A stretch of 64,000 nucleotides of DNA, from positions 2,046,001 to 2,110,000 of the forward strand of contig NC_017030.1 of NCBI RefSeq assembly GCF_000255295.1. The letters run 5' to 3'. The position numbers and the translations under genes were made by a program. Under the pieces are notes generated by a model. It was not told the DNA's origin. It saw nothing but the letters and a program-made list of their open reading frames with translations, and did not search any database. Within the stretch, counting starts at the first letter, position 1. Each line of letters opens with the position of its first letter. Source of the DNA: Corallococcus coralloides DSM 2259 (GTDB lineage Bacteria; Myxococcota; Myxococcia; Myxococcales; Myxococcaceae). This document shows, piece by piece, positions 1-64,000 of the stretch.

Positions 1-7705: not shown

Positions 7706-10010
7706 CTAGCTGCCCCTCAGATTGCTCTGCCACGGAGAGACGTGATCCGGGTCATTGAGCCAATAGAACATCGCTTGCGTCTCCGCGTACTGCCGCTCCG
7801 CGATGGACACCAGGTTCGGGTGCAGGTCGCCCAGCGCCACGCCCTCGAACAGGAAGCCCTGGCCGGGCTTCGTCGTGCTGGCATTGCCGCGGTACTTGCG
7901 GTCCCGGCTCTGCCACAGCCGCTGCGAGGCCTGTCCCGCCGCCTGTCCGTAACCCGCCGGCGGCGCGATGCGCGTGGGCATCTGGAACGTCGTCTCACCG
8001 CACGACCACAGCAGCCACGACAGCGCGCTCCAGTCCCCGCGCAGCATCAGCGTCAGGTCCGCGAACCCCATCTCCAGGTTGAGCGTCTCGTCGATCTCCA
8101 CCTGCTCGTCCTCGCCCAGCTCCAGCTCTTCCTGCTTCAGCTCCACGGGCCCATCACCCAGCAGGCCGGACAGGTCCGGCGGCAGCCAGGGCACCGCCGC
8201 GCCGGGCTTGTAACGCTGGAGCAGCGCGCCGCGCATCGCCTGGAGCCGCGTGGCGTACTTGCGCACCAACTGCTGGATGGCCTCCAGGGACTGCTCGGGC
8301 TTCTCCGGCAGGCCGTCGTAGGTGCAGTGCGGAGGCTCCTGTCCCGCCCAGAAGTCGAACCGGGGGAACAGCGCCCGCGCGTACGTGGCCAGGAACCGGG
8401 CGGTGTCCGGCTCCACTGCCGCGAGCCCCTCCGCGTCCTTCTGCACCTGATCCGCCACGCCCAGGTTCAACAGGATGAGGCCGCGCGTGAACAGGTACGC
8501 CTTGCGCTCCGGCGCGAGCAGCATCGCCGCGTGCAGGAAGTCCAGCGCCGCGCGAGGCCGGTCCGTCTGATCCAAGAGCACCGCGTAGGCCCGCAGCAGC
8601 GTGGCGGCCTCACCGCCGCGCATGAGCGCGTCCGCCATGGGGGCCCACGCCTGGCCCGCGTCCTCCACCACGCTGTGCGCGACCTGGCTCGCGGAGTCCT
8701 GCGTGCGCGGCAGCGTCAGCTCCTCCAGGCCCTGCTTCAGCGGCTGGATGTCCAGCGACGTGGCGCACGCGCGCGCCGTGGCCAGCAGGGCCTCGCGGTA
8801 GCGCCGGTCCGCGCGGGCCTCCTTCGCCAGCTCGCGCCAGCCCTCCGCGCTCCGGGGGAGGTTGGAGAACACCGGCGAGCGCGCCAGCGTCTGTTCATCC
8901 ATCGCCCGGCCCAGGTCGCGCTTGATCACCACCGCCCGCTGCGCGTCCATCAGGGACCACTCGTCACATGCGAAGTCGCCTTCCGCCCGGCCCTCCTCGA
9001 AGTGGACGCGGAAGTCCGCGTAGGTGTCCTCCGCGCGCGACCAGTAACGCCCGTGCCGCCGTCCGTTGTCGAACTCGGCCTCCCAGAGCAGCTGGCCCTG
9101 CACGTCCCAGAAGCGGGTGAGGCCGTGGCGCTCGCGGTTCGCGTTGAGCGTCACCTTGGCCCACTGGTTCAGGTCCTCGCGCAGCTCCGCGTCCTCGGGC
9201 AGGTGGGCCGGACGGGTGGGGTAGGGCTCGCCGGTGGAGGGCACCACGCGCTGCCCATCGCCGTTGAAGTGCTCCACCTGCCGCACGGTGCCGCGCTCGT
9301 AGTGCATCACCGTCTTGCGCACGCGCTCGCTCACGCCGCCTTCGTGCATGCGCTCGGTGGTGAAGCCGTCGGACGCAATCCAGGTGCGGGGGCCGTGGAG
9401 CTGACCCTGCTCGAAGGCGCCCTCCTGGGACACCGAGCCGTCCTCGTGGAAGCGCTTGAAGGGGCCGTGCGGCCGGCCCTGCTCCAGGATGCATTCGTTG
9501 CAGAGGGTGCCGTCGGCGCGCCAGTACCGCCACGTGCCGTGCGGCCGGCCTTTTGCGTCCGTTCGGGCCGAAGGACCACTCCTCGTCGCCGTCGTCCCAG
9601 GTGGCGCCCTCGGGGACGCCGGTGGGGAGCTGGCCCGCCTCGGTCCGCTCGCGGTTCGCCTTGCGGCGCTCCTCTTCCTCGACGTCCACGGCTCGCAGCG
9701 CGATCAGCAGCCGGTCCAGGGCCTCGGCGGGCAGCGCCTCGGAGACGCGGCGGACCTCCAGGCCGTCCTTGAACGCGACGATGGTGGGGTAGGCGTCGAT
9801 GCCCAGCGGTTCGGCCACGGCCTCGTGGGCCTCCGCGTCGAGCCGGGCGAAGGTGATGTCCGGGAACCGCGCGGCGGCCTCGGTGAAGACCGGGGCGAAC
9901 GCATGGCAGGGTTCACACCACGGCGCCCAGAAGTCCACGACGCACATGCCGGGCTTCTGGGTGACGGCTTCGAAATCCTCCGGGGTCAATTCGACCGGGA
10001 CGCCTGCCAA
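7706..10010 (-). CDS. Thioredoxin / MORN-like / TPR protein, interrupted by a frameshift
   Basis: Two overlapping minus-strand frames make one protein of about 768 residues. The N-terminal part is a thioredoxin fold with the redox motif FWAPWCEPCHAF. Both frames give matching halves of a MORN/YwqK-like repeat region: GRPHGTWRYWRADGT, then GRPHGPFKRFHEDGS and GQLHGPRTW. A helical TPR-like segment and a C-terminal domain follow. The frame is lost at about 9551-9554, where four A residues on the coding strand (CGC AAA AGG) would need one removed to give NGRKGRPHGTW. This is either a real null mutation, a consensus error or, less likely, a +1 recoding site. The start is TTG at 10010 with AGGAG six bases upstream. 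It is cotranscribed with the FHA gene. Its role is unknown. Confidence 0.65.
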
Positions 10011-10165
10011 CGGGAACTCCTGCTCAAGGGGAGAGGCAGATAAGAGGGGCGCCGGGGGCCCGCGTCAACCGGCGCGTCACGGGGAGTCCGGCTTCCGTCC
10101 CGGCCGGACAGGGACGGCGGGTGCGTCCGCGAGCAGCAGGGGGCGGGACATGGAACGATGGCCGG

Positions 10166-10993
10166 ATGCGGCCCACCCTCGTGGTCATCAACGGTGAACA
10201 GTACTGGCAGCGTTACTTCCCGGAATCGGAGGTCGTCTTCCGCAGGCTCCAGGAGTGTTCCTGGGTCCTGCGCGGTGGCGACCTCTGGTGCATCAACCGC
10301 GAGTCCGCGATCCGGCTGGACGGCGTGCTCTGGCGGGTGGGCGCCATCCGCCCGGACCCCAGACACCGTGCGACGCTGGAGCTCATCCGCCTGAGCGGTG
10401 TGCCCTGCTCCAACCCGGCGTCCGTGCTGGCGCGCTGTCACGACCGGCTGTCGATGCTGGCGGAGATGCGTGAGGCGGGGCTGCCGGTCATTCCGTTCGA
10501 CGCAGCGCTCGGCGACGACATGCTGCGCCGGCTGGAGCGGCCCGTGCCGTTCGTCGTCAAGGTCGGCAATCACCACGCGGGGTTGGGCAAGGCGCTGGTG
10601 CGCGACGCGGGTGCGTGGCCGGAGATCGCGGACCTCCTCTTCGCCGCGGATGACTACGCGGTCGTCGAGCCCTTCATCGACTACGAGCGCGACGTCCGCT
10701 GCCTCGCGGTGGGCGAGCGCATGTGGGCGATGACGCGGGCGAGCGCGGGCTGGAAGGCCAACGTCGACACGCGCAAGTACCACGTCATCGACCCGCCGCC
10801 GGAGCTCGCGGAGCACACGCGCCGGGCCATGCGGCATCTGGGCGCGGACGTGCTGGGCCTGGACTTCCTCCAGGCGAAGGACGGCGCCTACACGCTGCTG
10901 GAGTGCAACGACACGCCAGGCCTGTCCGGCTTCCCGGAGGAGCTGAGGGAGGACGTCGCGGAGTGCCTGCGTGTCCGGATGCGTCAGCGCTGA
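10166..10993 (+). CDS. ATP-grasp family ligase (RimK-like), orphan
   Basis: 275 residues from the ATG at 10166 (a GTG at 10121 is a longer option; neither has a strong ribosome site). The ATP-grasp fold is seen in VVKVGNHHAGLGKALV (phosphate-binding loop and ATP-contacting lysine), VVEPFIDYERDVRC (hinge) and the metal-binding LECNDTPGLSGF near the C-terminus. Such enzymes join a carboxylate to an amine, thiol or hydroxyl via an acyl-phosphate; close relatives modify peptides (RimK, RiPP ligases) or make small dipeptides. No precursor peptide or partner gene is visible beside it, so the substrate is open. It is divergent from the thioredoxin-MORN gene. Confidence 0.75.
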   Translation: MRPTLVVINGEQYWQRYFPESEVVFRRLQECSWVLRGGDLWCINRESAIRLDGVLWRVGAIRPDPRHRATLELIRLSGVPCSNPASVLARCHDRLSMLAEMREAGLPVIPFDAALGDDMLRRLERPVPFVVKVGNHHAGLGKALVRDAGAWPEIADLLFAADDYAVVEPFIDYERDVRCLAVGERMWAMTRASAGWKANVDTRKYHVIDPPPELAEHTRRAMRHLGADVLGLDFLQAKDGAYTLLECNDTPGLSGFPEELREDVAECLRVRMRQR

Positions 10994-11565
10994 GTGGAGC
11001 GCAGCGACGCCGCCACGGTGTGCCGGAGCGGGCACCAGGGGGACCACGGACGGGGCGGTGGGCCGCGAAGTCGTGCCTGCGCGGAAGCAAGGATGAAGCC
11101 ACGGGCGGAGGCCGTGGTGGGCCGCGAGTCAATGTCTGTTCGAGTTCAAGGCGGAACCACGGGCAGAGGCCGCCCGTCGGGCGCGCTTGCCGGAAACCTG
11201 TCCGACTGTCCGACAGGTTCGCGCCCCATGCGGCCCGGAGCCATGAACCTGTCCGACAGTCGGACAGGTTTTCACCGCTCGGGGCCGGAGGGGGCGCCCT
11301 CCCGGTAGCCGGCGCGGACGGGTACTCGTGTGCCCATGTCAGACCCCTAGGGTTGGATGGCGATGCTGGGCCAAGGATGGGGAGGAACCGGGGAGGGCTC
11401 GTGGCGTCCGTGGAGGCGCAGCTTGAGCGCGATATCGCGCTGGGAAGACTGCCGCCTTCCGCATTCTCCGTGCCCCTTGGTTTCATGAGCGGCAACAGCC
11501 CTTCGCGGTCTCTGTCGGTCATGGCGCTCCGCACGCGCTCCCCTGGCGAGGTGCTCCTGCGCTGA
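10994..11565. other. Non-coding or decayed region with two palindromic repeats
   Basis: No convincing gene is seen over these about 570 bases. Several frames are open, as is normal at this GC content, but none has both a ribosome site and family-like sequence. Two copies of the CCTGTCCGAC palindrome lie at 11195-11270. Around 11400-11460 a plus-strand frame reads LVASVEAQLERDIALGRLPPSA, which resembles the start of myxobacterial GntR-type proteins but then loses similarity; it may be a remnant. Confidence 0.5.
11195..11270. repeat. Two outlying copies of the CCTGTCCGAC palindrome
   Basis: The second copy (11246-11270) is a perfect inverted repeat: two 12-base arms, AACCTGTCCGAC and its complement, around one central A. 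The first (11195-11219) is the same element with the inner bases changed, leaving 8-base outer arms (AACCTGTC/GACAGGTT). They start 51 bp apart, unlike the 69-bp spacing of the large array at 34.0-35.0 kb. Confidence 0.8.
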
Positions 11566-11982
11566 TGGGGCTCTAGCGCCTTTGTCAGCGCTGTACTTCC
11601 GTGGAGGAGGGGCTACCGCGTCTTCGACATGGTGCGCCTCTCCGACTACGAGACGCCCGTCACCTGGTCCGCGGAACAGCTCTCCGGCTGGCGCGAGTCC
11701 GGAGGCCAGTCCTTCGTGACCGAGGACGCGCTCATGGCCTTCACCCGCGAGCACGGGCTGGAGACCACTCCGCGCATCCTCGAACAGGACGGCGCGGCAA
11801 TGCCGAAGGACCTGGAGGGAGCCTTCGCCTCGCTGCGCGCGCACGCGCCCGCGACCCGGTGCGCGTTGGATGCAGGGGCAGGGCAGCACCCGGAGGGCAT
11901 CGTCGTCCGCACCCGCGACCGGCGCACCCTCGCGAAGCTGCGTTACGAGGACGACGCGCGCACGCTGCGCGCGAAGCGCTGA
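11566..11982 (+). pseudogene. Remnant of an RNA-ligase-like gene (C-terminal part)
   Basis: The frame is open from 11566 but has no good start; the only ATG (11629) lacks a ribosome site and falls inside a conserved-looking stretch (GYRVFDMVRLSDYETPV). The C-terminal end, HPEGIVVRTRDRRTLAKLRYEDDARTL, looks like nucleotidyltransferase motifs IV and V of RNA ligases (EGxVVR and KLRxED). The N-terminal half of the family, including the lysine that becomes adenylated (KxDG/KxHG motif), is absent. I therefore read this as a 5'-truncated, inactive copy in a decaying segment. Family assignment rests on short motifs only. Confidence 0.45.
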
Positions 11983-11992
11983 AAAGCAAGAA

Positions 11993-12020
11993 GGCGGCGG
12001 TGTCTCCGTTCACCGCCGCC
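11993..12020. terminator. Hairpin terminator
   Basis: A 10-bp perfect stem (GGCGGCGGTG at 11993-12002 with CACCGCCGCC at 12011-12020) and an 8-base loop lie 11 bp after the RNA-ligase remnant. A purine-rich AAAAGCAAGAA precedes it on the plus strand, so read on the minus strand the stem is followed by TTCTTGCTTTT. Confidence 0.5.
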
Positions 12021-12327
12021 TCCATCCGAGCCACGCATCCAGTCGACCTGCGGCTCGGCGATATTCATGTGGCTTGTCGCGGATGAGGTCTGGCTGCACC
12101 CCGAACCTGCCCGCGTTGTCCGTACCCATTGCGTCTGGCGTGCCAGCCTCCAGCCTGCCGGGCCCTCCCTGATTCCAGGGGGTTGTGTCCCACGCCGAGG
12201 GCGGCCCCTGATGACCGCCGTCCTGTCCCTGATGACGACTGTCACCAGGCAGGCGGCCGGGTTGACGCGCCGCGGAAGGATGTTCGGAGCGGGCGAGGGC
12301 CGGCGGTAGACTCGCTGGCAACGGCCC
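12021..12327. other. Intergenic region upstream of the kinase gene
   Basis: About 300 bases with no supported gene. It should contain the kinase promoter, but I cannot pick out a convincing -35/-10 or -24/-12 pair. It holds an imperfect direct repeat of CCTGATGACNNC (near 12207 and 12230). Confidence 0.35.
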
Positions 12328-15129
12328 ATGACGAAGAGAGACACCGGAAGGCGAAACACAGGCACCGGCTCAGGGGACTCCGCGCGCTCGGGTGCGGGGA
12401 CGGGCCGGGGCTCGGGATACGGAACGGGCCCCCGTCCGCGCCGCGCGGAGGACGTCCCGCCCGTTCCCCAGGTGGGCCGCTACCTGCTCCTGCGCAAGCT
12501 GGGGCAGGGCGGCATGGGCGTGGTGTACGCCGCCTATGACCCGGACCTGGACCGCAAGATTGCCCTGAAGCTGCTGCACCCGAACGCCAACCACGACAAC
12601 GAGGAGGCGCGGTCCCGGCTCTTGCGTGAGGCGCAGGCCATGGCGCGCGTCTCCCATCCCAACGTCATCCCCGTCTTCGACGTGGGCATGTGGGGCGACC
12701 AGGTCTTCGTCGCCATGGAGCTGGTGGAAGGCGGCACGCTGGGCTCGTGGCTGAAGGAGGCGAAGCCGTCCTGGCGGGAGGTGCTGGAGCGCTACCTCCA
12801 GGCGGGCCGGGGTCTGCAGGCCGCGCACGCGGCGGGGCTGGTGCACCGCGACTTCAAGCCCGCCAACGTGCTGGTGAGCCGCGCGGGCCGCGTCTACGTG
12901 ACGGACTTCGGGCTGGCGCGGCAGGTGGGCGAAGGGCCGGAGGCCCCGGCCTCGCCGGAGGAGGTGCAGGTCCTGGAGTCCTCGGACCGGCGCATGCTGG
13001 ACACCACGCTCACCGAAGCGGGCCTGCTGGTGGGTACGCCCAACTACATGTCCCCGGAGCAGTTCCGGGGCACGCAGCTGGACGCGCGCACGGACCAGTT
13101 CAGCTTCTGCGCGGCGCTCTACGGCGCGCTCTACGGCACGCGCCCCTTCGACCCGGGCAGCATCAAGGCCTACGCGTCCGCCAGCCGCAGCGCGGAGCTG
13201 GAGGCCACCGGCACGCAGTCACTGGGCGGCACGCAGTCGCTGAACGCCGCGCCCGCGAAGGCCCCCGCCATCGCGCCGCCGCCCGCGCTCATCCGCGAGC
13301 CCCCGCGCGACGTGAAGGTGCCCGGCTGGGTGCGGCAGGCGGTGCTGCGCGGGCTGGCGCTGGACGCGGACGCGCGCTTCCCGTCCATGCAGGCCCTGCT
13401 GGACGCGCTCTCCCAGGAGCAGCGCCTCGGACAGCGCAAGCGCTGGCTGGGCGCGGCGGGCGCGATGGCCACCTCGCTCGCGGTGGCGGGTGGCGTGGCG
13501 TGGCAGCAGTCCCAGGTGTGCGCGGACGCGGGCGCGCTGATGGACAGCGTGTGGACGCCGGACGCGAAGGCGAAGCTGGAGTCCGCCTTCCGCGCCACCG
13601 GGAAGCCCTTCGCGGAAGGCATGGCCGTGCGCGCCGTGCAGGTGCTGGGGCAGTACGCGGACGCGTGGAAGCACCAGCGCGTCCAGGCGTGTGAGGACGC
13701 GCGCGTGAGCGGCGTGAAGCCGGAGGAGCAGCTGGACCGGCAGGTGGTGTGCCTGGAGCGCCGCCGCAAGGACCTGCGCGCCACGGTGGACCTGCTCGCG
13801 AGCGCGGACGCCGCCATGGTGGAGAAGTCCGTGGACATGGCGCACGCGCTGCCCGCGCTGCACGAGTGCGAGGACGTGGAGTCGCTGGCCGAACAGCAGC
13901 GCCGGCCCTCCGACCCCGCCCTGCGCGACGCCATTGAAGCGCTGGAGGACCAGCTGTCGGAGGTGCGCGCGCAGGTGGACGCGGGCCGCTACCCGGCGGC
14001 GCTCGCGGCGGTGAAGGCGTTGGAAGCGCCGGTGGAGAAGACGGGCTACCTGCCGCTGAAGGCGGAGATGCGCTTCCACCTGGGCTGGCTCCAGGAGCAG
14101 ACGGGCCAGTCGCCGGAGGCCTCCCGCCTGCTGTCTCGCGCCGTGTTCGACGCGGAGGCGGGCAGGGCGGACCGGCTGAAGGTCGCCATCCTCAACAAGC
14201 TCCTCTACGTGGAGGACGGCCAGAAGCACTTCGACCCGGCCGCGAACTGGGGCGAGCTGGCGGAGGCCACCCTCCAGCGCCTGGGCGGCGAGCCCGTGCT
14301 TCAGGCCGACGTGAAGGTGAACCAGGCCAACCTCGCCATGTCCCAGGGCCACATGGAGGAGGCCCGCCAGCGGCTGACGGAGGCGAGCGCCCTCTACGAC
14401 AAGGCGCTGCCGCCCGAGCACCCCAAGCGCGCGCGGGCGCTCTTCCTGCTGGGGCGGCTGGTGCTGGGCACGGGCGACGCGAAGGGGGCGGTGCCGCTGC
14501 TGGAGGCGTCGCTCGCGAAGACCGAAGCGGCCGTGGGCCCGGTGCACCCGGACGTGGCCCGCCGGCACGGCCTGTTGTCCCTGGCCCTGCGCGACGCCGG
14601 CCAGCCCGAGCGCGCCCTGCCGCACGCCCAGGCGGTGGTGGACCTCTACAAGACCCTCCACGGGGAGAAGAGCGCCCAGGTGGCGGAGGCGCTGGATGAG
14701 CTGGGCATGTGCCAGCTGGGGATGAAGCGCTACGACGACGCGCTGAAGACCTACGAGCAGGCCGTGGCCCTCAAGCGCGAGCTGCTGCCCGAGGGCGACG
14801 AGGGCCTCCAGCCGTCCTACGACGGCGTGGGCCAGGCGCTGCTGGGCCTGGGCCGGGCACGCGACTCCGTGGCGCCGCTCCAGCTGGCGGTGTCCTTCGC
14901 GTCCGCGCCCCCGGATGCGCTGGCGGAGTCCGGCTTCGCGCTGGCGCGGGCGCTGTACCAGACAGGCCAGTCGCCAGAGGCCCGGGGCGAGGCCACCCGC
15001 GCCCGCGAGCGCTTCAGCGAGTCCGGGATGGACGAGCGCGTGGGCGAGGTGGACTCGTGGCTGGAGACCCTGCCCAAGGAGCCTCCGCGCCCGCCTGCCC
15101 GAAAGCCTTCCCGGGGCCGGCGCAGGTAG
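12328..15129 (+). CDS. Membrane-anchored Ser/Thr protein kinase with TPR repeats
   Basis: A 933-residue Hanks-type (eukaryotic-like) kinase. The kinase domain spans about 50-365: LGQGGMGVVY glycine loop, Lys81 in KIALKLL, catalytic Asp175 in VHRDFKPAN (an HRD motif), Asp193 of DFG, and GTPNYMSPEQF in the activation segment. One hydrophobic helix at about 372-392 should anchor it in the inner membrane. The remaining about 540 residues are helical repeats of TPR type (for example ALDELGMCQLGMKRYDDALKTYEQAVALK), probably for partner binding. The gene is followed 54 bp later by an FHA-containing sigma-54 activator. This suggests, but does not prove, that kinase output feeds a phosphothreonine-recognising transcription factor. 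Confidence 0.9.
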   Translation: MTKRDTGRRNTGTGSGDSARSGAGTGRGSGYGTGPRPRRAEDVPPVPQVGRYLLLRKLGQGGMGVVYAAYDPDLDRKIALKLLHPNANHDNEEARSRLLREAQAMARVSHPNVIPVFDVGMWGDQVFVAMELVEGGTLGSWLKEAKPSWREVLERYLQAGRGLQAAHAAGLVHRDFKPANVLVSRAGRVYVTDFGLARQVGEGPEAPASPEEVQVLESSDRRMLDTTLTEAGLLVGTPNYMSPEQFRGTQLDARTDQFSFCAALYGALYGTRPFDPGSIKAYASASRSAELEATGTQSLGGTQSLNAAPAKAPAIAPPPALIREPPRDVKVPGWVRQAVLRGLALDADARFPSMQALLDALSQEQRLGQRKRWLGAAGAMATSLAVAGGVAWQQSQVCADAGALMDSVWTPDAKAKLESAFRATGKPFAEGMAVRAVQVLGQYADAWKHQRVQACEDARVSGVKPEEQLDRQVVCLERRRKDLRATVDLLASADAAMVEKSVDMAHALPALHECEDVESLAEQQRRPSDPALRDAIEALEDQLSEVRAQVDAGRYPAALAAVKALEAPVEKTGYLPLKAEMRFHLGWLQEQTGQSPEASRLLSRAVFDAEAGRADRLKVAILNKLLYVEDGQKHFDPAANWGELAEATLQRLGGEPVLQADVKVNQANLAMSQGHMEEARQRLTEASALYDKALPPEHPKRARALFLLGRLVLGTGDAKGAVPLLEASLAKTEAAVGPVHPDVARRHGLLSLALRDAGQPERALPHAQAVVDLYKTLHGEKSAQVAEALDELGMCQLGMKRYDDALKTYEQAVALKRELLPEGDEGLQPSYDGVGQALLGLGRARDSVAPLQLAVSFASAPPDALAESGFALARALYQTGQSPEARGEATRARERFSESGMDERVGEVDSWLETLPKEPPRPPARKPSRGRRR

Positions 15130-15183
15130 GACGACACGCGCGGCTGCTGGCGACCCTGGCGGGGCGTGCTACCGTCCCGCGCC

Positions 15184-16527
<1,344 letters not shown>

Positions 16528-16584
16528 CACGGGGCGCCATCCCAGGTAGGATGGAGTCCCCCATCCCCCTCCGGAGCCACGACC

Positions 16585-17517
16585 GTGAGCGTGAACATTT
16601 CTTCCAACGTCCTCCGCACCTTCCAGCAACTGGCGGAGGCGAAGCCGTCAGCCCAGCCGCAGCAGGCCGCTCAGCAGGCCGGGTTGCCCGAGGAGAAGGT
16701 CGTCTCGCAGGTGGAGGGCGCGCCCACCCCCGTGCAGCTGGAGCAGGCCACGGACGCCTTCGCGGCGGTGCAGGCCCTCAACCAGGCGTGGGCGAACCGC
16801 TTCCAGCCGGTGTCGGGCGCTTCCGCTCAGGACGTGGGCGTCGCGGGGAAGCTCGCGAACGCGCCCCAGGCTCCGGAGATTGGCGGCTGGGACACCGCGG
16901 GGGCGGACCCCGAGGTGGTCAAGCAGACCAACCCGAACGACTGCGGCGCCGCGGTGGCGGTGATGCTGGGCAAGGAGCTTGGTACCAGCAAGGCCCAGCC
17001 CGTGTCGGACAAGGAGAAGATGTCCGCGCTGGAGTCGCGCTTCACGCAGGGCCAGGGCACGTCGCCGCATGAGCTGTCCAACATGCTGGCGAACCAGGGC
17101 ACGAAGGTGACGCAGACGTCGTCCAAGCTCGACACCCAGGCCCTGGATGACGCGCTCGCTCGCGGCGCCAAGGGCGCGGTGATGGTGGACTCCAGCCTGG
17201 TGGACCCCACGACGAAGCCGGGGGAGACGGGCCGCGCGCACTGGGTCTCCGTGGAGGGCAAGGACGACAAGGGCCGCTACCTCATCAAGGACCCCAGCAC
17301 CGGCTCCAAGATTCCGGTGGACGCCCAGCGGCTCGCGGACTCCATGCAGATCAGCTGGGACCGGCACCAGGGCGGCGGGCAGATGATCGTCGAAAGCGCC
17401 CAGGGCATGTCGGAGGCCCAGGCCGCGCAGGAGGGCGGGCTGAAGGCCGTCGCGCTGGGCAACACGGACGGCGGCGGCTCCCGCGCCATGTCCAACTTCG
17501 GCCGCGAGTCTTCATAG
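16585..17517 (+). CDS. C39-like (papain-fold) cysteine peptidase-like protein
   Basis: 310 residues, start GTG at 16585 with GGAG nine bases upstream. Residues 1-105 are Gln/Ala/Pro-rich and probably disordered, with no signal peptide. From about 110 the sequence reads as a C39/papain-like fold: QTNPNDCGAAVAVML with candidate nucleophile Cys120, RAHWVSVEG with His219, and LIKDPSTGSKI with Asp236, the normal Cys-His-Asp order. Such domains cleave double-glycine leader peptides or act as effectors; no ABC transporter is attached here. It lies 57 bp after the sigma-54 activator and is probably cotranscribed. A leaderless protein with a disordered N-terminus also resembles the neighbouring hypothetical proteins at 17.6-19.9 kb. 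Confidence 0.65.
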   Translation: MSVNISSNVLRTFQQLAEAKPSAQPQQAAQQAGLPEEKVVSQVEGAPTPVQLEQATDAFAAVQALNQAWANRFQPVSGASAQDVGVAGKLANAPQAPEIGGWDTAGADPEVVKQTNPNDCGAAVAVMLGKELGTSKAQPVSDKEKMSALESRFTQGQGTSPHELSNMLANQGTKVTQTSSKLDTQALDDALARGAKGAVMVDSSLVDPTTKPGETGRAHWVSVEGKDDKGRYLIKDPSTGSKIPVDAQRLADSMQISWDRHQGGGQMIVESAQGMSEAQAAQEGGLKAVALGNTDGGGSRAMSNFGRESS

Positions 17518-17520
17518 GCC

Positions 17521-17569
17521 CTGAAGACGGACGGCGGATGGACAGGAGTCCATCCGCCGCGGGCTTCAG
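17521..17569. terminator. Strong bidirectional terminator
   Basis: A 12-bp perfect stem (CGGCGGATGGAC at 17532-17543 with its complement at 17548-17559, loop AGGA) is flanked by a second outer pairing, CTGAAG (17521-17526) with CTTCAG (17564-17569). It sits between two convergent genes and overlaps the last bases of the minus-strand one. Confidence 0.8.
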
Positions 17570-18840
17570 ACGGTGAGGTGCTGCACGGCCTGGAGCCGGA
17601 GCAGCTGGCGCGCCAGCTCCTGCACCTGCTCCACCTCCTCCAGGCCCATCGCCTTGCGCAGCGCGAGCCGCTTGTCCGTGGAGGCGCGCAGGAGCAGCGC
17701 GCGCAGCTGGGGATTGCTGAGCAGCGGGTTGAGCTGGCGCAGGTGGCCCACCAGCGCGCCCAGCTGGGGCAGCGTGAGGCCCGCCACCATCACCTGCGTC
17801 GCGGAGCCCTCGTCCGGGCTCTGACTGGTGGCCAGCATCCACGGCGACAGGAGCAGGGACCGGGTGAAGTCCCCTTCGCAGGACAGCCCCAGCCGCGCGC
17901 ACTCCTCCACCACGGGGCCGGAGTCGTGGCCCGCGATGATGGGCTGGATGCGGGCGGCCTCGTACTTCTGGAGGACGGCGTCGTAGAGCTTCCGGGCCTC
18001 CACGCCCTGCGGCGTGCGCGGGAACTCCGCGAAGGCCTGAGCAATCTCCGCGCGCAGCGTGCCCAGGAGCGTGGCGTCGTCCGCCGTGCCGGGCTCGCCC
18101 AGGACCTGGGCCAGGTAGGCCCGGTCCTCGGGGACCGCGTTCGCGGACTTCCACCACTCGAAGGTGACGGTGCTCACGCTCAGGACCACCGGCAGGGTGA
18201 CGACGCCCTGGCGGCCGGGGTTGGCGAGGAAGGCGGTCATCTTCCCCTCCACCTCCGTGAGGCCGCGGTAGAGGCGGTTGAGGACGGCGATGCGCAGCTT
18301 CGCGCGGCCCTCAAGCGCCTGCTTCGCGGCCTCCGAGGACTGGCCCTCCGTCGCGGTGCGCTCCCGAGAGGACTCGGAAGCCGTGGGCCGGCGCTCGAGC
18401 TGCGGCGCCACGGGCCCCTGGGGTGTCGTGGGCGGAGGCTGGGGGAGCGCCGGGGCCGTCTGGGGCGTCTGGGCCGCGAGGGCCGGAGGCTGCTCCAGGG
18501 TGCCCAGGCTGGCGGCGCCCTGCGACGTGCCAGGCGCCATCCCGGCCTGCTGTTGGGCACCCCTGGCACCGCCACCGCCGGCTTCGTTGCGCTCCGTCTC
18601 GCCGGAGCGGCCGAAGTCCATGCCGTCCTGGGGACCGGTCTGCTCCAGGCCCCCCTTGGCGGAGGCGCCCTTCGCGGAGCCTCCCTTGACGGCGACGCCT
18701 CCCTTGCCAGCGCCGCCCTTGCTGGAGGCCTTGCCCGATGACTTGCCTTCACCGGACTGCGCCTTCTCCTCCTTCTCCTGCGCGGGGCTCTGCAGGGGCA
18801 GGCCCGGGCGGGGAAGGCCAGATGGAAGGCGGACGCTCAT
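17566..18840 (-). CDS. Hypothetical protein with Lys/Gly/Ser-rich N-terminus
   Basis: 424 residues; family not recognised. Residues 1-185 are low complexity: SVRLPSGLPRPGLPLQ, then a Lys/Gly/Ser/Ala stretch and Pro/Gln-rich sequence, with no signal peptide. The C-terminal about 235 residues look like a folded, mostly helical domain (from about AAKQALEGRAKLRIAVLNRLY) containing two cysteines (ECARLGLSCEG). The ATG at 18840 comes 24 bp after the stop of the upstream hypothetical gene, so both are probably read from the sigma-54-type promoter at 19.95 kb. Association with the C39-like and kinase/activator genes hints at an exported or envelope role; that is inference. Confidence 0.65.
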   Translation of the reverse strand: MSVRLPSGLPRPGLPLQSPAQEKEEKAQSGEGKSSGKASSKGGAGKGGVAVKGGSAKGASAKGGLEQTGPQDGMDFGRSGETERNEAGGGGARGAQQQAGMAPGTSQGAASLGTLEQPPALAAQTPQTAPALPQPPPTTPQGPVAPQLERRPTASESSRERTATEGQSSEAAKQALEGRAKLRIAVLNRLYRGLTEVEGKMTAFLANPGRQGVVTLPVVLSVSTVTFEWWKSANAVPEDRAYLAQVLGEPGTADDATLLGTLRAEIAQAFAEFPRTPQGVEARKLYDAVLQKYEAARIQPIIAGHDSGPVVEECARLGLSCEGDFTRSLLLSPWMLATSQSPDEGSATQVMVAGLTLPQLGALVGHLRQLNPLLSNPQLRALLLRASTDKRLALRKAMGLEEVEQVQELARQLLRLQAVQHLTV

Positions 18841-18864
18841 GGACGGGGGCCTCGCTGGGGGGAA

Positions 18865-19878
18865 TCAGGCCAGGTTCTTCAGGTGGACGACGAGGTTGCT
18901 GTTCTTGCTGCCCAGCGTGCTCGCGTCATCCGTGGGGATGACGTAGCCCTGATCCGCGCCGACGTGCTTGCGGAAGAAGTCTACCACCTCCGGATCCTGC
19001 ACGTTGGACGTGGTGCTCTTCTTGATGCCGTACGCGGAGCCGTCCGCTCCCTTGGCCTTCACGGAGTCAGGCGCGTTGGCGAGCAGGTTGTCCATCGTGC
19101 CCGACAGGCGGCCGCCGCCATCCGGCTGGATGGTCATCGCGGTGTTGTGACCCTCGATGTAGCTGACGTCGTAGTACGTGTTGCCGAACCCGCCGTCGAA
19201 CTTCACTTCACCGAGCGTCGCGTTCTTGCCGTCGCCGCTGTCGCTGCGGAAGTTGCCGGACCAGTTGTCCGGGAACTGCACCGTGCGGCTCTCACCGGGC
19301 TTGAGCGTGACGGAGTCGACGGGCTTCTCGCCCGCGTTGGGGGTGAAGTTCACCGTCATCGGCTTGTCGCCGTCGTTGTTGAGGGTGATGGTGTTCTTGC
19401 CCTTCGCCGCGCTCGAGCCGCCCACGGACTGGGGACCGGCGACGGCCGCGTCCTTCTGGGGGGCCGCCGGTGCCGGGGTGCCCTGCGCGGCCGGGGTCGT
19501 CTGCGCGGCCGGGGTCGCCTGCGCGGGGGCGGGAGCCGCGGCCTGGGCCGTGGCAGGCGCAGCGCCCGGACCCGCGGCCTGCTGCGCACCGGCGCCGTTC
19601 ATTCCACCGAGCAGGTCCACCAGCTGATTCACCATCTGGACCATCTGGGCCAGCTGCTCCACGGGATTGCCGCCCTGGAGCGCGCCCTTCCTGCCCGCGC
19701 CCGCCGGCGCGTCGAATCCATCCGCCTGGAACATCCCCTGGAGCGAACCCGCGCCGCACTTCGCCTTCGCCACATCCGCCGTGGGGCGCGACACCGGGCT
19801 GGAGAGCTCCGTGGCGGACGTGCGGGGCGAGAAGGAGGAGCTGGCAACGGACGACTGCGACAGGGGGGAGAGCGCCAT
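18865..19878 (-). CDS. Hypothetical protein with N-terminal FQxDGFD motif
   Basis: 337 residues, start ATG at 19878 behind GAGGAA. Residues 1-60 (MALSPLSQSSVASSSF..., KCGAGSLQ, FQADGFD) share features with the lytic transglycosylase at 56.0 kb: an M-A-x-SPL opening, a KCGAGS motif, and FQxDGFD followed by a hydrophobic amphipathic stretch. Residues 105-150 are an Ala/Pro/Gln linker. From about 160 to the end is a beta-rich domain (NTITLNNDGDKPMTVNF, VDSVTLKPGESRTVQFPDNW, NTYYDVSYIEG), which resembles allergen/thaumatin-type or carbohydrate-binding beta-sandwiches, but I cannot name the family. No signal peptide is seen. It is first in a two-gene operon under a sigma-54-type promoter. Confidence 0.7.
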   Translation of the reverse strand: MALSPLSQSSVASSSFSPRTSATELSSPVSRPTADVAKAKCGAGSLQGMFQADGFDAPAGAGRKGALQGGNPVEQLAQMVQMVNQLVDLLGGMNGAGAQQAAGPGAAPATAQAAAPAPAQATPAAQTTPAAQGTPAPAAPQKDAAVAGPQSVGGSSAAKGKNTITLNNDGDKPMTVNFTPNAGEKPVDSVTLKPGESRTVQFPDNWSGNFRSDSGDGKNATLGEVKFDGGFGNTYYDVSYIEGHNTAMTIQPDGGGRLSGTMDNLLANAPDSVKAKGADGSAYGIKKSTTSNVQDPEVVDFFRKHVGADQGYVIPTDDASTLGSKNSNLVVHLKNLA

Positions 19879-19948
19879 GGCGGGGTTCCTCGGAGATGGG
19901 ATGGGGCGGCGGGAAGAAGCCGTCCGGTGCAGCGATGCAGGGGGCTAG

Positions 19949-19964
19949 AGCACGGCGCGTGCCA
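19949..19964 (-). promoter_or_regulatory. Sigma-54-type promoter (-24/-12)
   Basis: On the minus strand the sequence TGGCACGCGCCGTGCT matches the sigma-54 consensus TGGCAC-N5-TTGCW, with GG and GC exactly 12 bases apart and one mismatch in the -12 element. It lies about 70 bp upstream of the ATG at 19878. The same kind of element, followed by a similar leader (TGCATCGCTNCACCG), precedes the lytic transglycosylase gene at 56.97 kb. Confidence 0.7.
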
Positions 19965-20020
19965 TGCCCCCCACACCCATCTCGACGAGGCAAACCCTTG
20001 GAATCGCTCAGGGGCCAGAC

Positions 20021-20047
20021 GCGGTGGCCCGGCCAGAGGGCCACCGC
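20021..20047 (-). terminator. Hairpin terminator after the GlsB-type gene
   Basis: A perfect 10-bp stem (GCGGTGGCCC at 20021-20030 with GGGCCACCGC at 20038-20047) and a 7-base loop begin 37 bp after the stop of the minus-strand membrane protein gene. Confidence 0.55.
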
Positions 20048-20084
20048 CCTGATGACTGCCGTCAGGCCCTGGTGTCTGGTGTCA

Positions 20085-20354
20085 TCAGACCCTTCGGACC
20101 GTGCTCGAATGGATGAGCCGCAGTATCAGCAGCAGCACCACCGCTCCGATGAACGCCACGAAGATGGTGCCCGCGATGCCACCGAACGGGGCTCCCGTGC
20201 CGAGCGCCCGGAGGATGAAACCTCCCAGGAACGCGCCCACCACGCCCACGACGATGTCGCCAATCAGGCCGTAGCCACCGCCCACCACCGCGGACGCGAG
20301 CCATCCAGCGATGAGGCCGATCACCGCCCACAACAGGATTGTCTCCAGCGCCAT
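20085..20354 (-). CDS. GlsB/YeaQ/YmgE-family stress-response membrane protein
   Basis: An 89-residue integral membrane protein with three hydrophobic helices and the family's glycine-rich pattern (IGLIAGWLASAVVGGG, GDIVVGVVGAFLGGF, and a final AFIGAVVLLLI). The start at 20354 is chosen because GGAGGAGGAG lies just upstream; longer in-frame starts have no ribosome site and would add a non-family extension. Members are induced by general or envelope stress, but their biochemical role is unknown. It is monocistronic, ending at its own hairpin. Confidence 0.85.
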   Translation of the reverse strand: MALETILLWAVIGLIAGWLASAVVGGGYGLIGDIVVGVVGAFLGGFILRALGTGAPFGGIAGTIFVAFIGAVVLLLILRLIHSSTVRRV

Positions 20355-20514
20355 GTCTCCTCCTCCCATCGAGGTGATGGGCAGAACATGGGCATGATTC
20401 CCGGCCGCGCCCGCCCCTCCTTCAAGGGCGACGGCAGGGCAACCGGGCAGCCGGCGCCGGGTGGTTTTCAATTCGCTTCACACCCCACGACTTCGACTGT
20501 CTTCAGAGAGGAGC

Positions 20515-20554
20515 GGGGCAATTTGCCCCATGAAAACCCGGGGCAAAATGCCCC
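20515..20554. promoter_or_regulatory. Tandem 15-bp palindromes, candidate operator pair
   Basis: Two near-identical palindromes, GGGGCAATTTGCCCC (20515-20529) and GGGGCAAAATGCCCC (20540-20554), have centres 25 bp apart. They lie between the divergent GlsB-type and JmjC-like genes, about 75-115 bp upstream of the latter's start. Two copies of one dyad on a 25-bp spacing suggest cooperative binding by a dimeric regulator. The regulator is unknown. Confidence 0.55.
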
Positions 20555-20628
20555 AATTTGAACCTCTGTTCGCGCTCTGCTGGCATTGAGTGAACACCTG
20601 TCGCTGAAGGCGGCAAGGAGTCACTTCC

Positions 20629-21501
20629 ATGAAGCGCATCTTCGAGTCTGTCGGGTCGCCGTTGCAGTTCGACCGTGAGTCCTTCCGGTGCCGTCACACG
20701 CTCCTGGGACATCCCGCGTTGGAGCTGGAGAACCTGGCGGGCGTGGTGCAGCGGCTGCCTTCCGAGAACGTGTTCTTCAGCTCCGGTCTGGTGCCCAAGG
20801 ACGCGGACTTCGACCGCGCGCACCTGGACTACCGCACCGGCCTGTCGCTGAAGGACACCGTGGAGAACATGATGACGAGCAACTCGTACATCATGCTGCG
20901 CGCGCCGGAGCAGGACCCCAGCTTCCGCGACCTGTACCGCGCGCTCCTGTCGGAGGTGGAGGACCTGATGCGCCAGCAGGGCGTGGGCACCCACGCCGTG
21001 GATCCGATGCTCTACCTCTTCATCGCGTCCCCCGGCAGCGTCACGCCCTTCCACCTGGACCGCTACTCCACGCTGCTGATGCAGTTCCGGGGCAGCAAGG
21101 CGGTGCACATCTCGAAGGCGTGGGACGAACAGGTGGTCCCCGCGCCGGACCTGGAGGCCTTCGTCGCGCGCTCCGGCTCCAAGGTGAACTACCGCGAGAC
21201 CTTCGATGCGACGGCGGAGCGCTACACCTTCGGACCCGGGGACGCGCTGCACATCCCCTTCGTGGCGCCGCACTACGTGAAGAACGGCATGGACGATGTC
21301 TCCGTGTCGCTGTCCATCATCTTCAACACCCGCGAGACGGCCCGGCACCTGCGCGCGCTGCGCACCAATCATGCGCTGCGCAAGCACCTGGGGCCGCTGG
21401 GGCACCGGCCCACGCCGGTGAACCGCTTCCTGCCGCTGGACCACGTGAAGAGCGGCATGGAGCGCGTGGTGCGCCGGGCGCGCGGCCTGCTGCACGCCTG
21501 A
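20629..21501 (+). CDS. JmjC-like cupin (Cupin_8) family protein
   Basis: 290 residues, ATG at 20629 with AAGGAG upstream. The double-stranded beta-helix of the JmjC/Cupin_8 group is recognisable: the iron-binding HxD is His142/Asp144 in VTPFHLDRYSTLL, and the distal histidine is His208 or His215 in DALHIPFVAPHY. Family members are Fe(II)/2-oxoglutarate hydroxylases acting on proteins or small molecules, though some have lost activity. Here the HxD is intact, so activity is likely. The substrate is unknown; no obvious partner gene adjoins it. The tandem palindromes upstream suggest tight control. Confidence 0.75.
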   Translation: MKRIFESVGSPLQFDRESFRCRHTLLGHPALELENLAGVVQRLPSENVFFSSGLVPKDADFDRAHLDYRTGLSLKDTVENMMTSNSYIMLRAPEQDPSFRDLYRALLSEVEDLMRQQGVGTHAVDPMLYLFIASPGSVTPFHLDRYSTLLMQFRGSKAVHISKAWDEQVVPAPDLEAFVARSGSKVNYRETFDATAERYTFGPGDALHIPFVAPHYVKNGMDDVSVSLSIIFNTRETARHLRALRTNHALRKHLGPLGHRPTPVNRFLPLDHVKSGMERVVRRARGLLHA

Positions 21502-21511
21502 AGCCCCACGC

Positions 21512-22429
21512 CTACTTGCAGATGGGCACGCGGGGCGGCTGGGCGGGGTCCCAGCTCTCCAGGTCCGCGGGTGGGGGGATGTCCAGGTGTCCCCCGGCAT
21601 GCGGAGCGTCGAGCCTCGCCCCCACGTCGTACTGGACGAAGCCATCCCGGTAGCGCCGGAGCAGCGCGAAGCCGTGGCTGTAGACCTCCAGGCCCGTGCG
21701 CCGCAGGGGAATGCCATCCACGTCGTAGAGCCGGGGATTGCCCTCGCCGCAGCAGGTCCAGTGGCCGTAGCGCTGACAGACGCGCGGCGGTGACGCGCTG
21801 GCGAGCACCACGCTGCCCTGGACGTGGACGATGGTGCCTTCGGGCAGCCTCAGCGCCTGTTCCAGGGACATCGGGGGCGTGACGTCCTCGTGCGGCTCCT
21901 GCGTCCAGGAGGGAAGGGGCTTTCGGGGCATCCGCCGCCATGCGCCGGAGATGGGCGCACCCACGCGGAGGCGCGCGGGCTCGCCTTCGAGCCGCTCCAC
22001 CTGGAACGCGTCCAGGTCGCGCGCCGAGTCGGGCATGTCGTCGGTGGAGGGGCACCCTCCGGTGCACGCATCCCAGCCCTGGTTGCCCAGCACGGTGCCC
22101 CGATCATCCCAGACATAGACGCCGATGAAGCGCCGCATCGTGGGAATCCATTGGGTGAGCCCCACGGAGGACGAACCGTGCGTCCGGGGGATGAGGGCGG
22201 AGAAGACAGACACGGTGCCGTCCTCCCGGTGCACCCGCCACACCGGCGTGCCGTCCCCCAGCGTGGCCGGTACCACGGAGCCCGGCGGCGGCAGCTCCAG
22301 CACCACGGAGTGCTCGATGCGAGGCAGGTGGATCTCCTCGCGAGGCACGGCCCTGACCCGCCAGGCAGGCGTTCCGCAGCCTGCCAGGACAAACACAGCC
22401 ACGACGCTGAGCATGAGGCGAGGGCACAT
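21512..22429 (-). CDS. Putative lipoprotein of unknown function
   Basis: 305 residues from the ATG at 22429, giving a classic lipoprotein signal peptide (MCPRLMLSVVAVFVLAGC) with a lipobox LAGC. The mature part contains Cys pairs in GWDACTGGC and CQRYGHWTCCGEG and many beta-strand-like segments; I do not recognise the family. Upstream in-frame sequence to 22543 is open but would bury the signal peptide, so it is rejected. It ends 10 bp from the stop of the convergent JmjC-like gene. Its start region is divergent from the nitric-oxide operon, so the NsrR-like operator could affect it too. Confidence 0.7.
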   Translation of the reverse strand: MCPRLMLSVVAVFVLAGCGTPAWRVRAVPREEIHLPRIEHSVVLELPPPGSVVPATLGDGTPVWRVHREDGTVSVFSALIPRTHGSSSVGLTQWIPTMRRFIGVYVWDDRGTVLGNQGWDACTGGCPSTDDMPDSARDLDAFQVERLEGEPARLRVGAPISGAWRRMPRKPLPSWTQEPHEDVTPPMSLEQALRLPEGTIVHVQGSVVLASASPPRVCQRYGHWTCCGEGNPRLYDVDGIPLRRTGLEVYSHGFALLRRYRDGFVQYDVGARLDAPHAGGHLDIPPPADLESWDPAQPPRVPICK

Positions 22430-22467
22430 GCGCCAGAAGTTAGCCCGATGCCCGGAACCCCGGGGTG

Positions 22468-22509
22468 TTGACGGCGGGACCCTTAAAGATGCATTCAGGA
22501 TGCATCTTT
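22468..22509 (+). promoter_or_regulatory. NsrR-type operator overlapping the globin promoter
   Basis: A 25-bp dyad at 22485-22509 has 10-base perfect arms (AAAGATGCAT and ATGCATCTTT) around TCAGG. The outer bases AAGATGCAT/ATGCATCTT over 23 bp fit the established NsrR operator pattern of proteobacteria. A TTGACG -35 hexamer lies at 22468-22473, so the operator covers the expected -10 position, as for repression. The NsrR gene itself is the third gene downstream, implying autoregulation. Confidence 0.85.
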
Positions 22510-22541
22510 TTGGGGCGTGGGCCCGGAAAGCGAGCGAAGTC

Positions 22542-22907
22542 ATGACGAGCGTGTACGAGAAGCTTGGCGGAGAGCCGGCGATGGCGGCGGCGGTGGACGT
22601 CTTCTACCGGAAGGTGCTGGCCGACGACCGCATCAGCCACTTCTTCGAGGACGTGGACATGGAGCGCCAGGCCGCGAAGCAGAAGGCGTTCCTGACGATG
22701 GTGACCGGCGGGCCGGCGAACTACTCGGGCAAGGACATGCGCGCGGGGCACAAGCACCTGGTGGAGCGTGGGCTGAACGCGACGCACTTCGACGCGGTGG
22801 TGGGGCACCTGAAGGAGACGCTGGAGGAGCTGGGCGTGCCCGCGGAGCTGGTGGGCCAGGTGCTGACCGTCGCCGAAGGGGCGCGGGCGGACGTGTTGAA
22901 CCGCTGA
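22542..22907 (+). CDS. Group 1 truncated hemoglobin
   Basis: 121 residues, the length of a truncated (2-on-2) globin. YEKLGGEPAMAAAVDVFY at the start and a proximal His70 in AGHKHLVERGL are hallmarks of group I (GlbN type). Such globins bind O2 and NO and can carry out NO dioxygenation to nitrate when supplied with electrons. The next gene, 22 bp downstream, encodes an iron-sulfur flavoprotein reductase, and the one after that an NsrR-type NO sensor. Together these can replace a single-chain flavohemoglobin (Hmp), with globin and reductase on separate polypeptides. The start ATG at 22542 is 32 bp downstream of the operator. Confidence 0.9.
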   Translation: MTSVYEKLGGEPAMAAAVDVFYRKVLADDRISHFFEDVDMERQAAKQKAFLTMVTGGPANYSGKDMRAGHKHLVERGLNATHFDAVVGHLKETLEELGVPAELVGQVLTVAEGARADVLNR

Positions 22908-22929
22908 AGCAGCCGTCAGGAGGCACGTC

Positions 22930-23925
22930 ATGGCGAAGGTGCGGCATGAATCCGAGTGGTATCCGCTGGAGCCCGGAGAGACGGTGCTGGACGGACTGCT
23001 GCGCCAGGGCGTGCGCGTGCCGCATGCGTGCCGGGCGGGGGCCTGCCAGTCCTGCCTGATGCGAGCGACCTCGGGCCCCGTGCCCGAGGCGGCGCAGGTG
23101 GGGCTCAAGGACACGTTGCGGGCGCGAGGCTACTTCCTCGCGTGCACGTGCCGGCCCCAGGAGGGCACGGCGCTGGAGGTGGCGGGGGCGTCGGAGCTGC
23201 GCGTCCCCGCGCGGGTGGTGGACCTGGAGACGCTCAGCGCGGACGTCTTCGCGGTGCGGCTGGAGGTGGAGACGCCGCTCGACCATCGCGCGGGGCAGTA
23301 CGTCACGGTGGTGCGCGCGGACGGGCTCGCGCGCAGCTACTCCCTGGCGAGCCTGCCTCGGGAGGGCCGGCTGGAACTGCACGTGCGGCTCGTGCCCGGG
23401 GGCGCCATGAGCGGGTGGTTCGCTCGCGAAGTCAGACACGGCGACCGGGTGCACGTGCAGGGGCCGGCCGGGGATTGCTTCTACGTGCCCGGTCAGCCGG
23501 ACGCGCCGCTGCTCCTGGCGGGGACGGGCACGGGGCTCGCGCCGCTGTACGGAATCCTGCGGGATGCGCTGGAGGCGGGCCACACCGGCCCCATCCACCT
23601 GTTCCATGGGGCGAAGGACCCGGGCGGGCTGTACCTCGTGGACGCGCTGAGGGCCCTGGCGGCGAGCCATCCGAACCTCCACTACCGGCCCGTCGTGCTG
23701 GCGGGGGGAGGTGGGGAGGTGGAGGAGGGGACCCTGGAGGCGAAGGTCCTCACCTGCCTCCCGAAGCGCCCGGTGGGCTGGCGAGCGTTCCTCTGCGGCA
23801 ACCCCGAAGCGGTGCTATCCCTGCGCAAGAAGCTCTTTCTCGCGGGGGTCTCGCTGAAGGACATCCACGCGGATGCCTTCCTGCCGAGCGTGTCGCGAGC
23901 GGGGCCCGTCGCCGGAGCCGCCTGA
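22930..23925 (+). CDS. Ferredoxin-type [2Fe-2S]/FAD NAD(P)H reductase
   Basis: 331 residues, ATG after AGGAGG. Residues 1-80 are a plant-type ferredoxin domain with Cys34, Cys39, Cys42 and Cys72 (C-x4-C-x2-C-x29-C). Residues about 95-200 are an FAD-binding domain (RAGQYVTVV, RSYSLAS), and about 200-320 an NAD(P)-binding domain (LLAGTGTGLAPLYGIL, FLCGNPEAV). This is the layout of oxygenase reductases such as phenol hydroxylase P5 or BenC. In this operon it most probably passes electrons from NAD(P)H to the truncated globin for NO detoxification. Its stop overlaps the ribosome-site region of the nsrR start, indicating translational coupling. Confidence 0.88.
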   Translation: MAKVRHESEWYPLEPGETVLDGLLRQGVRVPHACRAGACQSCLMRATSGPVPEAAQVGLKDTLRARGYFLACTCRPQEGTALEVAGASELRVPARVVDLETLSADVFAVRLEVETPLDHRAGQYVTVVRADGLARSYSLASLPREGRLELHVRLVPGGAMSGWFAREVRHGDRVHVQGPAGDCFYVPGQPDAPLLLAGTGTGLAPLYGILRDALEAGHTGPIHLFHGAKDPGGLYLVDALRALAASHPNLHYRPVVLAGGGGEVEEGTLEAKVLTCLPKRPVGWRAFLCGNPEAVLSLRKKLFLAGVSLKDIHADAFLPSVSRAGPVAGAA

Positions 23926-23926
23926 C

Positions 23927-24379
23927 TTGCACCTGACCCTTCACGCCGACTACTCGCTGCGCGTCCTCATGTACCTGGCGGCACGTCCCGGGCGGCCGTC
24001 ATCCACGCAGGAGATGGCGGACGCCTACGGCATCTCCAAGCATCACCTGGTGCGCGTGGTGCAGACGCTGGCGCAGGAGGGGCACGTGGAGGTGAGGGCC
24101 GGGCGGGCCGGCGGCGTGCTGCTGGCGAAGGCCCCGGGAGACATCCGGCTGGGCAAGGTGGTGAGGGCGGCCGAGCCGGATTTCCACCTGGTGGAGTGCT
24201 TCGACCGGGAGCGCAACACCTGCCCCATCGCGTCGCTCTGCGGCCTCAAGGGCGTGCTGGCGGAGGCACGCGACGCGTTCTTCGCCACGTTGGACAAGTA
24301 CTCGCTGGAGGACCTGCTGCGCCGCTCCAAGCCCGGACTGGCGGACCTGTTGCTGAAGCCGGCCGCGCCACAGGAGTAG
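23927..24379 (+). CDS. nsrR: Rrf2-family NO-sensing repressor NsrR
   Basis: 150 residues starting at TTG (23927), which restores the conserved opening HLTLHADYSLRVLMYLA; only one base separates it from the preceding stop. The winged helix with STQEMADAYGISKHHLVRVV is typical of Rrf2 proteins. Three cysteines, Cys91, Cys99 and Cys105 in ECFDRERNTCPIASLC, would hold the Fe-S cluster that NO destroys; their spacing is like that of known NsrR proteins. The NsrR-like dyad before the first gene of this operon strongly supports the assignment over IscR or RirA. It is expected to repress its own operon until NO is present. Confidence 0.9.
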   Translation: MHLTLHADYSLRVLMYLAARPGRPSSTQEMADAYGISKHHLVRVVQTLAQEGHVEVRAGRAGGVLLAKAPGDIRLGKVVRAAEPDFHLVECFDRERNTCPIASLCGLKGVLAEARDAFFATLDKYSLEDLLRRSKPGLADLLLKPAAPQE

Positions 24380-24391
24380 GCGCGCCCGGGG

Positions 24392-25192
24392 TCACTGCGC
24401 CAGCAGGACACGCCGCACGTGCTCTCGCACGTTCTCCTCGGTGGACCCAGGAACAGAGGACAGGAAGGCGCGGGCCGCGCCCAGGGTCTCCAGGAACGGC
24501 CCCGCCGCCATCACCGCCTGCCGCTCGGCCTCGTCCGGAATGTCGCGGGTGGCCTGCTCCGGCGTCCACACCGAGGCCTCGAGCGCGAGCACGATGGCTC
24601 GGCCCGCGGCGACGCACCGCTGGCGCTTGCGGATGAGGTCGGCACCTCCGCCGGCTTCGTCCTCGGTGAGCTCCGCGGACCGGATGAGCTTGCGCAGCGC
24701 TTCCACGTGCGGCGCGAGAGGCGTCTGGGAATCTCCCAGCCATCGCCGCAAGGCCGTGAGCGCATCCCGGGGACTGGAGGCGCGGGCGAAGGTGAACTGC
24801 CAATCTCCATCCTCCGGCACGCCGTGCTCCCAGATGCCCAGACAGGGCTCCGCCACCGCGAAGGCCGCGAGCGCCAGGGGACGGTGGCCCCAGCGCGACA
24901 AGCCCTGGAGCCACTCCGACATGGAGCCCTCGTGCTTCGCGGTGAGGTAGGCCTCCAGGCTGTCCTCGCTCGCGGGACGGGCGCGCTTGCGGTCCCGGGC
25001 CTCCGTGGTCATCTGCTGGAGGGCCTTGAACAGGGCCTCGTCCTCCACATGGAAGGGATCCGAATAGCCCGTCCTGCGGGCCGCGGCGATGGCGAGCGCC
25101 TGCCCCACGCGGTAGTCGGGCATCTCCGCCAGCAGGTCCAGCAGGGCCTGCATGACCTGCTCCGGCATTCGTTCCTGGCTCCGCCTCTCCAT
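24392..25192 (-). CDS. Hypothetical protein (unknown helical family)
   Basis: 266 residues; the ATG at 25192 has AAGGA about eight bases upstream. No known domain is recognised. The protein is predicted mostly helical, with Trp/His-containing segments (SEWLQGLSRWGHRPLALAAF, WEHGVPEDGDWQFTF) and no signal peptide or membrane span. PDYRVGQALAIAAA near the start is a conserved-looking helix. It follows the gene at 25.2-26.3 kb by 44 bp on the same strand, so the two probably form an operon. It ends 12 bp from the stop of nsrR. Confidence 0.6.
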   Translation of the reverse strand: MERRSQERMPEQVMQALLDLLAEMPDYRVGQALAIAAARRTGYSDPFHVEDEALFKALQQMTTEARDRKRARPASEDSLEAYLTAKHEGSMSEWLQGLSRWGHRPLALAAFAVAEPCLGIWEHGVPEDGDWQFTFARASSPRDALTALRRWLGDSQTPLAPHVEALRKLIRSAELTEDEAGGGADLIRKRQRCVAAGRAIVLALEASVWTPEQATRDIPDEAERQAVMAAGPFLETLGAARAFLSSVPGSTEENVREHVRRVLLAQ

Positions 25193-25236
25193 CGCGCACG
25201 TCCTTGTCAGTGGGAGGCTGTCGCTAGACCCCTCCT

Positions 25237-26289
25237 TTACCCGTGCTCGCTGACGAAGGCCGCCCAGTCGTCTGACTGAACCGTGACGCCCGACGCCTTC
25301 CGCCAGGCGGCGACCTCCGCCTTCCAGGCCGCGGCGCCACCTCTCAGGGGAAACGCGCGCGTGACCGCGAGCCGGTAGACCGTTTCGTGTTCGCGCAGGA
25401 GGCTGCGATTGACCGCGTCGACTTCACCGGGCCTCGCGCGCAGGCGCAGCTCCGCCGCCTTCATGGCGCCGTCCTGGCGGAACAGCGTGGACAGGTCCTC
25501 CCCCATGGGCGTCTCGGTGAAGGACCAGAGGCCCAGCAGTGGCGGTTCGCGGCCTTCCAGCAGCGCCGCGTGCAGCCGGTCATGGCCATCCACCACCAGC
25601 CAGCGCTCGACCAGGGCGAAGTAGGTCAGCAGGACCGGGGGAAGCGTCCCGTCCCGGGCGTGCTTGCGCCAGGCCTTCACCCGGCCGTCATCCCTGGGGG
25701 ACGGGGCGCGCAGCGGCATCACCCCGCCACTGCGCTCCGGGAGGGCACCGGCTTCCGCCCAGGACCAGTCCTCCGCGCGGAAGGGCGGGAACCGCAAGGC
25801 CGCGTCGAGCCCGCATGGAGGCGCCGGAAGAACTCCCGTCCCGATGATGGGAACCGTGGAGTAGCCCTGGGCCTTCGTGACGGGGGCTGTCTGGAGCGGC
25901 CTCAGGCACCAGCGCCCCGCGTGGAGCAGTGAAGGCTCGGATGCCTCGAACTGGTGGACCCACCACCGGTTCCACGCGGCCCACCACCCGGGCGAACCCG
26001 GATCCGGAGGACGCCGAGCCTCCTCGGCCGTGATGTGTGGGAATGCGCCCGCGAGCTTCGCCGGGCCGCGCAGCCAGGCACACCCATTCCACCAGTCGTC
26101 CACCCGCATCCAGAACAGCGGCTGCCCGCCCAGCATCACGCGCAGCAGGTACGGCCGGGTGGCCTCGACATGGAGCAGGGGCCGCCGCAGCCAGCGTCCC
26201 TGAGAGGGAACGGTCAGCAGCAGCCCGGGGCCACCCACGGGCATCCGCCAATCCGTGTCATCCGCCGTCACTGCGATTCGTGGCTGCAT
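25237..26289 (-). CDS. Hypothetical protein with ParB/Srx-like motif
   Basis: 350 residues, Trp-rich in the N-terminal half (MRVDDWWNGCAWL, GWWAAWNRWWVHQFE). Around residue 235 the segment LVVDGHDRLHAALLEG resembles the (V/I)xDGHxRxxAA motif of the ParB/sulfiredoxin superfamily, which in many bacterial proteins marks a nucleotide-binding domain. No DNA-binding domain is seen, so a partition role is not implied. There is no signal peptide. It is upstream of the 266-residue hypothetical gene, probably cotranscribed. The start (ATG at 26289) has no strong ribosome site. Confidence 0.55.
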   Translation of the reverse strand: MQPRIAVTADDTDWRMPVGGPGLLLTVPSQGRWLRRPLLHVEATRPYLLRVMLGGQPLFWMRVDDWWNGCAWLRGPAKLAGAFPHITAEEARRPPDPGSPGWWAAWNRWWVHQFEASEPSLLHAGRWCLRPLQTAPVTKAQGYSTVPIIGTGVLPAPPCGLDAALRFPPFRAEDWSWAEAGALPERSGGVMPLRAPSPRDDGRVKAWRKHARDGTLPPVLLTYFALVERWLVVDGHDRLHAALLEGREPPLLGLWSFTETPMGEDLSTLFRQDGAMKAAELRLRARPGEVDAVNRSLLREHETVYRLAVTRAFPLRGGAAAWKAEVAAWRKASGVTVQSDDWAAFVSEHG

Positions 26290-26310
26290 CGGCCCGACAC
26301 TACACTCAAC

Positions 26311-26335
26311 GGCGGGCCCGGCCTCCAGGCCCGCC
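26311..26335 (-). terminator. Hairpin terminator after the starch hydrolase gene
   Basis: An 8-bp stem (GGCGGGCC at 26311-26318 with GGCCCGCC at 26328-26335) and a 9-base loop lie 20 bp past the stop of the 4.4-kb gene on the minus strand. Confidence 0.5.
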
Positions 26336-26354
26336 GCGAGTCGTCTTCAACGGC

Positions 26355-29300
26355 TCAGCGCCACGTATCGTTCACGGTCGAGGTGCCCGTGGCCGGCGTC
26401 GTCAGGGTGCGGTTGGCGCCGCTCTCCCAGGTGACGTTGTTGGCGGCGTCCTTCTTGATGAACTTGTACTCAATCGCCGTGGAGCCCGGCAGCCCGACGG
26501 CCGCGCTCCACGTGGGGTAGTTGGCCGCGGACAGCAGGACGGCACTGGCCGGGCTCCAGCTCCCCAGCGCGGCGACGCTGCCCACCACGTATACGTTCTG
26601 TCCCATCACGGTGCTCGCGGTGACGTTGAACGTCACCGTGGCACCGCTGGTGGACGTGGTGACGGAGAGCGCGGAGGACTGCGCGGACGCGTTGCCCGCC
26701 GTGTCCCGAGCCCGCACGGTGTAGCTGTACGCCGTGCCCACTGTCAGCCCCGTGTCCGTGTAGCTGGCCGTCGTGGGCGAGCCCACCAGCGCCCCATTGC
26801 GATACACGTCATAGCCCGCGATGCCGCTCGCGTCGGTGGACGCCGTCCACGTCAGCGACACGGTGGTCGCCGTCTTCGACGGAGCCGTCAGCCCCGAAGG
26901 AACCGAGGGCGCGGTGGTGTCCTGTGACGGCGCACCCGCGGAGATGGTCCCCGCGTTGAACGTGGAGGTGCCCGCGGGGAAGAAGTAGTTGAGCCCCCCG
27001 TTGTTGTCCCACGTGCCACTGCCGTTGTTGAAGACAGCCTCCAGCTGCGTGGCCGAACCCAGGCTCACCGTGTACTTCGCGTAGCCCGAGACCTCCGCCG
27101 TCGCCATGGCCACGCCCGGAGACGTCGTCCACGTGCCGCCCGCCGGACGGTAGTGGAGGTAGGGCGTGGCGTAGCCCTTCTTGTAATAGACGGTCGCCGT
27201 GTTGCCCGCGCTGGTGGTGACGGAGAGCGCGGTGCTCGCCGTGGACGTGTTGCCCGCCGCGTCGCGCGCCCTCACCGTGTAGCTGTAGGCCGTGTTGGAG
27301 GACAGCCCGCTGTCCGTGTAGCTCGTGGACGTGGGCGTGCCCACCTGTGTGCCATTGCGGAACACCAGGTAGCCCGTCACGCCGACGTTGTCCGTGGACG
27401 CAGTCCAGCTCAGTGACACCGTCGTCGCGGACTTCGACGGTGACGTCAGCCCGGTGGGCACTGACGGCGCCGAGGTGTCGCTCACCGGCGCGCCCGCCGT
27501 GATGACGCCCGCGTTGAACGTGGAGGTGCCCGTGGGGAACAGGTAGTTGCCGCCGTTGTTGTTGTCCCACGTCCCGCTGCCGTTGTTGAAGACAGCCTCC
27601 AGCTGCTGCACGGAGCCCAGGTTCACCGTGTACTTCGCGTAGCCCGTCACCTCCGCGTCCGGCATCAGCACGCCCGGCGCCGTCGTCCACGTGCCACCCG
27701 CTGGACGGTAGTGGATGTACGGCGTGGCGAAGCCCTTCTTGTAATAGACCGTCGTCGTGTACCCCAGCCCGGTGGTGACGGAGAGCGCGGCGCTGGCCAC
27801 GGAGGTATTCCCCGCCGCGTCGCGAGCCTTCACGGTGTAGCTGTACGCCGTGCTCGAAGACAGCCCAGTGTCCGTGTACGTCGTCGCCGTGGGCGCGGAC
27901 ACCTGCGTGCCATTGCGAAACACGAGGTAGTCACTCACGCCGTAGTTGTCCGTGGCGGCCGTCCAGCTCAGCACCACCGAGGAGCTGGTGACGCCCGAAG
28001 CGGAGAGCCCCGAGGGCGCCGACGGCGCCGTGGTGTCCGGGGGCAGGGTGGTGACGGAGAGCGCGCTGCTCGCCGCGGAGGTGTTGCCCGCAGCGTCCCG
28101 TGCCCGCACGGTGTAACTGTACGCCGTGCCCGCCGTGAGCCCGCTGTCCGTGTAGCTCGTCGTGGAAGGCGAGCCCACCTGCGTGCCATTGCGGAACACC
28201 TGGTAGCCCGTCACGCCGACGTTGTCCGTGGAGGCCGTCCACGTCAGCGTCACGGAGCGGTCCGTGCGCGTCGCCGCGAGCCCCGTGGGCGCGGTCGGAG
28301 CGGTCGTGTCCACGCGGAGGAACGGGTAGGTGCCCGTCACCGAGCCGTTGATGTCCTCGATGTACTTGCCGCCCTCCAACCGGTACTTCCCGGCGCCCAC
28401 GTAGACGGATTGGATCTCGCTCCGGGTGACGTTGCCGCGCGAGTCGGTGGCCTCGATGTAGTAGTCGAGCAGCTGGTCGCGGTAGGCCCCGAGGTACACG
28501 TAGTAGAGGTCGCCAATCTCCTGCGCGGCCACCTTCTGCATCACCGGCAGGTGCGCCGGCTGCCACGCCACGCCGTTCATCACCGGCCGCAGCTCGCGGC
28601 GCTGGAGCGGGTAGTCCGCCCACGCGCCCACGCGCGACGGGTCGATGCCAGGCACGCCCGCGGCCTTCAGCGCCACCGGGTCGTAGACGCGAGGCGTGTT
28701 GTCCAGCGGGTCGATGCTCTTCGCCGTGTGCACGCGCACGCGTGCCTTGATGCTGGTGATGCCGCTGACATCGAACGCGTAGGTATACAGCGCGAAGTTG
28801 TTGTCGAAGTGGTGCAGCGTCCACCCTTCGGACTTGTCCGTGTTGGCGCTGCCCGGGTTGTACGGCCAGCGCTGCGGCCACCAGACGGACGGGCCCGTGC
28901 GGTCCTGCGCCAGCCGGTCCTGCACGTACGGCTTGGAGAAGTAGAGCGACTGGTTGAAGGACAGCGTGGGCTTCACGTTGTCGTCCACGTTCTCGTCGTA
29001 GTAGCCGAAGCCGGAGTCCATGGCCGGCAGGAGGAAATACCAGGCCAGCTCCGCGGGGTTCGCGCCGCCCGCCCAGTCATTCGCCGCGTCGCCCTTCACC
29101 GGGAAGGACAGCATCCACGGGTTGAGCTGGTTGCCCGCGTGAGTCACCTGCGAGTCCAGCGCCGTGGTGGGCTTCCAGTGGTTGGGGTGCGCGTCCAGCC
29201 AGAGTTGCTCGGCCGTCTTGGCGTAGTTGAGCGAGGCCTGGAGCAGCGCGAAGTTGCGCTCCAGGTAGTGCCAGCCGTGCTCCAGCGACACCGTCATCCC

Positions 29301-30710
29301 CTCCTGCACGCCGCTCAGGTTCGTCTTGGGCGCCAGGTTGAGCCCGGTGGCGGAGTTGAAGGCCGGGAACTGCCCCTTCCAGATGCCGAAGGGCAGCCGC
29401 CAGTGGTGCCACTGCGGGTCGGAAGACGAATCGCGCGTGTCCACCCACGAGCCGTCCTGCACGTGCACCACGTCCGTGGCGACAGGCGTGTTGTTGACCA
29501 GGTACTCGTCGATGCCCAGGCACTGCACGCCGCCGGTGCAGGTGACGGCGCGGCCGTTGAGCCACGTGTCGAGCGAACCCGCGCGCCCGCCGGAGTTGTC
29601 GCCGTCATGCGCGAGCACGAAGAACTGCTTCTGGGACACCAGCCCCTCGAAGTTGCGCAGGCCCACCACGTCCACGGTGGCCTGCCCCTCCCAGCCCTCC
29701 AGCCAGGAGCCGTTCTGGTTGACGGGGATGCCCACGACGCGCGACTCGGCGCCCGTGGCCGGGTCCACGTAGCGCACCCAGTGCGGCGTGGAGGCGAAGG
29801 GGTACTTGTTGCGGATGACCTGCTGCTCGTGCGCCATGGACTCGCTCACCCAGGCGCCCACGGTGCTGGTGTTCTGGAGGTCCGCGCGGTTGGGCGGCGA
29901 CACCAGCGTGTCCGAGCCCGGGTCGTTGAGGAACGGGTAGTCCTTCAGCGTGCGGGAGAAGTGGTTGTCGCCGATGACGGACCACTTCACGCCCAGCTTC
30001 GCCAGCGTGGGGATGAGCCGCTCGCTGAAGCCCAGCTCCGTGGGGAAGAAGCCCTTGGAGGCCGTGAAACCGCTGCCCAGGAAGTACGACTGGGACAGCG
30101 TGGCGCTCTGGTAGATGAGGTCCTTGAGGAAGTACTCCGGCCCCACCAGCGGGCCCATGGAGTGGTGGCCCGTGAAGTGGATGAGGTCCAACGAGCGGTT
30201 TCCCGCGGGCGTGCGCAGGTTGGCGTAGCGGTCGCGCCAGGTGGCGCCCCAGTTGGCGTTGTCGTAGCCAGACACGTTGCGGCGGGTGACCAGGTCGTTG
30301 ACGTTGTTCACCACCGCGCCGGACATGGTGACGTGAATCTGCCCCGTGGAGGCGTTGGCCTTCATGTCCGCGGCCACGTCCGGCGGCCAGTATTGATACG
30401 CGCCCACCTTCGCGTGGTGCGAGTAATACGTCACCAGGTCGTCGTGCGGCATGGGCGCGCCCGACGGCAGGAAATAGGTGTAGTTGGCCGGAGGTGACTG
30501 CTTTATCTGGATGACCTGCCCGTCATACGCGTAGCGGATGGGGCTACCCACCGGCGTCGCGTTGTATTGGGTCAGGTCGTAGTACGCCCAGAAGTTGGGC
30601 ATGTGATTGTGATACACGTGCGCGGCGGCGATTTGGGCCTTTGCCGGTTGCGCGTGTAACAGGATGACGGCGAACACCGCGAGCAAGGCCAGTTGCGGCT
30701 GTCTTTTCAT
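26355..30710 (-). CDS. Secreted GH57-like starch-active enzyme with FN3, CBM25 and CBM20 modules
   Basis: 1,451 residues. A signal peptide (MKRQPQLALLAVFAVILLHAQPAKA) is followed by a catalytic region to about residue 780 that resembles GH57 glycosidases: the opening HVYHNHMPNFW and a later GFFPTELGFSERLIPTL, where the Glu could be the nucleophile. Then come FN3 (about 800), FN3 (893), CBM25 (983-1070), FN3 (1077), CBM25 (1170-1255), FN3 (1263) and a C-terminal CBM20 (1356-1451; VYVVGSVAALGSW, EYKFIKKD). CBM25 and CBM20 bind starch, so an extracellular alpha-glucan-degrading role is well supported; the GH57 assignment is less firm. The FN3-CBM25 pair is duplicated. A divergent promoter region is shared with the methyltransferase gene. 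Confidence 0.8.
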   Translation of the reverse strand: MKRQPQLALLAVFAVILLHAQPAKAQIAAAHVYHNHMPNFWAYYDLTQYNATPVGSPIRYAYDGQVIQIKQSPPANYTYFLPSGAPMPHDDLVTYYSHHAKVGAYQYWPPDVAADMKANASTGQIHVTMSGAVVNNVNDLVTRRNVSGYDNANWGATWRDRYANLRTPAGNRSLDLIHFTGHHSMGPLVGPEYFLKDLIYQSATLSQSYFLGSGFTASKGFFPTELGFSERLIPTLAKLGVKWSVIGDNHFSRTLKDYPFLNDPGSDTLVSPPNRADLQNTSTVGAWVSESMAHEQQVIRNKYPFASTPHWVRYVDPATGAESRVVGIPVNQNGSWLEGWEGQATVDVVGLRNFEGLVSQKQFFVLAHDGDNSGGRAGSLDTWLNGRAVTCTGGVQCLGIDEYLVNNTPVATDVVHVQDGSWVDTRDSSSDPQWHHWRLPFGIWKGQFPAFNSATGLNLAPKTNLSGVQEGMTVSLEHGWHYLERNFALLQASLNYAKTAEQLWLDAHPNHWKPTTALDSQVTHAGNQLNPWMLSFPVKGDAANDWAGGANPAELAWYFLLPAMDSGFGYYDENVDDNVKPTLSFNQSLYFSKPYVQDRLAQDRTGPSVWWPQRWPYNPGSANTDKSEGWTLHHFDNNFALYTYAFDVSGITSIKARVRVHTAKSIDPLDNTPRVYDPVALKAAGVPGIDPSRVGAWADYPLQRRELRPVMNGVAWQPAHLPVMQKVAAQEIGDLYYVYLGAYRDQLLDYYIEATDSRGNVTRSEIQSVYVGAGKYRLEGGKYIEDINGSVTGTYPFLRVDTTAPTAPTGLAATRTDRSVTLTWTASTDNVGVTGYQVFRNGTQVGSPSTTSYTDSGLTAGTAYSYTVRARDAAGNTSAASSALSVTTLPPDTTAPSAPSGLSASGVTSSSVVLSWTAATDNYGVSDYLVFRNGTQVSAPTATTYTDTGLSSSTAYSYTVKARDAAGNTSVASAALSVTTGLGYTTTVYYKKGFATPYIHYRPAGGTWTTAPGVLMPDAEVTGYAKYTVNLGSVQQLEAVFNNGSGTWDNNNGGNYLFPTGTSTFNAGVITAGAPVSDTSAPSVPTGLTSPSKSATTVSLSWTASTDNVGVTGYLVFRNGTQVGTPTSTSYTDSGLSSNTAYSYTVRARDAAGNTSTASTALSVTTSAGNTATVYYKKGYATPYLHYRPAGGTWTTSPGVAMATAEVSGYAKYTVSLGSATQLEAVFNNGSGTWDNNGGLNYFFPAGTSTFNAGTISAGAPSQDTTAPSVPSGLTAPSKTATTVSLTWTASTDASGIAGYDVYRNGALVGSPTTASYTDTGLTVGTAYSYTVRARDTAGNASAQSSALSVTTSTSGATVTFNVTASTVMGQNVYVVGSVAALGSWSPASAVLLSAANYPTWSAAVGLPGSTAIEYKFIKKDAANNVTWESGANRTLTTPATGTSTVNDTWR

Positions 30711-30776
30711 GGCGCGTCCTCACCGGACGAGAGGGGCCGTCCGGTGCGCGCTGCTTACTGGCGTTTGACTCAAGAT

Positions 30777-30795
30777 TTCCCATGTAAACTGGGAA
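30777..30795. promoter_or_regulatory. Inverted repeat in the divergent promoter region
   Basis: TTCCCA (30777-30782) and TGGGAA (30790-30795) form a dyad with a 7-base spacer in an AT-rich patch between two divergent starts (30710 and 30821). A TTGACT hexamer lies just before it (30765-30770). This is a candidate operator/promoter; the regulator is unknown. Confidence 0.35.
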
Positions 30796-30820
30796 TGACA
30801 ATCTGTAAAACGATACTGCG

Positions 30821-33800
30821 ATGCGTCAGGCATTCGCGGACAAGCGGTCGTTGACAGGGGGCATGCGGGCCCGGACAGTCGGGCGCGCCATGGCCACCTA
30901 TCCCGCGTCAGCCCGTGAAGCCTTTGTCCAATTGCGTACGCTTTCGGAGGCGCTGGCCCGGCCGGAAGAGCGTGCTCAGGCGCTGGCGGAGCTGCGCGAA
31001 TTGGCGGAGCTGTCGCGCGACCAGCCGGAGGGTGCGCCGCTGCGGCTGGCGTCGGTGGTGGTGGCGGTGGGCGCGTCCCAGGAGCGGCTGGAGTTGTTGA
31101 TTCCGCCGTCCATCTTCGCGCCCGAGGCGTGGGCGTTCACGTTCCTGGAGGGGCTCCTGAAGGTCCCGCTGGACGAGTACGCCGGCAAGCAGCTGGTGGA
31201 GGTGGGCTCCGGCTCTGGGTGGATCTGCATCGCGCTGGCGAAGTTCACGGGGCTCGCGCGCATCCGGGGGCTGGACCTGAACCCGCAGGCCCCGGCGGTG
31301 GGGTTGTGCAATGCGTGGCTCAACGGCGACGAGGCGCTGGTGTCCCGGCTGTCCTTTGGCGAGAGCGACCTGCTGCTCGGCCTGCCGCAGAAGCCGGAGT
31401 GGGACTTCATCGTCGGATGCATCCCGCAGGTGCTGCGGAGTGATGACCTGCCCGCGGAGCTGGCGCAGGCGGATGAGCAGGCGCTGCTGGACCTGTCCAA
31501 CTACACCTCGTTGCAGAACGTCTACGAGGACCACTTCGGCCTGGGGCTCATCGCGCGCCTGCTCAACGAGGCGCCGGAGCGGCTGCTGCCTGGGGGCCGG
31601 CTGCTCTTGAACCTGGCGGGCCGTCCGGGCCGCGCCATCATCGCGCGGATGTTCACCCGGCGCGGCTTCACCACCCGCGTGCGCGTGGCCCGGCGGGTGA
31701 TGCAGGCGGCGGACACGGACATCCGCCCGCTGGTGTCGCTGGAGCAGCGCACCGGGCGGGAGTTCGAGTTCTTCATGGAGGCCCACAGCCCGGAGCCCCT
31801 GCGCGCGGCGACGGCGCTGGGCTGGTTGCAGTCAGGCCAGCCCATCTGGCACGAGGTCGCGGTGTGGGAGGCCCAGCTGTCGCTACCCCGGGAGACGCTG
31901 GCCCTGCGCGCGGCGCTGCGCTCGCTGGGCATCGCGGCGCTCCAGGAGGAGCTGGACCTGGGGGCGGCGTCCGCGGAGCAGCTGGGCTTCGTCACGGCGC
32001 TCGCGGAGCGGCTGTCGCAGGCGCCCTTCCTGCCCTACGCGCACGAGGCCGGCGACGCGTCCTTCCGCAGGCTGGTGGCCCGCTACCTGGATCGCCACTT
32101 CGGCCTGAGGTTGTCGGAGGACTCGCTGTTCGTCGCGCCCGAGCGCGAGCAGGCCGTCTATTCCTTCCTGCTCGCCACGTGCGACCCCGGGGACACGGTG
32201 CTGGTGTCGCGCAGCCTGCACCCGCTCTACGCGCGCGCGCTGGACAAGGCGGGCGTGCGCGCCACCGTGACGCACAACACGCTGGGGGAGATCCGCCGCC
32301 TGCTGAGCGCCTTCGACGTGAAGGCCGTGCTGCTGACGGTGGAGCCGGGTGAGCGCACCAACCTGGCGGTGCTGCGCGACATCGTGGCGGAGGCCGCGCG
32401 GCGGGGCATCTGGGTGGTGCTGGACGAGAGCGCCTTCTTCAACATCACCGGCGACGTGGAGCCGCGCACCCTCTTCGAGTTCCTCGCGCGGACGCAGCAC
32501 GCGCCCAACCTGGTCATCCTGTACGGCCTCATCAAGAACGCGGTGTGGCCAGACCTGGAACTGACGTTGCTGCTCCCAGTGCCGAAGCCGCTGCGCGCGG
32601 ACCTGGAGGTGGCGGCGGAGGTGACGTACTCGCGCATCAGCGTGCTGGCGGAGTGGTTCTACGAGCGCACCTTCTCGGAGCTGCTCGCCTTCCGCATGGC
32701 CTTCGCGGAGCCGGTGCCGCCTTCGCCGCACCGGGCGCCGGAGGTGCCACTGCCGCGCTCGAGCCGCATCGCGAGGCTGTCGGAGCTGCCCGCGTTCGCG
32801 CCCAGGTTCTTCCGCGAGGACGACCCGGAGCTCGTGCGCCTGGACTACGGCGAGAACGAGGGCCCCATGCCGCTGCCGTTGGTGGAGGGGCTCATCGCGG
32901 CGGGCGTCGCACCGCGCGCGGACGGGGCGCAGACGGGGCTGGCGGAGGCCGTGGCGGCCTTCCTGCTGGAGACGCGAGGGGCCCGCTATGCCCCCGAGGA
33001 CGTCGTGGTGGCGCCCGGCGTCTGGCCGCTCATGCACCACCTGGGCGTGGCGCTGCGCCAGCGGCTGGGCCGGATGCCGCGCGTGTTCCTGGTGACGCCT
33101 TGTTACGGAGTGCTCGCGCCCACGTTCCTCGCGGCGGGGTGCGAGGTGGAGTCCGGCCCGCTGGGCACGCTGCTGTCGCGCCGTGCGCGGGGGGCGACGC
33201 CGGACGCGGTGGTGTTGTCGCAGCCGGCGAACCCCACGGGGCACTACCTGTCGCACGAGGAGTTGATGGCGCTGGCGACGTTCGTGGTGGAGCAGCGCTG
33301 TCTCTGGATCTCGGATGAAATCTTCGGCCTGGTGAACCTCACCAACCCCACGGCGGAAACGGTGCACAGCCCGGTGACGCTGGAGGGTGCGGTGCCCGGC
33401 ATCGGCGCGCGGACGGTGCTGTTGGGCGGACTGTCGAAGGAGTTCGCGGCCGGAGGCCTGCGCGTGGGGTGGGTGGCCACGAAGGACCGGGCACTGGTGG
33501 CGGCGCTGCGCGACAGCGCCCCGGGAGTGCTGCATACGCCCACCGCGCGCGCGGCGGCGTACCTGTACGCGGCCCATGCGCGCGGACCGGACGGACAGCT
33601 GCTCTACGCCGCCCGGCACAAGGCGCTGAGGAACTACCTGGCGAGGATGCGGCGCGACCTCGCGGAGAAGCGCGCGTTGGTGGCGGAGGCGCTGCCGGAC
33701 GATGGCCGCGCGGAGGCCACGGAGGCGGGGGGCTTGTTCCTCGCGCCGCCGATGACGGCCTGGCTGGGGCGCTCGGTGGATGGGGTGAAGCTCACGCCGG

Positions 33801-33961
33801 AGAACCTGCCGCGCGTCGTCTACGAGCACACGCACGTGGTGCTCAACAGCGGCGCGTGGTGCGGCGACCCGGAGCGCGTGCGCGCGGTGTTCTCCATTCC
33901 CCGGGAGAAGCTGTTGAAGGCCCGCGACCGCCTGCGGGCCTTCGGTCAGAGGCTGCGCTGA
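30821..33961 (+). CDS. Methionine S-methyltransferase (plant-type MMT fusion)
   Basis: 1,046 residues, matching plant MMT (about 1,080) in length and order. The N-terminal methyltransferase (about 100-350) has the SAM site VEVGSGSGWICIAL, and GCIPQV in place of the NPPY of PrmC-type enzymes, as in plant MMT. DHFGLGLIAR, LAGRPGRAI and QAADTD also match it. The C-terminal about 650 residues are aminotransferase class I/II-like, with the PLP-lysine context LGGLSKEFAAGGLRVGW (about residue 873). MMT makes S-methylmethionine from methionine and SAM; the aminotransferase part is thought to be regulatory or related to SMM metabolism. Starts at 30821, 30863 or 30890 are possible; none has a clear ribosome site. 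Confidence 0.85.
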   Translation: MRQAFADKRSLTGGMRARTVGRAMATYPASAREAFVQLRTLSEALARPEERAQALAELRELAELSRDQPEGAPLRLASVVVAVGASQERLELLIPPSIFAPEAWAFTFLEGLLKVPLDEYAGKQLVEVGSGSGWICIALAKFTGLARIRGLDLNPQAPAVGLCNAWLNGDEALVSRLSFGESDLLLGLPQKPEWDFIVGCIPQVLRSDDLPAELAQADEQALLDLSNYTSLQNVYEDHFGLGLIARLLNEAPERLLPGGRLLLNLAGRPGRAIIARMFTRRGFTTRVRVARRVMQAADTDIRPLVSLEQRTGREFEFFMEAHSPEPLRAATALGWLQSGQPIWHEVAVWEAQLSLPRETLALRAALRSLGIAALQEELDLGAASAEQLGFVTALAERLSQAPFLPYAHEAGDASFRRLVARYLDRHFGLRLSEDSLFVAPEREQAVYSFLLATCDPGDTVLVSRSLHPLYARALDKAGVRATVTHNTLGEIRRLLSAFDVKAVLLTVEPGERTNLAVLRDIVAEAARRGIWVVLDESAFFNITGDVEPRTLFEFLARTQHAPNLVILYGLIKNAVWPDLELTLLLPVPKPLRADLEVAAEVTYSRISVLAEWFYERTFSELLAFRMAFAEPVPPSPHRAPEVPLPRSSRIARLSELPAFAPRFFREDDPELVRLDYGENEGPMPLPLVEGLIAAGVAPRADGAQTGLAEAVAAFLLETRGARYAPEDVVVAPGVWPLMHHLGVALRQRLGRMPRVFLVTPCYGVLAPTFLAAGCEVESGPLGTLLSRRARGATPDAVVLSQPANPTGHYLSHEELMALATFVVEQRCLWISDEIFGLVNLTNPTAETVHSPVTLEGAVPGIGARTVLLGGLSKEFAAGGLRVGWVATKDRALVAALRDSAPGVLHTPTARAAAYLYAAHARGPDGQLLYAARHKALRNYLARMRRDLAEKRALVAEALPDDGRAEATEAGGLFLAPPMTAWLGRSVDGVKLTPENLPRVVYEHTHVVLNSGAWCGDPERVRAVFSIPREKLLKARDRLRAFGQRLR

Positions 33962-35173
33962 CGGACCGGCGCGGCTTCAAGGGATGACCTCGGCGGCAGG
34001 TCGGAGCGGTCCAAACCTGTCCGACCGTCGGACAGGTTTCCGCCGCCCGGGCGAAGCAGACGCCTCCGGCCGAGCAGTTCCAAACCTGTCCGACAGTCGG
34101 ACAAATTTCCGCTGCTCGGGCGAGGCGGACGCTCCCGGTCGAGCAGTTCCAAACCTGTCTGACAGTCGGACAAGTTTCAGCCGCCGGGACAAAGTGGGCG
34201 CCGTCCGGCCCCCAGCTTCAGGCCCGTCCGATAGTCCAACAGGTTTGAGCCGACCGGGCAAAGCGGGAGCCTCCAGGCCGCGCCGTTTCAAGCGTGTCCG
34301 ACAGTCGGACACGTTTCTGCTGCCGGGCGAAGCAGACGCCTCCAGGCCGCGCGGTTCCAAACCTGTCCGACAGTCGGACAAGTTTCCCAGGCTCGGATGG
34401 AAACGGGAGCGTCCCGACCACGCAGTTCCAAACGTGTTCGACAGCCCGACAGGTTTCAGCCGCCCAAAAGCGGACCCCTTCCGCCGCGCGGTTCCGAACC
34501 TGTCCGACAGTCGGACAGGTTTCCGCCGCCCGGAATGAGCAGGCGGCTCCCGGCCGCGCCTTCCGGGACGTGTCCGACAGTCGGACAGGCTTCCGAGGTC
34601 CGGGTGGAAACGGGGGCGTCCCGGCCGCCCCGTTCCAAACCTGTCCGACAGGTTTCGGCCGCCTGGATGAGGCGGCCTGGCCCGGCTGCGCCGCTCCGAA
34701 CCTGTCCGACAGTCGGACATGTTTCCGAGGCCCGGATGGAAACGGGCGCGTTCCGGCCGCGTCGTTCCGAACCTGTCCGACAGTCCGACAGGTTTCCGCC
34801 TTCCGGAGGCGGACGCCTTCCGACCGCGCCGCTCCGAACGTGTCCGACAGTCGGACAGGTCTTGGCCGCCTGGACGAAACGAGCAGCTTCCAGTCGCGTC
34901 GTTCCAAACGTGTCCGACAGTCCGACAGGTTTCGGCCGGCTGGACGAGGTGGGCACCTCCCGGCCGTGCCTTTTCAAACCTGTCCGACAATCGGACAGGT
35001 TTTGGCTGTGCGCCGCCGGCGGGGGACGTCTCCGGAGGGTTCTCGTGTTCTCATCCCTTTGGAGGGGGCTCATGCCCGAAGGCTGAGGGCGAATGGATGC
35101 CCCGGGCTGCGAGCCCGCGGCCACCGGCTGATGCGACGCGGACCGGGACCGTTCCTCTACACTGCGCCGGCCC
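33962..35173. other. 1.2-kb intergenic region dominated by a repeat array
   Basis: No gene is supported here. Long open frames exist on both strands, but they are produced by the 69-bp (23-codon) repeat period and show the same NLSDCRTG-type peptide in every unit. The last about 170 bp (35002-35173) lie upstream of the acetamidase-like gene and should hold its promoter; I could not identify clear promoter boxes. Confidence 0.7.
34013..35001. repeat. Array of fifteen 69-bp units with a CCTGTCCGAC palindrome
   Basis: Fifteen units start near 34013, 34082, 34151, 34220, 34289, 34358, 34428, 34497, 34566, 34635, 34696, 34768, 34837, 34906 and 34975. Each has a near-perfect 25-bp inverted repeat (12-base arm AACCTGTCCGAC, central A, complementary arm) plus a 43-44 bp spacer with its own consensus (about TTTCCGCCGCCCGG...GAAGC, then GGCCGCGCCGTTCC). 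The tenth unit lacks 8 bases of the palindrome, and the next start is accordingly early. Unit divergence is clear but modest. The function is unknown; candidates are a multimerised protein-binding site, a structured RNA/DNA element or a mobile repeat family. Confidence 0.9.
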
Positions 35174-36472
35174 ATGATCCGCTCCCTCGCCGTCCTCCTC
35201 TGCTGTCTGCCTGCCGGCGCGCTCGCGGCCTCCGAGTCCTGGCTCGTGACGACCGACCTGTGGGGCAACCCCGCCTACCAACTCCTCACGCTGGCGCGCG
35301 ACGGGAAGCGCCTCTCCGGTGAACTGGACGGCGATGCGCTGAAGGGGGAGCGCACGGGCAACGCCATCCACTTCGTCGTCACGGACTCGCGCCAGCAGAC
35401 CTATGTCTTCGACGGCAAGGTGAGCGGTGAATCGCTGCGCGGCACCGCCGACTACCCGGACAGCAACAACCCGAAGACGCGGGTGTCCCATGCCTTCACG
35501 GGCCGGCTGCTGCCCTCTCGCCCCGCGGGCGGTCCCCGCGTGCATGACTTCACGCCCACCTCGTGGTCCAACGAGTTCACCGCGCACCGTGCGCCGGTGC
35601 TGACCGTCTGGCCGGGCGACACGGTGCGCACCTCGACGCTCGACTCTGGCGGCATGGACTCGAAGGGCGTCACCCGCGCCCTCTTCGGCAACCCGCAGAC
35701 GGGGCCCTTCTTCATCGCCACCGCGAACCCGGGCGACACGCTGGCCATCCGCATGCGCCGCCTCAAGCTCAACCGCACGTTCGCGGACAGCCTGGATGGC
35801 ATCGTGGGCCGGGCCCTCACGCCGGGCCTCGCCGCGAAGGCGACGGAGCTGGGCAAGCCCGTGCGCTGGAAGCTCGACCCCGAGCGCGGCGTCGCGACCC
35901 CGGAGAACCCGACGGAGCGCCTGAAGGCCTTCACCGTGCCGCTGCGGCCCATGCTGGGCGGCCTGGCCGTGGCGCCCGGCTTCGGATCCGCGCCGCTGTC
36001 CACCGGCGACACGGGCCGCTACGGCGGCAACATGGACTTCAACGAGGTCGTGGAGGGCAACACCGTCTACCTGCCCGTGGCGCAGCCCGGAGCGCTCCTG
36101 TACCTGGGCGACGCGCACGCCGCGCAGGGCGACGGCGAGACGTCGCAGTACGCCCTGGAGACCTCCATGGACGTCGAGTTCACCGTGGACGTCCTGCACG
36201 GCAAGCCGCCGCCCTCCACGCCTCGCGTGGAGTCCCCCACGCACCTGATGGCGCTGGGGCAGGGCGGCTCACTGGACGACGCCCTGCGCTCCGCGACGCA
36301 GGGGCTGACGCAGTGGCTGGAGCAGGACTACGGGCTCACCCTGTCGGAGAGCGCGCAGGTGCTGGGCAGCTCCGTCCAGTACGTTGTCGCGAACCTCGCC
36401 GGGCGCAGCGTGGGCGTCGCCGCGAAGCTGGACAAGGCCCGGCTCCAGGCCCTCCGACCCTCGGTGAAGTGA
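35174..36472 (+). CDS. Secreted acetamidase/formamidase-family protein
   Basis: 432 residues with a signal peptide (MIRSLAVLLCCLPAGALAAS). Residues 20-115 form a small beta-rich domain (GNPAYQLLTLARDGKRLSGELDG) common in front of secreted amidases. From about 125 the FmdA/AmdA fold is recognisable: VWPGDTVRTSTLDSGG, GPFFIATANPGDTLAI, GRYGGNMDFNEVVEGNTVYLPV and GALLYLGDAHAAQGDGE. These match formamidase/acetamidase active-site regions. Family enzymes hydrolyse formamide, acetamide or other short amides; a periplasmic version with an extra domain probably uses a different amide. It stands alone on the plus strand after the repeat array. Confidence 0.8.
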   Translation: MIRSLAVLLCCLPAGALAASESWLVTTDLWGNPAYQLLTLARDGKRLSGELDGDALKGERTGNAIHFVVTDSRQQTYVFDGKVSGESLRGTADYPDSNNPKTRVSHAFTGRLLPSRPAGGPRVHDFTPTSWSNEFTAHRAPVLTVWPGDTVRTSTLDSGGMDSKGVTRALFGNPQTGPFFIATANPGDTLAIRMRRLKLNRTFADSLDGIVGRALTPGLAAKATELGKPVRWKLDPERGVATPENPTERLKAFTVPLRPMLGGLAVAPGFGSAPLSTGDTGRYGGNMDFNEVVEGNTVYLPVAQPGALLYLGDAHAAQGDGETSQYALETSMDVEFTVDVLHGKPPPSTPRVESPTHLMALGQGGSLDDALRSATQGLTQWLEQDYGLTLSESAQVLGSSVQYVVANLAGRSVGVAAKLDKARLQALRPSVK

Positions 36473-36610
36473 GCTGTAGTCCCGGGGGGGCCCGCGGCCC
36501 CGGAAAATGGGGCGGAAATGCCGTGTCGATTCCGCGGCCCCTCGTTCGACATGGAGATGAACCCTCCCGGTCACCCGGGAGCACTCATTCCGCCGAACCG
36601 GGAGCCTCCC

Positions 36611-37198
36611 ATGGCCATCAAGATCGCAATCGCCGTCCTCGTCATCGTCGTCGCGCTGGGCGCCTTCGTCGCCACCCGCCCGGACCACTTCCGCATCGAG
36701 CGCAACGCGCACGTGGCCGCGCCCCCGGAGACCGTCTTCCCGCTGATCAACAGCCTGCGCCGGTTCGACACGTGGAACCCGTTCCGCTCCGAGCCCGGGC
36801 CCGGCGTGACCAATGTCTTCGACGGGCCCAACGAAGGACCGGGCGCCAGCTTCGCCTATGCCGGCGGTGAGTCCGGGGCTGGGCGCATGACCATCGTGGA
36901 GAGCCAGCCCAGCGCGCGCGTCGTCCTCAAGCTGGAGTTCATCAAGCCGTTCGAAGCCACGAACCAGACCACCTTCACGCTCACGCCGGAGAACGGCGGC
37001 ACTCGCGTGAGCTGGGCGATGGAGGGCGAGAACACCCTGATGGGCAAGGTGATGTCGCTCGTCGTGAACATGGACACGATGCTCGGCAAGGAGTTCGAGA
37101 AGGGCCTCGCGAACCTGGACGCCGTCGCGCGGGGAGTCACCCCGCCTTCCAGCGCGAGCGCCCAGGTCGACGCGGCGACGCCCGCCCCGGCGCTCTAA
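36611..37198 (+). CDS. SRPBCC-family protein with N-terminal membrane anchor
   Basis: 195 residues from the ATG at 36611, which follows GGGAG. Residues 4-23 (IKIAIAVLVIVVALGAFVAT) form one membrane helix. The rest is an SRPBCC (START/Bet v1-like) fold: RIERNAHVAAPPETVFPLINSLRRFDTWNPF is the usual opening, and FTLTPENGGTRVSWAMEG a later strand. Such proteins bind hydrophobic ligands; the specific ligand is unknown. It ends 9 bp from the stop of the convergent serine hydrolase gene. Confidence 0.8.
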   Translation: MAIKIAIAVLVIVVALGAFVATRPDHFRIERNAHVAAPPETVFPLINSLRRFDTWNPFRSEPGPGVTNVFDGPNEGPGASFAYAGGESGAGRMTIVESQPSARVVLKLEFIKPFEATNQTTFTLTPENGGTRVSWAMEGENTLMGKVMSLVVNMDTMLGKEFEKGLANLDAVARGVTPPSSASAQVDAATPAPAL

Positions 37199-37207
37199 GC
37201 GAACGCC

Positions 37208-38428
37208 TCAGTCCTCCAGCGCCCGGTAGGCGCCCTTGGAGAACTCCAGGGCCAGGGCCTCGTCGTCGGGGCCCTGCGCCCTTCGCTGTGTCAGGAGGAT
37301 GGCGCTCAGGTCCTGCCGGGGGTCGATGAAGAACGTCGGGCCGTAGCCGCCGGCCCAGCCGTAGCGTCCAGCGGTGGGGGAGATGCCATCCGGCTTCGTG
37401 CACACGGCTCCGCCGAAGCCCCATCCGGACGCATCCCAGAAGCCGGGGAAGAAGGGCGAGGCGGCCTTCTGCTCCTCCGGAATCTGATCCGTCAGCAACT
37501 CCTGGACGCTCGAGGAGGACAGTAGCCGGGTGTTCCCGGCCCGGCCTCCGCTCAGCAGCATCCGGCAGAAGGCGAGGAGATCATCGGCCGTGGACACGAG
37601 CCCTCCCTGGCCTCCTCCCGACGGAAACGCCGGAGGCCGCGACCAGAAGCTGTCCGCCGGTGTGTCCCACGCCTCCAGCCTCCCCGTGGCGTCGTCGAGC
37701 GCGTAGGCCGTCGTGAGCCGGTCGAGCTTCTCCGCGGGCACGGTGAACGCCGTGTCCTTCATGCCCAGCGGGACGAAGAGCGCCTCGCGCAGGAAGTCGT
37801 CGAAGCGCATGCCCGAGGCCCGTGCGACGAGCACGCCCAGGACCTCGTAGCCGGTGTGATAGCTCCACCGCTCTCCCGGCTGATGCATGAGCGGCAGCGT
37901 GCCCAGCCGCCGCATGAATTCGTCGGGCGGATCCGTGAGCGCGTGGAATCCGGGCGCCACCCGGGCTTCGCTCATGGCCCGCTGGATGGGGTGCGTGCCG
38001 GGCGGCGCCATCACCGCGCCCAGCCCCCAGCGCAGCGTGAGCAGGTCCCGCACGGTGATGGCGCGCTTCGCGGGAACGGTGTCGTCGAGCGGGCCGCCGG
38101 GAGTGCGCAGGACGCGGCGGTCCGCCAGCTCCGGCAGCCACGGGTCGATGGCGCCGTCGAGCGGGAGCTTCCCGTCCTCCACGAGCATCAGCGTGGCCAC
38201 CGCCGTGATGGGCTTGGCCATGGACGCCAGCCGGAAGAGGCTGTCCCGCCGCATGGGCGGACCGGAGGGCGCAAGGCCCTGCGTGCCCAGCACGTCGACG
38301 TGCACGGTGTCTCCGCGAGCGACCAGGGCGACGATACCGGGCAGGTCACCGCGTTCGACGTGGCCGCGCAGGGCGGAGGTCACGTCGGCGAGCCGTGACG
38401 GGGAAAGCGCGGCGGAGCGTGGGTGCAT
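37208..38428 (-). CDS. Beta-lactamase-fold serine hydrolase (class C-like esterase)
   Basis: 406 residues, no signal peptide. The SxxK nucleophile motif is Ser69-Met-Ala-Lys72 in FRLASMAKPITAV, and the second motif is the Tyr of WSYHTGYEVLGVL. The GYGPTFFIDP region near the C-terminus matches the KTG-equivalent strand. This places it in the Beta-lactamase (PF00144) family with esterases such as EstB and penicillin-binding-protein homologues. Most such cytosolic members are esterases or peptidases, and no resistance role should be assumed. It lies upstream of the graspetide-type operon on the other side of its terminus; the 63-bp gap leaves cotranscription unlikely but not excluded. Confidence 0.85.
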   Translation of the reverse strand: MHPRSAALSPSRLADVTSALRGHVERGDLPGIVALVARGDTVHVDVLGTQGLAPSGPPMRRDSLFRLASMAKPITAVATLMLVEDGKLPLDGAIDPWLPELADRRVLRTPGGPLDDTVPAKRAITVRDLLTLRWGLGAVMAPPGTHPIQRAMSEARVAPGFHALTDPPDEFMRRLGTLPLMHQPGERWSYHTGYEVLGVLVARASGMRFDDFLREALFVPLGMKDTAFTVPAEKLDRLTTAYALDDATGRLEAWDTPADSFWSRPPAFPSGGGQGGLVSTADDLLAFCRMLLSGGRAGNTRLLSSSSVQELLTDQIPEEQKAASPFFPGFWDASGWGFGGAVCTKPDGISPTAGRYGWAGGYGPTFFIDPRQDLSAILLTQRRAQGPDDEALALEFSKGAYRALED

Positions 38429-38491
38429 GGCCTTGAGTCTAGTCCTGCGACGCCGGCCGCGAGTCCAAATGCATGGAGGCAGGCCAGCGCT

Positions 38492-39256
38492 TCAGCGCTT
38501 CGCGAGGATGAAGGCGGTGACGGAATAGCGCTGGTGGCCCCGGGCCTCGGACGTCCATTCCGTCACGCGGTGGGGGGCGCCCCTCGCGCGGAAGATGAAC
38601 ACCGAGTTGAAGAGCGGCGGGACGCGCATCATGTCCGCATCCACTTCGGGATGCCGGAAGGTGAGGACGCCTCCGAAGCGGTCCTCCCACGGGCGCGTGA
38701 AGTTGTAGACGACGGCGAGCCCTTCCTCGTCCGTGTCCCGGTGCTCCGGGAAGAACTCGCCTACGTCCATGCGCGACACCTGCACCTGCCGCGTCTCCAG
38801 CGGCTCGGGCCAGCCCACCAGCGCTGCGTGGAAGGCCGCTCCGTCCGCGCTCTTGAGCCACGCGCAGAAGTCCGTCAGGGCGGAGGGCTCCTGTTGATGC
38901 AGCGGCGCGATGTGCAGCGGATAGGGCCCGTGGTGGTGGCGCACGAAGCGCGCGTCTCGCAGGGCCTGGTGCAGGGCCTCGGCGCGCTCGGGGAAGAGGG
39001 CGTCCGTGAGGCAGAGGTGCGGCACCCGTCCGCCTTCGATGAACTCCCGGCGGAGCGTGGCGTGCAGGGCTTCGGAGACGGAGGCCAGGCGCGTCCACGC
39101 GGTCGCGGAGGCCGGGAACACCTCCGGCTTCGGGGACGGAACGGGGCCGAAGATGCTGTCGGCGTAGTCCGTGATGAAGAACCCGCTCGGGCGCTCAGGC
39201 CTTGGAGACGAGGTAGCTGGCGAGCCGGGTGATGACTTTGCCGTCGCGCGGATCAT
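38492..39256 (-). CDS. 2-oxoglutarate/Fe(II) oxygenase (prolyl-4-hydroxylase-like), RiPP cluster
   Basis: About 254 residues from the ATG at 39256. The iron site is His172 and Asp174 (EHRDTDEEG) with His229 (GAPHRVTEW), followed by the 2OG-binding region RYSVTAF. MDVGEFFPEHRD and LTFRHPEVDADM are typical of the proline-hydroxylase-like 2OG oxygenases. The recognisable domain starts at about GFFITDYADSIF. No ATG, GTG or TTG lies between the upstream stop and this point, so the start must overlap the ATP-grasp gene by about 60 bp (or 98 bp from 39292). This coupling argues for joint function. The Pro- and Asp-rich core repeats of the precursor two genes upstream are plausible substrates; that is inference. 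Confidence 0.75.
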   Translation of the reverse strand: MIRATAKSSPGSPATSSPRPERPSGFFITDYADSIFGPVPSPKPEVFPASATAWTRLASVSEALHATLRREFIEGGRVPHLCLTDALFPERAEALHQALRDARFVRHHHGPYPLHIAPLHQQEPSALTDFCAWLKSADGAAFHAALVGWPEPLETRQVQVSRMDVGEFFPEHRDTDEEGLAVVYNFTRPWEDRFGGVLTFRHPEVDADMMRVPPLFNSVFIFRARGAPHRVTEWTSEARGHQRYSVTAFILAKR

Positions 39257-40133
39257 CGAAGAAGGAGATGGCGGGAGTGGGGTTGAACTCAAGCGCCACG
39301 AAGGCGCCGTCAGGCGTGCGCCGCAGGTCCACCGCCGTGAAGACCATGCCCAGCGCTCTGGCGCCCTTGAGACACACCGCCCAGGCCTCCTTCGGCAGGC
39401 GGGCGGGCTTCACCCGGTGCAGGTTCTGCCTCGCGTCCACCACGCCGTCCGTGGGGATGTGGAAGGCGGACACGGGCTCTCCGTCGAGCACGTAGGCGCG
39501 GAACTCGTCGCCCTGGATCTGCTCCTGGAACAGCACCGGGCAGTTGGCGAGCAGTTGGAGCCGCTCCTCGGTGAGGTCCGCCTCCTCCACCTTGCGCACC
39601 AGCGCGCCGCCGCTCAGGGGCTTGTAGATGACGGCCCCTTGGCGCGCGACGAACTCGCGCACCGCGTCCGGCGAGGCGGTGGCCAGGGTGCTGGGGACGG
39701 GAATGCGGTGGCGGCGCAGCAAGGCCAGCTGTTGCAGCTTCAGGTAGTGCAGCTCCACCGCCTCCAGCGGATTGACGAACGAGCCGCCGCGCCGGTGGAG
39801 CGAACGCAGCACGGAGTGGAGGAACGACTGGCGCTCCCGCTCCGCCAGGTACTGCTCCTGCCAGCGCGGGAAGTTGCGCTCGGACAGGGCCTCGGCCTCG
39901 GGGACCGGGAGTGAGAGGCGCACGAGCTTGAGGTAGAACGAGCGCAGGTCGCTGAGACACTCACCGTCCCAGTGCACCTCTCCGTCCTCCCAGCTCAACG
40001 CGGCGGAGTCCGGGACCCGATCCGTTTCCAGGACGATGGCTCGCGCACGCCGCCGCTCCACCGCTTCCGCGACGAAGCGGGTGGCGTCATCCGAGCGCGA
40101 GCCGATGACCACGACCTTCTTGCGAGACGTCAT
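39195..40133 (-). CDS. ATP-grasp peptide ligase, likely graspetide maturase
   Basis: 312 residues. ATP-grasp features: Lys171 in VIYKPLSGG, hinge LFQEQIQGDEFRAYVLDG (Glu206, Glu210), and metal-binding Asp269, Glu282 and Asn284 in AVDLRRTPDGAFVALEFNPTPAISFF. The N-terminal about 130 residues correspond to the pre-ATP-grasp domain that binds leader peptides in microviridin/plesiocin-type ligases. The length (about 310-330) fits this group. These enzymes activate Asp/Glu side chains of a precursor peptide as acyl-phosphates and close esters (Ser/Thr) or amides (Lys). The gene starts 28 bp after a repeat-core precursor gene, which is the main reason to call it a RiPP ligase rather than a RimK-like enzyme. 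Confidence 0.8.
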   Translation of the reverse strand: MTSRKKVVVIGSRSDDATRFVAEAVERRRARAIVLETDRVPDSAALSWEDGEVHWDGECLSDLRSFYLKLVRLSLPVPEAEALSERNFPRWQEQYLAERERQSFLHSVLRSLHRRGGSFVNPLEAVELHYLKLQQLALLRRHRIPVPSTLATASPDAVREFVARQGAVIYKPLSGGALVRKVEEADLTEERLQLLANCPVLFQEQIQGDEFRAYVLDGEPVSAFHIPTDGVVDARQNLHRVKPARLPKEAWAVCLKGARALGMVFTAVDLRRTPDGAFVALEFNPTPAISFFDDPRDGKVITRLASYLVSKA

Positions 40134-40161
40134 GGGGTCCCTGACTTCGCCCGCCCGGTGT

Positions 40162-40890
40162 TCAGACCGGGCTGTCCATCTTGACCTTCACGATGCCGCC
40201 ATCCAGCGGCTTGAGGTCCGGGAGCTTCGAGCCACGCGTGGGGTCATCCATCATGACCTTCACCACGCCGCTGTCCGCCGGAGGCTTGAAGTCCGGCAGC
40301 TTCAAGCCACCGGTCGGATCATCCATCCGGACCTTCACCCGGCCACCATCCGGCGGAGTGAAGTCCGGCAGCTTCGAGCCACGGGTCGGGTCATCCATCA
40401 TGACCTTCACCATGCCGCCGTCCCGCGGCTTGAAGTCCGGCAGGTTCAAGCCGCCGGTCGGATCATCCATCCGGATCTTCACCCGGCCTCCGTCCGGCGG
40501 AGTGAAGTCCGGCAGGTTCAAGCCACCGGTCGGATCATCCATCCGGATCTTCACCCGGCCTCCGTCCGGCGGAGTGAAGTCCGGCAGCTTCGAGCCGCGG
40601 GTGGGGTCATCCATCATGACCTTCACCATGCCGCTGTCCTTCGGCGGCTTGAGGCCGACGCCGTCGCCCACGAACTGGTCCGCGAGCTCACGGGCCTTCG
40701 GGGTCAACTTGACCTTCTCGAAGGCGTCACGCACCTGGGTCTTCTGCTGGGGGCTCAGCTGGTTCGCGTCAGCGCCCTGGAGCGCCTTCTTGAGGGCCGG
40801 GGCGCCCACGGCCTTGCCAGCCGTGCTGGCGGTCTTCAGGGCGGTCTGCAGCGACGAGACGAAGCCCGTGGGGGATTTGATCTGGGTCAT
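40162..40890 (-). CDS. Multi-core RiPP precursor (graspetide-like)
   Basis: 242 residues, ATG at 40890 with AAAGGA upstream. Residues 1-87 are leader-like: helical, Lys/Ala/Gln-rich (SSLQTALKTASTAGKAV, SPQQKTQVRDAFEKVKL), no signal peptide. Residues 88-242 are tandem cores: six full units of 24-25 residues and a final 10-residue partial one. Two unit types are mixed: VKVMMDDPTRGSKLPDF (units 1, 4, 6) and VK(I/V)RMDDPTGGL(N/K)LPDF (units 2, 3, 5), joined by (T/K)PxDGG. Each core offers Thr, Ser or Lys donors and three to four Asp acceptors, as needed for ester/amide crosslinks. The ATP-grasp gene follows 28 bp later. The class is inferred; products are unknown. Confidence 0.75.
   Translation of the reverse strand: MTQIKSPTGFVSSLQTALKTASTAGKAVGAPALKKALQGADANQLSPQQKTQVRDAFEKVKLTPKARELADQFVGDGVGLKPPKDSGMVKVMMDDPTRGSKLPDFTPPDGGRVKIRMDDPTGGLNLPDFTPPDGGRVKIRMDDPTGGLNLPDFKPRDGGMVKVMMDDPTRGSKLPDFTPPDGGRVKVRMDDPTGGLKLPDFKPPADSGVVKVMMDDPTRGSKLPDLKPLDGGIVKVKMDSPV
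40165..40629 (-). repeat. 72-bp tandem repeats encoding the core peptides
   Basis: Six full units of 72-75 bp (residues 88-111, 112-135, 136-159, 160-183, 184-208, 209-232) and a truncated seventh. Units 1 and 4 encode identical peptides, and units 2 and 3 differ at only two positions, indicating duplication or gene conversion of a two-unit block. Confidence 0.9.
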
Positions 40891-41047
40891 GAAGATTCCT
40901 TTGGAAAGGTTATCGGCATGCCTGGCCGGGAGTTGCTTGATTCTCTGAGGATGAGAGTCCCGGTAGACCCTGGGGCTGCCTGGCCGCCCGCCGTCTTCCT
41001 TCGGGACGTGGGCGACCCAACCCTTGAAGACAAGGGGAGGAGACACC

Positions 41048-42391
41048 ATGGCGCACCGAGACGACGGACTGCTGGTGCGAGCGCTTGCCGAGTCCGTGCG
41101 GCCGCTCCAGGGGACGCGGGAGGACTTCGGGCCCCTGATGGACCTGGTGGGGGATGCGACGTGCGTGCTGATTGGGGAGGCGACCCACGGCACGCACGAG
41201 TTCTACCGGCTGCGCGCGCTGCTGACGCGGAGGCTCATCGAGGAAAAGGGCTTCAACGCCGTCGCGGTGGAGGCGGACTGGCCGGACGCGTACCGCATCA
41301 ACCGCTACGTGCGGGCCATGGGCACCGACGCGGACGCGGTGGAGTCGCTCTCCGACTTCCAGCGCTTCCCCGCGTGGATGTGGCGCAACGCGGACGTGCT
41401 GGACTTCGCGGGCTGGCTGCGGACACACAACGACCGCCACTCCGCGCGGGAGAAGGTCGGGTTCTACGGGCTGGACCTCTACAGCCTCCACGCCTCCATG
41501 GGCGCGGTGCTGAAGTACCTGGACCGGACGGATCCCGAGGCCGCGAAGCGCGCCCGGTACCGCTACGCGTGCTTCGAGCACTTCGGCGAGGACCCGAAGG
41601 ACTACGGCCACGCGACGTCGCTGGGCCTGTCGCCGGACTGCGAGCGGCAGGTCGTGGACCAGCTCCGCGAACTGCAACGGGAGCGCGAGGCACTGCTGCG
41701 CCGGGATGGCTTCATCGCGGAGGACTCGCAGTTCGAGGCGGAGCAGAACGCGCGGGTCGTCCAGAACGCGGAGGAGTACTACCGCTCCATGTTCCATGGA
41801 CGCATCTCGTCCTGGAACCTGCGCGACACGCACATGGCGGACACGCTGGATGCGCTGATGGGCTTCCTGAATCGCCGGCTGGGGGCCGCCCGCATCGTGG
41901 TCTGGGCGCACAACTCGCACGTCGGGGACGCGCGCGCGACGGAGATGGGGGAGTCGGGCGAGGTGAACCTGGGCCAGCTGACGCGCCAGCGGCACCCGCG
42001 AGCGACGCGGCACATCGGCTTCAGCACGTACCGGGGCACCGTCACCGCGGCCTCCAACTGGGGTGGGACCGCCGAGCGCAAGCAGGTCCGCCACGGGCTC
42101 GCGGGCAGCTGCGAGTCCCTCTTCCATCAGGTCGGCCTGCCGGGCTTCCTGCTGGACCTCCGTGAGCTGGGCGAGGCCGCCGGAGCACTCCGCGAGCGGC
42201 GCCTGCAACGGGCCATTGGCGTCATCTACCGGCCCGAGACGGAGCGCAGGAGCCACTACTTCCACACGCGGCTGCCGGATCAGTTCGACGCGATGTTGCA
42301 CATCGACGAGACGCGCGCGCTCGAACCGCTGGAGCGCACCGCCGGATGGGAGCGCGGTGAGGCGCCGGAGACCTATCCGACGGGCCTGTAG
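41048..42391 (+). CDS. Erythromycin esterase-family protein
   Basis: 447 residues from the ATG at 41048 behind GGAGGAG. The family signature [29 protein letters not shown] (Glu44, His47 as catalytic candidates) and the downstream [18 protein letters not shown]-type region, [15 protein letters not shown], and [17 protein letters not shown] all match the erythromycin esterase (PF05139) fold. Most chromosomal members act on unknown esters or lactones; only a few hydrolyse macrolides, so resistance should not be inferred. It is divergent from the RiPP precursor gene with 157 bp between the starts, which makes shared regulation possible. Confidence 0.85.
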
Positions 42392-42407
42392 TCGCCAGGA
42401 GTCGCGG

Positions 42408-42875
42408 CTACCTCCGGGGCCGGCTGGACGCCTTGCGGGTGGCCGCCGCCTTGCGGGCGGACGTCTTGCGAGCGGTGGCTGTTCGCTGGCGTGAGGCGCT
42501 CTTCGCCTGGGCGGACAGGGCCTGCTTGGAAGCCGCTTGACGGCCCTCCCGCTTGAGCGCGCCCTGCGTGGCCTTGCTCCGCTTCTTCGACGGTGCCCGG
42601 GGCTTGCGCTCCTCTTGCCCCACCTCCAGGTCCTGCTTCGCCGAGCGCCGTGTGCGCGCGGAGGCCTGCTTCTCCGTGGGCGGCTTCAGCGGGACGCCCG
42701 CGCGACGCGCCTTCGACAATCCAATCGCGATGGCCTGCTTCGAAGAGCGTGCGCCATGCTCGCCTTCGCGGATGTGCTCCAGTTCCTCGTGCACGAACTC
42801 ACCCGCGGCGGTGCTGGGGCTCTTGCCCTCGCGCAGGTCCTTCTTCGCTCGTGTAACGGTGGCCTTGTCGGGCAT
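42408..42875 (-). CDS. Basic DUF6496 protein with histone H1-like tail
   Basis: 155 residues. Residues 1-65 carry the conserved block EFVHEELEHIREGEHGARSSKQAIAIGLSKARRAGV, known as DUF6496 in many Proteobacteria and Myxococcota. The rest is a Lys/Arg/Ala/Ser tail (SKATQGALKREGRQAASKQAL, KTSARKAAATRKASSRPRR) like bacterial histone H1-type proteins, so nucleic-acid binding is likely. There is no signal peptide. It is convergent with the esterase gene (16 bp gap) and divergent from the WD40 lipoprotein. Its biological role is unknown. Confidence 0.75.
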   Translation of the reverse strand: MPDKATVTRAKKDLREGKSPSTAAGEFVHEELEHIREGEHGARSSKQAIAIGLSKARRAGVPLKPPTEKQASARTRRSAKQDLEVGQEERKPRAPSKKRSKATQGALKREGRQAASKQALSAQAKSASRQRTATARKTSARKAAATRKASSRPRR

Positions 42876-42965
42876 GGCTTCCTCCCATTCGGGTTACGGT
42901 CCTGGCCCAAAGGTGCGGACGCTCCGCGCCCAGGCAAGCCGTGCCCCGTGTCCGGAGGGAGCCCC

Positions 42966-45068
42966 ATGCGGTGGTGGTGCCTCATGCTGTTGCTTGCTTC
43001 CTGTTCGGCGCACCGGTCCTCCGGTGGCGGCGTGCCGGACGAAGCGAACGCGCGGGACCTGCGCGCCCGCATCCACGAGGCCCGGGGCGAAGCAGCCGCC
43101 GAGTCCCGGCAGTGGAGCGTGGCGGCGGCGTCGTTCGCGCTCGCTCGGGCCTCGCGGGATTCGCTCACCGCGCAGTGGGGACAGGGCCAGGCGGTGGACC
43201 GCGCCTCCACGCTGCGCTGGTCGAAGCGCATCCAGGGCTCGGTGCTCGCCCTGGCGTTCACGCCGGATGGCCGCGTGCTGGCGTCCGGGCATTACGACTC
43301 CGTCGTCCGGCTCTGGGACGTGGAGCGCGGCGAGCTGCTGGCGGAGCTGAAGGGCCACACGGCCGAGGTCCACGCCGTGGCCTTCTCGCCGGACGGCCGC
43401 TGGCTGGCTTCCGCGGGAAGACCCGGCGAGCTCCGGGTCTGGGATTGGCGCCAGGGCAAGCCGCACGCGGTGATTCCCGGCCACACCGACGTCGTGCTCG
43501 GGCTGGCCTTCTCGCCCGACGGCAGGCGGCTGGCCTCTGGCGGCCTGGACAAGGCGGTCCGCGTCTGGGACTTCGAGACGGGCGCCGAGCAGCTGCGCTT
43601 CGAACACGACGACTACGTCCTCGCCGTCGCCTTCTCTCCGGACGGCAGGCGGCTCTTGTCCACGAGCGCGGACCGGAGCGCGCGGCTGTGGGACCTGGAG
43701 TCGCGCAAGGAGCTCCACCGTCTCGTGGGGCATGCAGAGAGGGTGGTGGCGGGCGCGTTCTCCTCGGACGGACAGCGCATCATGACGGCGGCGGGCGACC
43801 GGGCCGTGCGCTTCTGGGACGCCCGCTCGGGACAGCTCACCGACGTGTTCCGCAATACAGGCGACGTCTCCGTGGCCGCCATCGACAGCGGGTTCCAGCT
43901 CCTGGTCCAGGGCGGATGGGAAGGGCGCGTGCAACTCGTCGATGGCCATGAGGGCCATGGGGGCGCGCTGCTGGAGCGGATGGATGCGCATCACGCCGCC
44001 GTGATGAGCGTGGCCTTGTCACCGGACGGGCGCACGTTCGCTTCGGGCGGGATGGACGGCGTCCTCGACGTGTGGCGCCGGCCGGAGTTCCCCGCGCAGG
44101 TGCTGCTTCGCGGGCCCGACGTCTGGGTGGAGGCGCTGGCGTTCTCCCAGGACCGCGAGCTGATGACAGGCAGTGAGGAAGGCTGGCGGCGGTGGCGCAT
44201 CGCGGAGGGAAGGGAGCTCCGTCCGGAAGTGGGAGGAACGGAGTCCGCGGTGTCCCTGGCGGTGAGCCCGGACCGCGAGCGCATCGCGGTGGGCACGCTG
44301 AAGGGGAAGGCGCTCGTGCTGGACGCGCGTTCGGGGCGGGTGCTGCTGGAGCTGCCAGGGGGGAACGGCTCCGTGCGCGCGGTGGCCTTCAGCCCGGATG
44401 GGGCGCTCCTCGCCGTAGCGGGCGATCCGGACATCCAGCTCTGGTCCGTGGCCGATAGCAGGCCCGTGGGACTGCTCCAGGGACACACCGCCAGGGTCTG
44501 GGCCCTGGCCTTCGACAGCACGGGGCGCAGGCTCGCGTCAGGCAGCAAGGACACGACGGTGCGGACCTGGGACGTGGAGCGGCGTCAGCCCCTCTTGCGG
44601 CTCGACATGGGCGAGCCCGTGCGCGCCGTGGCCTTCACCCCGTCCGAACCCCACCTGGTGACGGCGGGAATGCGTCAGCCCTTGCGCGTCTGGGACGTGA
44701 CGGAGGGCCGGCTGTTGAAGACGCTGGGCGAGAAGACCGTGGGCGTGCTCGCCCTGGCCATGTCTCCGGATGGCCGCTTCCTGGCCTCGTCGGGCATGGA
44801 GGCCGGAGTGAAGGTCTGGGGGCTGCCCTCCGGAGAACCGCTGGGGACGCTCACGGGACAGCAGGGCTTCGTGGCGGCCCTGGCCTTCTCCCCGGACGGC
44901 GCGTTCCTCGTCTCCGCGGCCTCCGACCGGAAGCTCCAGCTGAACCGGTTCGACTCCGTGGCCCATCCGCCCCCGGCGGGAGCGGGCATCGACGAGCTCC
45001 TGCGCCGCTACGGGCTCGTCTGGGACGAGGCTCGGTTCCGCCTCACACCATCCGCAGGAAGCGATTGA
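42966..45068 (+). CDS. Lipoprotein with fourteen WD40 repeats
   Basis: 700 residues; ATG at 42966 with GGAGGGAG upstream. A short lipoprotein signal (MRWWCLMLLLASC, lipobox LASC) is followed by a helical segment, then fourteen WD40 repeats from about residue 90. Typical units are VLALAFTPDGRVLASGHYDS...LWD and VVLGLAFSPDGRRLASGGLD...VWD. Fourteen repeats would make two seven-bladed propellers. Repeats 6, 8 and 9 have lost parts of the consensus. The protein is expected at the inner or outer membrane facing the periplasm, as a scaffold; no catalytic domain is seen. Its last 26 bases overlap the end of the convergent membrane-protein gene. Confidence 0.85.
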   Translation: MRWWCLMLLLASCSAHRSSGGGVPDEANARDLRARIHEARGEAAAESRQWSVAAASFALARASRDSLTAQWGQGQAVDRASTLRWSKRIQGSVLALAFTPDGRVLASGHYDSVVRLWDVERGELLAELKGHTAEVHAVAFSPDGRWLASAGRPGELRVWDWRQGKPHAVIPGHTDVVLGLAFSPDGRRLASGGLDKAVRVWDFETGAEQLRFEHDDYVLAVAFSPDGRRLLSTSADRSARLWDLESRKELHRLVGHAERVVAGAFSSDGQRIMTAAGDRAVRFWDARSGQLTDVFRNTGDVSVAAIDSGFQLLVQGGWEGRVQLVDGHEGHGGALLERMDAHHAAVMSVALSPDGRTFASGGMDGVLDVWRRPEFPAQVLLRGPDVWVEALAFSQDRELMTGSEEGWRRWRIAEGRELRPEVGGTESAVSLAVSPDRERIAVGTLKGKALVLDARSGRVLLELPGGNGSVRAVAFSPDGALLAVAGDPDIQLWSVADSRPVGLLQGHTARVWALAFDSTGRRLASGSKDTTVRTWDVERRQPLLRLDMGEPVRAVAFTPSEPHLVTAGMRQPLRVWDVTEGRLLKTLGEKTVGVLALAMSPDGRFLASSGMEAGVKVWGLPSGEPLGTLTGQQGFVAALAFSPDGAFLVSAASDRKLQLNRFDSVAHPPPAGAGIDELLRRYGLVWDEARFRLTPSAGSD

Positions 45069-46158
45069 GGTCGCGGAACAACCAGAGGGGGCTGCCGTGC
45101 CACACGGCCACCTCCAGCACCCCCGCCCAGACGACAAGCCCCATCCGCACCGCCGAGGGCCAGCGGGGAGCGCGCAGCACGCCCACGCACAGGGGCACCA
45201 GCAGCAGCGCGGAGGCATGCCACCAGTGGCGTGTGTCGATGACCGCGAGCAACACCCCCAGCCCCACCGACGCGGTCACCAGTCCGTCCGACCCACGCCA
45301 GGACAGCGCCAGCACCCCCGCGCTCAAGCCCATCACCAAGGCCACGGTGCCGGGCTCGCCCAGGATGGAAGGCGTCGCCGCATCCGTCTGGGCGGCCAGC
45401 GGCGCCATCCACAGGAACGTGCGCACGCAGAGGACCCCCGCCGCCGCCACCCCGAGCAACGTGCCCCACGGCCACTGACGCACCGGCCGCGCATGCACCA
45501 CGCGCCACAGCGCCACCACGCCCACCGCGATGAGGACGAGCGCCCGGTAATGCAGCAGCGCCGCGAGCGCGAGCCACCGCAGCGCCACCACCGGGCGGTC
45601 CTTCGCGAGCGCCGCCAACGCCAGCACCCCGCAGACGAGCCACGCGCCGTCGTACTGGCCATTGAGCGCCAGCCGCATCAGCACCAGCCAGCAGAGAAGC
45701 CCCACCGCCCAGCGGCCTCCCGCCGGTTGCCCGTCCAACAGCCGCAGCGCCGCGTAGAGCGCCACGTGCGCGAAGACGAGCAGGTACAGCAGGCACACGT
45801 GTCCGAAGGTCTGGGGCGTCATGGGCACCCACTCGCCCACGAGCGCCAGCGGCAGGAAGAGGACCAGCGCGCCGGGCGGATACACGTAGGGCACGTCCAG
45901 CCAATGGTCGGTGGCCTGGCGGTAGGAGATGCCCTCGCGCAGCTCGCCCAGCGGCGCGGTGTAGAGGGCCTGAAGCCCGTGATGGAGGCCCACCCAGACC
46001 ACGTATGGGTGGCGCACGTGGTCCGTGTAGCCCTCCTTCAGCGTCCCCAGCGACGTCACCCCGGACAGGGGAACGGCGGAGAACACGAGGAGCGACAGCA
46101 GCGTGAGCAGTCCCCACCGCGCGGCGGGATGTCGTACGAGGATGCCGGGGCCTTCCAT
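45043..46158 (-). CDS. Multi-pass membrane protein, GT87-like mannosyltransferase fold
   Basis: 371 residues with about nine or ten hydrophobic helices. Two features suggest a GT-C type glycosyltransferase of the GT87/DUF2029 kind: a first periplasmic loop containing DHWLDVPYVYPPGALVLFLPLAL, where a YxYPP motif is characteristic, and LNGQYDGAWLVCGVLALAAL, matching the NGQ motif of GT87. Such enzymes add mannose or arabinose from polyprenyl donors. The acidic catalytic residue usually near the first helix is not clearly assignable. It starts 4 bp after the stop of the Mpo1-like gene, so they form an operon. Confidence 0.6.
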   Translation of the reverse strand: MEGPGILVRHPAARWGLLTLLSLLVFSAVPLSGVTSLGTLKEGYTDHVRHPYVVWVGLHHGLQALYTAPLGELREGISYRQATDHWLDVPYVYPPGALVLFLPLALVGEWVPMTPQTFGHVCLLYLLVFAHVALYAALRLLDGQPAGGRWAVGLLCWLVLMRLALNGQYDGAWLVCGVLALAALAKDRPVVALRWLALAALLHYRALVLIAVGVVALWRVVHARPVRQWPWGTLLGVAAAGVLCVRTFLWMAPLAAQTDAATPSILGEPGTVALVMGLSAGVLALSWRGSDGLVTASVGLGVLLAVIDTRHWWHASALLLVPLCVGVLRAPRWPSAVRMGLVVWAGVLEVAVWHGSPLWLFRDLNRFLRMV

Positions 46159-46162
46159 GACG

Positions 46163-46651
46163 TCAGACGCTGGAGGCTGCCACGCGCGCGCGCAGGTCCT
46201 GCTTGAGGCCCAACGAGAAGAGCACCAGGGTGAGCAGGTACACGGGCTCGATGAAGAAGAGCTGCGGACCGCCGAGGGACAGGCCGTGGGTCTTCTTCTC
46301 GAAGACGACGTGCGCGCCCACCACCATCGCGAAGCGGAACACCATCACGCCCACCGCGATGCCCGCGGCCGTGCCCGTGGGAAGCCGGGCCACCGCTTCC
46401 GCGGCGAGCAGCGTGGGCACCAGCGGCAGGGCCATGAGCAGGCCCGCGGTCCACTCCAGCGTCATGGCGTACACGGCCACCGCGGCCACCAGCAGGTGCG
46501 CGGCGGTCAGCGGCGTGCCGGGAATGCGCACCCAGCACAGCGGCACCAGCAGGGCGAACGTGAAGAGGTAGGCTCCCACGAAGTGCACGGCGCGGCTGAC
46601 ACCATTCTCGTGCAGGGGCATCCAGACGCGCATCTTGTCGGCGAAGCTCAT
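46163..46651 (-). CDS. Mpo1-like (DUF962) membrane protein
   Basis: 162 residues with four membrane helices. The His-containing start WMPLHENGVSRAVHFVGAYLF and the C-terminal GGPQLFFIEPVYLLTLVLF match the Mpo1/YGL010w family (DUF962), whose yeast member is an Fe-dependent dioxygenase in alpha-oxidation of 2-hydroxy fatty acids. The two key histidines of the first motif are kept. Similar activity on lipid hydroxy-acids is plausible here but not shown. It is the first gene of a two-gene operon with the GT87-like protein. Confidence 0.7.
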   Translation of the reverse strand: MSFADKMRVWMPLHENGVSRAVHFVGAYLFTFALLVPLCWVRIPGTPLTAAHLLVAAVAVYAMTLEWTAGLLMALPLVPTLLAAEAVARLPTGTAAGIAVGVMVFRFAMVVGAHVVFEKKTHGLSLGGPQLFFIEPVYLLTLVLFSLGLKQDLRARVAASSV

Positions 46652-46759
46652 GGCCCCCCACCGTAGGCCATCCGCGCGCGGGATGCCCTCTCCGTGTGAA
46701 ACCCGGAAGGCCGCCGCGCATCAGGGGGGCGCAACCTGAATTGGAAGACGGGGTGGACC

Positions 46760-47632
46760 ATGAGAATCCTTGTGACGGGCGCGACGGGCTACATCGGTGC
46801 GGCGGTCGTGGACGCGCTCAAGCATGCGGGGCATCAGGTGGTGGGGCTGGCGCGGTCGGATGAAGCGCGGAGCAAGCTCACCGCCAAGGGCGTCCAGGCG
46901 GTGCGGGGCGACCTGAAGGACACGGCGAGCCTGACGGCCGCGGTGAAGGACGTGGACGCGGTCATCTGGACCGCGACGTCCAACGACAAGGACGTGGACA
47001 CGCCGGCCGTGGCGGCGATGCTGGGCGCGCTCCAGGGCTCGAACAAGACGTTCCTCTACACGAGCGGCGTCTGGGTGCACGGCCACACGCAGGGCGTCGT
47101 CAACGAGGACGCGCCGCTGAACTCGACGCCCATCGTCGCGTGGCGCCCCTCGGTGGAGCAGCGCGCGCTGAGCACGCCGGGCGTGCGCGGCATCGTCCTT
47201 CGCCCGGGCGTCGTCTACGGGCAGGGGACGGGCATCCCCGCCATGCTCACCGGCTCCGTGAAGGACAAGGGCTCCGTCACCTACGTGGGCACGGGTGAGA
47301 ACCACTGGGCGGTGGTGTTCGTGGAGGACCTGGCGGACCTCTACGTGCGCGCCGTGGAGAAGGCGCCCGCGGGCAGCGTCTTCGTCGCCACCCAGGGGCC
47401 GGGCGTGAAGGTGAAGGACGCCGCGCAGGCCGCCAGTGAAGGCGCGGGCGTGGCCGGCAGGACGGTGGCGTGGTCCCTGGAGGAGGCCCGCAAGCAGTTC
47501 GGCCCGTTCGCGGACGCGCTGGCGTTGGATCAGCGCTTCACGTCCGAGAAGGCGGAGAAGCTCCTGGGCTGGGCGCCCAGGGGCCCGGGCCTCCTCGAGG
47601 AGCTGCGCACCGGCTCCTACGCGCGCCGCTGA
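46760..47632 (+). CDS. NAD(P)-dependent epimerase/dehydratase-like (extended SDR) protein
   Basis: 290 residues. The Rossmann fold begins with MRILVTGATGYIGAAVVDAL (GxxGxxG), and LRPGVVYGQGTG is the conserved post-active-site strand of extended SDRs. The usual YxxxK catalytic pair is not evident (the region reads LYTSGVWVHGH... and later WRPSVEQRAL), so it may belong to the atypical SDRs that bind NAD(P)H for redox sensing or act on unusual substrates. There is no membrane segment. It is plus-strand, between two minus-strand operons, and ends 9 bp from the toxin operon's last stop. Confidence 0.8.
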   Translation: MRILVTGATGYIGAAVVDALKHAGHQVVGLARSDEARSKLTAKGVQAVRGDLKDTASLTAAVKDVDAVIWTATSNDKDVDTPAVAAMLGALQGSNKTFLYTSGVWVHGHTQGVVNEDAPLNSTPIVAWRPSVEQRALSTPGVRGIVLRPGVVYGQGTGIPAMLTGSVKDKGSVTYVGTGENHWAVVFVEDLADLYVRAVEKAPAGSVFVATQGPGVKVKDAAQAASEGAGVAGRTVAWSLEEARKQFGPFADALALDQRFTSEKAEKLLGWAPRGPGLLEELRTGSYARR

Positions 47633-47641
47633 AGCAGCGGC

Positions 47642-48562
47642 TCAAGCAGAGGCGTTCAGGGCCGCGTTGTGCGCGTCACACGCGGCCTTCGCCAGCCGTG
47701 AGCCCACCGCGATGTAGCCGGGGTGGTGCACGTAGTCCGGAAGCGTGTCCTCCGACGTGCGCTCGTGGCGCATGTTGAGCGGGTAGAGCCCGGTCGACAC
47801 CAGCGCCAGCCGCTGCGTCCGCCAGGACAGCCCCGCCTCCTCCATGACGCGCGCGAAGTCCGTCATCCGCTGGACGCGGTCCGCCTGCTCCAGCACGCCC
47901 GGGCGCATCGCCTTCGTGTAGCCGGGCTGGGGCTTGTAGTCCTTGCGCAGCTGATGCAGCTGGGCCTTGCGCCGCTCGGCGAGCAGTTCCTGGAAGCGCG
48001 GCTCGGTGGCCGTGAGCTGCTCCAGGACATCGCGCCCCATCTTCTCGTAGAAGACGGCGGTGGAATCGTCGCGCCGGACCTTGCCCTCCAGGAACCGCAC
48101 GTAGCCGCGCGTCGCCTCCAGCAGCTCGCGCTCCGCCGCGTCCACGGTCGGAACGGCGACGCGCCGGGGGACCTCCACCGGCACGAAGACCTCTCTCGTG
48201 CCCGTGGGGCCGGTCTCGAAGTGGAACGCGTACCCGGTCTCCCGGTCCCCGAAGACGAGGACGAAGTCCGGCAACCGGGGCAGGGGATGAGGGGGCGTGG
48301 TGAGGATCCAATCCGCGGGGTCACTGTCCGTGAGCACCCGCAGCGCGACGAGCCCCCGCGCCTTCATCCCGTCCAGCCAGGCGTAGAAGGACGGCTCGAA
48401 GCCCCCGTCTGGCAGGGCGAAGCCCCCGAAGTCGTCCGGCCCCCGCACGAGCGCCGCGCCTCCAGGGTCGTCAATCACCTGCGCCCGCAGGTCGCATCCC
48501 CGCAGGCGCGCGTTGCCGACGATGGCGAGCTGCGGGACGTAGTCGTGGCGCGGCAGGGGCAT
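47642..48562 (-). CDS. Hypothetical protein, third gene of the toxin operon
   Basis: 306 residues of unknown family, cytosolic by sequence. The N-terminal half looks alpha/beta (LRGCDLRAQVIDDPGGAALVRG, FVLVFGDRETGYAFHFET); the C-terminal half is strongly helical (GRDVLEQLTATEPRFQELLAERRKAQLHQLRKDYKP). It starts 13 bp after the stop of the probable immunity gene and is almost surely cotranscribed with it and the toxin. A role as a second immunity factor, chaperone or adaptor is possible but cannot be told from the sequence. Confidence 0.6.
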   Translation of the reverse strand: MPLPRHDYVPQLAIVGNARLRGCDLRAQVIDDPGGAALVRGPDDFGGFALPDGGFEPSFYAWLDGMKARGLVALRVLTDSDPADWILTTPPHPLPRLPDFVLVFGDRETGYAFHFETGPTGTREVFVPVEVPRRVAVPTVDAAERELLEATRGYVRFLEGKVRRDDSTAVFYEKMGRDVLEQLTATEPRFQELLAERRKAQLHQLRKDYKPQPGYTKAMRPGVLEQADRVQRMTDFARVMEEAGLSWRTQRLALVSTGLYPLNMRHERTSEDTLPDYVHHPGYIAVGSRLAKAACDAHNAALNASA

Positions 48563-48575
48563 GGTGTCGCGAAGG

Positions 48576-49205
48576 TCAGCTCCGGGACGTCTTGATCACC
48601 TTCGCGATGAGGCCCGCGTCCGTCACGCGGTCGTACTTGAAGGGCTGTCCTGGCCCCGACTGGTAGCGGTAGACCGTGAAGGGGCCCTTGTCCTCGCTGG
48701 CGTGCTCCGGCACGAGCACCGCGAAGCTCTCATTGCCCACGCCCACCATGTCGATGCAGCGCAGGCGCTCCAGCTTCCCGGCCGGGTCGCGCAGGTTGTA
48801 GACGTCGTCGATGCCGAAGCCGGCGAGGCCTTCGACCTCGGGCTCCTTGGGAAGGTACTTGCGCAGCACGCCCAGCACCTGCTCCAGGTACTGGCGGGCC
48901 GCCGTGGGGGTCGCCGGCAGCTCCTGGCGCTTCGCGTCCTCGCGCACCAGCGACACCAGCGTCGCGGACGGCAGGCGCGTGTCGGCGAGGATGGCCTCCA
49001 GCCCGTCGATGCCCGTGTACAGGGGAATGGTGTTGAAGCCCAGCGCGTGCCGGACCTGGTCCTCCACGTCGGACAGGGTCGAGTTGGGCGCGCAATAGGT
49101 CTTCAGGAAGGTGCGCGCCTTCTCCAACGGGGGCGCGTTCTTGAGGGCGTTCATGCGCGCCTGGAGCTCTTCGAGGCGCGCGCTCGTCTTGGGGTCGGCG
49201 GTCAT
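48576..49205 (-). CDS. Probable immunity protein for the annexin-repeat toxin
   Basis: 209 residues, acidic, no signal peptide. The gene begins 12 bp after the toxin stop, the standard place for an immunity gene. The sequence contains an N-terminal helical part (ARLEELQARMNALKN, FLKTYC) and a C-terminal alpha/beta part (FGIDDVYNLRDPAGKLERL, FAVLVPEHASEDKGPFTVYRYQ) that is faintly like SMI1/KNR4 (SUKH) immunity proteins. I do not regard the SUKH link as established. Immunity function is inferred from position, size and cytosolic nature. Confidence 0.55.
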   Translation of the reverse strand: MTADPKTSARLEELQARMNALKNAPPLEKARTFLKTYCAPNSTLSDVEDQVRHALGFNTIPLYTGIDGLEAILADTRLPSATLVSLVREDAKRQELPATPTAARQYLEQVLGVLRKYLPKEPEVEGLAGFGIDDVYNLRDPAGKLERLRCIDMVGVGNESFAVLVPEHASEDKGPFTVYRYQSGPGQPFKYDRVTDAGLIAKVIKTSRS

Positions 49206-49217
49206 CGGAAGGGGGCC

Positions 49218-52200
49218 TCAGGGACCAGGGAAGGCGGTCAATACCATCACCTGCGGCGGGGTGCCGTCGATGAGGCGCAGCTTGACGTTGTAGCTGCCCG
49301 CGTTCGCGGGGACGGCCCTGCGGCCCGCCGAGTCCACGGTGGCCGTGAAGCCATTGCCCACCGTCGTGCCGGGAGGCACGGGGATGTTGAGGTGGTCGCT
49401 GTGGCCGTACAGCGCCAGGTTCGTCTTGATGGTGTCCCAGTTGTCCGCCACGTACTTGTTGATGGTGGCGTCCATGGTCGCGTCGCTGGACCACTGGAAG
49501 GAGTTGTTCTCCACCTTGCCCCAGCCGGCGCCGTCGGTGACGCGGCTCTCGATGGTGCGCGCTCCAGGGGGCGCGTCCGCGATGTTCGTAGGCACCGACG
49601 CGCCGTGCCGGTCGAGGGTGTGCGCGTTGTGGGCCGCGCCGTGCGCCGCGTCGTTGGCGGCCACGTTGAGCGTGGGGCCGTTCGGGAAGGCCTCGGCCAG
49701 CTGCTGCTCGCGGATGACGCCCCGGCGCAGCATCTCCGTCTGGGCCCGCTCCGCGCGCACCTTGGCCATCTGCTGCGATTCGATGGGGACCTTGTTCCCC
49801 GCCGAATCCAGCTGCGTGAAGACGGCCGGGTCCGCGTCGCGGTTGAGCTCCGCCTGGGTCCGGGTCTTCGGGTCGTAGGTGCGCTCCGAGTACACCCGGC
49901 GCCCCTCGGCCTGGCGCGCCTTGAACTGCTGCGGCGTCTCCGTCGCGGCATTGCGCGGGCCGTTGATGGCGGCGTCCTCCGCGGCCGTCATGGGCACCTG
50001 CGGGGGCGGCGTCACCTGGCCCACGGTGTTCACCGTCGTGCCCACGCCCGCCCAGTCCGGCGTCGTGGCGCCCGGCGTGCCGTGCATGGCCACGGAGCCC
50101 GTGCCCGGCGCCAGCGACTCCAGCCGCTTCGCGTGGAACTCGATCTGGAACTCCACGTTGGCGATGTCGCGCTGGAGCGCCGCGCGCTCGGCGACGGTGG
50201 CCGCGGTGGGCTTGCCGCTCATTCCCGCGATGCTGTCGTCGATGCGCTTCTGCGCCGCCTCCAGGCCGCCCAGGATGTTCTTGAGCTTCTGCACCTCCAG
50301 CTTGGACTCGAAGCCCTGCGTGCCGTAGCCCGGCGTGCGGGTGAGGGCCTGCTGGACGCGGTCCTTGAGCTGGCGGATCTGCCCGGTGGGCCCCTCGTAC
50401 TTCTGGAGCAGGCGCGCCGTCTCCTGGTGCGCGGCGATGTCCGCGGGCGTGGCGTGCGGCCCCGCCTCGATGCGCACCTGGCCGTTGTCGTAGCGCACCT
50501 TCGTGGTGTTGCCCGGCAGGTCCGGGTTGTGAATCACCGGGATTTCGCGCGGCTTGATCAGGTCCGCGCCCTTGGCCAGGCCGCCGCTGACGACACCGCC
50601 CGTCACCGCGCCCACGGTGCCGTCCGTCACCGCGCGGGTGGCCACGCGGCCCACGCCCGTGAGCGCGCCGTCCTTCCACGTCTCGGACTGGGTGGCCGCG
50701 TCCATGGCGCCACCGGCCGCGCCGCCGTAGGCACCTTCCTTGATGCCCTGCTTGATGGCGGTGCGCACGGTGCCCTCCGCCGTCTCACGCACCGTCGTGC
50801 GGACCGCGGCCTCCGTGGCCTGGGTGGCGGCCACGCGCGTGCCCCCCGTGACGGCGGAAGCGCCCTTGCCAATGGGAATCACCGCCGTGCCGCCCTCCAC
50901 GGCGCCGATGAGCGCCTGGCGGCTCAGGTCCTGCGCCCCGGCCGCGCCGCCCTGGATGGTGGCGTACGTCACCGCGCGCGTGGTGGCGCCCAGCGCCGCG
51001 TACCCGGCGACGGCCAGGGGCGTGGCCGCGCCGCCCGTTGCGATGACGGCCGCGGTGGTCGCGGCGACGACGGCCACGGTGGCCGTGGTCTCCGCCAGCG
51101 AGTCCTTGGCGGACTGGAGCGCCTTCACGTCCTCCGTGGCGTAGCCCGTCAGCGTATTCGCGCGCTGGGTGTCACCCGTCGCGATGGCCCGGTCGGCGCG
51201 GTCCAGGTTGCGGTTGAGGATGTCGTTGTCCGACTCGCCCTTGGTGAGGTGCTGGATGCCGTCCAGCAGGTTCACGCCGAAGCCGGACTCGTTCGACTGG
51301 ACCTCGCGCAGCCGCCGCACGCGCTCCTGCGCGGCGTTGGGGTCGTTGGGGTCGATGGCGCCCAGGTCGTAGTCCTGCTTGAGCAGCTCCAGCTCGTCGC
51401 GGCCGTCCAGCTCGCCGTCCAGCTCCGAGCGCAGGTCCTTGCCGTACTTCTGCTGGTAGGCGGCGGCGATGTCGTTCAGCTGGGCCTTGGACTTGCCGCT
51501 CAGCTCGGAGCGGATGGCGTCCTCGTCCGTGCCCATGCCGTCCATGGCCAGGAACAGCCGCTCCGCGGAGGCCTCCGCCTGCCCCTTGGCGTCGTCCGCG
51601 GCGGGCGGGTTGAGCAGGCGCAGCGTGACGTCCCGGTCGCCGCCGTCCCACTTCTGAATCTGGGCGTCCAGCGACTGGCCCGTCTGCTTCTGGTACTCGG
51701 CCTTGATGGCGTTGATCTGCTCCGGCGTCTTCCCCTGGAGGATGTCGCGCACGCCGCTCTCGTCCGCGCCGAAGAAGCCACCCATGGCCTCGCGCAGCCG
51801 GGCCGCGTCCGCCTGGGCCGGGTTGCCCTGCATCAGGCCGACGGCGCGGTCGTACTCCTCGGTGGACAGCTCGTCCTTGAGCTTCGCCTTCAGGCCCTCG
51901 TCCTGCGCGAGGATGGCGCGCTGCTCCGGCGTGGCCCGCTCCAGGCGCTCGAAGATGCGGCCCTCGTCGGTGCCCCAGCCGGCCATGTCCTCTTCCAGGC
52001 CGGCCTTGAGCGCCTGGGTCTCCAGCGCGGTGGCCTCCGCGGGCGTGGACGCCTGCCCAGCGCTGAGCATGCTCCGGGCGCGCTCCAGCTGCGCGCCGTC
52101 CATCTCCCGGCCCATGCGGGCCAGCAGGACGTCCTCGGGCTTCTGGCCCGCCGGGGTGCCGCCGTTCATGTCCGCGTACTGCTGCGCGATGGCGTGGCGC

Positions 52201-52826
52201 TCCGCGGGGGAGCGCTTCTCCAAAATCTTCAGCATGTCCTCGTTGGAGCCGAACAGGCCGTCCATCTCGGACTGGAGGTTGACCGCGTCGCTCTTCGCGC
52301 CGTTGCCCTGGAGCAGGCCTTCCGCGCGCTGCAGGTCGGAGCCGCCCAGCTCGTCCCGGATCTTCTCATCCAGGTTCTTGCCGTAGTGGTCCTGGTAGCT
52401 CTGGCGGATCATCGCGATCTGCTCGGGCGTCTTGCCCTCGAGCGTCTTGAAGATCTTGTCCTCGTCGGTGCCCCACCCGGTCATGCCGCCGTCCATGGCC
52501 TCGCGCAGGGCGCTGGCGTCCTTGTCCGCCTGGGCCTGCGTGTACGCAGGCGCGGCCGGGGCGGGAGCAGGCGCCGGGGCCTGCGGGGCGGGCGCGGGCG
52601 GTGCCGGCGGGCCGGCGACGGTGTTGCGCGTCGTCGCGACGTTCGCGGTCGGCGTCCCCAGCGACGGGCCGGTCCGGCCCTGGGGGCTCTCGAAGCTGGA
52701 GCGGTCGCGAGGCGCGGGCTTGGGTGCGGGAGGAGGAGGCGGCGGCGGTGGAAGAGGCTTTGGGGCCGGCGGCTGCTGCGGGAGCGTGCGCGGAAGGCCG
52801 TTGTTACGAGGTCCGTCGATCGCCAT
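49218..52826 (-). CDS. Polymorphic toxin: annexin-like repeats plus RNase A-like domain
   Basis: 1,202 residues, ATG at 52826 after GGAG. Residues 1-98 are a Pro-rich disordered N-terminus without signal peptide. Five annexin-like repeats follow at about 106-174, 184-255, 272-333, 343-406 and 423-483. Three keep the calcium-site type GxGTDE (GWGTDED, GWGTDEG, GMGTDED), and the usual Y(G)KxL...EL pattern is present. A hydrophobic, Ala/Gly-rich stretch at about 560-700 is typical before toxin tips. The last about 140 residues resemble the bacterial RNase A-like (CdiA-CT) domain: His1074 in DRHGAS, Arg1095, and VLTAFPGP with Thr1197; the usual Tyr two residues on is Phe1199. This should be an RNase effector. 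Confidence 0.75.
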   Translation of the reverse strand: MAIDGPRNNGLPRTLPQQPPAPKPLPPPPPPPPAPKPAPRDRSSFESPQGRTGPSLGTPTANVATTRNTVAGPPAPPAPAPQAPAPAPAPAAPAYTQAQADKDASALREAMDGGMTGWGTDEDKIFKTLEGKTPEQIAMIRQSYQDHYGKNLDEKIRDELGGSDLQRAEGLLQGNGAKSDAVNLQSEMDGLFGSNEDMLKILEKRSPAERHAIAQQYADMNGGTPAGQKPEDVLLARMGREMDGAQLERARSMLSAGQASTPAEATALETQALKAGLEEDMAGWGTDEGRIFERLERATPEQRAILAQDEGLKAKLKDELSTEEYDRAVGLMQGNPAQADAARLREAMGGFFGADESGVRDILQGKTPEQINAIKAEYQKQTGQSLDAQIQKWDGGDRDVTLRLLNPPAADDAKGQAEASAERLFLAMDGMGTDEDAIRSELSGKSKAQLNDIAAAYQQKYGKDLRSELDGELDGRDELELLKQDYDLGAIDPNDPNAAQERVRRLREVQSNESGFGVNLLDGIQHLTKGESDNDILNRNLDRADRAIATGDTQRANTLTGYATEDVKALQSAKDSLAETTATVAVVAATTAAVIATGGAATPLAVAGYAALGATTRAVTYATIQGGAAGAQDLSRQALIGAVEGGTAVIPIGKGASAVTGGTRVAATQATEAAVRTTVRETAEGTVRTAIKQGIKEGAYGGAAGGAMDAATQSETWKDGALTGVGRVATRAVTDGTVGAVTGGVVSGGLAKGADLIKPREIPVIHNPDLPGNTTKVRYDNGQVRIEAGPHATPADIAAHQETARLLQKYEGPTGQIRQLKDRVQQALTRTPGYGTQGFESKLEVQKLKNILGGLEAAQKRIDDSIAGMSGKPTAATVAERAALQRDIANVEFQIEFHAKRLESLAPGTGSVAMHGTPGATTPDWAGVGTTVNTVGQVTPPPQVPMTAAEDAAINGPRNAATETPQQFKARQAEGRRVYSERTYDPKTRTQAELNRDADPAVFTQLDSAGNKVPIESQQMAKVRAERAQTEMLRRGVIREQQLAEAFPNGPTLNVAANDAAHGAAHNAHTLDRHGASVPTNIADAPPGARTIESRVTDGAGWGKVENNSFQWSSDATMDATINKYVADNWDTIKTNLALYGHSDHLNIPVPPGTTVGNGFTATVDSAGRRAVPANAGSYNVKLRLIDGTPPQVMVLTAFPGP

Positions 52827-52991
52827 CGTCTGTCTCCGAAGACTTCTCTGCCCTCGGTGGGTCCAATACTGGCGCCCTGGAACCGCGGCGTCCCCCGCCA
52901 CCGGGTGCAATCCTTTTCCCCATTATCGCATCAACCCGCCTCCAGGTTGCCTGTCGAGCCGGGCGGACCGGAATCCCAGGTAGGCACTGGC

Positions 52992-53852
52992 CTACACTGT
53001 GCGGGTGGCGCGCAGGCGGGGCGGAGTGAAGGACAGCTCGCGGACCTGGAGCCGGGAGGTGGTGAAGCCGTCGAAGCGCTTGGGGGCCTCCGGCGTGCCG
53101 GCGCGGACGGCGACGTGGGACTCCACGTCCATCTCCAGGCGGATGGGCCACAGCCGGTCCAGGGAGAGCAGGCAGCCGCCGTGGCCCTTGGCCTCGGTGT
53201 GCATGGAGGCTTCGCCCTTGACGCCCGGAGGCGGGCGGAGCGAGGCGGGGATGGGCTGGGGCGTGCGCGGCGTCTCCATCTGGAGGCGGAGGCCCACGGA
53301 CTGGCCCTCCAGGCTGCGCAGCTCCACGCGCGTGTTCGCGCCGGTGAGGGCGCCGCTTCCCGCGCCCTTCTCCTCCCAGCGGGCCCCGACGCCCACGGGT
53401 TCGCCAGGCAGGAAGGTGCCCAGGTCCTTGAGCAGTCCGGCCATCTGCTGCATCTGGCCGCGCACGGGCGCGGAGAGGTCCGCGGGCAGCTTCCACTCGA
53501 AGCCGCTGGAGCGGCCGCTGGGGGCCACCTGGCCTTCGCCCTTCAGGCCGGGCAGGGGAGACAGCTGCGCGCGGGCCGCCTCCACGGTGCGCACGGGCGT
53601 GCGCGCGGCGACGAGCAGGTCCACCTCCTCCAGCGTGAAGCGGTAGCGCGCGCTGCCATCCGGGAGCACGCGCAGGACCTCCACGGCCATCACCATCTGC
53701 ACCCCCGGCATCGCGGGGCCGGGCTTGCTGCGGCCCGCGTCGCGAAGCGTGGTGGTGGTCTCCGACCGCATGCCGATGCGCTGCACCCCGCCGAACAGGG
53801 GGCGCAGCAGGAGGGGCTTCTGGGGGGCCTGACCGCGATGCAGGACGTGCAT
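52992..53852 (-). CDS. Hypothetical protein (DUF6263-like)
   Basis: 286 residues from the ATG at 53852; an upstream in-frame extension to 53972 has no ribosome site. The pattern is all beta: GMRSETTTTLRD, VQMVMAVEVLRVLPDGSARYRFTLEEVDLL, and a late DMDVESHVAVRAG-like strand. This resembles DUF6263 proteins, which are usually secreted or lipoproteins, but no signal peptide is found here. The function is unknown. It stands between the toxin start region (165 bp away) and a divergent membrane protein gene; nothing ties it to the toxin operon. Confidence 0.55.
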   Translation of the reverse strand: MHVLHRGQAPQKPLLLRPLFGGVQRIGMRSETTTTLRDAGRSKPGPAMPGVQMVMAVEVLRVLPDGSARYRFTLEEVDLLVAARTPVRTVEAARAQLSPLPGLKGEGQVAPSGRSSGFEWKLPADLSAPVRGQMQQMAGLLKDLGTFLPGEPVGVGARWEEKGAGSGALTGANTRVELRSLEGQSVGLRLQMETPRTPQPIPASLRPPPGVKGEASMHTEAKGHGGCLLSLDRLWPIRLEMDVESHVAVRAGTPEAPKRFDGFTTSRLQVRELSFTPPRLRATRTV

Positions 53853-54103
53853 GGACCGCGACTCTAGCCCCGCCGCGCCGCTTGTGAATCCGGGCGGTGG
53901 ACGCTGGGGCCAGGTCGGAACCGTGGATGTCTGCGATTGCGCCCCGGGGCCACTGTGCCCGTCGCGAAACACCGGGACTGTGTTGCTTTTGGAAAGGGGA
54001 GATTCCAGGCAAAGCCAGACAGCACTGTCTCAGTGCGCGAGGGTGTTTTTCCCAGGGCGCGAGAACTTGCTTCCGAGGGGCGAAACACGTCGCGGAGACA
54101 GAA

Positions 54104-54868
54104 GTGATTGTTTATAGACGTTCCGCCCAGGCCCGTCTGGAGACAGCACTGAAGCGCTCTCACCACAAGATCCTTCCAACTCACTCGGTGTATTGGTTCC
54201 TGGCGGGCCTGGCTTTGCTCTACGTGGAGGCCGCGGCGCTCCTGGACCCCCTGGGCGTGCCCCTGCTCCCGCATCAGGTGGTCCAGGACGTGCTCCGGAG
54301 CGGGTTCGGCTTCTACCTGCTGCTGCTGTGCGTCCCCTACTGCATCTGGATCCTGGGCTGGCGGGCCAATGACCTCTACGCCTGGCTGATGGCGCCGCAC
54401 ACCTTGACGGTGGACGACGAAGCGCTGCGCGCGGACGGCATGCGGATCCGCTGGCGGGACGTGCGGGAGATCATCGAGCAGCACGCGGACGACCGCCTCA
54501 TCCTGCGCCACACGGGTGGAACGCTGCGGCTGCGGCTGTACCTGTGGAGCGACCCGGACGTCCTGCACGAGGCGGTGCTGGAGCAGGTCGTGTCGCGCCT
54601 GCTGGCGCGCGTGAGCCACCAGGTCTCCGAGGGGAAGCCGGTGCGCTTCGGGCCGCTCGTCCTGGGCGACGCGGGGCTCATCCACCGGGGGAAGCTCTGG
54701 CGCTGGGGCGACATCGAGAGCATCCGCCTCCAGGACGAGGTGGAGCAGGGACAGACGTCCCGCGACCTGGTCATCGTCGCCCAGGGCAGGACCCGGAAGT
54801 TCGACGAAGCGAAGGTCATCAACTCGCCAGTCCTGCTGGCCTATCTGTCAGACCGGCTGGCCGGCTGA
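54104..54868 (+). CDS. Membrane protein with two PH-like segments (DUF6585-like)
   Basis: 254 residues from the GTG at 54104, which has GGAG eight bases upstream; the longer frame to 53897 has no ribosome site and a Cys/Arg-rich leader unlike a real protein. Two membrane helices lie at about 25-45 and 65-85. Two related soluble halves then follow, each ending in a short strand pair: MRIRWRDVREIIEQ and HRGKLWRWGDIESIRL. They look like bacterial PH-type domains of YcxB or DUF6585 kind. The function is unknown. It is followed 21 bp later by another small membrane protein of related style, so they probably form an operon. Confidence 0.6.
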   Translation: MIVYRRSAQARLETALKRSHHKILPTHSVYWFLAGLALLYVEAAALLDPLGVPLLPHQVVQDVLRSGFGFYLLLLCVPYCIWILGWRANDLYAWLMAPHTLTVDDEALRADGMRIRWRDVREIIEQHADDRLILRHTGGTLRLRLYLWSDPDVLHEAVLEQVVSRLLARVSHQVSEGKPVRFGPLVLGDAGLIHRGKLWRWGDIESIRLQDEVEQGQTSRDLVIVAQGRTRKFDEAKVINSPVLLAYLSDRLAG

Positions 54869-54889
54869 CGCACCCACGGGCATCCCGAC

Positions 54890-55387
54890 ATGGAAATCTA
54901 CCGCTCCCCCCAGTCCAAGAAGCAGGCGGAGAAGCCGCGCGCCATCTACTACTCACGGGGCAAGCTCATCGCGGGCGTGGTCATCTGGGTGGTGGCCACG
55001 GGCGGCTTCGGCGCGCTCACCTTGCATGCGCTCCCGGTGAGCAACCTCTGGATCGCCATCGCGCTCATCACCCTGTCCTCCGCCTGGATGCTCTTCAACT
55101 GCATCCGCGCGCTGGGGAAGCTGGACAGCCCGGTGCTGCTCATCGGGCGGGACGGCATCCGCTTCCCGGATGGCGTGCTCATCGCCTGGGGGGACATGAA
55201 GGAGAACGTCTACTACGCCCAGTCCTACATGGGCCTGCCGATCCTCAAGATGGTGCAGATCAAGACCACGCTCGCGAAGCCCCGCGTGAAGAAGCTGCGG
55301 GTCGCCGCGCTCGCCATGGACAGCGACGAGTACATGGAGCTCTGTGACAGCTACAGCCAGGGCGGCGGGGTTCCCGCCGCGCGCTGA
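54890..55387 (+). CDS. Small membrane protein (STM3941-like)
   Basis: 165 residues. It starts MEIYRSPQSKKQAEKPRAIYY, has two membrane helices (GKLIAGVVIWVVATGGFGAL and ISSAWMLFNCI-type), then a soluble PH-like end (LIGRDGIRFPDGVLIAWGDMKENVYY, KKLRVAALAMDSDEYMEL). This matches the general plan of STM3941-type proteins: two helices plus a cytosolic beta domain. The function is not known. It is cotranscribed with the preceding gene and ends 6 bp from a convergent lipoprotein gene. Confidence 0.6.
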   Translation: MEIYRSPQSKKQAEKPRAIYYSRGKLIAGVVIWVVATGGFGALTLHALPVSNLWIAIALITLSSAWMLFNCIRALGKLDSPVLLIGRDGIRFPDGVLIAWGDMKENVYYAQSYMGLPILKMVQIKTTLAKPRVKKLRVAALAMDSDEYMELCDSYSQGGGVPAAR

Positions 55388-55393
55388 CGTGGC

Positions 55394-55918
55394 TCAAGGG
55401 GCGGCCGGCTCGGGCGTCACGCCGACGGTCCGCGTCTTGCCGTCCTTGTCCACCTCCAGCTTGATGCGCGGGTTGCCCTGGCCGTCGTGGATCACGATGC
55501 TCGCCACGCCATTCTCCACGCCCATCGTGATGCGCTCCTTCCAGTCATGCCGGAAGGTGACGGTGGGCTGGCCCTGGATGAGGCCCATGCACATGGACTC
55601 GTAACCCTCGTCGCTGTCGAAGCAGAGGGCGCGGATTCCATTGATGTCGAACAGCCCCAGGCCTCCAATCTCCTGCCCGGTGGGGCTGAGGAACTGGAGG
55701 CCGTGGGCGGTGGCGGCGCGCTTGAGGCCCTGGGGATTGGGCATCGGCGCCGCGATGCGGATGCGCGTCTGGCCGTTCTCGTCGACGATGTTCAGCTCCC
55801 GGACGGAGAGGGACTCCGCGGGGCGGGTCGCGGCGGTGCCGCCAGCACACGCGCCCAGGACCAGCGCGGAGGAGGAAACGGCTGCCAGCACGAAGGGACG
55901 GAAGCGGGGAGAGGTCAT
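55394..55918 (-). CDS. Lipoprotein of unknown function
   Basis: 174 residues. Signal peptide MTSPRFRPFVLAAVSSSALVLGAC with lipobox LGAC. The mature part has repeated strand pairs of the form LNIVDENGQTRIRIAAPMP and VASIVIHDGQGNPRIKLEVDKDG. These resemble the beta-helix or beta-solenoid strands seen in bacterial surface proteins that begin VVDaxGKxRxxL. No catalytic residues are apparent. It is monocistronic. Confidence 0.7.
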   Translation of the reverse strand: MTSPRFRPFVLAAVSSSALVLGACAGGTAATRPAESLSVRELNIVDENGQTRIRIAAPMPNPQGLKRAATAHGLQFLSPTGQEIGGLGLFDINGIRALCFDSDEGYESMCMGLIQGQPTVTFRHDWKERITMGVENGVASIVIHDGQGNPRIKLEVDKDGKTRTVGVTPEPAAP

Positions 55919-56017
55919 GAGGAGCGCGAACCTAGACGCTGCTCCGGTCCCTGTCCCCAGGGAGCTGCCATCCTTCCGTCACGGTTGGGTCATGGGCCGC
56001 CAGACATCGTCTGACTT

Positions 56018-56965
56018 CTACGCGGGCAGCGTGCCCTGGCCGGTGGCCAGCGTGTTCATGAAGGACTTCACCTTCTGCACGTAGGTGGCGTCGCCGGTGC
56101 CGGCGGGGATGGCGTCCGGATTGCTCTTGTCCACGCCGTTGGGGCCGGAGTTGTAGGCGCGCAGGGCCAGCTCATCGCTGCCGAACTGCGCCTTCATGTC
56201 CTTCATGTAGAAGGCGCCCGCCAGGATGTTGGTCTCCGGGTCGGAGAGGTTCTTGCCCTGGAGCTCCGGGTGCTTCGCCTGCAGCTCCCCGTAGGTGTTG
56301 GGGTTGACCTGCATCAGGCCGGTGTCCGTCAGGCCGTTGCCGCCGTTGGTGGAGACGGCCTCCAGGTTGCCGCGCGACTCCTGCCAGATCTGCGCGGCCA
56401 GCATCTCCGCAGGCATGCCCGTCTTGGCGGAGGCGGACTCGATGGCGCTGCGGAACTTCTCCAGCCCCGGGGGCAGGTTGCCGCCCAGCTTCGTGCCGCC
56501 GCTCGAAGACGAGGCCGTGGGCCCCACGACACCCGTGTTGCCATTGGACACCGCGGTCTGCGACGCCGCCGGGCCCACCACGCCGGTGTTGCCGTTGAGC
56601 GCCACGGGAGGACGCGCCGAGTCCTGCGGCGTGAAGCTGCTGTCGGAGAAGGGCTGCGAACCCGCGCCGCACTTGCCGCCCTGCGCACCGGAAACGCCCT
56701 GCGCGGCACCCGGCACGGCCTGCGCCACCAGCTGCACGATGGAGGTCAGCGCGGACAGCGTGTCCTGCAGCAGCTTGCCCAGCTCCGCGCCCTTGCCGGA
56801 GCCGATGTCGAAGCCGTCCTTCTGGAAGGCGGCGAGCCCCGGCTTCTGGGCCGAGGAGAACCCATCCCCGCCCCCCGGACGGCCCGCGAGGCGGGGGGAG
56901 GCGGCGTCCTGCACCGGCATGCGGGACATGGAAGCGGAGGGGCTGCGGAGGGGCGAGATGGCCAT
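56018..56965 (-). CDS. SLT-type lytic transglycosylase with leaderless FQxDGFD N-terminus
   Basis: 315 residues. From about 165 the SLT (soluble lytic transglycosylase) domain is clear: catalytic Glu196 in AAQIWQESRGN, then GLTDTGLMQVNPNTYGEL, DPETNILAGAFYMKDM and ALRAYNSGPNG. It should cleave the MurNAc-GlcNAc bond of peptidoglycan. There is no signal peptide. The N-terminus (MAISPLRSPSAS, FQKDGFDIG, KCGAGSQPF) shares elements with the hypothetical protein at 18.9-19.9 kb, and NGNTGVVGP occurs twice in the linker. A sigma-54-type promoter precedes it. Without a signal peptide, export must use another route or the N-terminus itself; a role as an effector or secretion-system-associated lysozyme is plausible. 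Confidence 0.82.
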   Translation of the reverse strand: MAISPLRSPSASMSRMPVQDAASPRLAGRPGGGDGFSSAQKPGLAAFQKDGFDIGSGKGAELGKLLQDTLSALTSIVQLVAQAVPGAAQGVSGAQGGKCGAGSQPFSDSSFTPQDSARPPVALNGNTGVVGPAASQTAVSNGNTGVVGPTASSSSGGTKLGGNLPPGLEKFRSAIESASAKTGMPAEMLAAQIWQESRGNLEAVSTNGGNGLTDTGLMQVNPNTYGELQAKHPELQGKNLSDPETNILAGAFYMKDMKAQFGSDELALRAYNSGPNGVDKSNPDAIPAGTGDATYVQKVKSFMNTLATGQGTLPA

Positions 56966-57018
56966 GGCGGGGGGCCTCGAAAGGGATTGGGTTTCGGTGA
57001 AGCGATGCAGGACCCCAT

Positions 57019-57034
57019 AGCAGCCGGTGTGCCA
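57019..57034 (-). promoter_or_regulatory. Sigma-54-type promoter (-24/-12)
   Basis: On the minus strand TGGCACACCGGCTGCT fits TGGCAC-N5-TTGCW with one mismatch and the correct 12-base GG-to-GC distance. It lies about 55 bp before the lytic transglycosylase ATG. It is followed by a leader (TGCATCGCTTCACCG) almost identical to that below the sigma-54 element at 19.95 kb. Confidence 0.7.
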
Positions 57035-57208
57035 GCCCCCATGGACCGGGCGGGCGCGGACAACCCCTGGATTTCACGGGCAACGCGCAGGGGCGCTGGG
57101 GCCCGTGCCTGGTGACTCCCGTCACCGGCCCGATGCCCTCCGTCATCAGCCGAACCCGCCGTCACCCCGCGAATGACAGGGGGGCCGCGCGTCGTGCAGA
57201 ACGCTCCC

Positions 57209-58165
57209 ATGGCCGACATCACCCACCGCACCGTCCGGACGAATGGCATCCACCTGCACCTCGCCGAGGCCGGCCAGGGCCCGCTGGTCCTGCTCCTCCA
57301 TGGCTGGCCGGAGTCCGGGTACTCGTGGCGCCACCAGCTCCGGGCGCTCGCGGACGCCGGCTACCACGCGGTCGCGCCCGACGTTCGCGGCTACGGCCAG
57401 AGCGACCGGCCCGAACCCATCGAGGCGTACAGCATGAAGCAGCTGCTGGCGGACTTCGTGGGCCTGCTCGATGCGCTGGGGGAGAAGACCGCGGTGGTGG
57501 TGGGCCACGACTGGGGCGCGGCGATGGCGTGGAACTGCGCCGCGCTGCACCCGGACCGCTTCCGCGCCGTCGTGGGCATGAGCGTGCCGCACCTGGGCCG
57601 CACGCCCATGCCGCCGACCCAGCTCTTCCGGCATGTGTTCGGGGACAAGTGGTTCTACATCCTCTACTTCCAGGAGCCGGGCATCGCCGAGGCGGAGCTC
57701 GAAGCGGACATCCCGAGGACGCTCCGCATCACCCTGGGCGGCATCCCCGGCTTCGACACGCAGGCCGAGGCCGTGAAGTCGCGCCGCCAGGGCGACGGCT
57801 TCCTCACCGGCCTCCCGGTGCCGGATCCGCTGCCCGCGTGGCTCACGGAGGCGGACCTCGCGCACTTCGCGAAGGAGCTCCGGCACAGCGGCTTTCGCGG
57901 CGGGCTCAATCGCTACCGCAACATGGACCGAGACTGGGAGGAGCTGCCCGAACTGGCGACGACCCTCATCCCGCAGCCCGCCCTGTTCATCACCGGGGAG
58001 AAGGACCCGGGCCGCGCCTTCGCTCCGCTGGACCCCATGAAGGCCCTGGTGCCGCGGCTCCAGGACGTGCTCGTCATTCCGGACGCGGGCCACTGGGTCC
58101 AGCAGGAGCGCCCCGCGGAGGTGAACGCCGCCCTGCTGGCGTTCCTGAAGTCACTGCCCGCGTGA
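57209..58165 (+). CDS. Alpha/beta hydrolase, epoxide hydrolase-like
   Basis: 318 residues. Oxyanion-hole motif HGWPES (His31), nucleophile Asp101 in VVGHDWGAAMAW and the catalytic His in VIPDAGHWVQQERP are all present; Asp rather than Ser as nucleophile in GHDWG marks the epoxide-hydrolase/haloalkane-dehalogenase group. The cap region around residues 140-230 holds Tyr residues of the kind epoxide hydrolases use for ring opening, but I cannot assign them firmly. The ATG at 57209 is preferred; a start at 57173 is possible. Its 3' end overlaps the convergent histidine-kinase gene by 15 bp. Confidence 0.85.
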   Translation: MADITHRTVRTNGIHLHLAEAGQGPLVLLLHGWPESGYSWRHQLRALADAGYHAVAPDVRGYGQSDRPEPIEAYSMKQLLADFVGLLDALGEKTAVVVGHDWGAAMAWNCAALHPDRFRAVVGMSVPHLGRTPMPPTQLFRHVFGDKWFYILYFQEPGIAEAELEADIPRTLRITLGGIPGFDTQAEAVKSRRQGDGFLTGLPVPDPLPAWLTEADLAHFAKELRHSGFRGGLNRYRNMDRDWEELPELATTLIPQPALFITGEKDPGRAFAPLDPMKALVPRLQDVLVIPDAGHWVQQERPAEVNAALLAFLKSLPA

Positions 58166-60121
58166 GGCCCCGTCGCGGGGCAGGCGCACGGTGAACGTGG
58201 TGCCTTGCTTGAGGGTGGAGGTGACGTCGACGGTGCCGCCGTGGGCCTCCACCAGCTGCTTCACGATGTAGAGCCCCAGGCCCACGCTGCGGCCGGTGGA
58301 GTCCACCTCCGACGTCGCGCGCTGGAGGGGCTCGAAGATGCCGGGGAGCTTCTCCGGGGGGATGGGCGTGCCCTGGTTGTGCACGGACAGGCACACCCAG
58401 CCGTCCTCGCCCCGGGTCGTCACCTGCACCGGGCTCGTTTCGGGGCTGTACTTGATGGCGTTGGTGACCAGGTTCTGCACCACCTGGGCAATCCGCTCGG
58501 AGTCCCACACTCCCGTCGCGTCGCCTCGCTCCTGCACCCGCAGGGTGCGGCCGGGGTGCGCCGCGTCCACCTGCTCCAACACCTGCCGGGCCACCTGGTT
58601 CAGGTCCGCGGCCCGGGGCGCGATGGGGATGCCCTTGCCCAGCCGGGCCTGGGTGAAGTCCAGCAGGTCTCCCACGAGCCGCACCGCGCGGTGCACGGCG
58701 GACTGGATGCGCAGCACGGACTGGGCGGTGCGCGCGTCCAGTTCGTCGCGGCGGGCCATGGCGCTCACCGTCAGGTGGATGGCGTTGAGCGGGGTGCGCA
58801 GGTCATGGCTGACGATGCCAATGAGCTGCTGCTCGAAGTCGACGCGGTCCTGGAGTTGCTGGGTCAGGACGGCCGCGCGTTGGTGAGACCTCACCGCGTC
58901 CGTGGCGTCCCAGGCCACCGCCATGAAGCCCTCGACCGTTCCCTCCAGGTCCCGCATGGGCACGTGCGTGTAGTTGAAGTAGTGCTCCACCCGCTCGCCC
59001 GTGTCCTGGCGGGTGAACTCGAAGCGCTCCTCCGTGAAGACCCGGGGCTCCCCCTTCTGGAAGACGGGGTCGCAGGCCTTCTCGATGATGGACGGCCCCT
59101 GCTCCGCGGGTAGGACCTCGCTCAAGGGCCTGCCGAGCACCTCCTCGCTGCTGCGCTCCCAGAAGCGGCACTGGACGAGGTTGGCGAACTGGATGACGTG
59201 GCGGGGGCCCCGGTAGATGGCGATGCCCACCGGGGCCTGCTCGAAGATGGCGTAGAGCTTGTGGCGCTCCGCTTCCGCTTCGGCATGGGACGCCTGCTCC
59301 CGGGCAAGCAGCGCCACGTGTTCCTCCTCCCGCTTGCGCGCGGTGATGTCGAAGAAGGAGCTGACCGCGCCTACGACTCGGCCATCGGGCGTGCGCAGGG
59401 GCCGGGCATTGACCGACAGCCAGATGCGGCCGCCTCCCGTCTTGTGGATGCCCACCACGTCGCCAGTCACATCCTCGCCCGTGCGAAGCGCGCTGCATGT
59501 GCGGATGCTCCTCGCCGGGGTACGGGCTGCCGTCCTCCCGGATGGCCTCCCAGCGCGGATCGAAGGGGGTGCGGCCCCGCAGGTGGTTGGCGGACAGGCC
59601 CAGCTTCTGTTCTGCGGCGGGATTGGCGAAGCGGATGGTCCCCTGTTCGTCGTGCAGGGTGACGCCCTCGGCCAGCGAGGCGAGGATGGCGCTCAGCCGC
59701 GCCTCGCTCTGCCGAAGGGCCTCCTCCGCCAGCTTGCGCTCGGTGATGTCCTGCGTGACCTTCACGAACCCGCAGGGCTGGCCCGCGTCGTCACGCAGGA
59801 GCCACAGGTCTATCTCCGCGATGAAGAGGCTCCCGTCCTTGCGCTGCCGGGGCTCCTCGCCCTGGTAGTGCCCCGTCTCGAAGGCCTCCTTCAGCTCTTT
59901 CTCCGGACGCGCCCCTGCTGGCGGTAGTCCTCGGGAAAGAGCATGCGGAAGTGCTGGCCCAGGACCTCCTCGGCGCGCCAGCCCTTGATGTGCTCGGCGC
60001 CCGGGTTCCAGCTGATGATGTGCCCTTGCAGGTCGATGCCGAAGATGGCGCGGTCCTTCGCGCTCTGGACCGGGAAGCGGAAGAGCACATCCGTGTTCTG
60101 GCCTGCGTGCGTGCACTCCAT
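58151..60121 (-). CDS. PAS-domain sensor histidine kinase, interrupted by two frameshifts
   Basis: Three overlapping frames add up to one protein of about 655 residues. Order: PAS (IFGIDLQGHIISWNPGAEHIKG), a second PAS (GVTLHDEQGTIRFANPAAEQ), a third PAS (APVGIAIYRGPRHVIQFAN), HisKA with the phosphorylated His in IVSHDLRTPLNAIHL, and HATPase_c (NLVTNAIKYSPE, GRSVGLGLYIVKQ). Two breaks are visible, each explained by one missing base: near 59910 (between DYRQQGR and PEKELKEAF) and near 59495 (between HPHMQRA and TGEDVTGDVVG). No receiver domain or partner regulator is adjacent. It is either a decaying gene or carries consensus errors; if intact it is an orphan cytosolic sensor. Confidence 0.7.
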
Positions 60122-60221
60122 GCGTGCCACGGTCCCTCCAGGTCGTGAAACACGCGAGCCGTGAGCCGCCGTTCCCCGAGTCACAGGGAGTGGACGCCGG
60201 GCCCCGGCCGGAGCGCTGGTG

Positions 60222-60827
60222 TCAGGCGAAGGCCACCCAGGCCGCGACGGCGATCATGCAGGCGCCGAAGGTCCAGCCCTGGATGCGCAGGGCGCGTTCG
60301 GAGTGGAAGCGCCCCAGGATGAGCTGCCCGCCGTAGATCCACGGGAAGTGGCACGCCATGCAGACGGCGAGGAAGGCCGCGGTGAGCTGCGCCGTCTGGG
60401 AGAACATCCCCCGGGAGGGGTCGAGGAACTGGGAGAACATCACCAGGATCATCGAGTGGATCTTCGGGTTGAGCGCGACCGCGAGCAGCCCCTCTCCGAA
60501 CCCCAGGCGCGCGCTCGCGTCGCTCGTTTCCCCGGAGGTGGCCGAGGCGCGGAAGAAGCCCCACGCGAGGGAGAGCAGGTACACGACGCTGCCCCAGCGC
60601 AGGACCTGGTGCAGCGCGGGCAGTCCTTGCAGCACCCGCCCCAGGCCGATGCCGTAGAGGAGGCACAGCGCGACGTTGGCCGCCTCGAAGCCCATCCAGA
60701 AGGGCATCGTGCCCCGGACGCCGAAGCGGCCTCCGGCGGTGGCGAGCACCGTGTTGCCCGGCCCGGGGCTCACCACCATGGGCACCGTGTAGCCCAGGAA
60801 CAACACCCACACCTCGGCGGAAATCAT
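60222..60827 (-). CDS. LysE/RhtB-family amino acid exporter
   Basis: 201 residues from the ATG at 60827, with five to six membrane helices. VVSPGPGNTVLATAGGRFGVRGTMPFWMGF is the LysE/RhtB signature near the start, and GEGLLAVALNPKIHSMILVMF is the conserved NPK segment. The length is right for the family. Such proteins export amino acids or related small molecules; the substrate is unknown. The divergent LysR gene 127 bp away is the likely regulator, as in lysE-lysG pairs. Confidence 0.88.
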   Translation of the reverse strand: MISAEVWVLFLGYTVPMVVSPGPGNTVLATAGGRFGVRGTMPFWMGFEAANVALCLLYGIGLGRVLQGLPALHQVLRWGSVVYLLSLAWGFFRASATSGETSDASARLGFGEGLLAVALNPKIHSMILVMFSQFLDPSRGMFSQTAQLTAAFLAVCMACHFPWIYGGQLILGRFHSERALRIQGWTFGACMIAVAAWVAFA

Positions 60828-60918
60828 GACGGGGCACCTCGCGGGCGCGGCGCGTCCATCGCGCCTTCTCACCGCGAGGGACAGACAGACTCCACTTCGG
60901 GGCACTGGCCCAGCGAGC

Positions 60919-60937
60919 TATCCTCGCGCGCTCGATA
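60919..60937. promoter_or_regulatory. Candidate LysR-type binding site
   Basis: TATC (60919-60922) and GATA (60934-60937) form a dyad with an 11-base spacer between divergent lysE-like and lysR-like genes, 17 bp before the latter's ATG. It resembles LTTR boxes (ATC-N9-GAT), but with a spacer two bases longer. Likely an autoregulatory site. Confidence 0.35.
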
Positions 60938-60954
60938 AAAGGGGCTCATCGAGC

Positions 60955-61824
60955 ATGCGCCGCATTCCACCGCTGGGTGCCCTCCGTGCCTTCGAGGCGG
61001 GAGCGCGGCACCTGAGCTTCACCCGCGCCGCCACGGAGCTGCGGGTCACCCAGGCGGCCATCAGCCATCAGGTGCGGCAGCTGGAGGACTGGCTCGGGGT
61101 CTCCCTGTTCGAGCGGCGGGGCCATGCGCTGACGCTGACGGCGAGGGGCGCCGAGTACCTGCGCGAGCTGACGCCCGTGTTCGAGCGCATGTCCGAGGCG
61201 ACCGCGCGGCTGTACGCGCGCGAGCAGGGACCGCTGCGCCTCACGGTGCTGCCCTCCTTCGCCTCGTGCTGGCTGTTGCCGCGGCTGGAGCGCTTCCGGA
61301 AGCAGCACCCGGACATCGAGCTGCACGTGAACAGCTCGGAGGCGCTCTGGGACTTCCTCGATGATCGCTTCGACGTGGGCATCCGTTCCGGGCTGGGCCG
61401 GTGGACGGGGCTCAAGGCGGAGCAGCTCGCGTCCGAAAGGCTCTCGCCCGTGTGCACCCCGGCGCTGGCGAAGCGGCTGCGCGCGCCCGGGGACCTGGGG
61501 AAGGCCCGGCTCCTCCACGACTCGCCCAAGGATGGCTGGAGGCGCTGGTTGGATGCCGCCGGAGTGTCGGGCGTGGACGCGGACCGGGGCCCCGTGTTCA
61601 ACGACGCCGGGCTGGCGCTCCAGGCCGCCCGGCTCGGGGATGGCGTGGCGCTGGGGCGGTTGATGCTCGCGGCGGAGGACCTGGAGGCGGGCCGGCTGGT
61701 CCAACCCTTCAAGGCAGTCCTCCCCAACGACTTCAGCTACTGGCTCGTGCACCCGCGTCCCCTGACGGGCCGGCGGGACGTGGCGGCCTTCAAGGCCTGG
61801 GTGCTGGAAGAAGCCCGGCGCTGA
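60955..61824 (+). CDS. LysR-family transcriptional regulator (GcvA-like)
   Basis: 289 residues from the ATG at 60955. The winged helix-turn-helix is canonical: LGALRAFEAGARHLSFTRAATELRVTQAAISHQVRQLEDWLGVSLFERRG. The effector domain (about 90-285) contains ELHVNSSEALWDFLDDRFDVGIRSGLGRWTG and DAGLALQAARLGDGVALGR, the pattern of the GcvA branch of the family. It probably controls the divergent exporter gene in response to an amino acid; that is inferred from gene arrangement. Confidence 0.9.
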   Translation: MRRIPPLGALRAFEAGARHLSFTRAATELRVTQAAISHQVRQLEDWLGVSLFERRGHALTLTARGAEYLRELTPVFERMSEATARLYAREQGPLRLTVLPSFASCWLLPRLERFRKQHPDIELHVNSSEALWDFLDDRFDVGIRSGLGRWTGLKAEQLASERLSPVCTPALAKRLRAPGDLGKARLLHDSPKDGWRRWLDAAGVSGVDADRGPVFNDAGLALQAARLGDGVALGRLMLAAEDLEAGRLVQPFKAVLPNDFSYWLVHPRPLTGRRDVAAFKAWVLEEARR

Positions 61825-61943
61825 CCGCGCTTCATGCGTGGAACGAACCGTGGGCGGACGTGGCGAGGTGTACCTCCACGGCGTCCATCTGTATTGCCAT
61901 TCAACCGGAATCCTGCGGCGCTGCTGCGCATTCGCAGTGAAAT

Positions 61944-61963
61944 GTGATTATTCGTGCAATCAC
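61944..61963. promoter_or_regulatory. Inverted repeat in AT-rich upstream region
   Basis: GTGATT (61944-61949) and AATCAC (61958-61963) enclose an 8-base spacer within an AT-rich stretch about 70-90 bp upstream of the esterase lipoprotein gene. The local AT content (CTATTTTTATCTGTAATC follows) is exceptional for this genome, so the area probably holds the promoter. A regulator is not known. Confidence 0.35.
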
Positions 61964-62030
61964 GACTTTCCTATTTTTATCTGTAATCGCAGAGTGCTCC
62001 TGCGTCAAACCCAGACCCGGAGAAAACACC

Positions 62031-62942
62031 ATGCGGATGCCATGGATTGCGCTGGTTGTTGTGTTGGGGGCCATCGCCTGCGGCGGGAGTTTCGAGCCGG
62101 GAGAGGCGGAGACATGGGGAACGCACGAAGCGGGGCTCACCATCACGACGGAGGACCAGGTCGTGGCCCGGCTGCCCGCGAGCACGGGGGCGGGCTATGG
62201 CTACGGTGAATACCTGCCTCCGGGGTACCTGACGTCCACCACGTCCTATCCGGTCATCATCCACCTGAACGGTGCTGGCGAGTTCGGCACGTCTCCGACG
62301 GAGGCGGACCTGTTGGGCTACGTGACGCGCCATGGGGCGCTGAAGAACATCCACAAGACGGCCCAGGGCAAGGCGTACTTCGGGCAGCACCAGGTGATGG
62401 TCTTCACGCCGCGCGCGCATGCGAACTGGCAGCCGGCGGCGATTGACGCGTTCATCAGCTTCATCGTGGCGAACTACCGCGTGGACACGACGCGCATCTA
62501 CCTGACGGGCATCAGCTTCGGTGGCTATGGCGCCTGGCAGTACGCGTACACGTATGGGAGCCGTCTGGCGGCGCTGGCGCCCATGGCCACCAACATCGGC
62601 GCGCCGGGGCCCACCATCACCCAGCTGAAGAACGTGCCGGTGTGGGCGGTGCACTCGTTCGCGGACGGCAGCTCCCTTTCCGCGGAGACGTCCTGGCTGA
62701 CGGGCGTGACGAAGAACTACGGCCTGTTCCAGCCGGTCCAGGTGACCGCGCCGACCCAGAAGGTGACGTACCTGTTCCCGGGCGCCAGCAGCCCCGTGTG
62801 GTCGTCACCCCAGCCCGGCGCGGTGGCCACCGGGAGTGACATCGCGCGCCTCACCGTGCTGCCCGGCGGCGTGCACGACTGCTGGACGCAGCAGTACGAC
62901 AACTATGCGTTCTGGGATTGGCTCCTCGCCCAGCACCGCTAG
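62031..62942 (+). CDS. Secreted PHB depolymerase-like esterase (putative lipoprotein)
   Basis: 303 residues from the ATG at 62031, which follows GGAG. The signal peptide (MRMPWIALVVVLGAIACGG) ends in a lipobox-like AIAC. The catalytic serine is in GISFGGYGAWQYAYT (GxSxG with family-typical context), and the His is in GGVHDCWTQQYD. YGEYLPPGYLTS and HLNGAGEFGTS near the start are typical of the feruloyl esterase/PHB depolymerase-like hydrolases. It should act outside the cytoplasm on ester bonds of polymers or short esters. It ends immediately beside the convergent serine hydrolase stop. Confidence 0.75.
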   Translation: MRMPWIALVVVLGAIACGGSFEPGEAETWGTHEAGLTITTEDQVVARLPASTGAGYGYGEYLPPGYLTSTTSYPVIIHLNGAGEFGTSPTEADLLGYVTRHGALKNIHKTAQGKAYFGQHQVMVFTPRAHANWQPAAIDAFISFIVANYRVDTTRIYLTGISFGGYGAWQYAYTYGSRLAALAPMATNIGAPGPTITQLKNVPVWAVHSFADGSSLSAETSWLTGVTKNYGLFQPVQVTAPTQKVTYLFPGASSPVWSSPQPGAVATGSDIARLTVLPGGVHDCWTQQYDNYAFWDWLLAQHR

Positions 62943-64000
62943 TCATTTCCAGCTCGCGGCCGCGAGGATGTATCGGGGCAGCAATTCCTCGCGGACCCGC
63001 TTCCACAGCGCGAACTGGCCGTAGTTGGCGCCGGTGAAGGCCACGGCCAGGTCCAACTCGGGGACGACCATGACGTACTGCCCGCCGTTGCCACCCGCTT
63101 CGTACTCCGCGTAGACGCGGTCTCCGACCTTCAGCTCGTGCCGCCACCACGCGTAGCCGTAGGTCCTGCCAGGGCTCATCTCCGCGTGGCGGGCCGTGGA
63201 GCGCTCCACCCAGCGCCGGCTGATGACCCGCCGTCCGTTCCAGACACCGCCGGACAGATACAGCTGCCCGAGCTTCAGCGCGTCGCGGGGGCGCAGGTAG
63301 AGCCCGCCACCCAGGTACGCGTCGCCGTCGGGCGAGAGGTTGATGTGGCGGCGCCGCATCTGGAGCGGGGTGGCGACAGTGCGCTCGAAGAGCTCCGGCA
63401 GCCAGGTGCCCGTGGCCTCATGCAGGACGGCGCCCAGCAGGTGGATGCCCGCGGAGCAATACACGGCGGTGTCTTCGCCGGGCTCGCGGGCCATAGGAAG
63501 GTTCAGCGTGTACGTGTACCAACCGGAGGGTTGGTCCTGGACGGTGTTTTCGTTGCCGGGGGAGCTGTCGTCGTTGTCGTCGCACGCGAGCCCCGACGTC
63601 ATGGTCATCAGGTGCTCCACCGTGATGCGCGCCTTGCGCGGGTCCTGCGCGGCGAGGTCGGTGCCACCGGGGAGCAGCGGGTACACGGGTGATTCCGGCC
63701 GCAGCTTCGCGCCCTGGTCGATGGCGGCGCCCACCAGCAGGGGAGCGAAGGTCTTCGACGCGGAGCGCAGGTCGTGCGGGCGCTCCGAGTCCTGGCCATG
63801 GAAGTACTCCTCGACGACGAGCTTGCCGTGGCGCGCGATGAGCAGGCCTTCGATGAGCGGCGTGGGCGTGGGGCCCGGTGTCGTGTCGAGGATGCCCTGC
63901 ACCAGCGCGCGGATGGGGGCCTCGTCCATGCCGACGTCCGCGAGGGACGCCGTCGCCCAGCCGTCGCCGTCCGCGATGGGCTTGCGGTAGGTGTAGACGG
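62943..64000 (-). CDS. Beta-lactamase-fold serine hydrolase (5' partial)
   Basis: The frame runs beyond the window edge; upstream in-frame sequence (RKPIADGDGWATASLADVGMDEAP) is typical of the family's N-terminus, so the true start is outside. The SxxK motif is Ser-Ala-Ser-Lys in DLRSASKTFAPLL. The second motif is likely VYCSAGIHLLGAVL, where YCSAG matches the Y-x-S/N pattern. AEYEAGGNGGQYVMVV near the end is the third box. It is a class C beta-lactamase/EstB-type esterase by family. Its stop is directly adjacent to the stop of the convergent esterase gene, with no spacing at all. Confidence 0.85.
   Translation of the reverse strand, partial: VYTYRKPIADGDGWATASLADVGMDEAPIRALVQGILDTTPGPTPTPLIEGLLIARHGKLVVEEYFHGQDSERPHDLRSASKTFAPLLVGAAIDQGAKLRPESPVYPLLPGGTDLAAQDPRKARITVEHLMTMTSGLACDDNDDSSPGNENTVQDQPSGWYTYTLNLPMAREPGEDTAVYCSAGIHLLGAVLHEATGTWLPELFERTVATPLQMRRRHINLSPDGDAYLGGGLYLRPRDALKLGQLYLSGGVWNGRRVISRRWVERSTARHAEMSPGRTYGYAWWRHELKVGDRVYAEYEAGGNGGQYVMVVPELDLAVAFTGANYGQFALWKRVREELLPRYILAAASWK

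Follow-up and report, generated by a model that had tools for sequence, protein, structure and literature searches.

Plesiocin-type graspetides are defined by TTxxxxEE cores. Corallotide, made by CorABCD of Corallococcus exercitus, represents graspetide group 15 (Carter et al., March 2026; PMC13097080). According to that report, CorB joins Lys to Asp within each KxxxD motif of the precursor, and CorC, acting after CorB, hydroxylates the crosslinked Lys at C-delta, as determined by NMR. CorC also forms a complex with CorB and activates it. CorD belongs to the beta-lactamase family; an adjacent PF00144 gene is stated for all group-15 clusters, and the group is described as restricted to Corallococcus. 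The processed core tends to aggregate, and no antibacterial effect was recorded (PMC13097080).

The 64,000-nucleotide stretch of Corallococcus coralloides DSM 2259 that we analysed (the window; NC_017030.1, positions 2,046,001 to 2,110,000) carries a locus with the same A-B-C-D gene order (Table 1). Whole-genome grouping places this genome in one genus with G017, G018 and G019. The initial annotation of the DNA had described three tightly ordered minus-strand genes, namely a 242-residue repeat precursor, an ATP-grasp ligase 28 bp downstream and an oxygenase overlapping the ligase by about 60 bp, and its coordinates are all correct. The distance from the corA stop to the corB ATG is 28 bp, and the overlap is 62 bp when counted from the likely corC start, an ATG at 39256 (an alternative TTG start at 39292 gives the longest ORF, 266 aa). 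That annotation mentioned neither the KxxxD crosslinking motif nor the PF00144 gene downstream.

Table 1. Features of the probable corallotide locus, in window coordinates.
Feature	Position	Strand	Basis or remark
"corD", PF00144 beta-lactamase-family gene, 406 aa	37208..38428	-	PF00144 E 8.2e-63
corABC cassette	38431..40969	-	limits from the empty site in sister genome G028
corC, 2OG-Fe(II) oxygenase, 254 aa	38492..39256	-	PF13640 E 3.5e-10, iron site, fold
corB, ATP-grasp graspetide synthetase, 312 aa	39195..40133	-	TIGR04187, 7drm, tree
corA, precursor, 242 aa	40162..40890	-	79% identical to C. exercitus AB043A CorA
CorA motif 7, KVKMDSP, K235-P241, C-terminal	40168..40188	-	motif search
CorA motif 6, KVMMDDP, K211-P217	40240..40260	-	motif search
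CorA motif 5, KVRMDDP, K186-P192	40315..40335	-	motif search
CorA motif 4, KVMMDDP, K162-P168	40387..40407	-	motif search
CorA motif 3, KIRMDDP, K138-P144	40459..40479	-	motif search
CorA motif 2, KIRMDDP, K114-P120	40531..40551	-	motif search
CorA motif 1, KVMMDDP, K90-P96	40603..40623	-	motif search
promoter-like AGCAACT-N15-CGATAA	40910..40937	-	19 bp upstream of corA ATG

CorA consists of an N-terminal domain (residues 1 to about 86) followed by 24-25-residue repeats, which TRF detects in the gene as an array with a period of 72 bp, 6.4 copies and 82% matches. Within the array, the pattern KxxxDxP occurs seven times at a spacing of 24-25 residues, whereas 500 shuffled versions of the protein contain it 0.39 times on average. 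The array and this excess of motifs indicate that the repeats are no accident. In the first motif, an isopeptide between Lys90 and Asp94 is predicted by analogy with the published system (PMC13097080). TTxxxxEE cores are missing from the window CorA, in keeping with the earlier view that its core is neither microviridin- nor plesiocin-like; what it has instead is the KxxxD motif. A match to DUF6767 (PF20555; E 0.0079, 16.4 bits against a cut-off of 27) was judged to be chance. Relative to the nearest homologue (G027), dN/dS is 0.12 for corA, 0.13 for corB and 0.07 for corC, the latter two computed without their overlap, and all three therefore appear to be coding genes under selection.

A protein-based scan of named genomes located the corresponding locus of C. 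exercitus AB043A (L032), to which the window proteins are 94.6% (CorB), 88.6% (CorC), 86.0% (CorD) and 79.4% (CorA) identical. The AB043A precursor includes the published tryptic peptide NPDDGVIVKIVADDPLR, which carries K91-D95, and this first motif agrees with the reported truncations, in which residues 1-93 were unmodified and 1-99 modified (PMC13097080). It holds seven KxxxDxP motifs in 26.1 kDa. For the published tagged CorA, from a strain that the accessible text does not name, five motifs are reported as modified and the mass as about 22 kDa. The window precursor, like that of AB043A, has seven motifs, differing from the published one in having no KIVAD-type motif and a Met before the Asp in every case. 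The features of group 15 that can be read from sequence are all present: a long precursor with an N-terminal domain and KxxxD repeats, a CorB-type synthetase, an adjoining PF13640 oxygenase and, though dispensable as a marker, a PF00144 gene next to corC.

Given the orthology to AB043A, the invariant CorB and CorC active sites, the conserved motif and the presence of a high-scoring CorB in every genome with an intact CorC (22/195), we are confident that the window holds a corallotide cassette, corA-corB-corC, with Lys-Asp crosslinking by CorB and hydroxylation by CorC. From this sequence evidence we infer that the window genes would perform the chemistry of C. exercitus. The initial annotation was right about the type of cluster, a graspetide-like locus in which a repeat-core precursor is combined with an ATP-grasp ligase and a 2OG-Fe(II) oxygenase, as domains, relatives and fold all support. 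Its suggestion of a new graspetide group must be given up: at 79-95% identity the locus belongs with the group-15 system of C. exercitus, whose product, enzyme order and Lys-hydroxylating oxygenase are already published (PMC13097080).

The extent of the system is marked by an empty site in a sister genome (G028). There, the equivalents of window 34425-38430 and 40970-42391 are joined with 39 bp between them; exactly 38431-40969 is absent, corABC with it, and corD and an upstream esterase-like gene are retained. A second genome (G029) keeps corD and has only a remnant of corA and corC, window 38907-40686 being missing. Among the 16 genomes of the window's genus, 14 have an intact corC with corA and corB, although in one of them (G026) corB lacks about 43 residues that include the K171 region. 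corD is found in all 16, two of which have no corB. It immediately follows corC in 13 of the 14 genomes that have the oxygenase gene, the window included, and 5.4 kb away in the other (G023).

This adjacency could mean that corABCD works as a four-gene unit in which CorD partners CorC or acts as a maturation hydrolase, as Carter et al. propose, and the published experiments lend the idea some weight: CorD bound CorA in a pulldown, and E. coli without CorD left a -18 Da product with incomplete hydroxylation (PMC13097080). However, that report also finds CorD without effect in vitro (PMC13097080), and the distribution of the gene speaks against the unit. Besides the persistence of corD in G028 and G029, none of the six corBC loci that we examined in other Myxococcaceae genera has it nearby, and corD homologues of 52-55% identity (E up to 1e-90) occur in 15 further genomes of the family, only one of which (G002) has cor genes. 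We regard a four-gene unit as unlikely. Because corD persists where corABC is gone and is absent near corBC of other genera, the system is probably corABC, with corD as its neighbour.

The best solved relative of CorB is 7drm (E 4e-41), which we take to be the plesiocin ligase PsnB; RimK-named entries reach about 5e-6. The best NCBIfam model is TIGR04187 (E 1.1e-26), which ranks above rimK_fam; its score for the window protein, 93.8 bits, lies below the curated cut-off of 350 bits. A place among RimK or amino-acid ligases can thus be rejected; a grouping with RimK was one of the outcomes that the initial annotation had named as overturning its reading. The C. exercitus enzyme is also labelled with TIGR04187 (PMC13097080). 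Four of the ATP-grasp residues named earlier, K171, D269, E282 and N284, are invariant in 18/18 homologues. The fifth, E206, was misplaced: Ile occupies that position, and the Glu that is invariant in the same 18 aligned homologues lies slightly further on, at E210. In the tree, the window and AB043A proteins share a CorB clade (21 rows, 100/98) that is separate from the synthetases adjoining TTxxxxEE precursors; long branches are flagged for G182, G183 and G185, which leaves the precise order of these three uncertain.

Like plesiocin-type loci, the window combines a 7drm-related ATP-grasp synthetase with several cores per precursor, and its repeats hold Thr in five to six DPT positions. Such features would suit a classic microviridin- or plesiocin-type graspetide, in which Thr/Ser hydroxyls form esters with Asp/Glu to close a compact core of several rings and the oxygenase is incidental tailoring. 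Yet other members do not conserve the Thr, their repeats reading DPL, DPI, EPS or EPA, while K, D and P recur. A Lys-Asp isopeptide motif instead of Thr-Glu esters, the lack of TTxxxxEE, a dedicated oxygenase and the separate synthetase clade all set the locus apart from the plesiocin type, and the linkage reported for C. exercitus is Lys-Asp (PMC13097080). An ester-linked product is therefore highly improbable.

The HxD...H iron site recognized in the initial annotation corresponds to H172-x-D174...H229 of CorC and is invariant in 19/19 aligned homologues, as is R243 (numbering of the 254-aa form). A search for solved sequence relatives at E up to 1 returned none. The predicted model (mean pLDDT 76.1, residues 1-31 below 50) comes closest to the OGFOD1/Tpa1 prolyl hydroxylases, with Z 18.4-18.7 over 193-202 residues and rmsd 2.7-3.0, and also matches PHD2- and BesD-type enzymes (Z about 15; 7jsd Z 15.1). 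OGFOD1/Tpa1 and BesD-type oxygenases share the predicted fold and the iron site with CorC, but identity is only 13-15%, and the substrate reported for CorC is a crosslinked Lys within a peptide (PMC13097080). The earlier description of the enzyme as prolyl-hydroxylase-like thus holds for the fold, but the C. exercitus enzyme acts on Lys. That CorC instead hydroxylates proline in the PD/PP-rich linkers to give a collagen-like hydroxyproline protein, an idea to which its closest folds and the GKP-type linkers of two distant precursors (G010, G009) lend some color, has next to no chance of being right: the hydroxyl of the C. exercitus product was placed on Lys C-delta by NMR (PMC13097080), the match to BesD-type Lys enzymes leaves the substrate undecided by fold, and the linker prolines differ between members.

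In the Lys-Asp chemistry that we favor, CorA would serve as the ribosomal precursor. CorB, using ATP, would activate the Asp side chain of every phi-K-[VI]-x-x-D-[DES]-P motif so that it becomes linked to the epsilon-amine of the Lys four residues earlier (-18 Da). CorC would then hydroxylate C-delta of the crosslinked Lys (+16 Da), besides binding and activating CorB. The net change would be -2 Da per motif, at up to seven motifs in the window CorA. No transporter or protease is evident among the cor genes of the locus. With low confidence, we picture the product as a large clipped structural polypeptide and not a small antibiotic.

The initial annotation had proposed looking for such gene sets elsewhere, and corABC indeed occurs outside Corallococcus. 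CorC profile matches at E up to 1e-8 appear in 24 of 195 Myxococcota genomes. Leaving out the G029 remnant and G066, whose oxygenase is of another kind, gives 22: 14 in the window's genus, three in genus g19, one in g3, two in g4, and G182 and G185 from two other families. The rejected G066 match (L055) is weak (E 5.6e-9) and belongs to a different cluster, in which two further ATP-grasp genes and a protein of 147 aa lie next to it. The G009 match is interrupted by a single stop within the N-terminal part, but a 220-aa ORF remains open. In all 22 genomes the CorB profile scores 234 bits or more (in G026 in two pieces), compared to at most 205 for other synthetases. This distribution suggests that corallotide chemistry is older and more widespread than reported.

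The history of the cassette differs from that of its hosts. In a DNA tree of corBC from nine genomes, G069 and G072 (g19) nest inside Corallococcus (100/100), and a Corallococcus clade is rejected (p-AU 0.00036), whereas the rpoB tree recovers Corallococcus as monophyletic (100/100). Vertical descent of corBC in g19 is thereby rejected for these two genomes. The DNA shared with g19 stops at the cassette borders, running from about 38490-38503 to 40956. Because the corBC tree contradicts rpoB and the shared DNA ends at these borders, the sequences indicate horizontal transfer of corABC between genera. We did not trust protein trees alone, as corB dS is larger between the window and G069 (0.435) than between the window and G024 (0.338) despite the higher protein identity of G069. 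Resolution in the CorC tree is poor, with 5 of 18 inner branches starred, and we claim no co-descent of CorB and CorC from it.

The spread of the family also allows the published motif to be extended. Across 138 KxxxDxP motifs from 22 precursors, in which K, D and P are fixed by motif selection and one sequence (G075) includes unread bases, position +3 is always M/A/S, while +1 is V/I and +5 is D/E/S in 134 motifs each, and 128 motifs have V/M/L/I/F at -1. These preferences extend KxxxD to phi-K-[VI]-x-[MAS]-D-[DES]-P. The short precursors of G010 and G009 carry KIRADDP or KIRADEP motifs and GKP-rich linkers, which recall, at most, the collagen resemblance discussed for corallotide (PMC13097080).

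In G185, a single 587-aa ORF joins a CorB part (259.5 bits) to a CorC part (172.4 bits). A one-base error is an unlikely cause, since two frames are stop-free near the junction (about 90 codons) and the stop of the third lies about 80 codons on. The fusion is probably natural, although a larger assembly error in this one genome is conceivable; it fits the CorB-CorC complex described for C. exercitus (PMC13097080). Preceding the fusion gene is a 471-aa protein with two KIRADDP motifs. G183, of the same family (f25), encodes a 474-aa protein with one motif, 44% identical to the G185 protein, together with a ligase resembling CorB (188 bits), whose place in the tree is beside that of G185 (96/82); no CorC match was found in the 11-kb G183 locus. 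Searches of these two long precursors for known domains gave sub-cut-off matches only in Pfam (E up to 0.1) and none in NCBIfam (E up to 0.01).

A further arrangement occurs in G182. At one contig end (C20), a precursor piece with eight TTxxxxEE-type cores and two IKVRADDP motifs is followed by a ligase of the G008/G089/G009b clade (100/99), a CorB-type ligase and CorC. The end of another contig (C24) holds a second piece, which has an N-terminal region as well as four motifs and five TTxxxxEE-type cores, and we infer that the two pieces belong to one gene. In G008, G089 and G009, TTxxxxEE precursors lie about 1 kb or less from their ligases. None of the nine other TTxxxxEE loci examined has a KxxxDxP of the tested form. 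With both motif types present in G182, the KxxxDxP motif therefore appears to track the CorB-type ligase within one cluster. A literature search of open-licence papers (titles and abstract openings) found no synthetase-oxygenase fusion or mixed-core precursor named.

Taken together, we lean toward a reading in which Myxococcota use phi-K-[VI]-x-x-D-[DES]-P as a portable tag for crosslinking that a single CorB clade recognizes, the oxygenase being an add-on. On this reading, the clade would act on the tag in any setting: within long repeats, within repeats joined by GKP linkers, as one or two copies in a protein of about 470 residues with a globular C-terminal part, or in alternation with plesiocin-type cores where two ligases work on one precursor. 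As for the oxygenase, it would come as an overlapping gene, as a fused domain or not at all.

Upstream of corA, AGCAACT and CGATAA recur 15-16 bases apart and 17-25 nt from the ATG in 17/17 loci from g1 and g19; G002 and the remnant in G029 carry variants. The scan also covered L053, L054, L084, L086 and the empty site (L104), though not L085, and the element is absent from all five. A slightly stricter pattern has one exact match in the window's genome, at corA, compared to 0 in the control. The spacing is ECF-sigma-like, and the element is a putative promoter of corA.

The chemistry of corallotide was known already. What our analysis adds is the corABC unit, its spread and transfer, the fusion, the oxygenase-less and mixed-core variants, and the promoter-like element. 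The limits of the family are corrected accordingly: it is not confined to Corallococcus, and corD probably stands outside the system. The CorB-CorC fusion offers a route to a soluble form of a synthetase whose purification proved difficult. With the mixed-core precursor, it becomes possible to test directly how a ligase selects among several cores on one polypeptide. If the portable-tag reading is true, a short isopeptide tag of this kind would be a useful tool for protein stapling.

Upstream of corA, the corallotide precursor gene, lies a divergent 455-aa ORF whose product is presumably erythromycin-esterase-like. It is retained at the site in the window's near relatives and in two sister genomes, one with an empty cassette site (G028) and one with a cassette remnant (G029); no counterpart was found near the cassette in g19, another Myxococcaceae genus. 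Separately, the window carries a tandem array (34010-35002; period ~69 bp, 14.4 copies, 70% matches) whose units contain TGTCCGACAGTCGGACAGG palindromes. Repeats homologous to these in G028 (L104) point to an element that is conserved yet changing fast.

In G026 the part of corB, the synthetase gene, that surrounds the ATP-binding Lys is missing (about 43 residues), through either decay or misassembly.

In G182, plesiocin-like TTxxxxEE cores alternate with corallotide-like IKVRADDP motifs, and two ligases and a CorC-type oxygenase adjoin the precursor pieces. The motif-bearing proteins of G185 and G183 are related (471-474 aa), with one or two predicted crosslink motifs (KxxxDxP) ahead of a long C-terminal part in which Pfam and NCBIfam identify no known domain.

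The G066 cluster combines a PF13661 2OG oxygenase, a small protein (147 aa) and two side-by-side ATP-grasp genes, and is possibly a further oxygenase-containing graspetide type.

Coordinates of the features discussed
Feature	Locus	Position
Divergent ORF	Window	41024-42391
Shortened corB	L049 (G026, a MAG)	2689-3543
Precursor pieces	L085 (G182)	7270-9648
Precursor pieces	L116 (G182)	
ATP-grasp synthetase-2OG oxygenase fusion, one ORF	L084 (G185)	2850-4613
Motif-bearing protein	L084 (G185)	4550-5962
Motif-bearing protein	L086 (G183)	5789-7213
Cluster distinct from the corallotide cassette	L055 (G066:C14:95000-108500)	6543-10209
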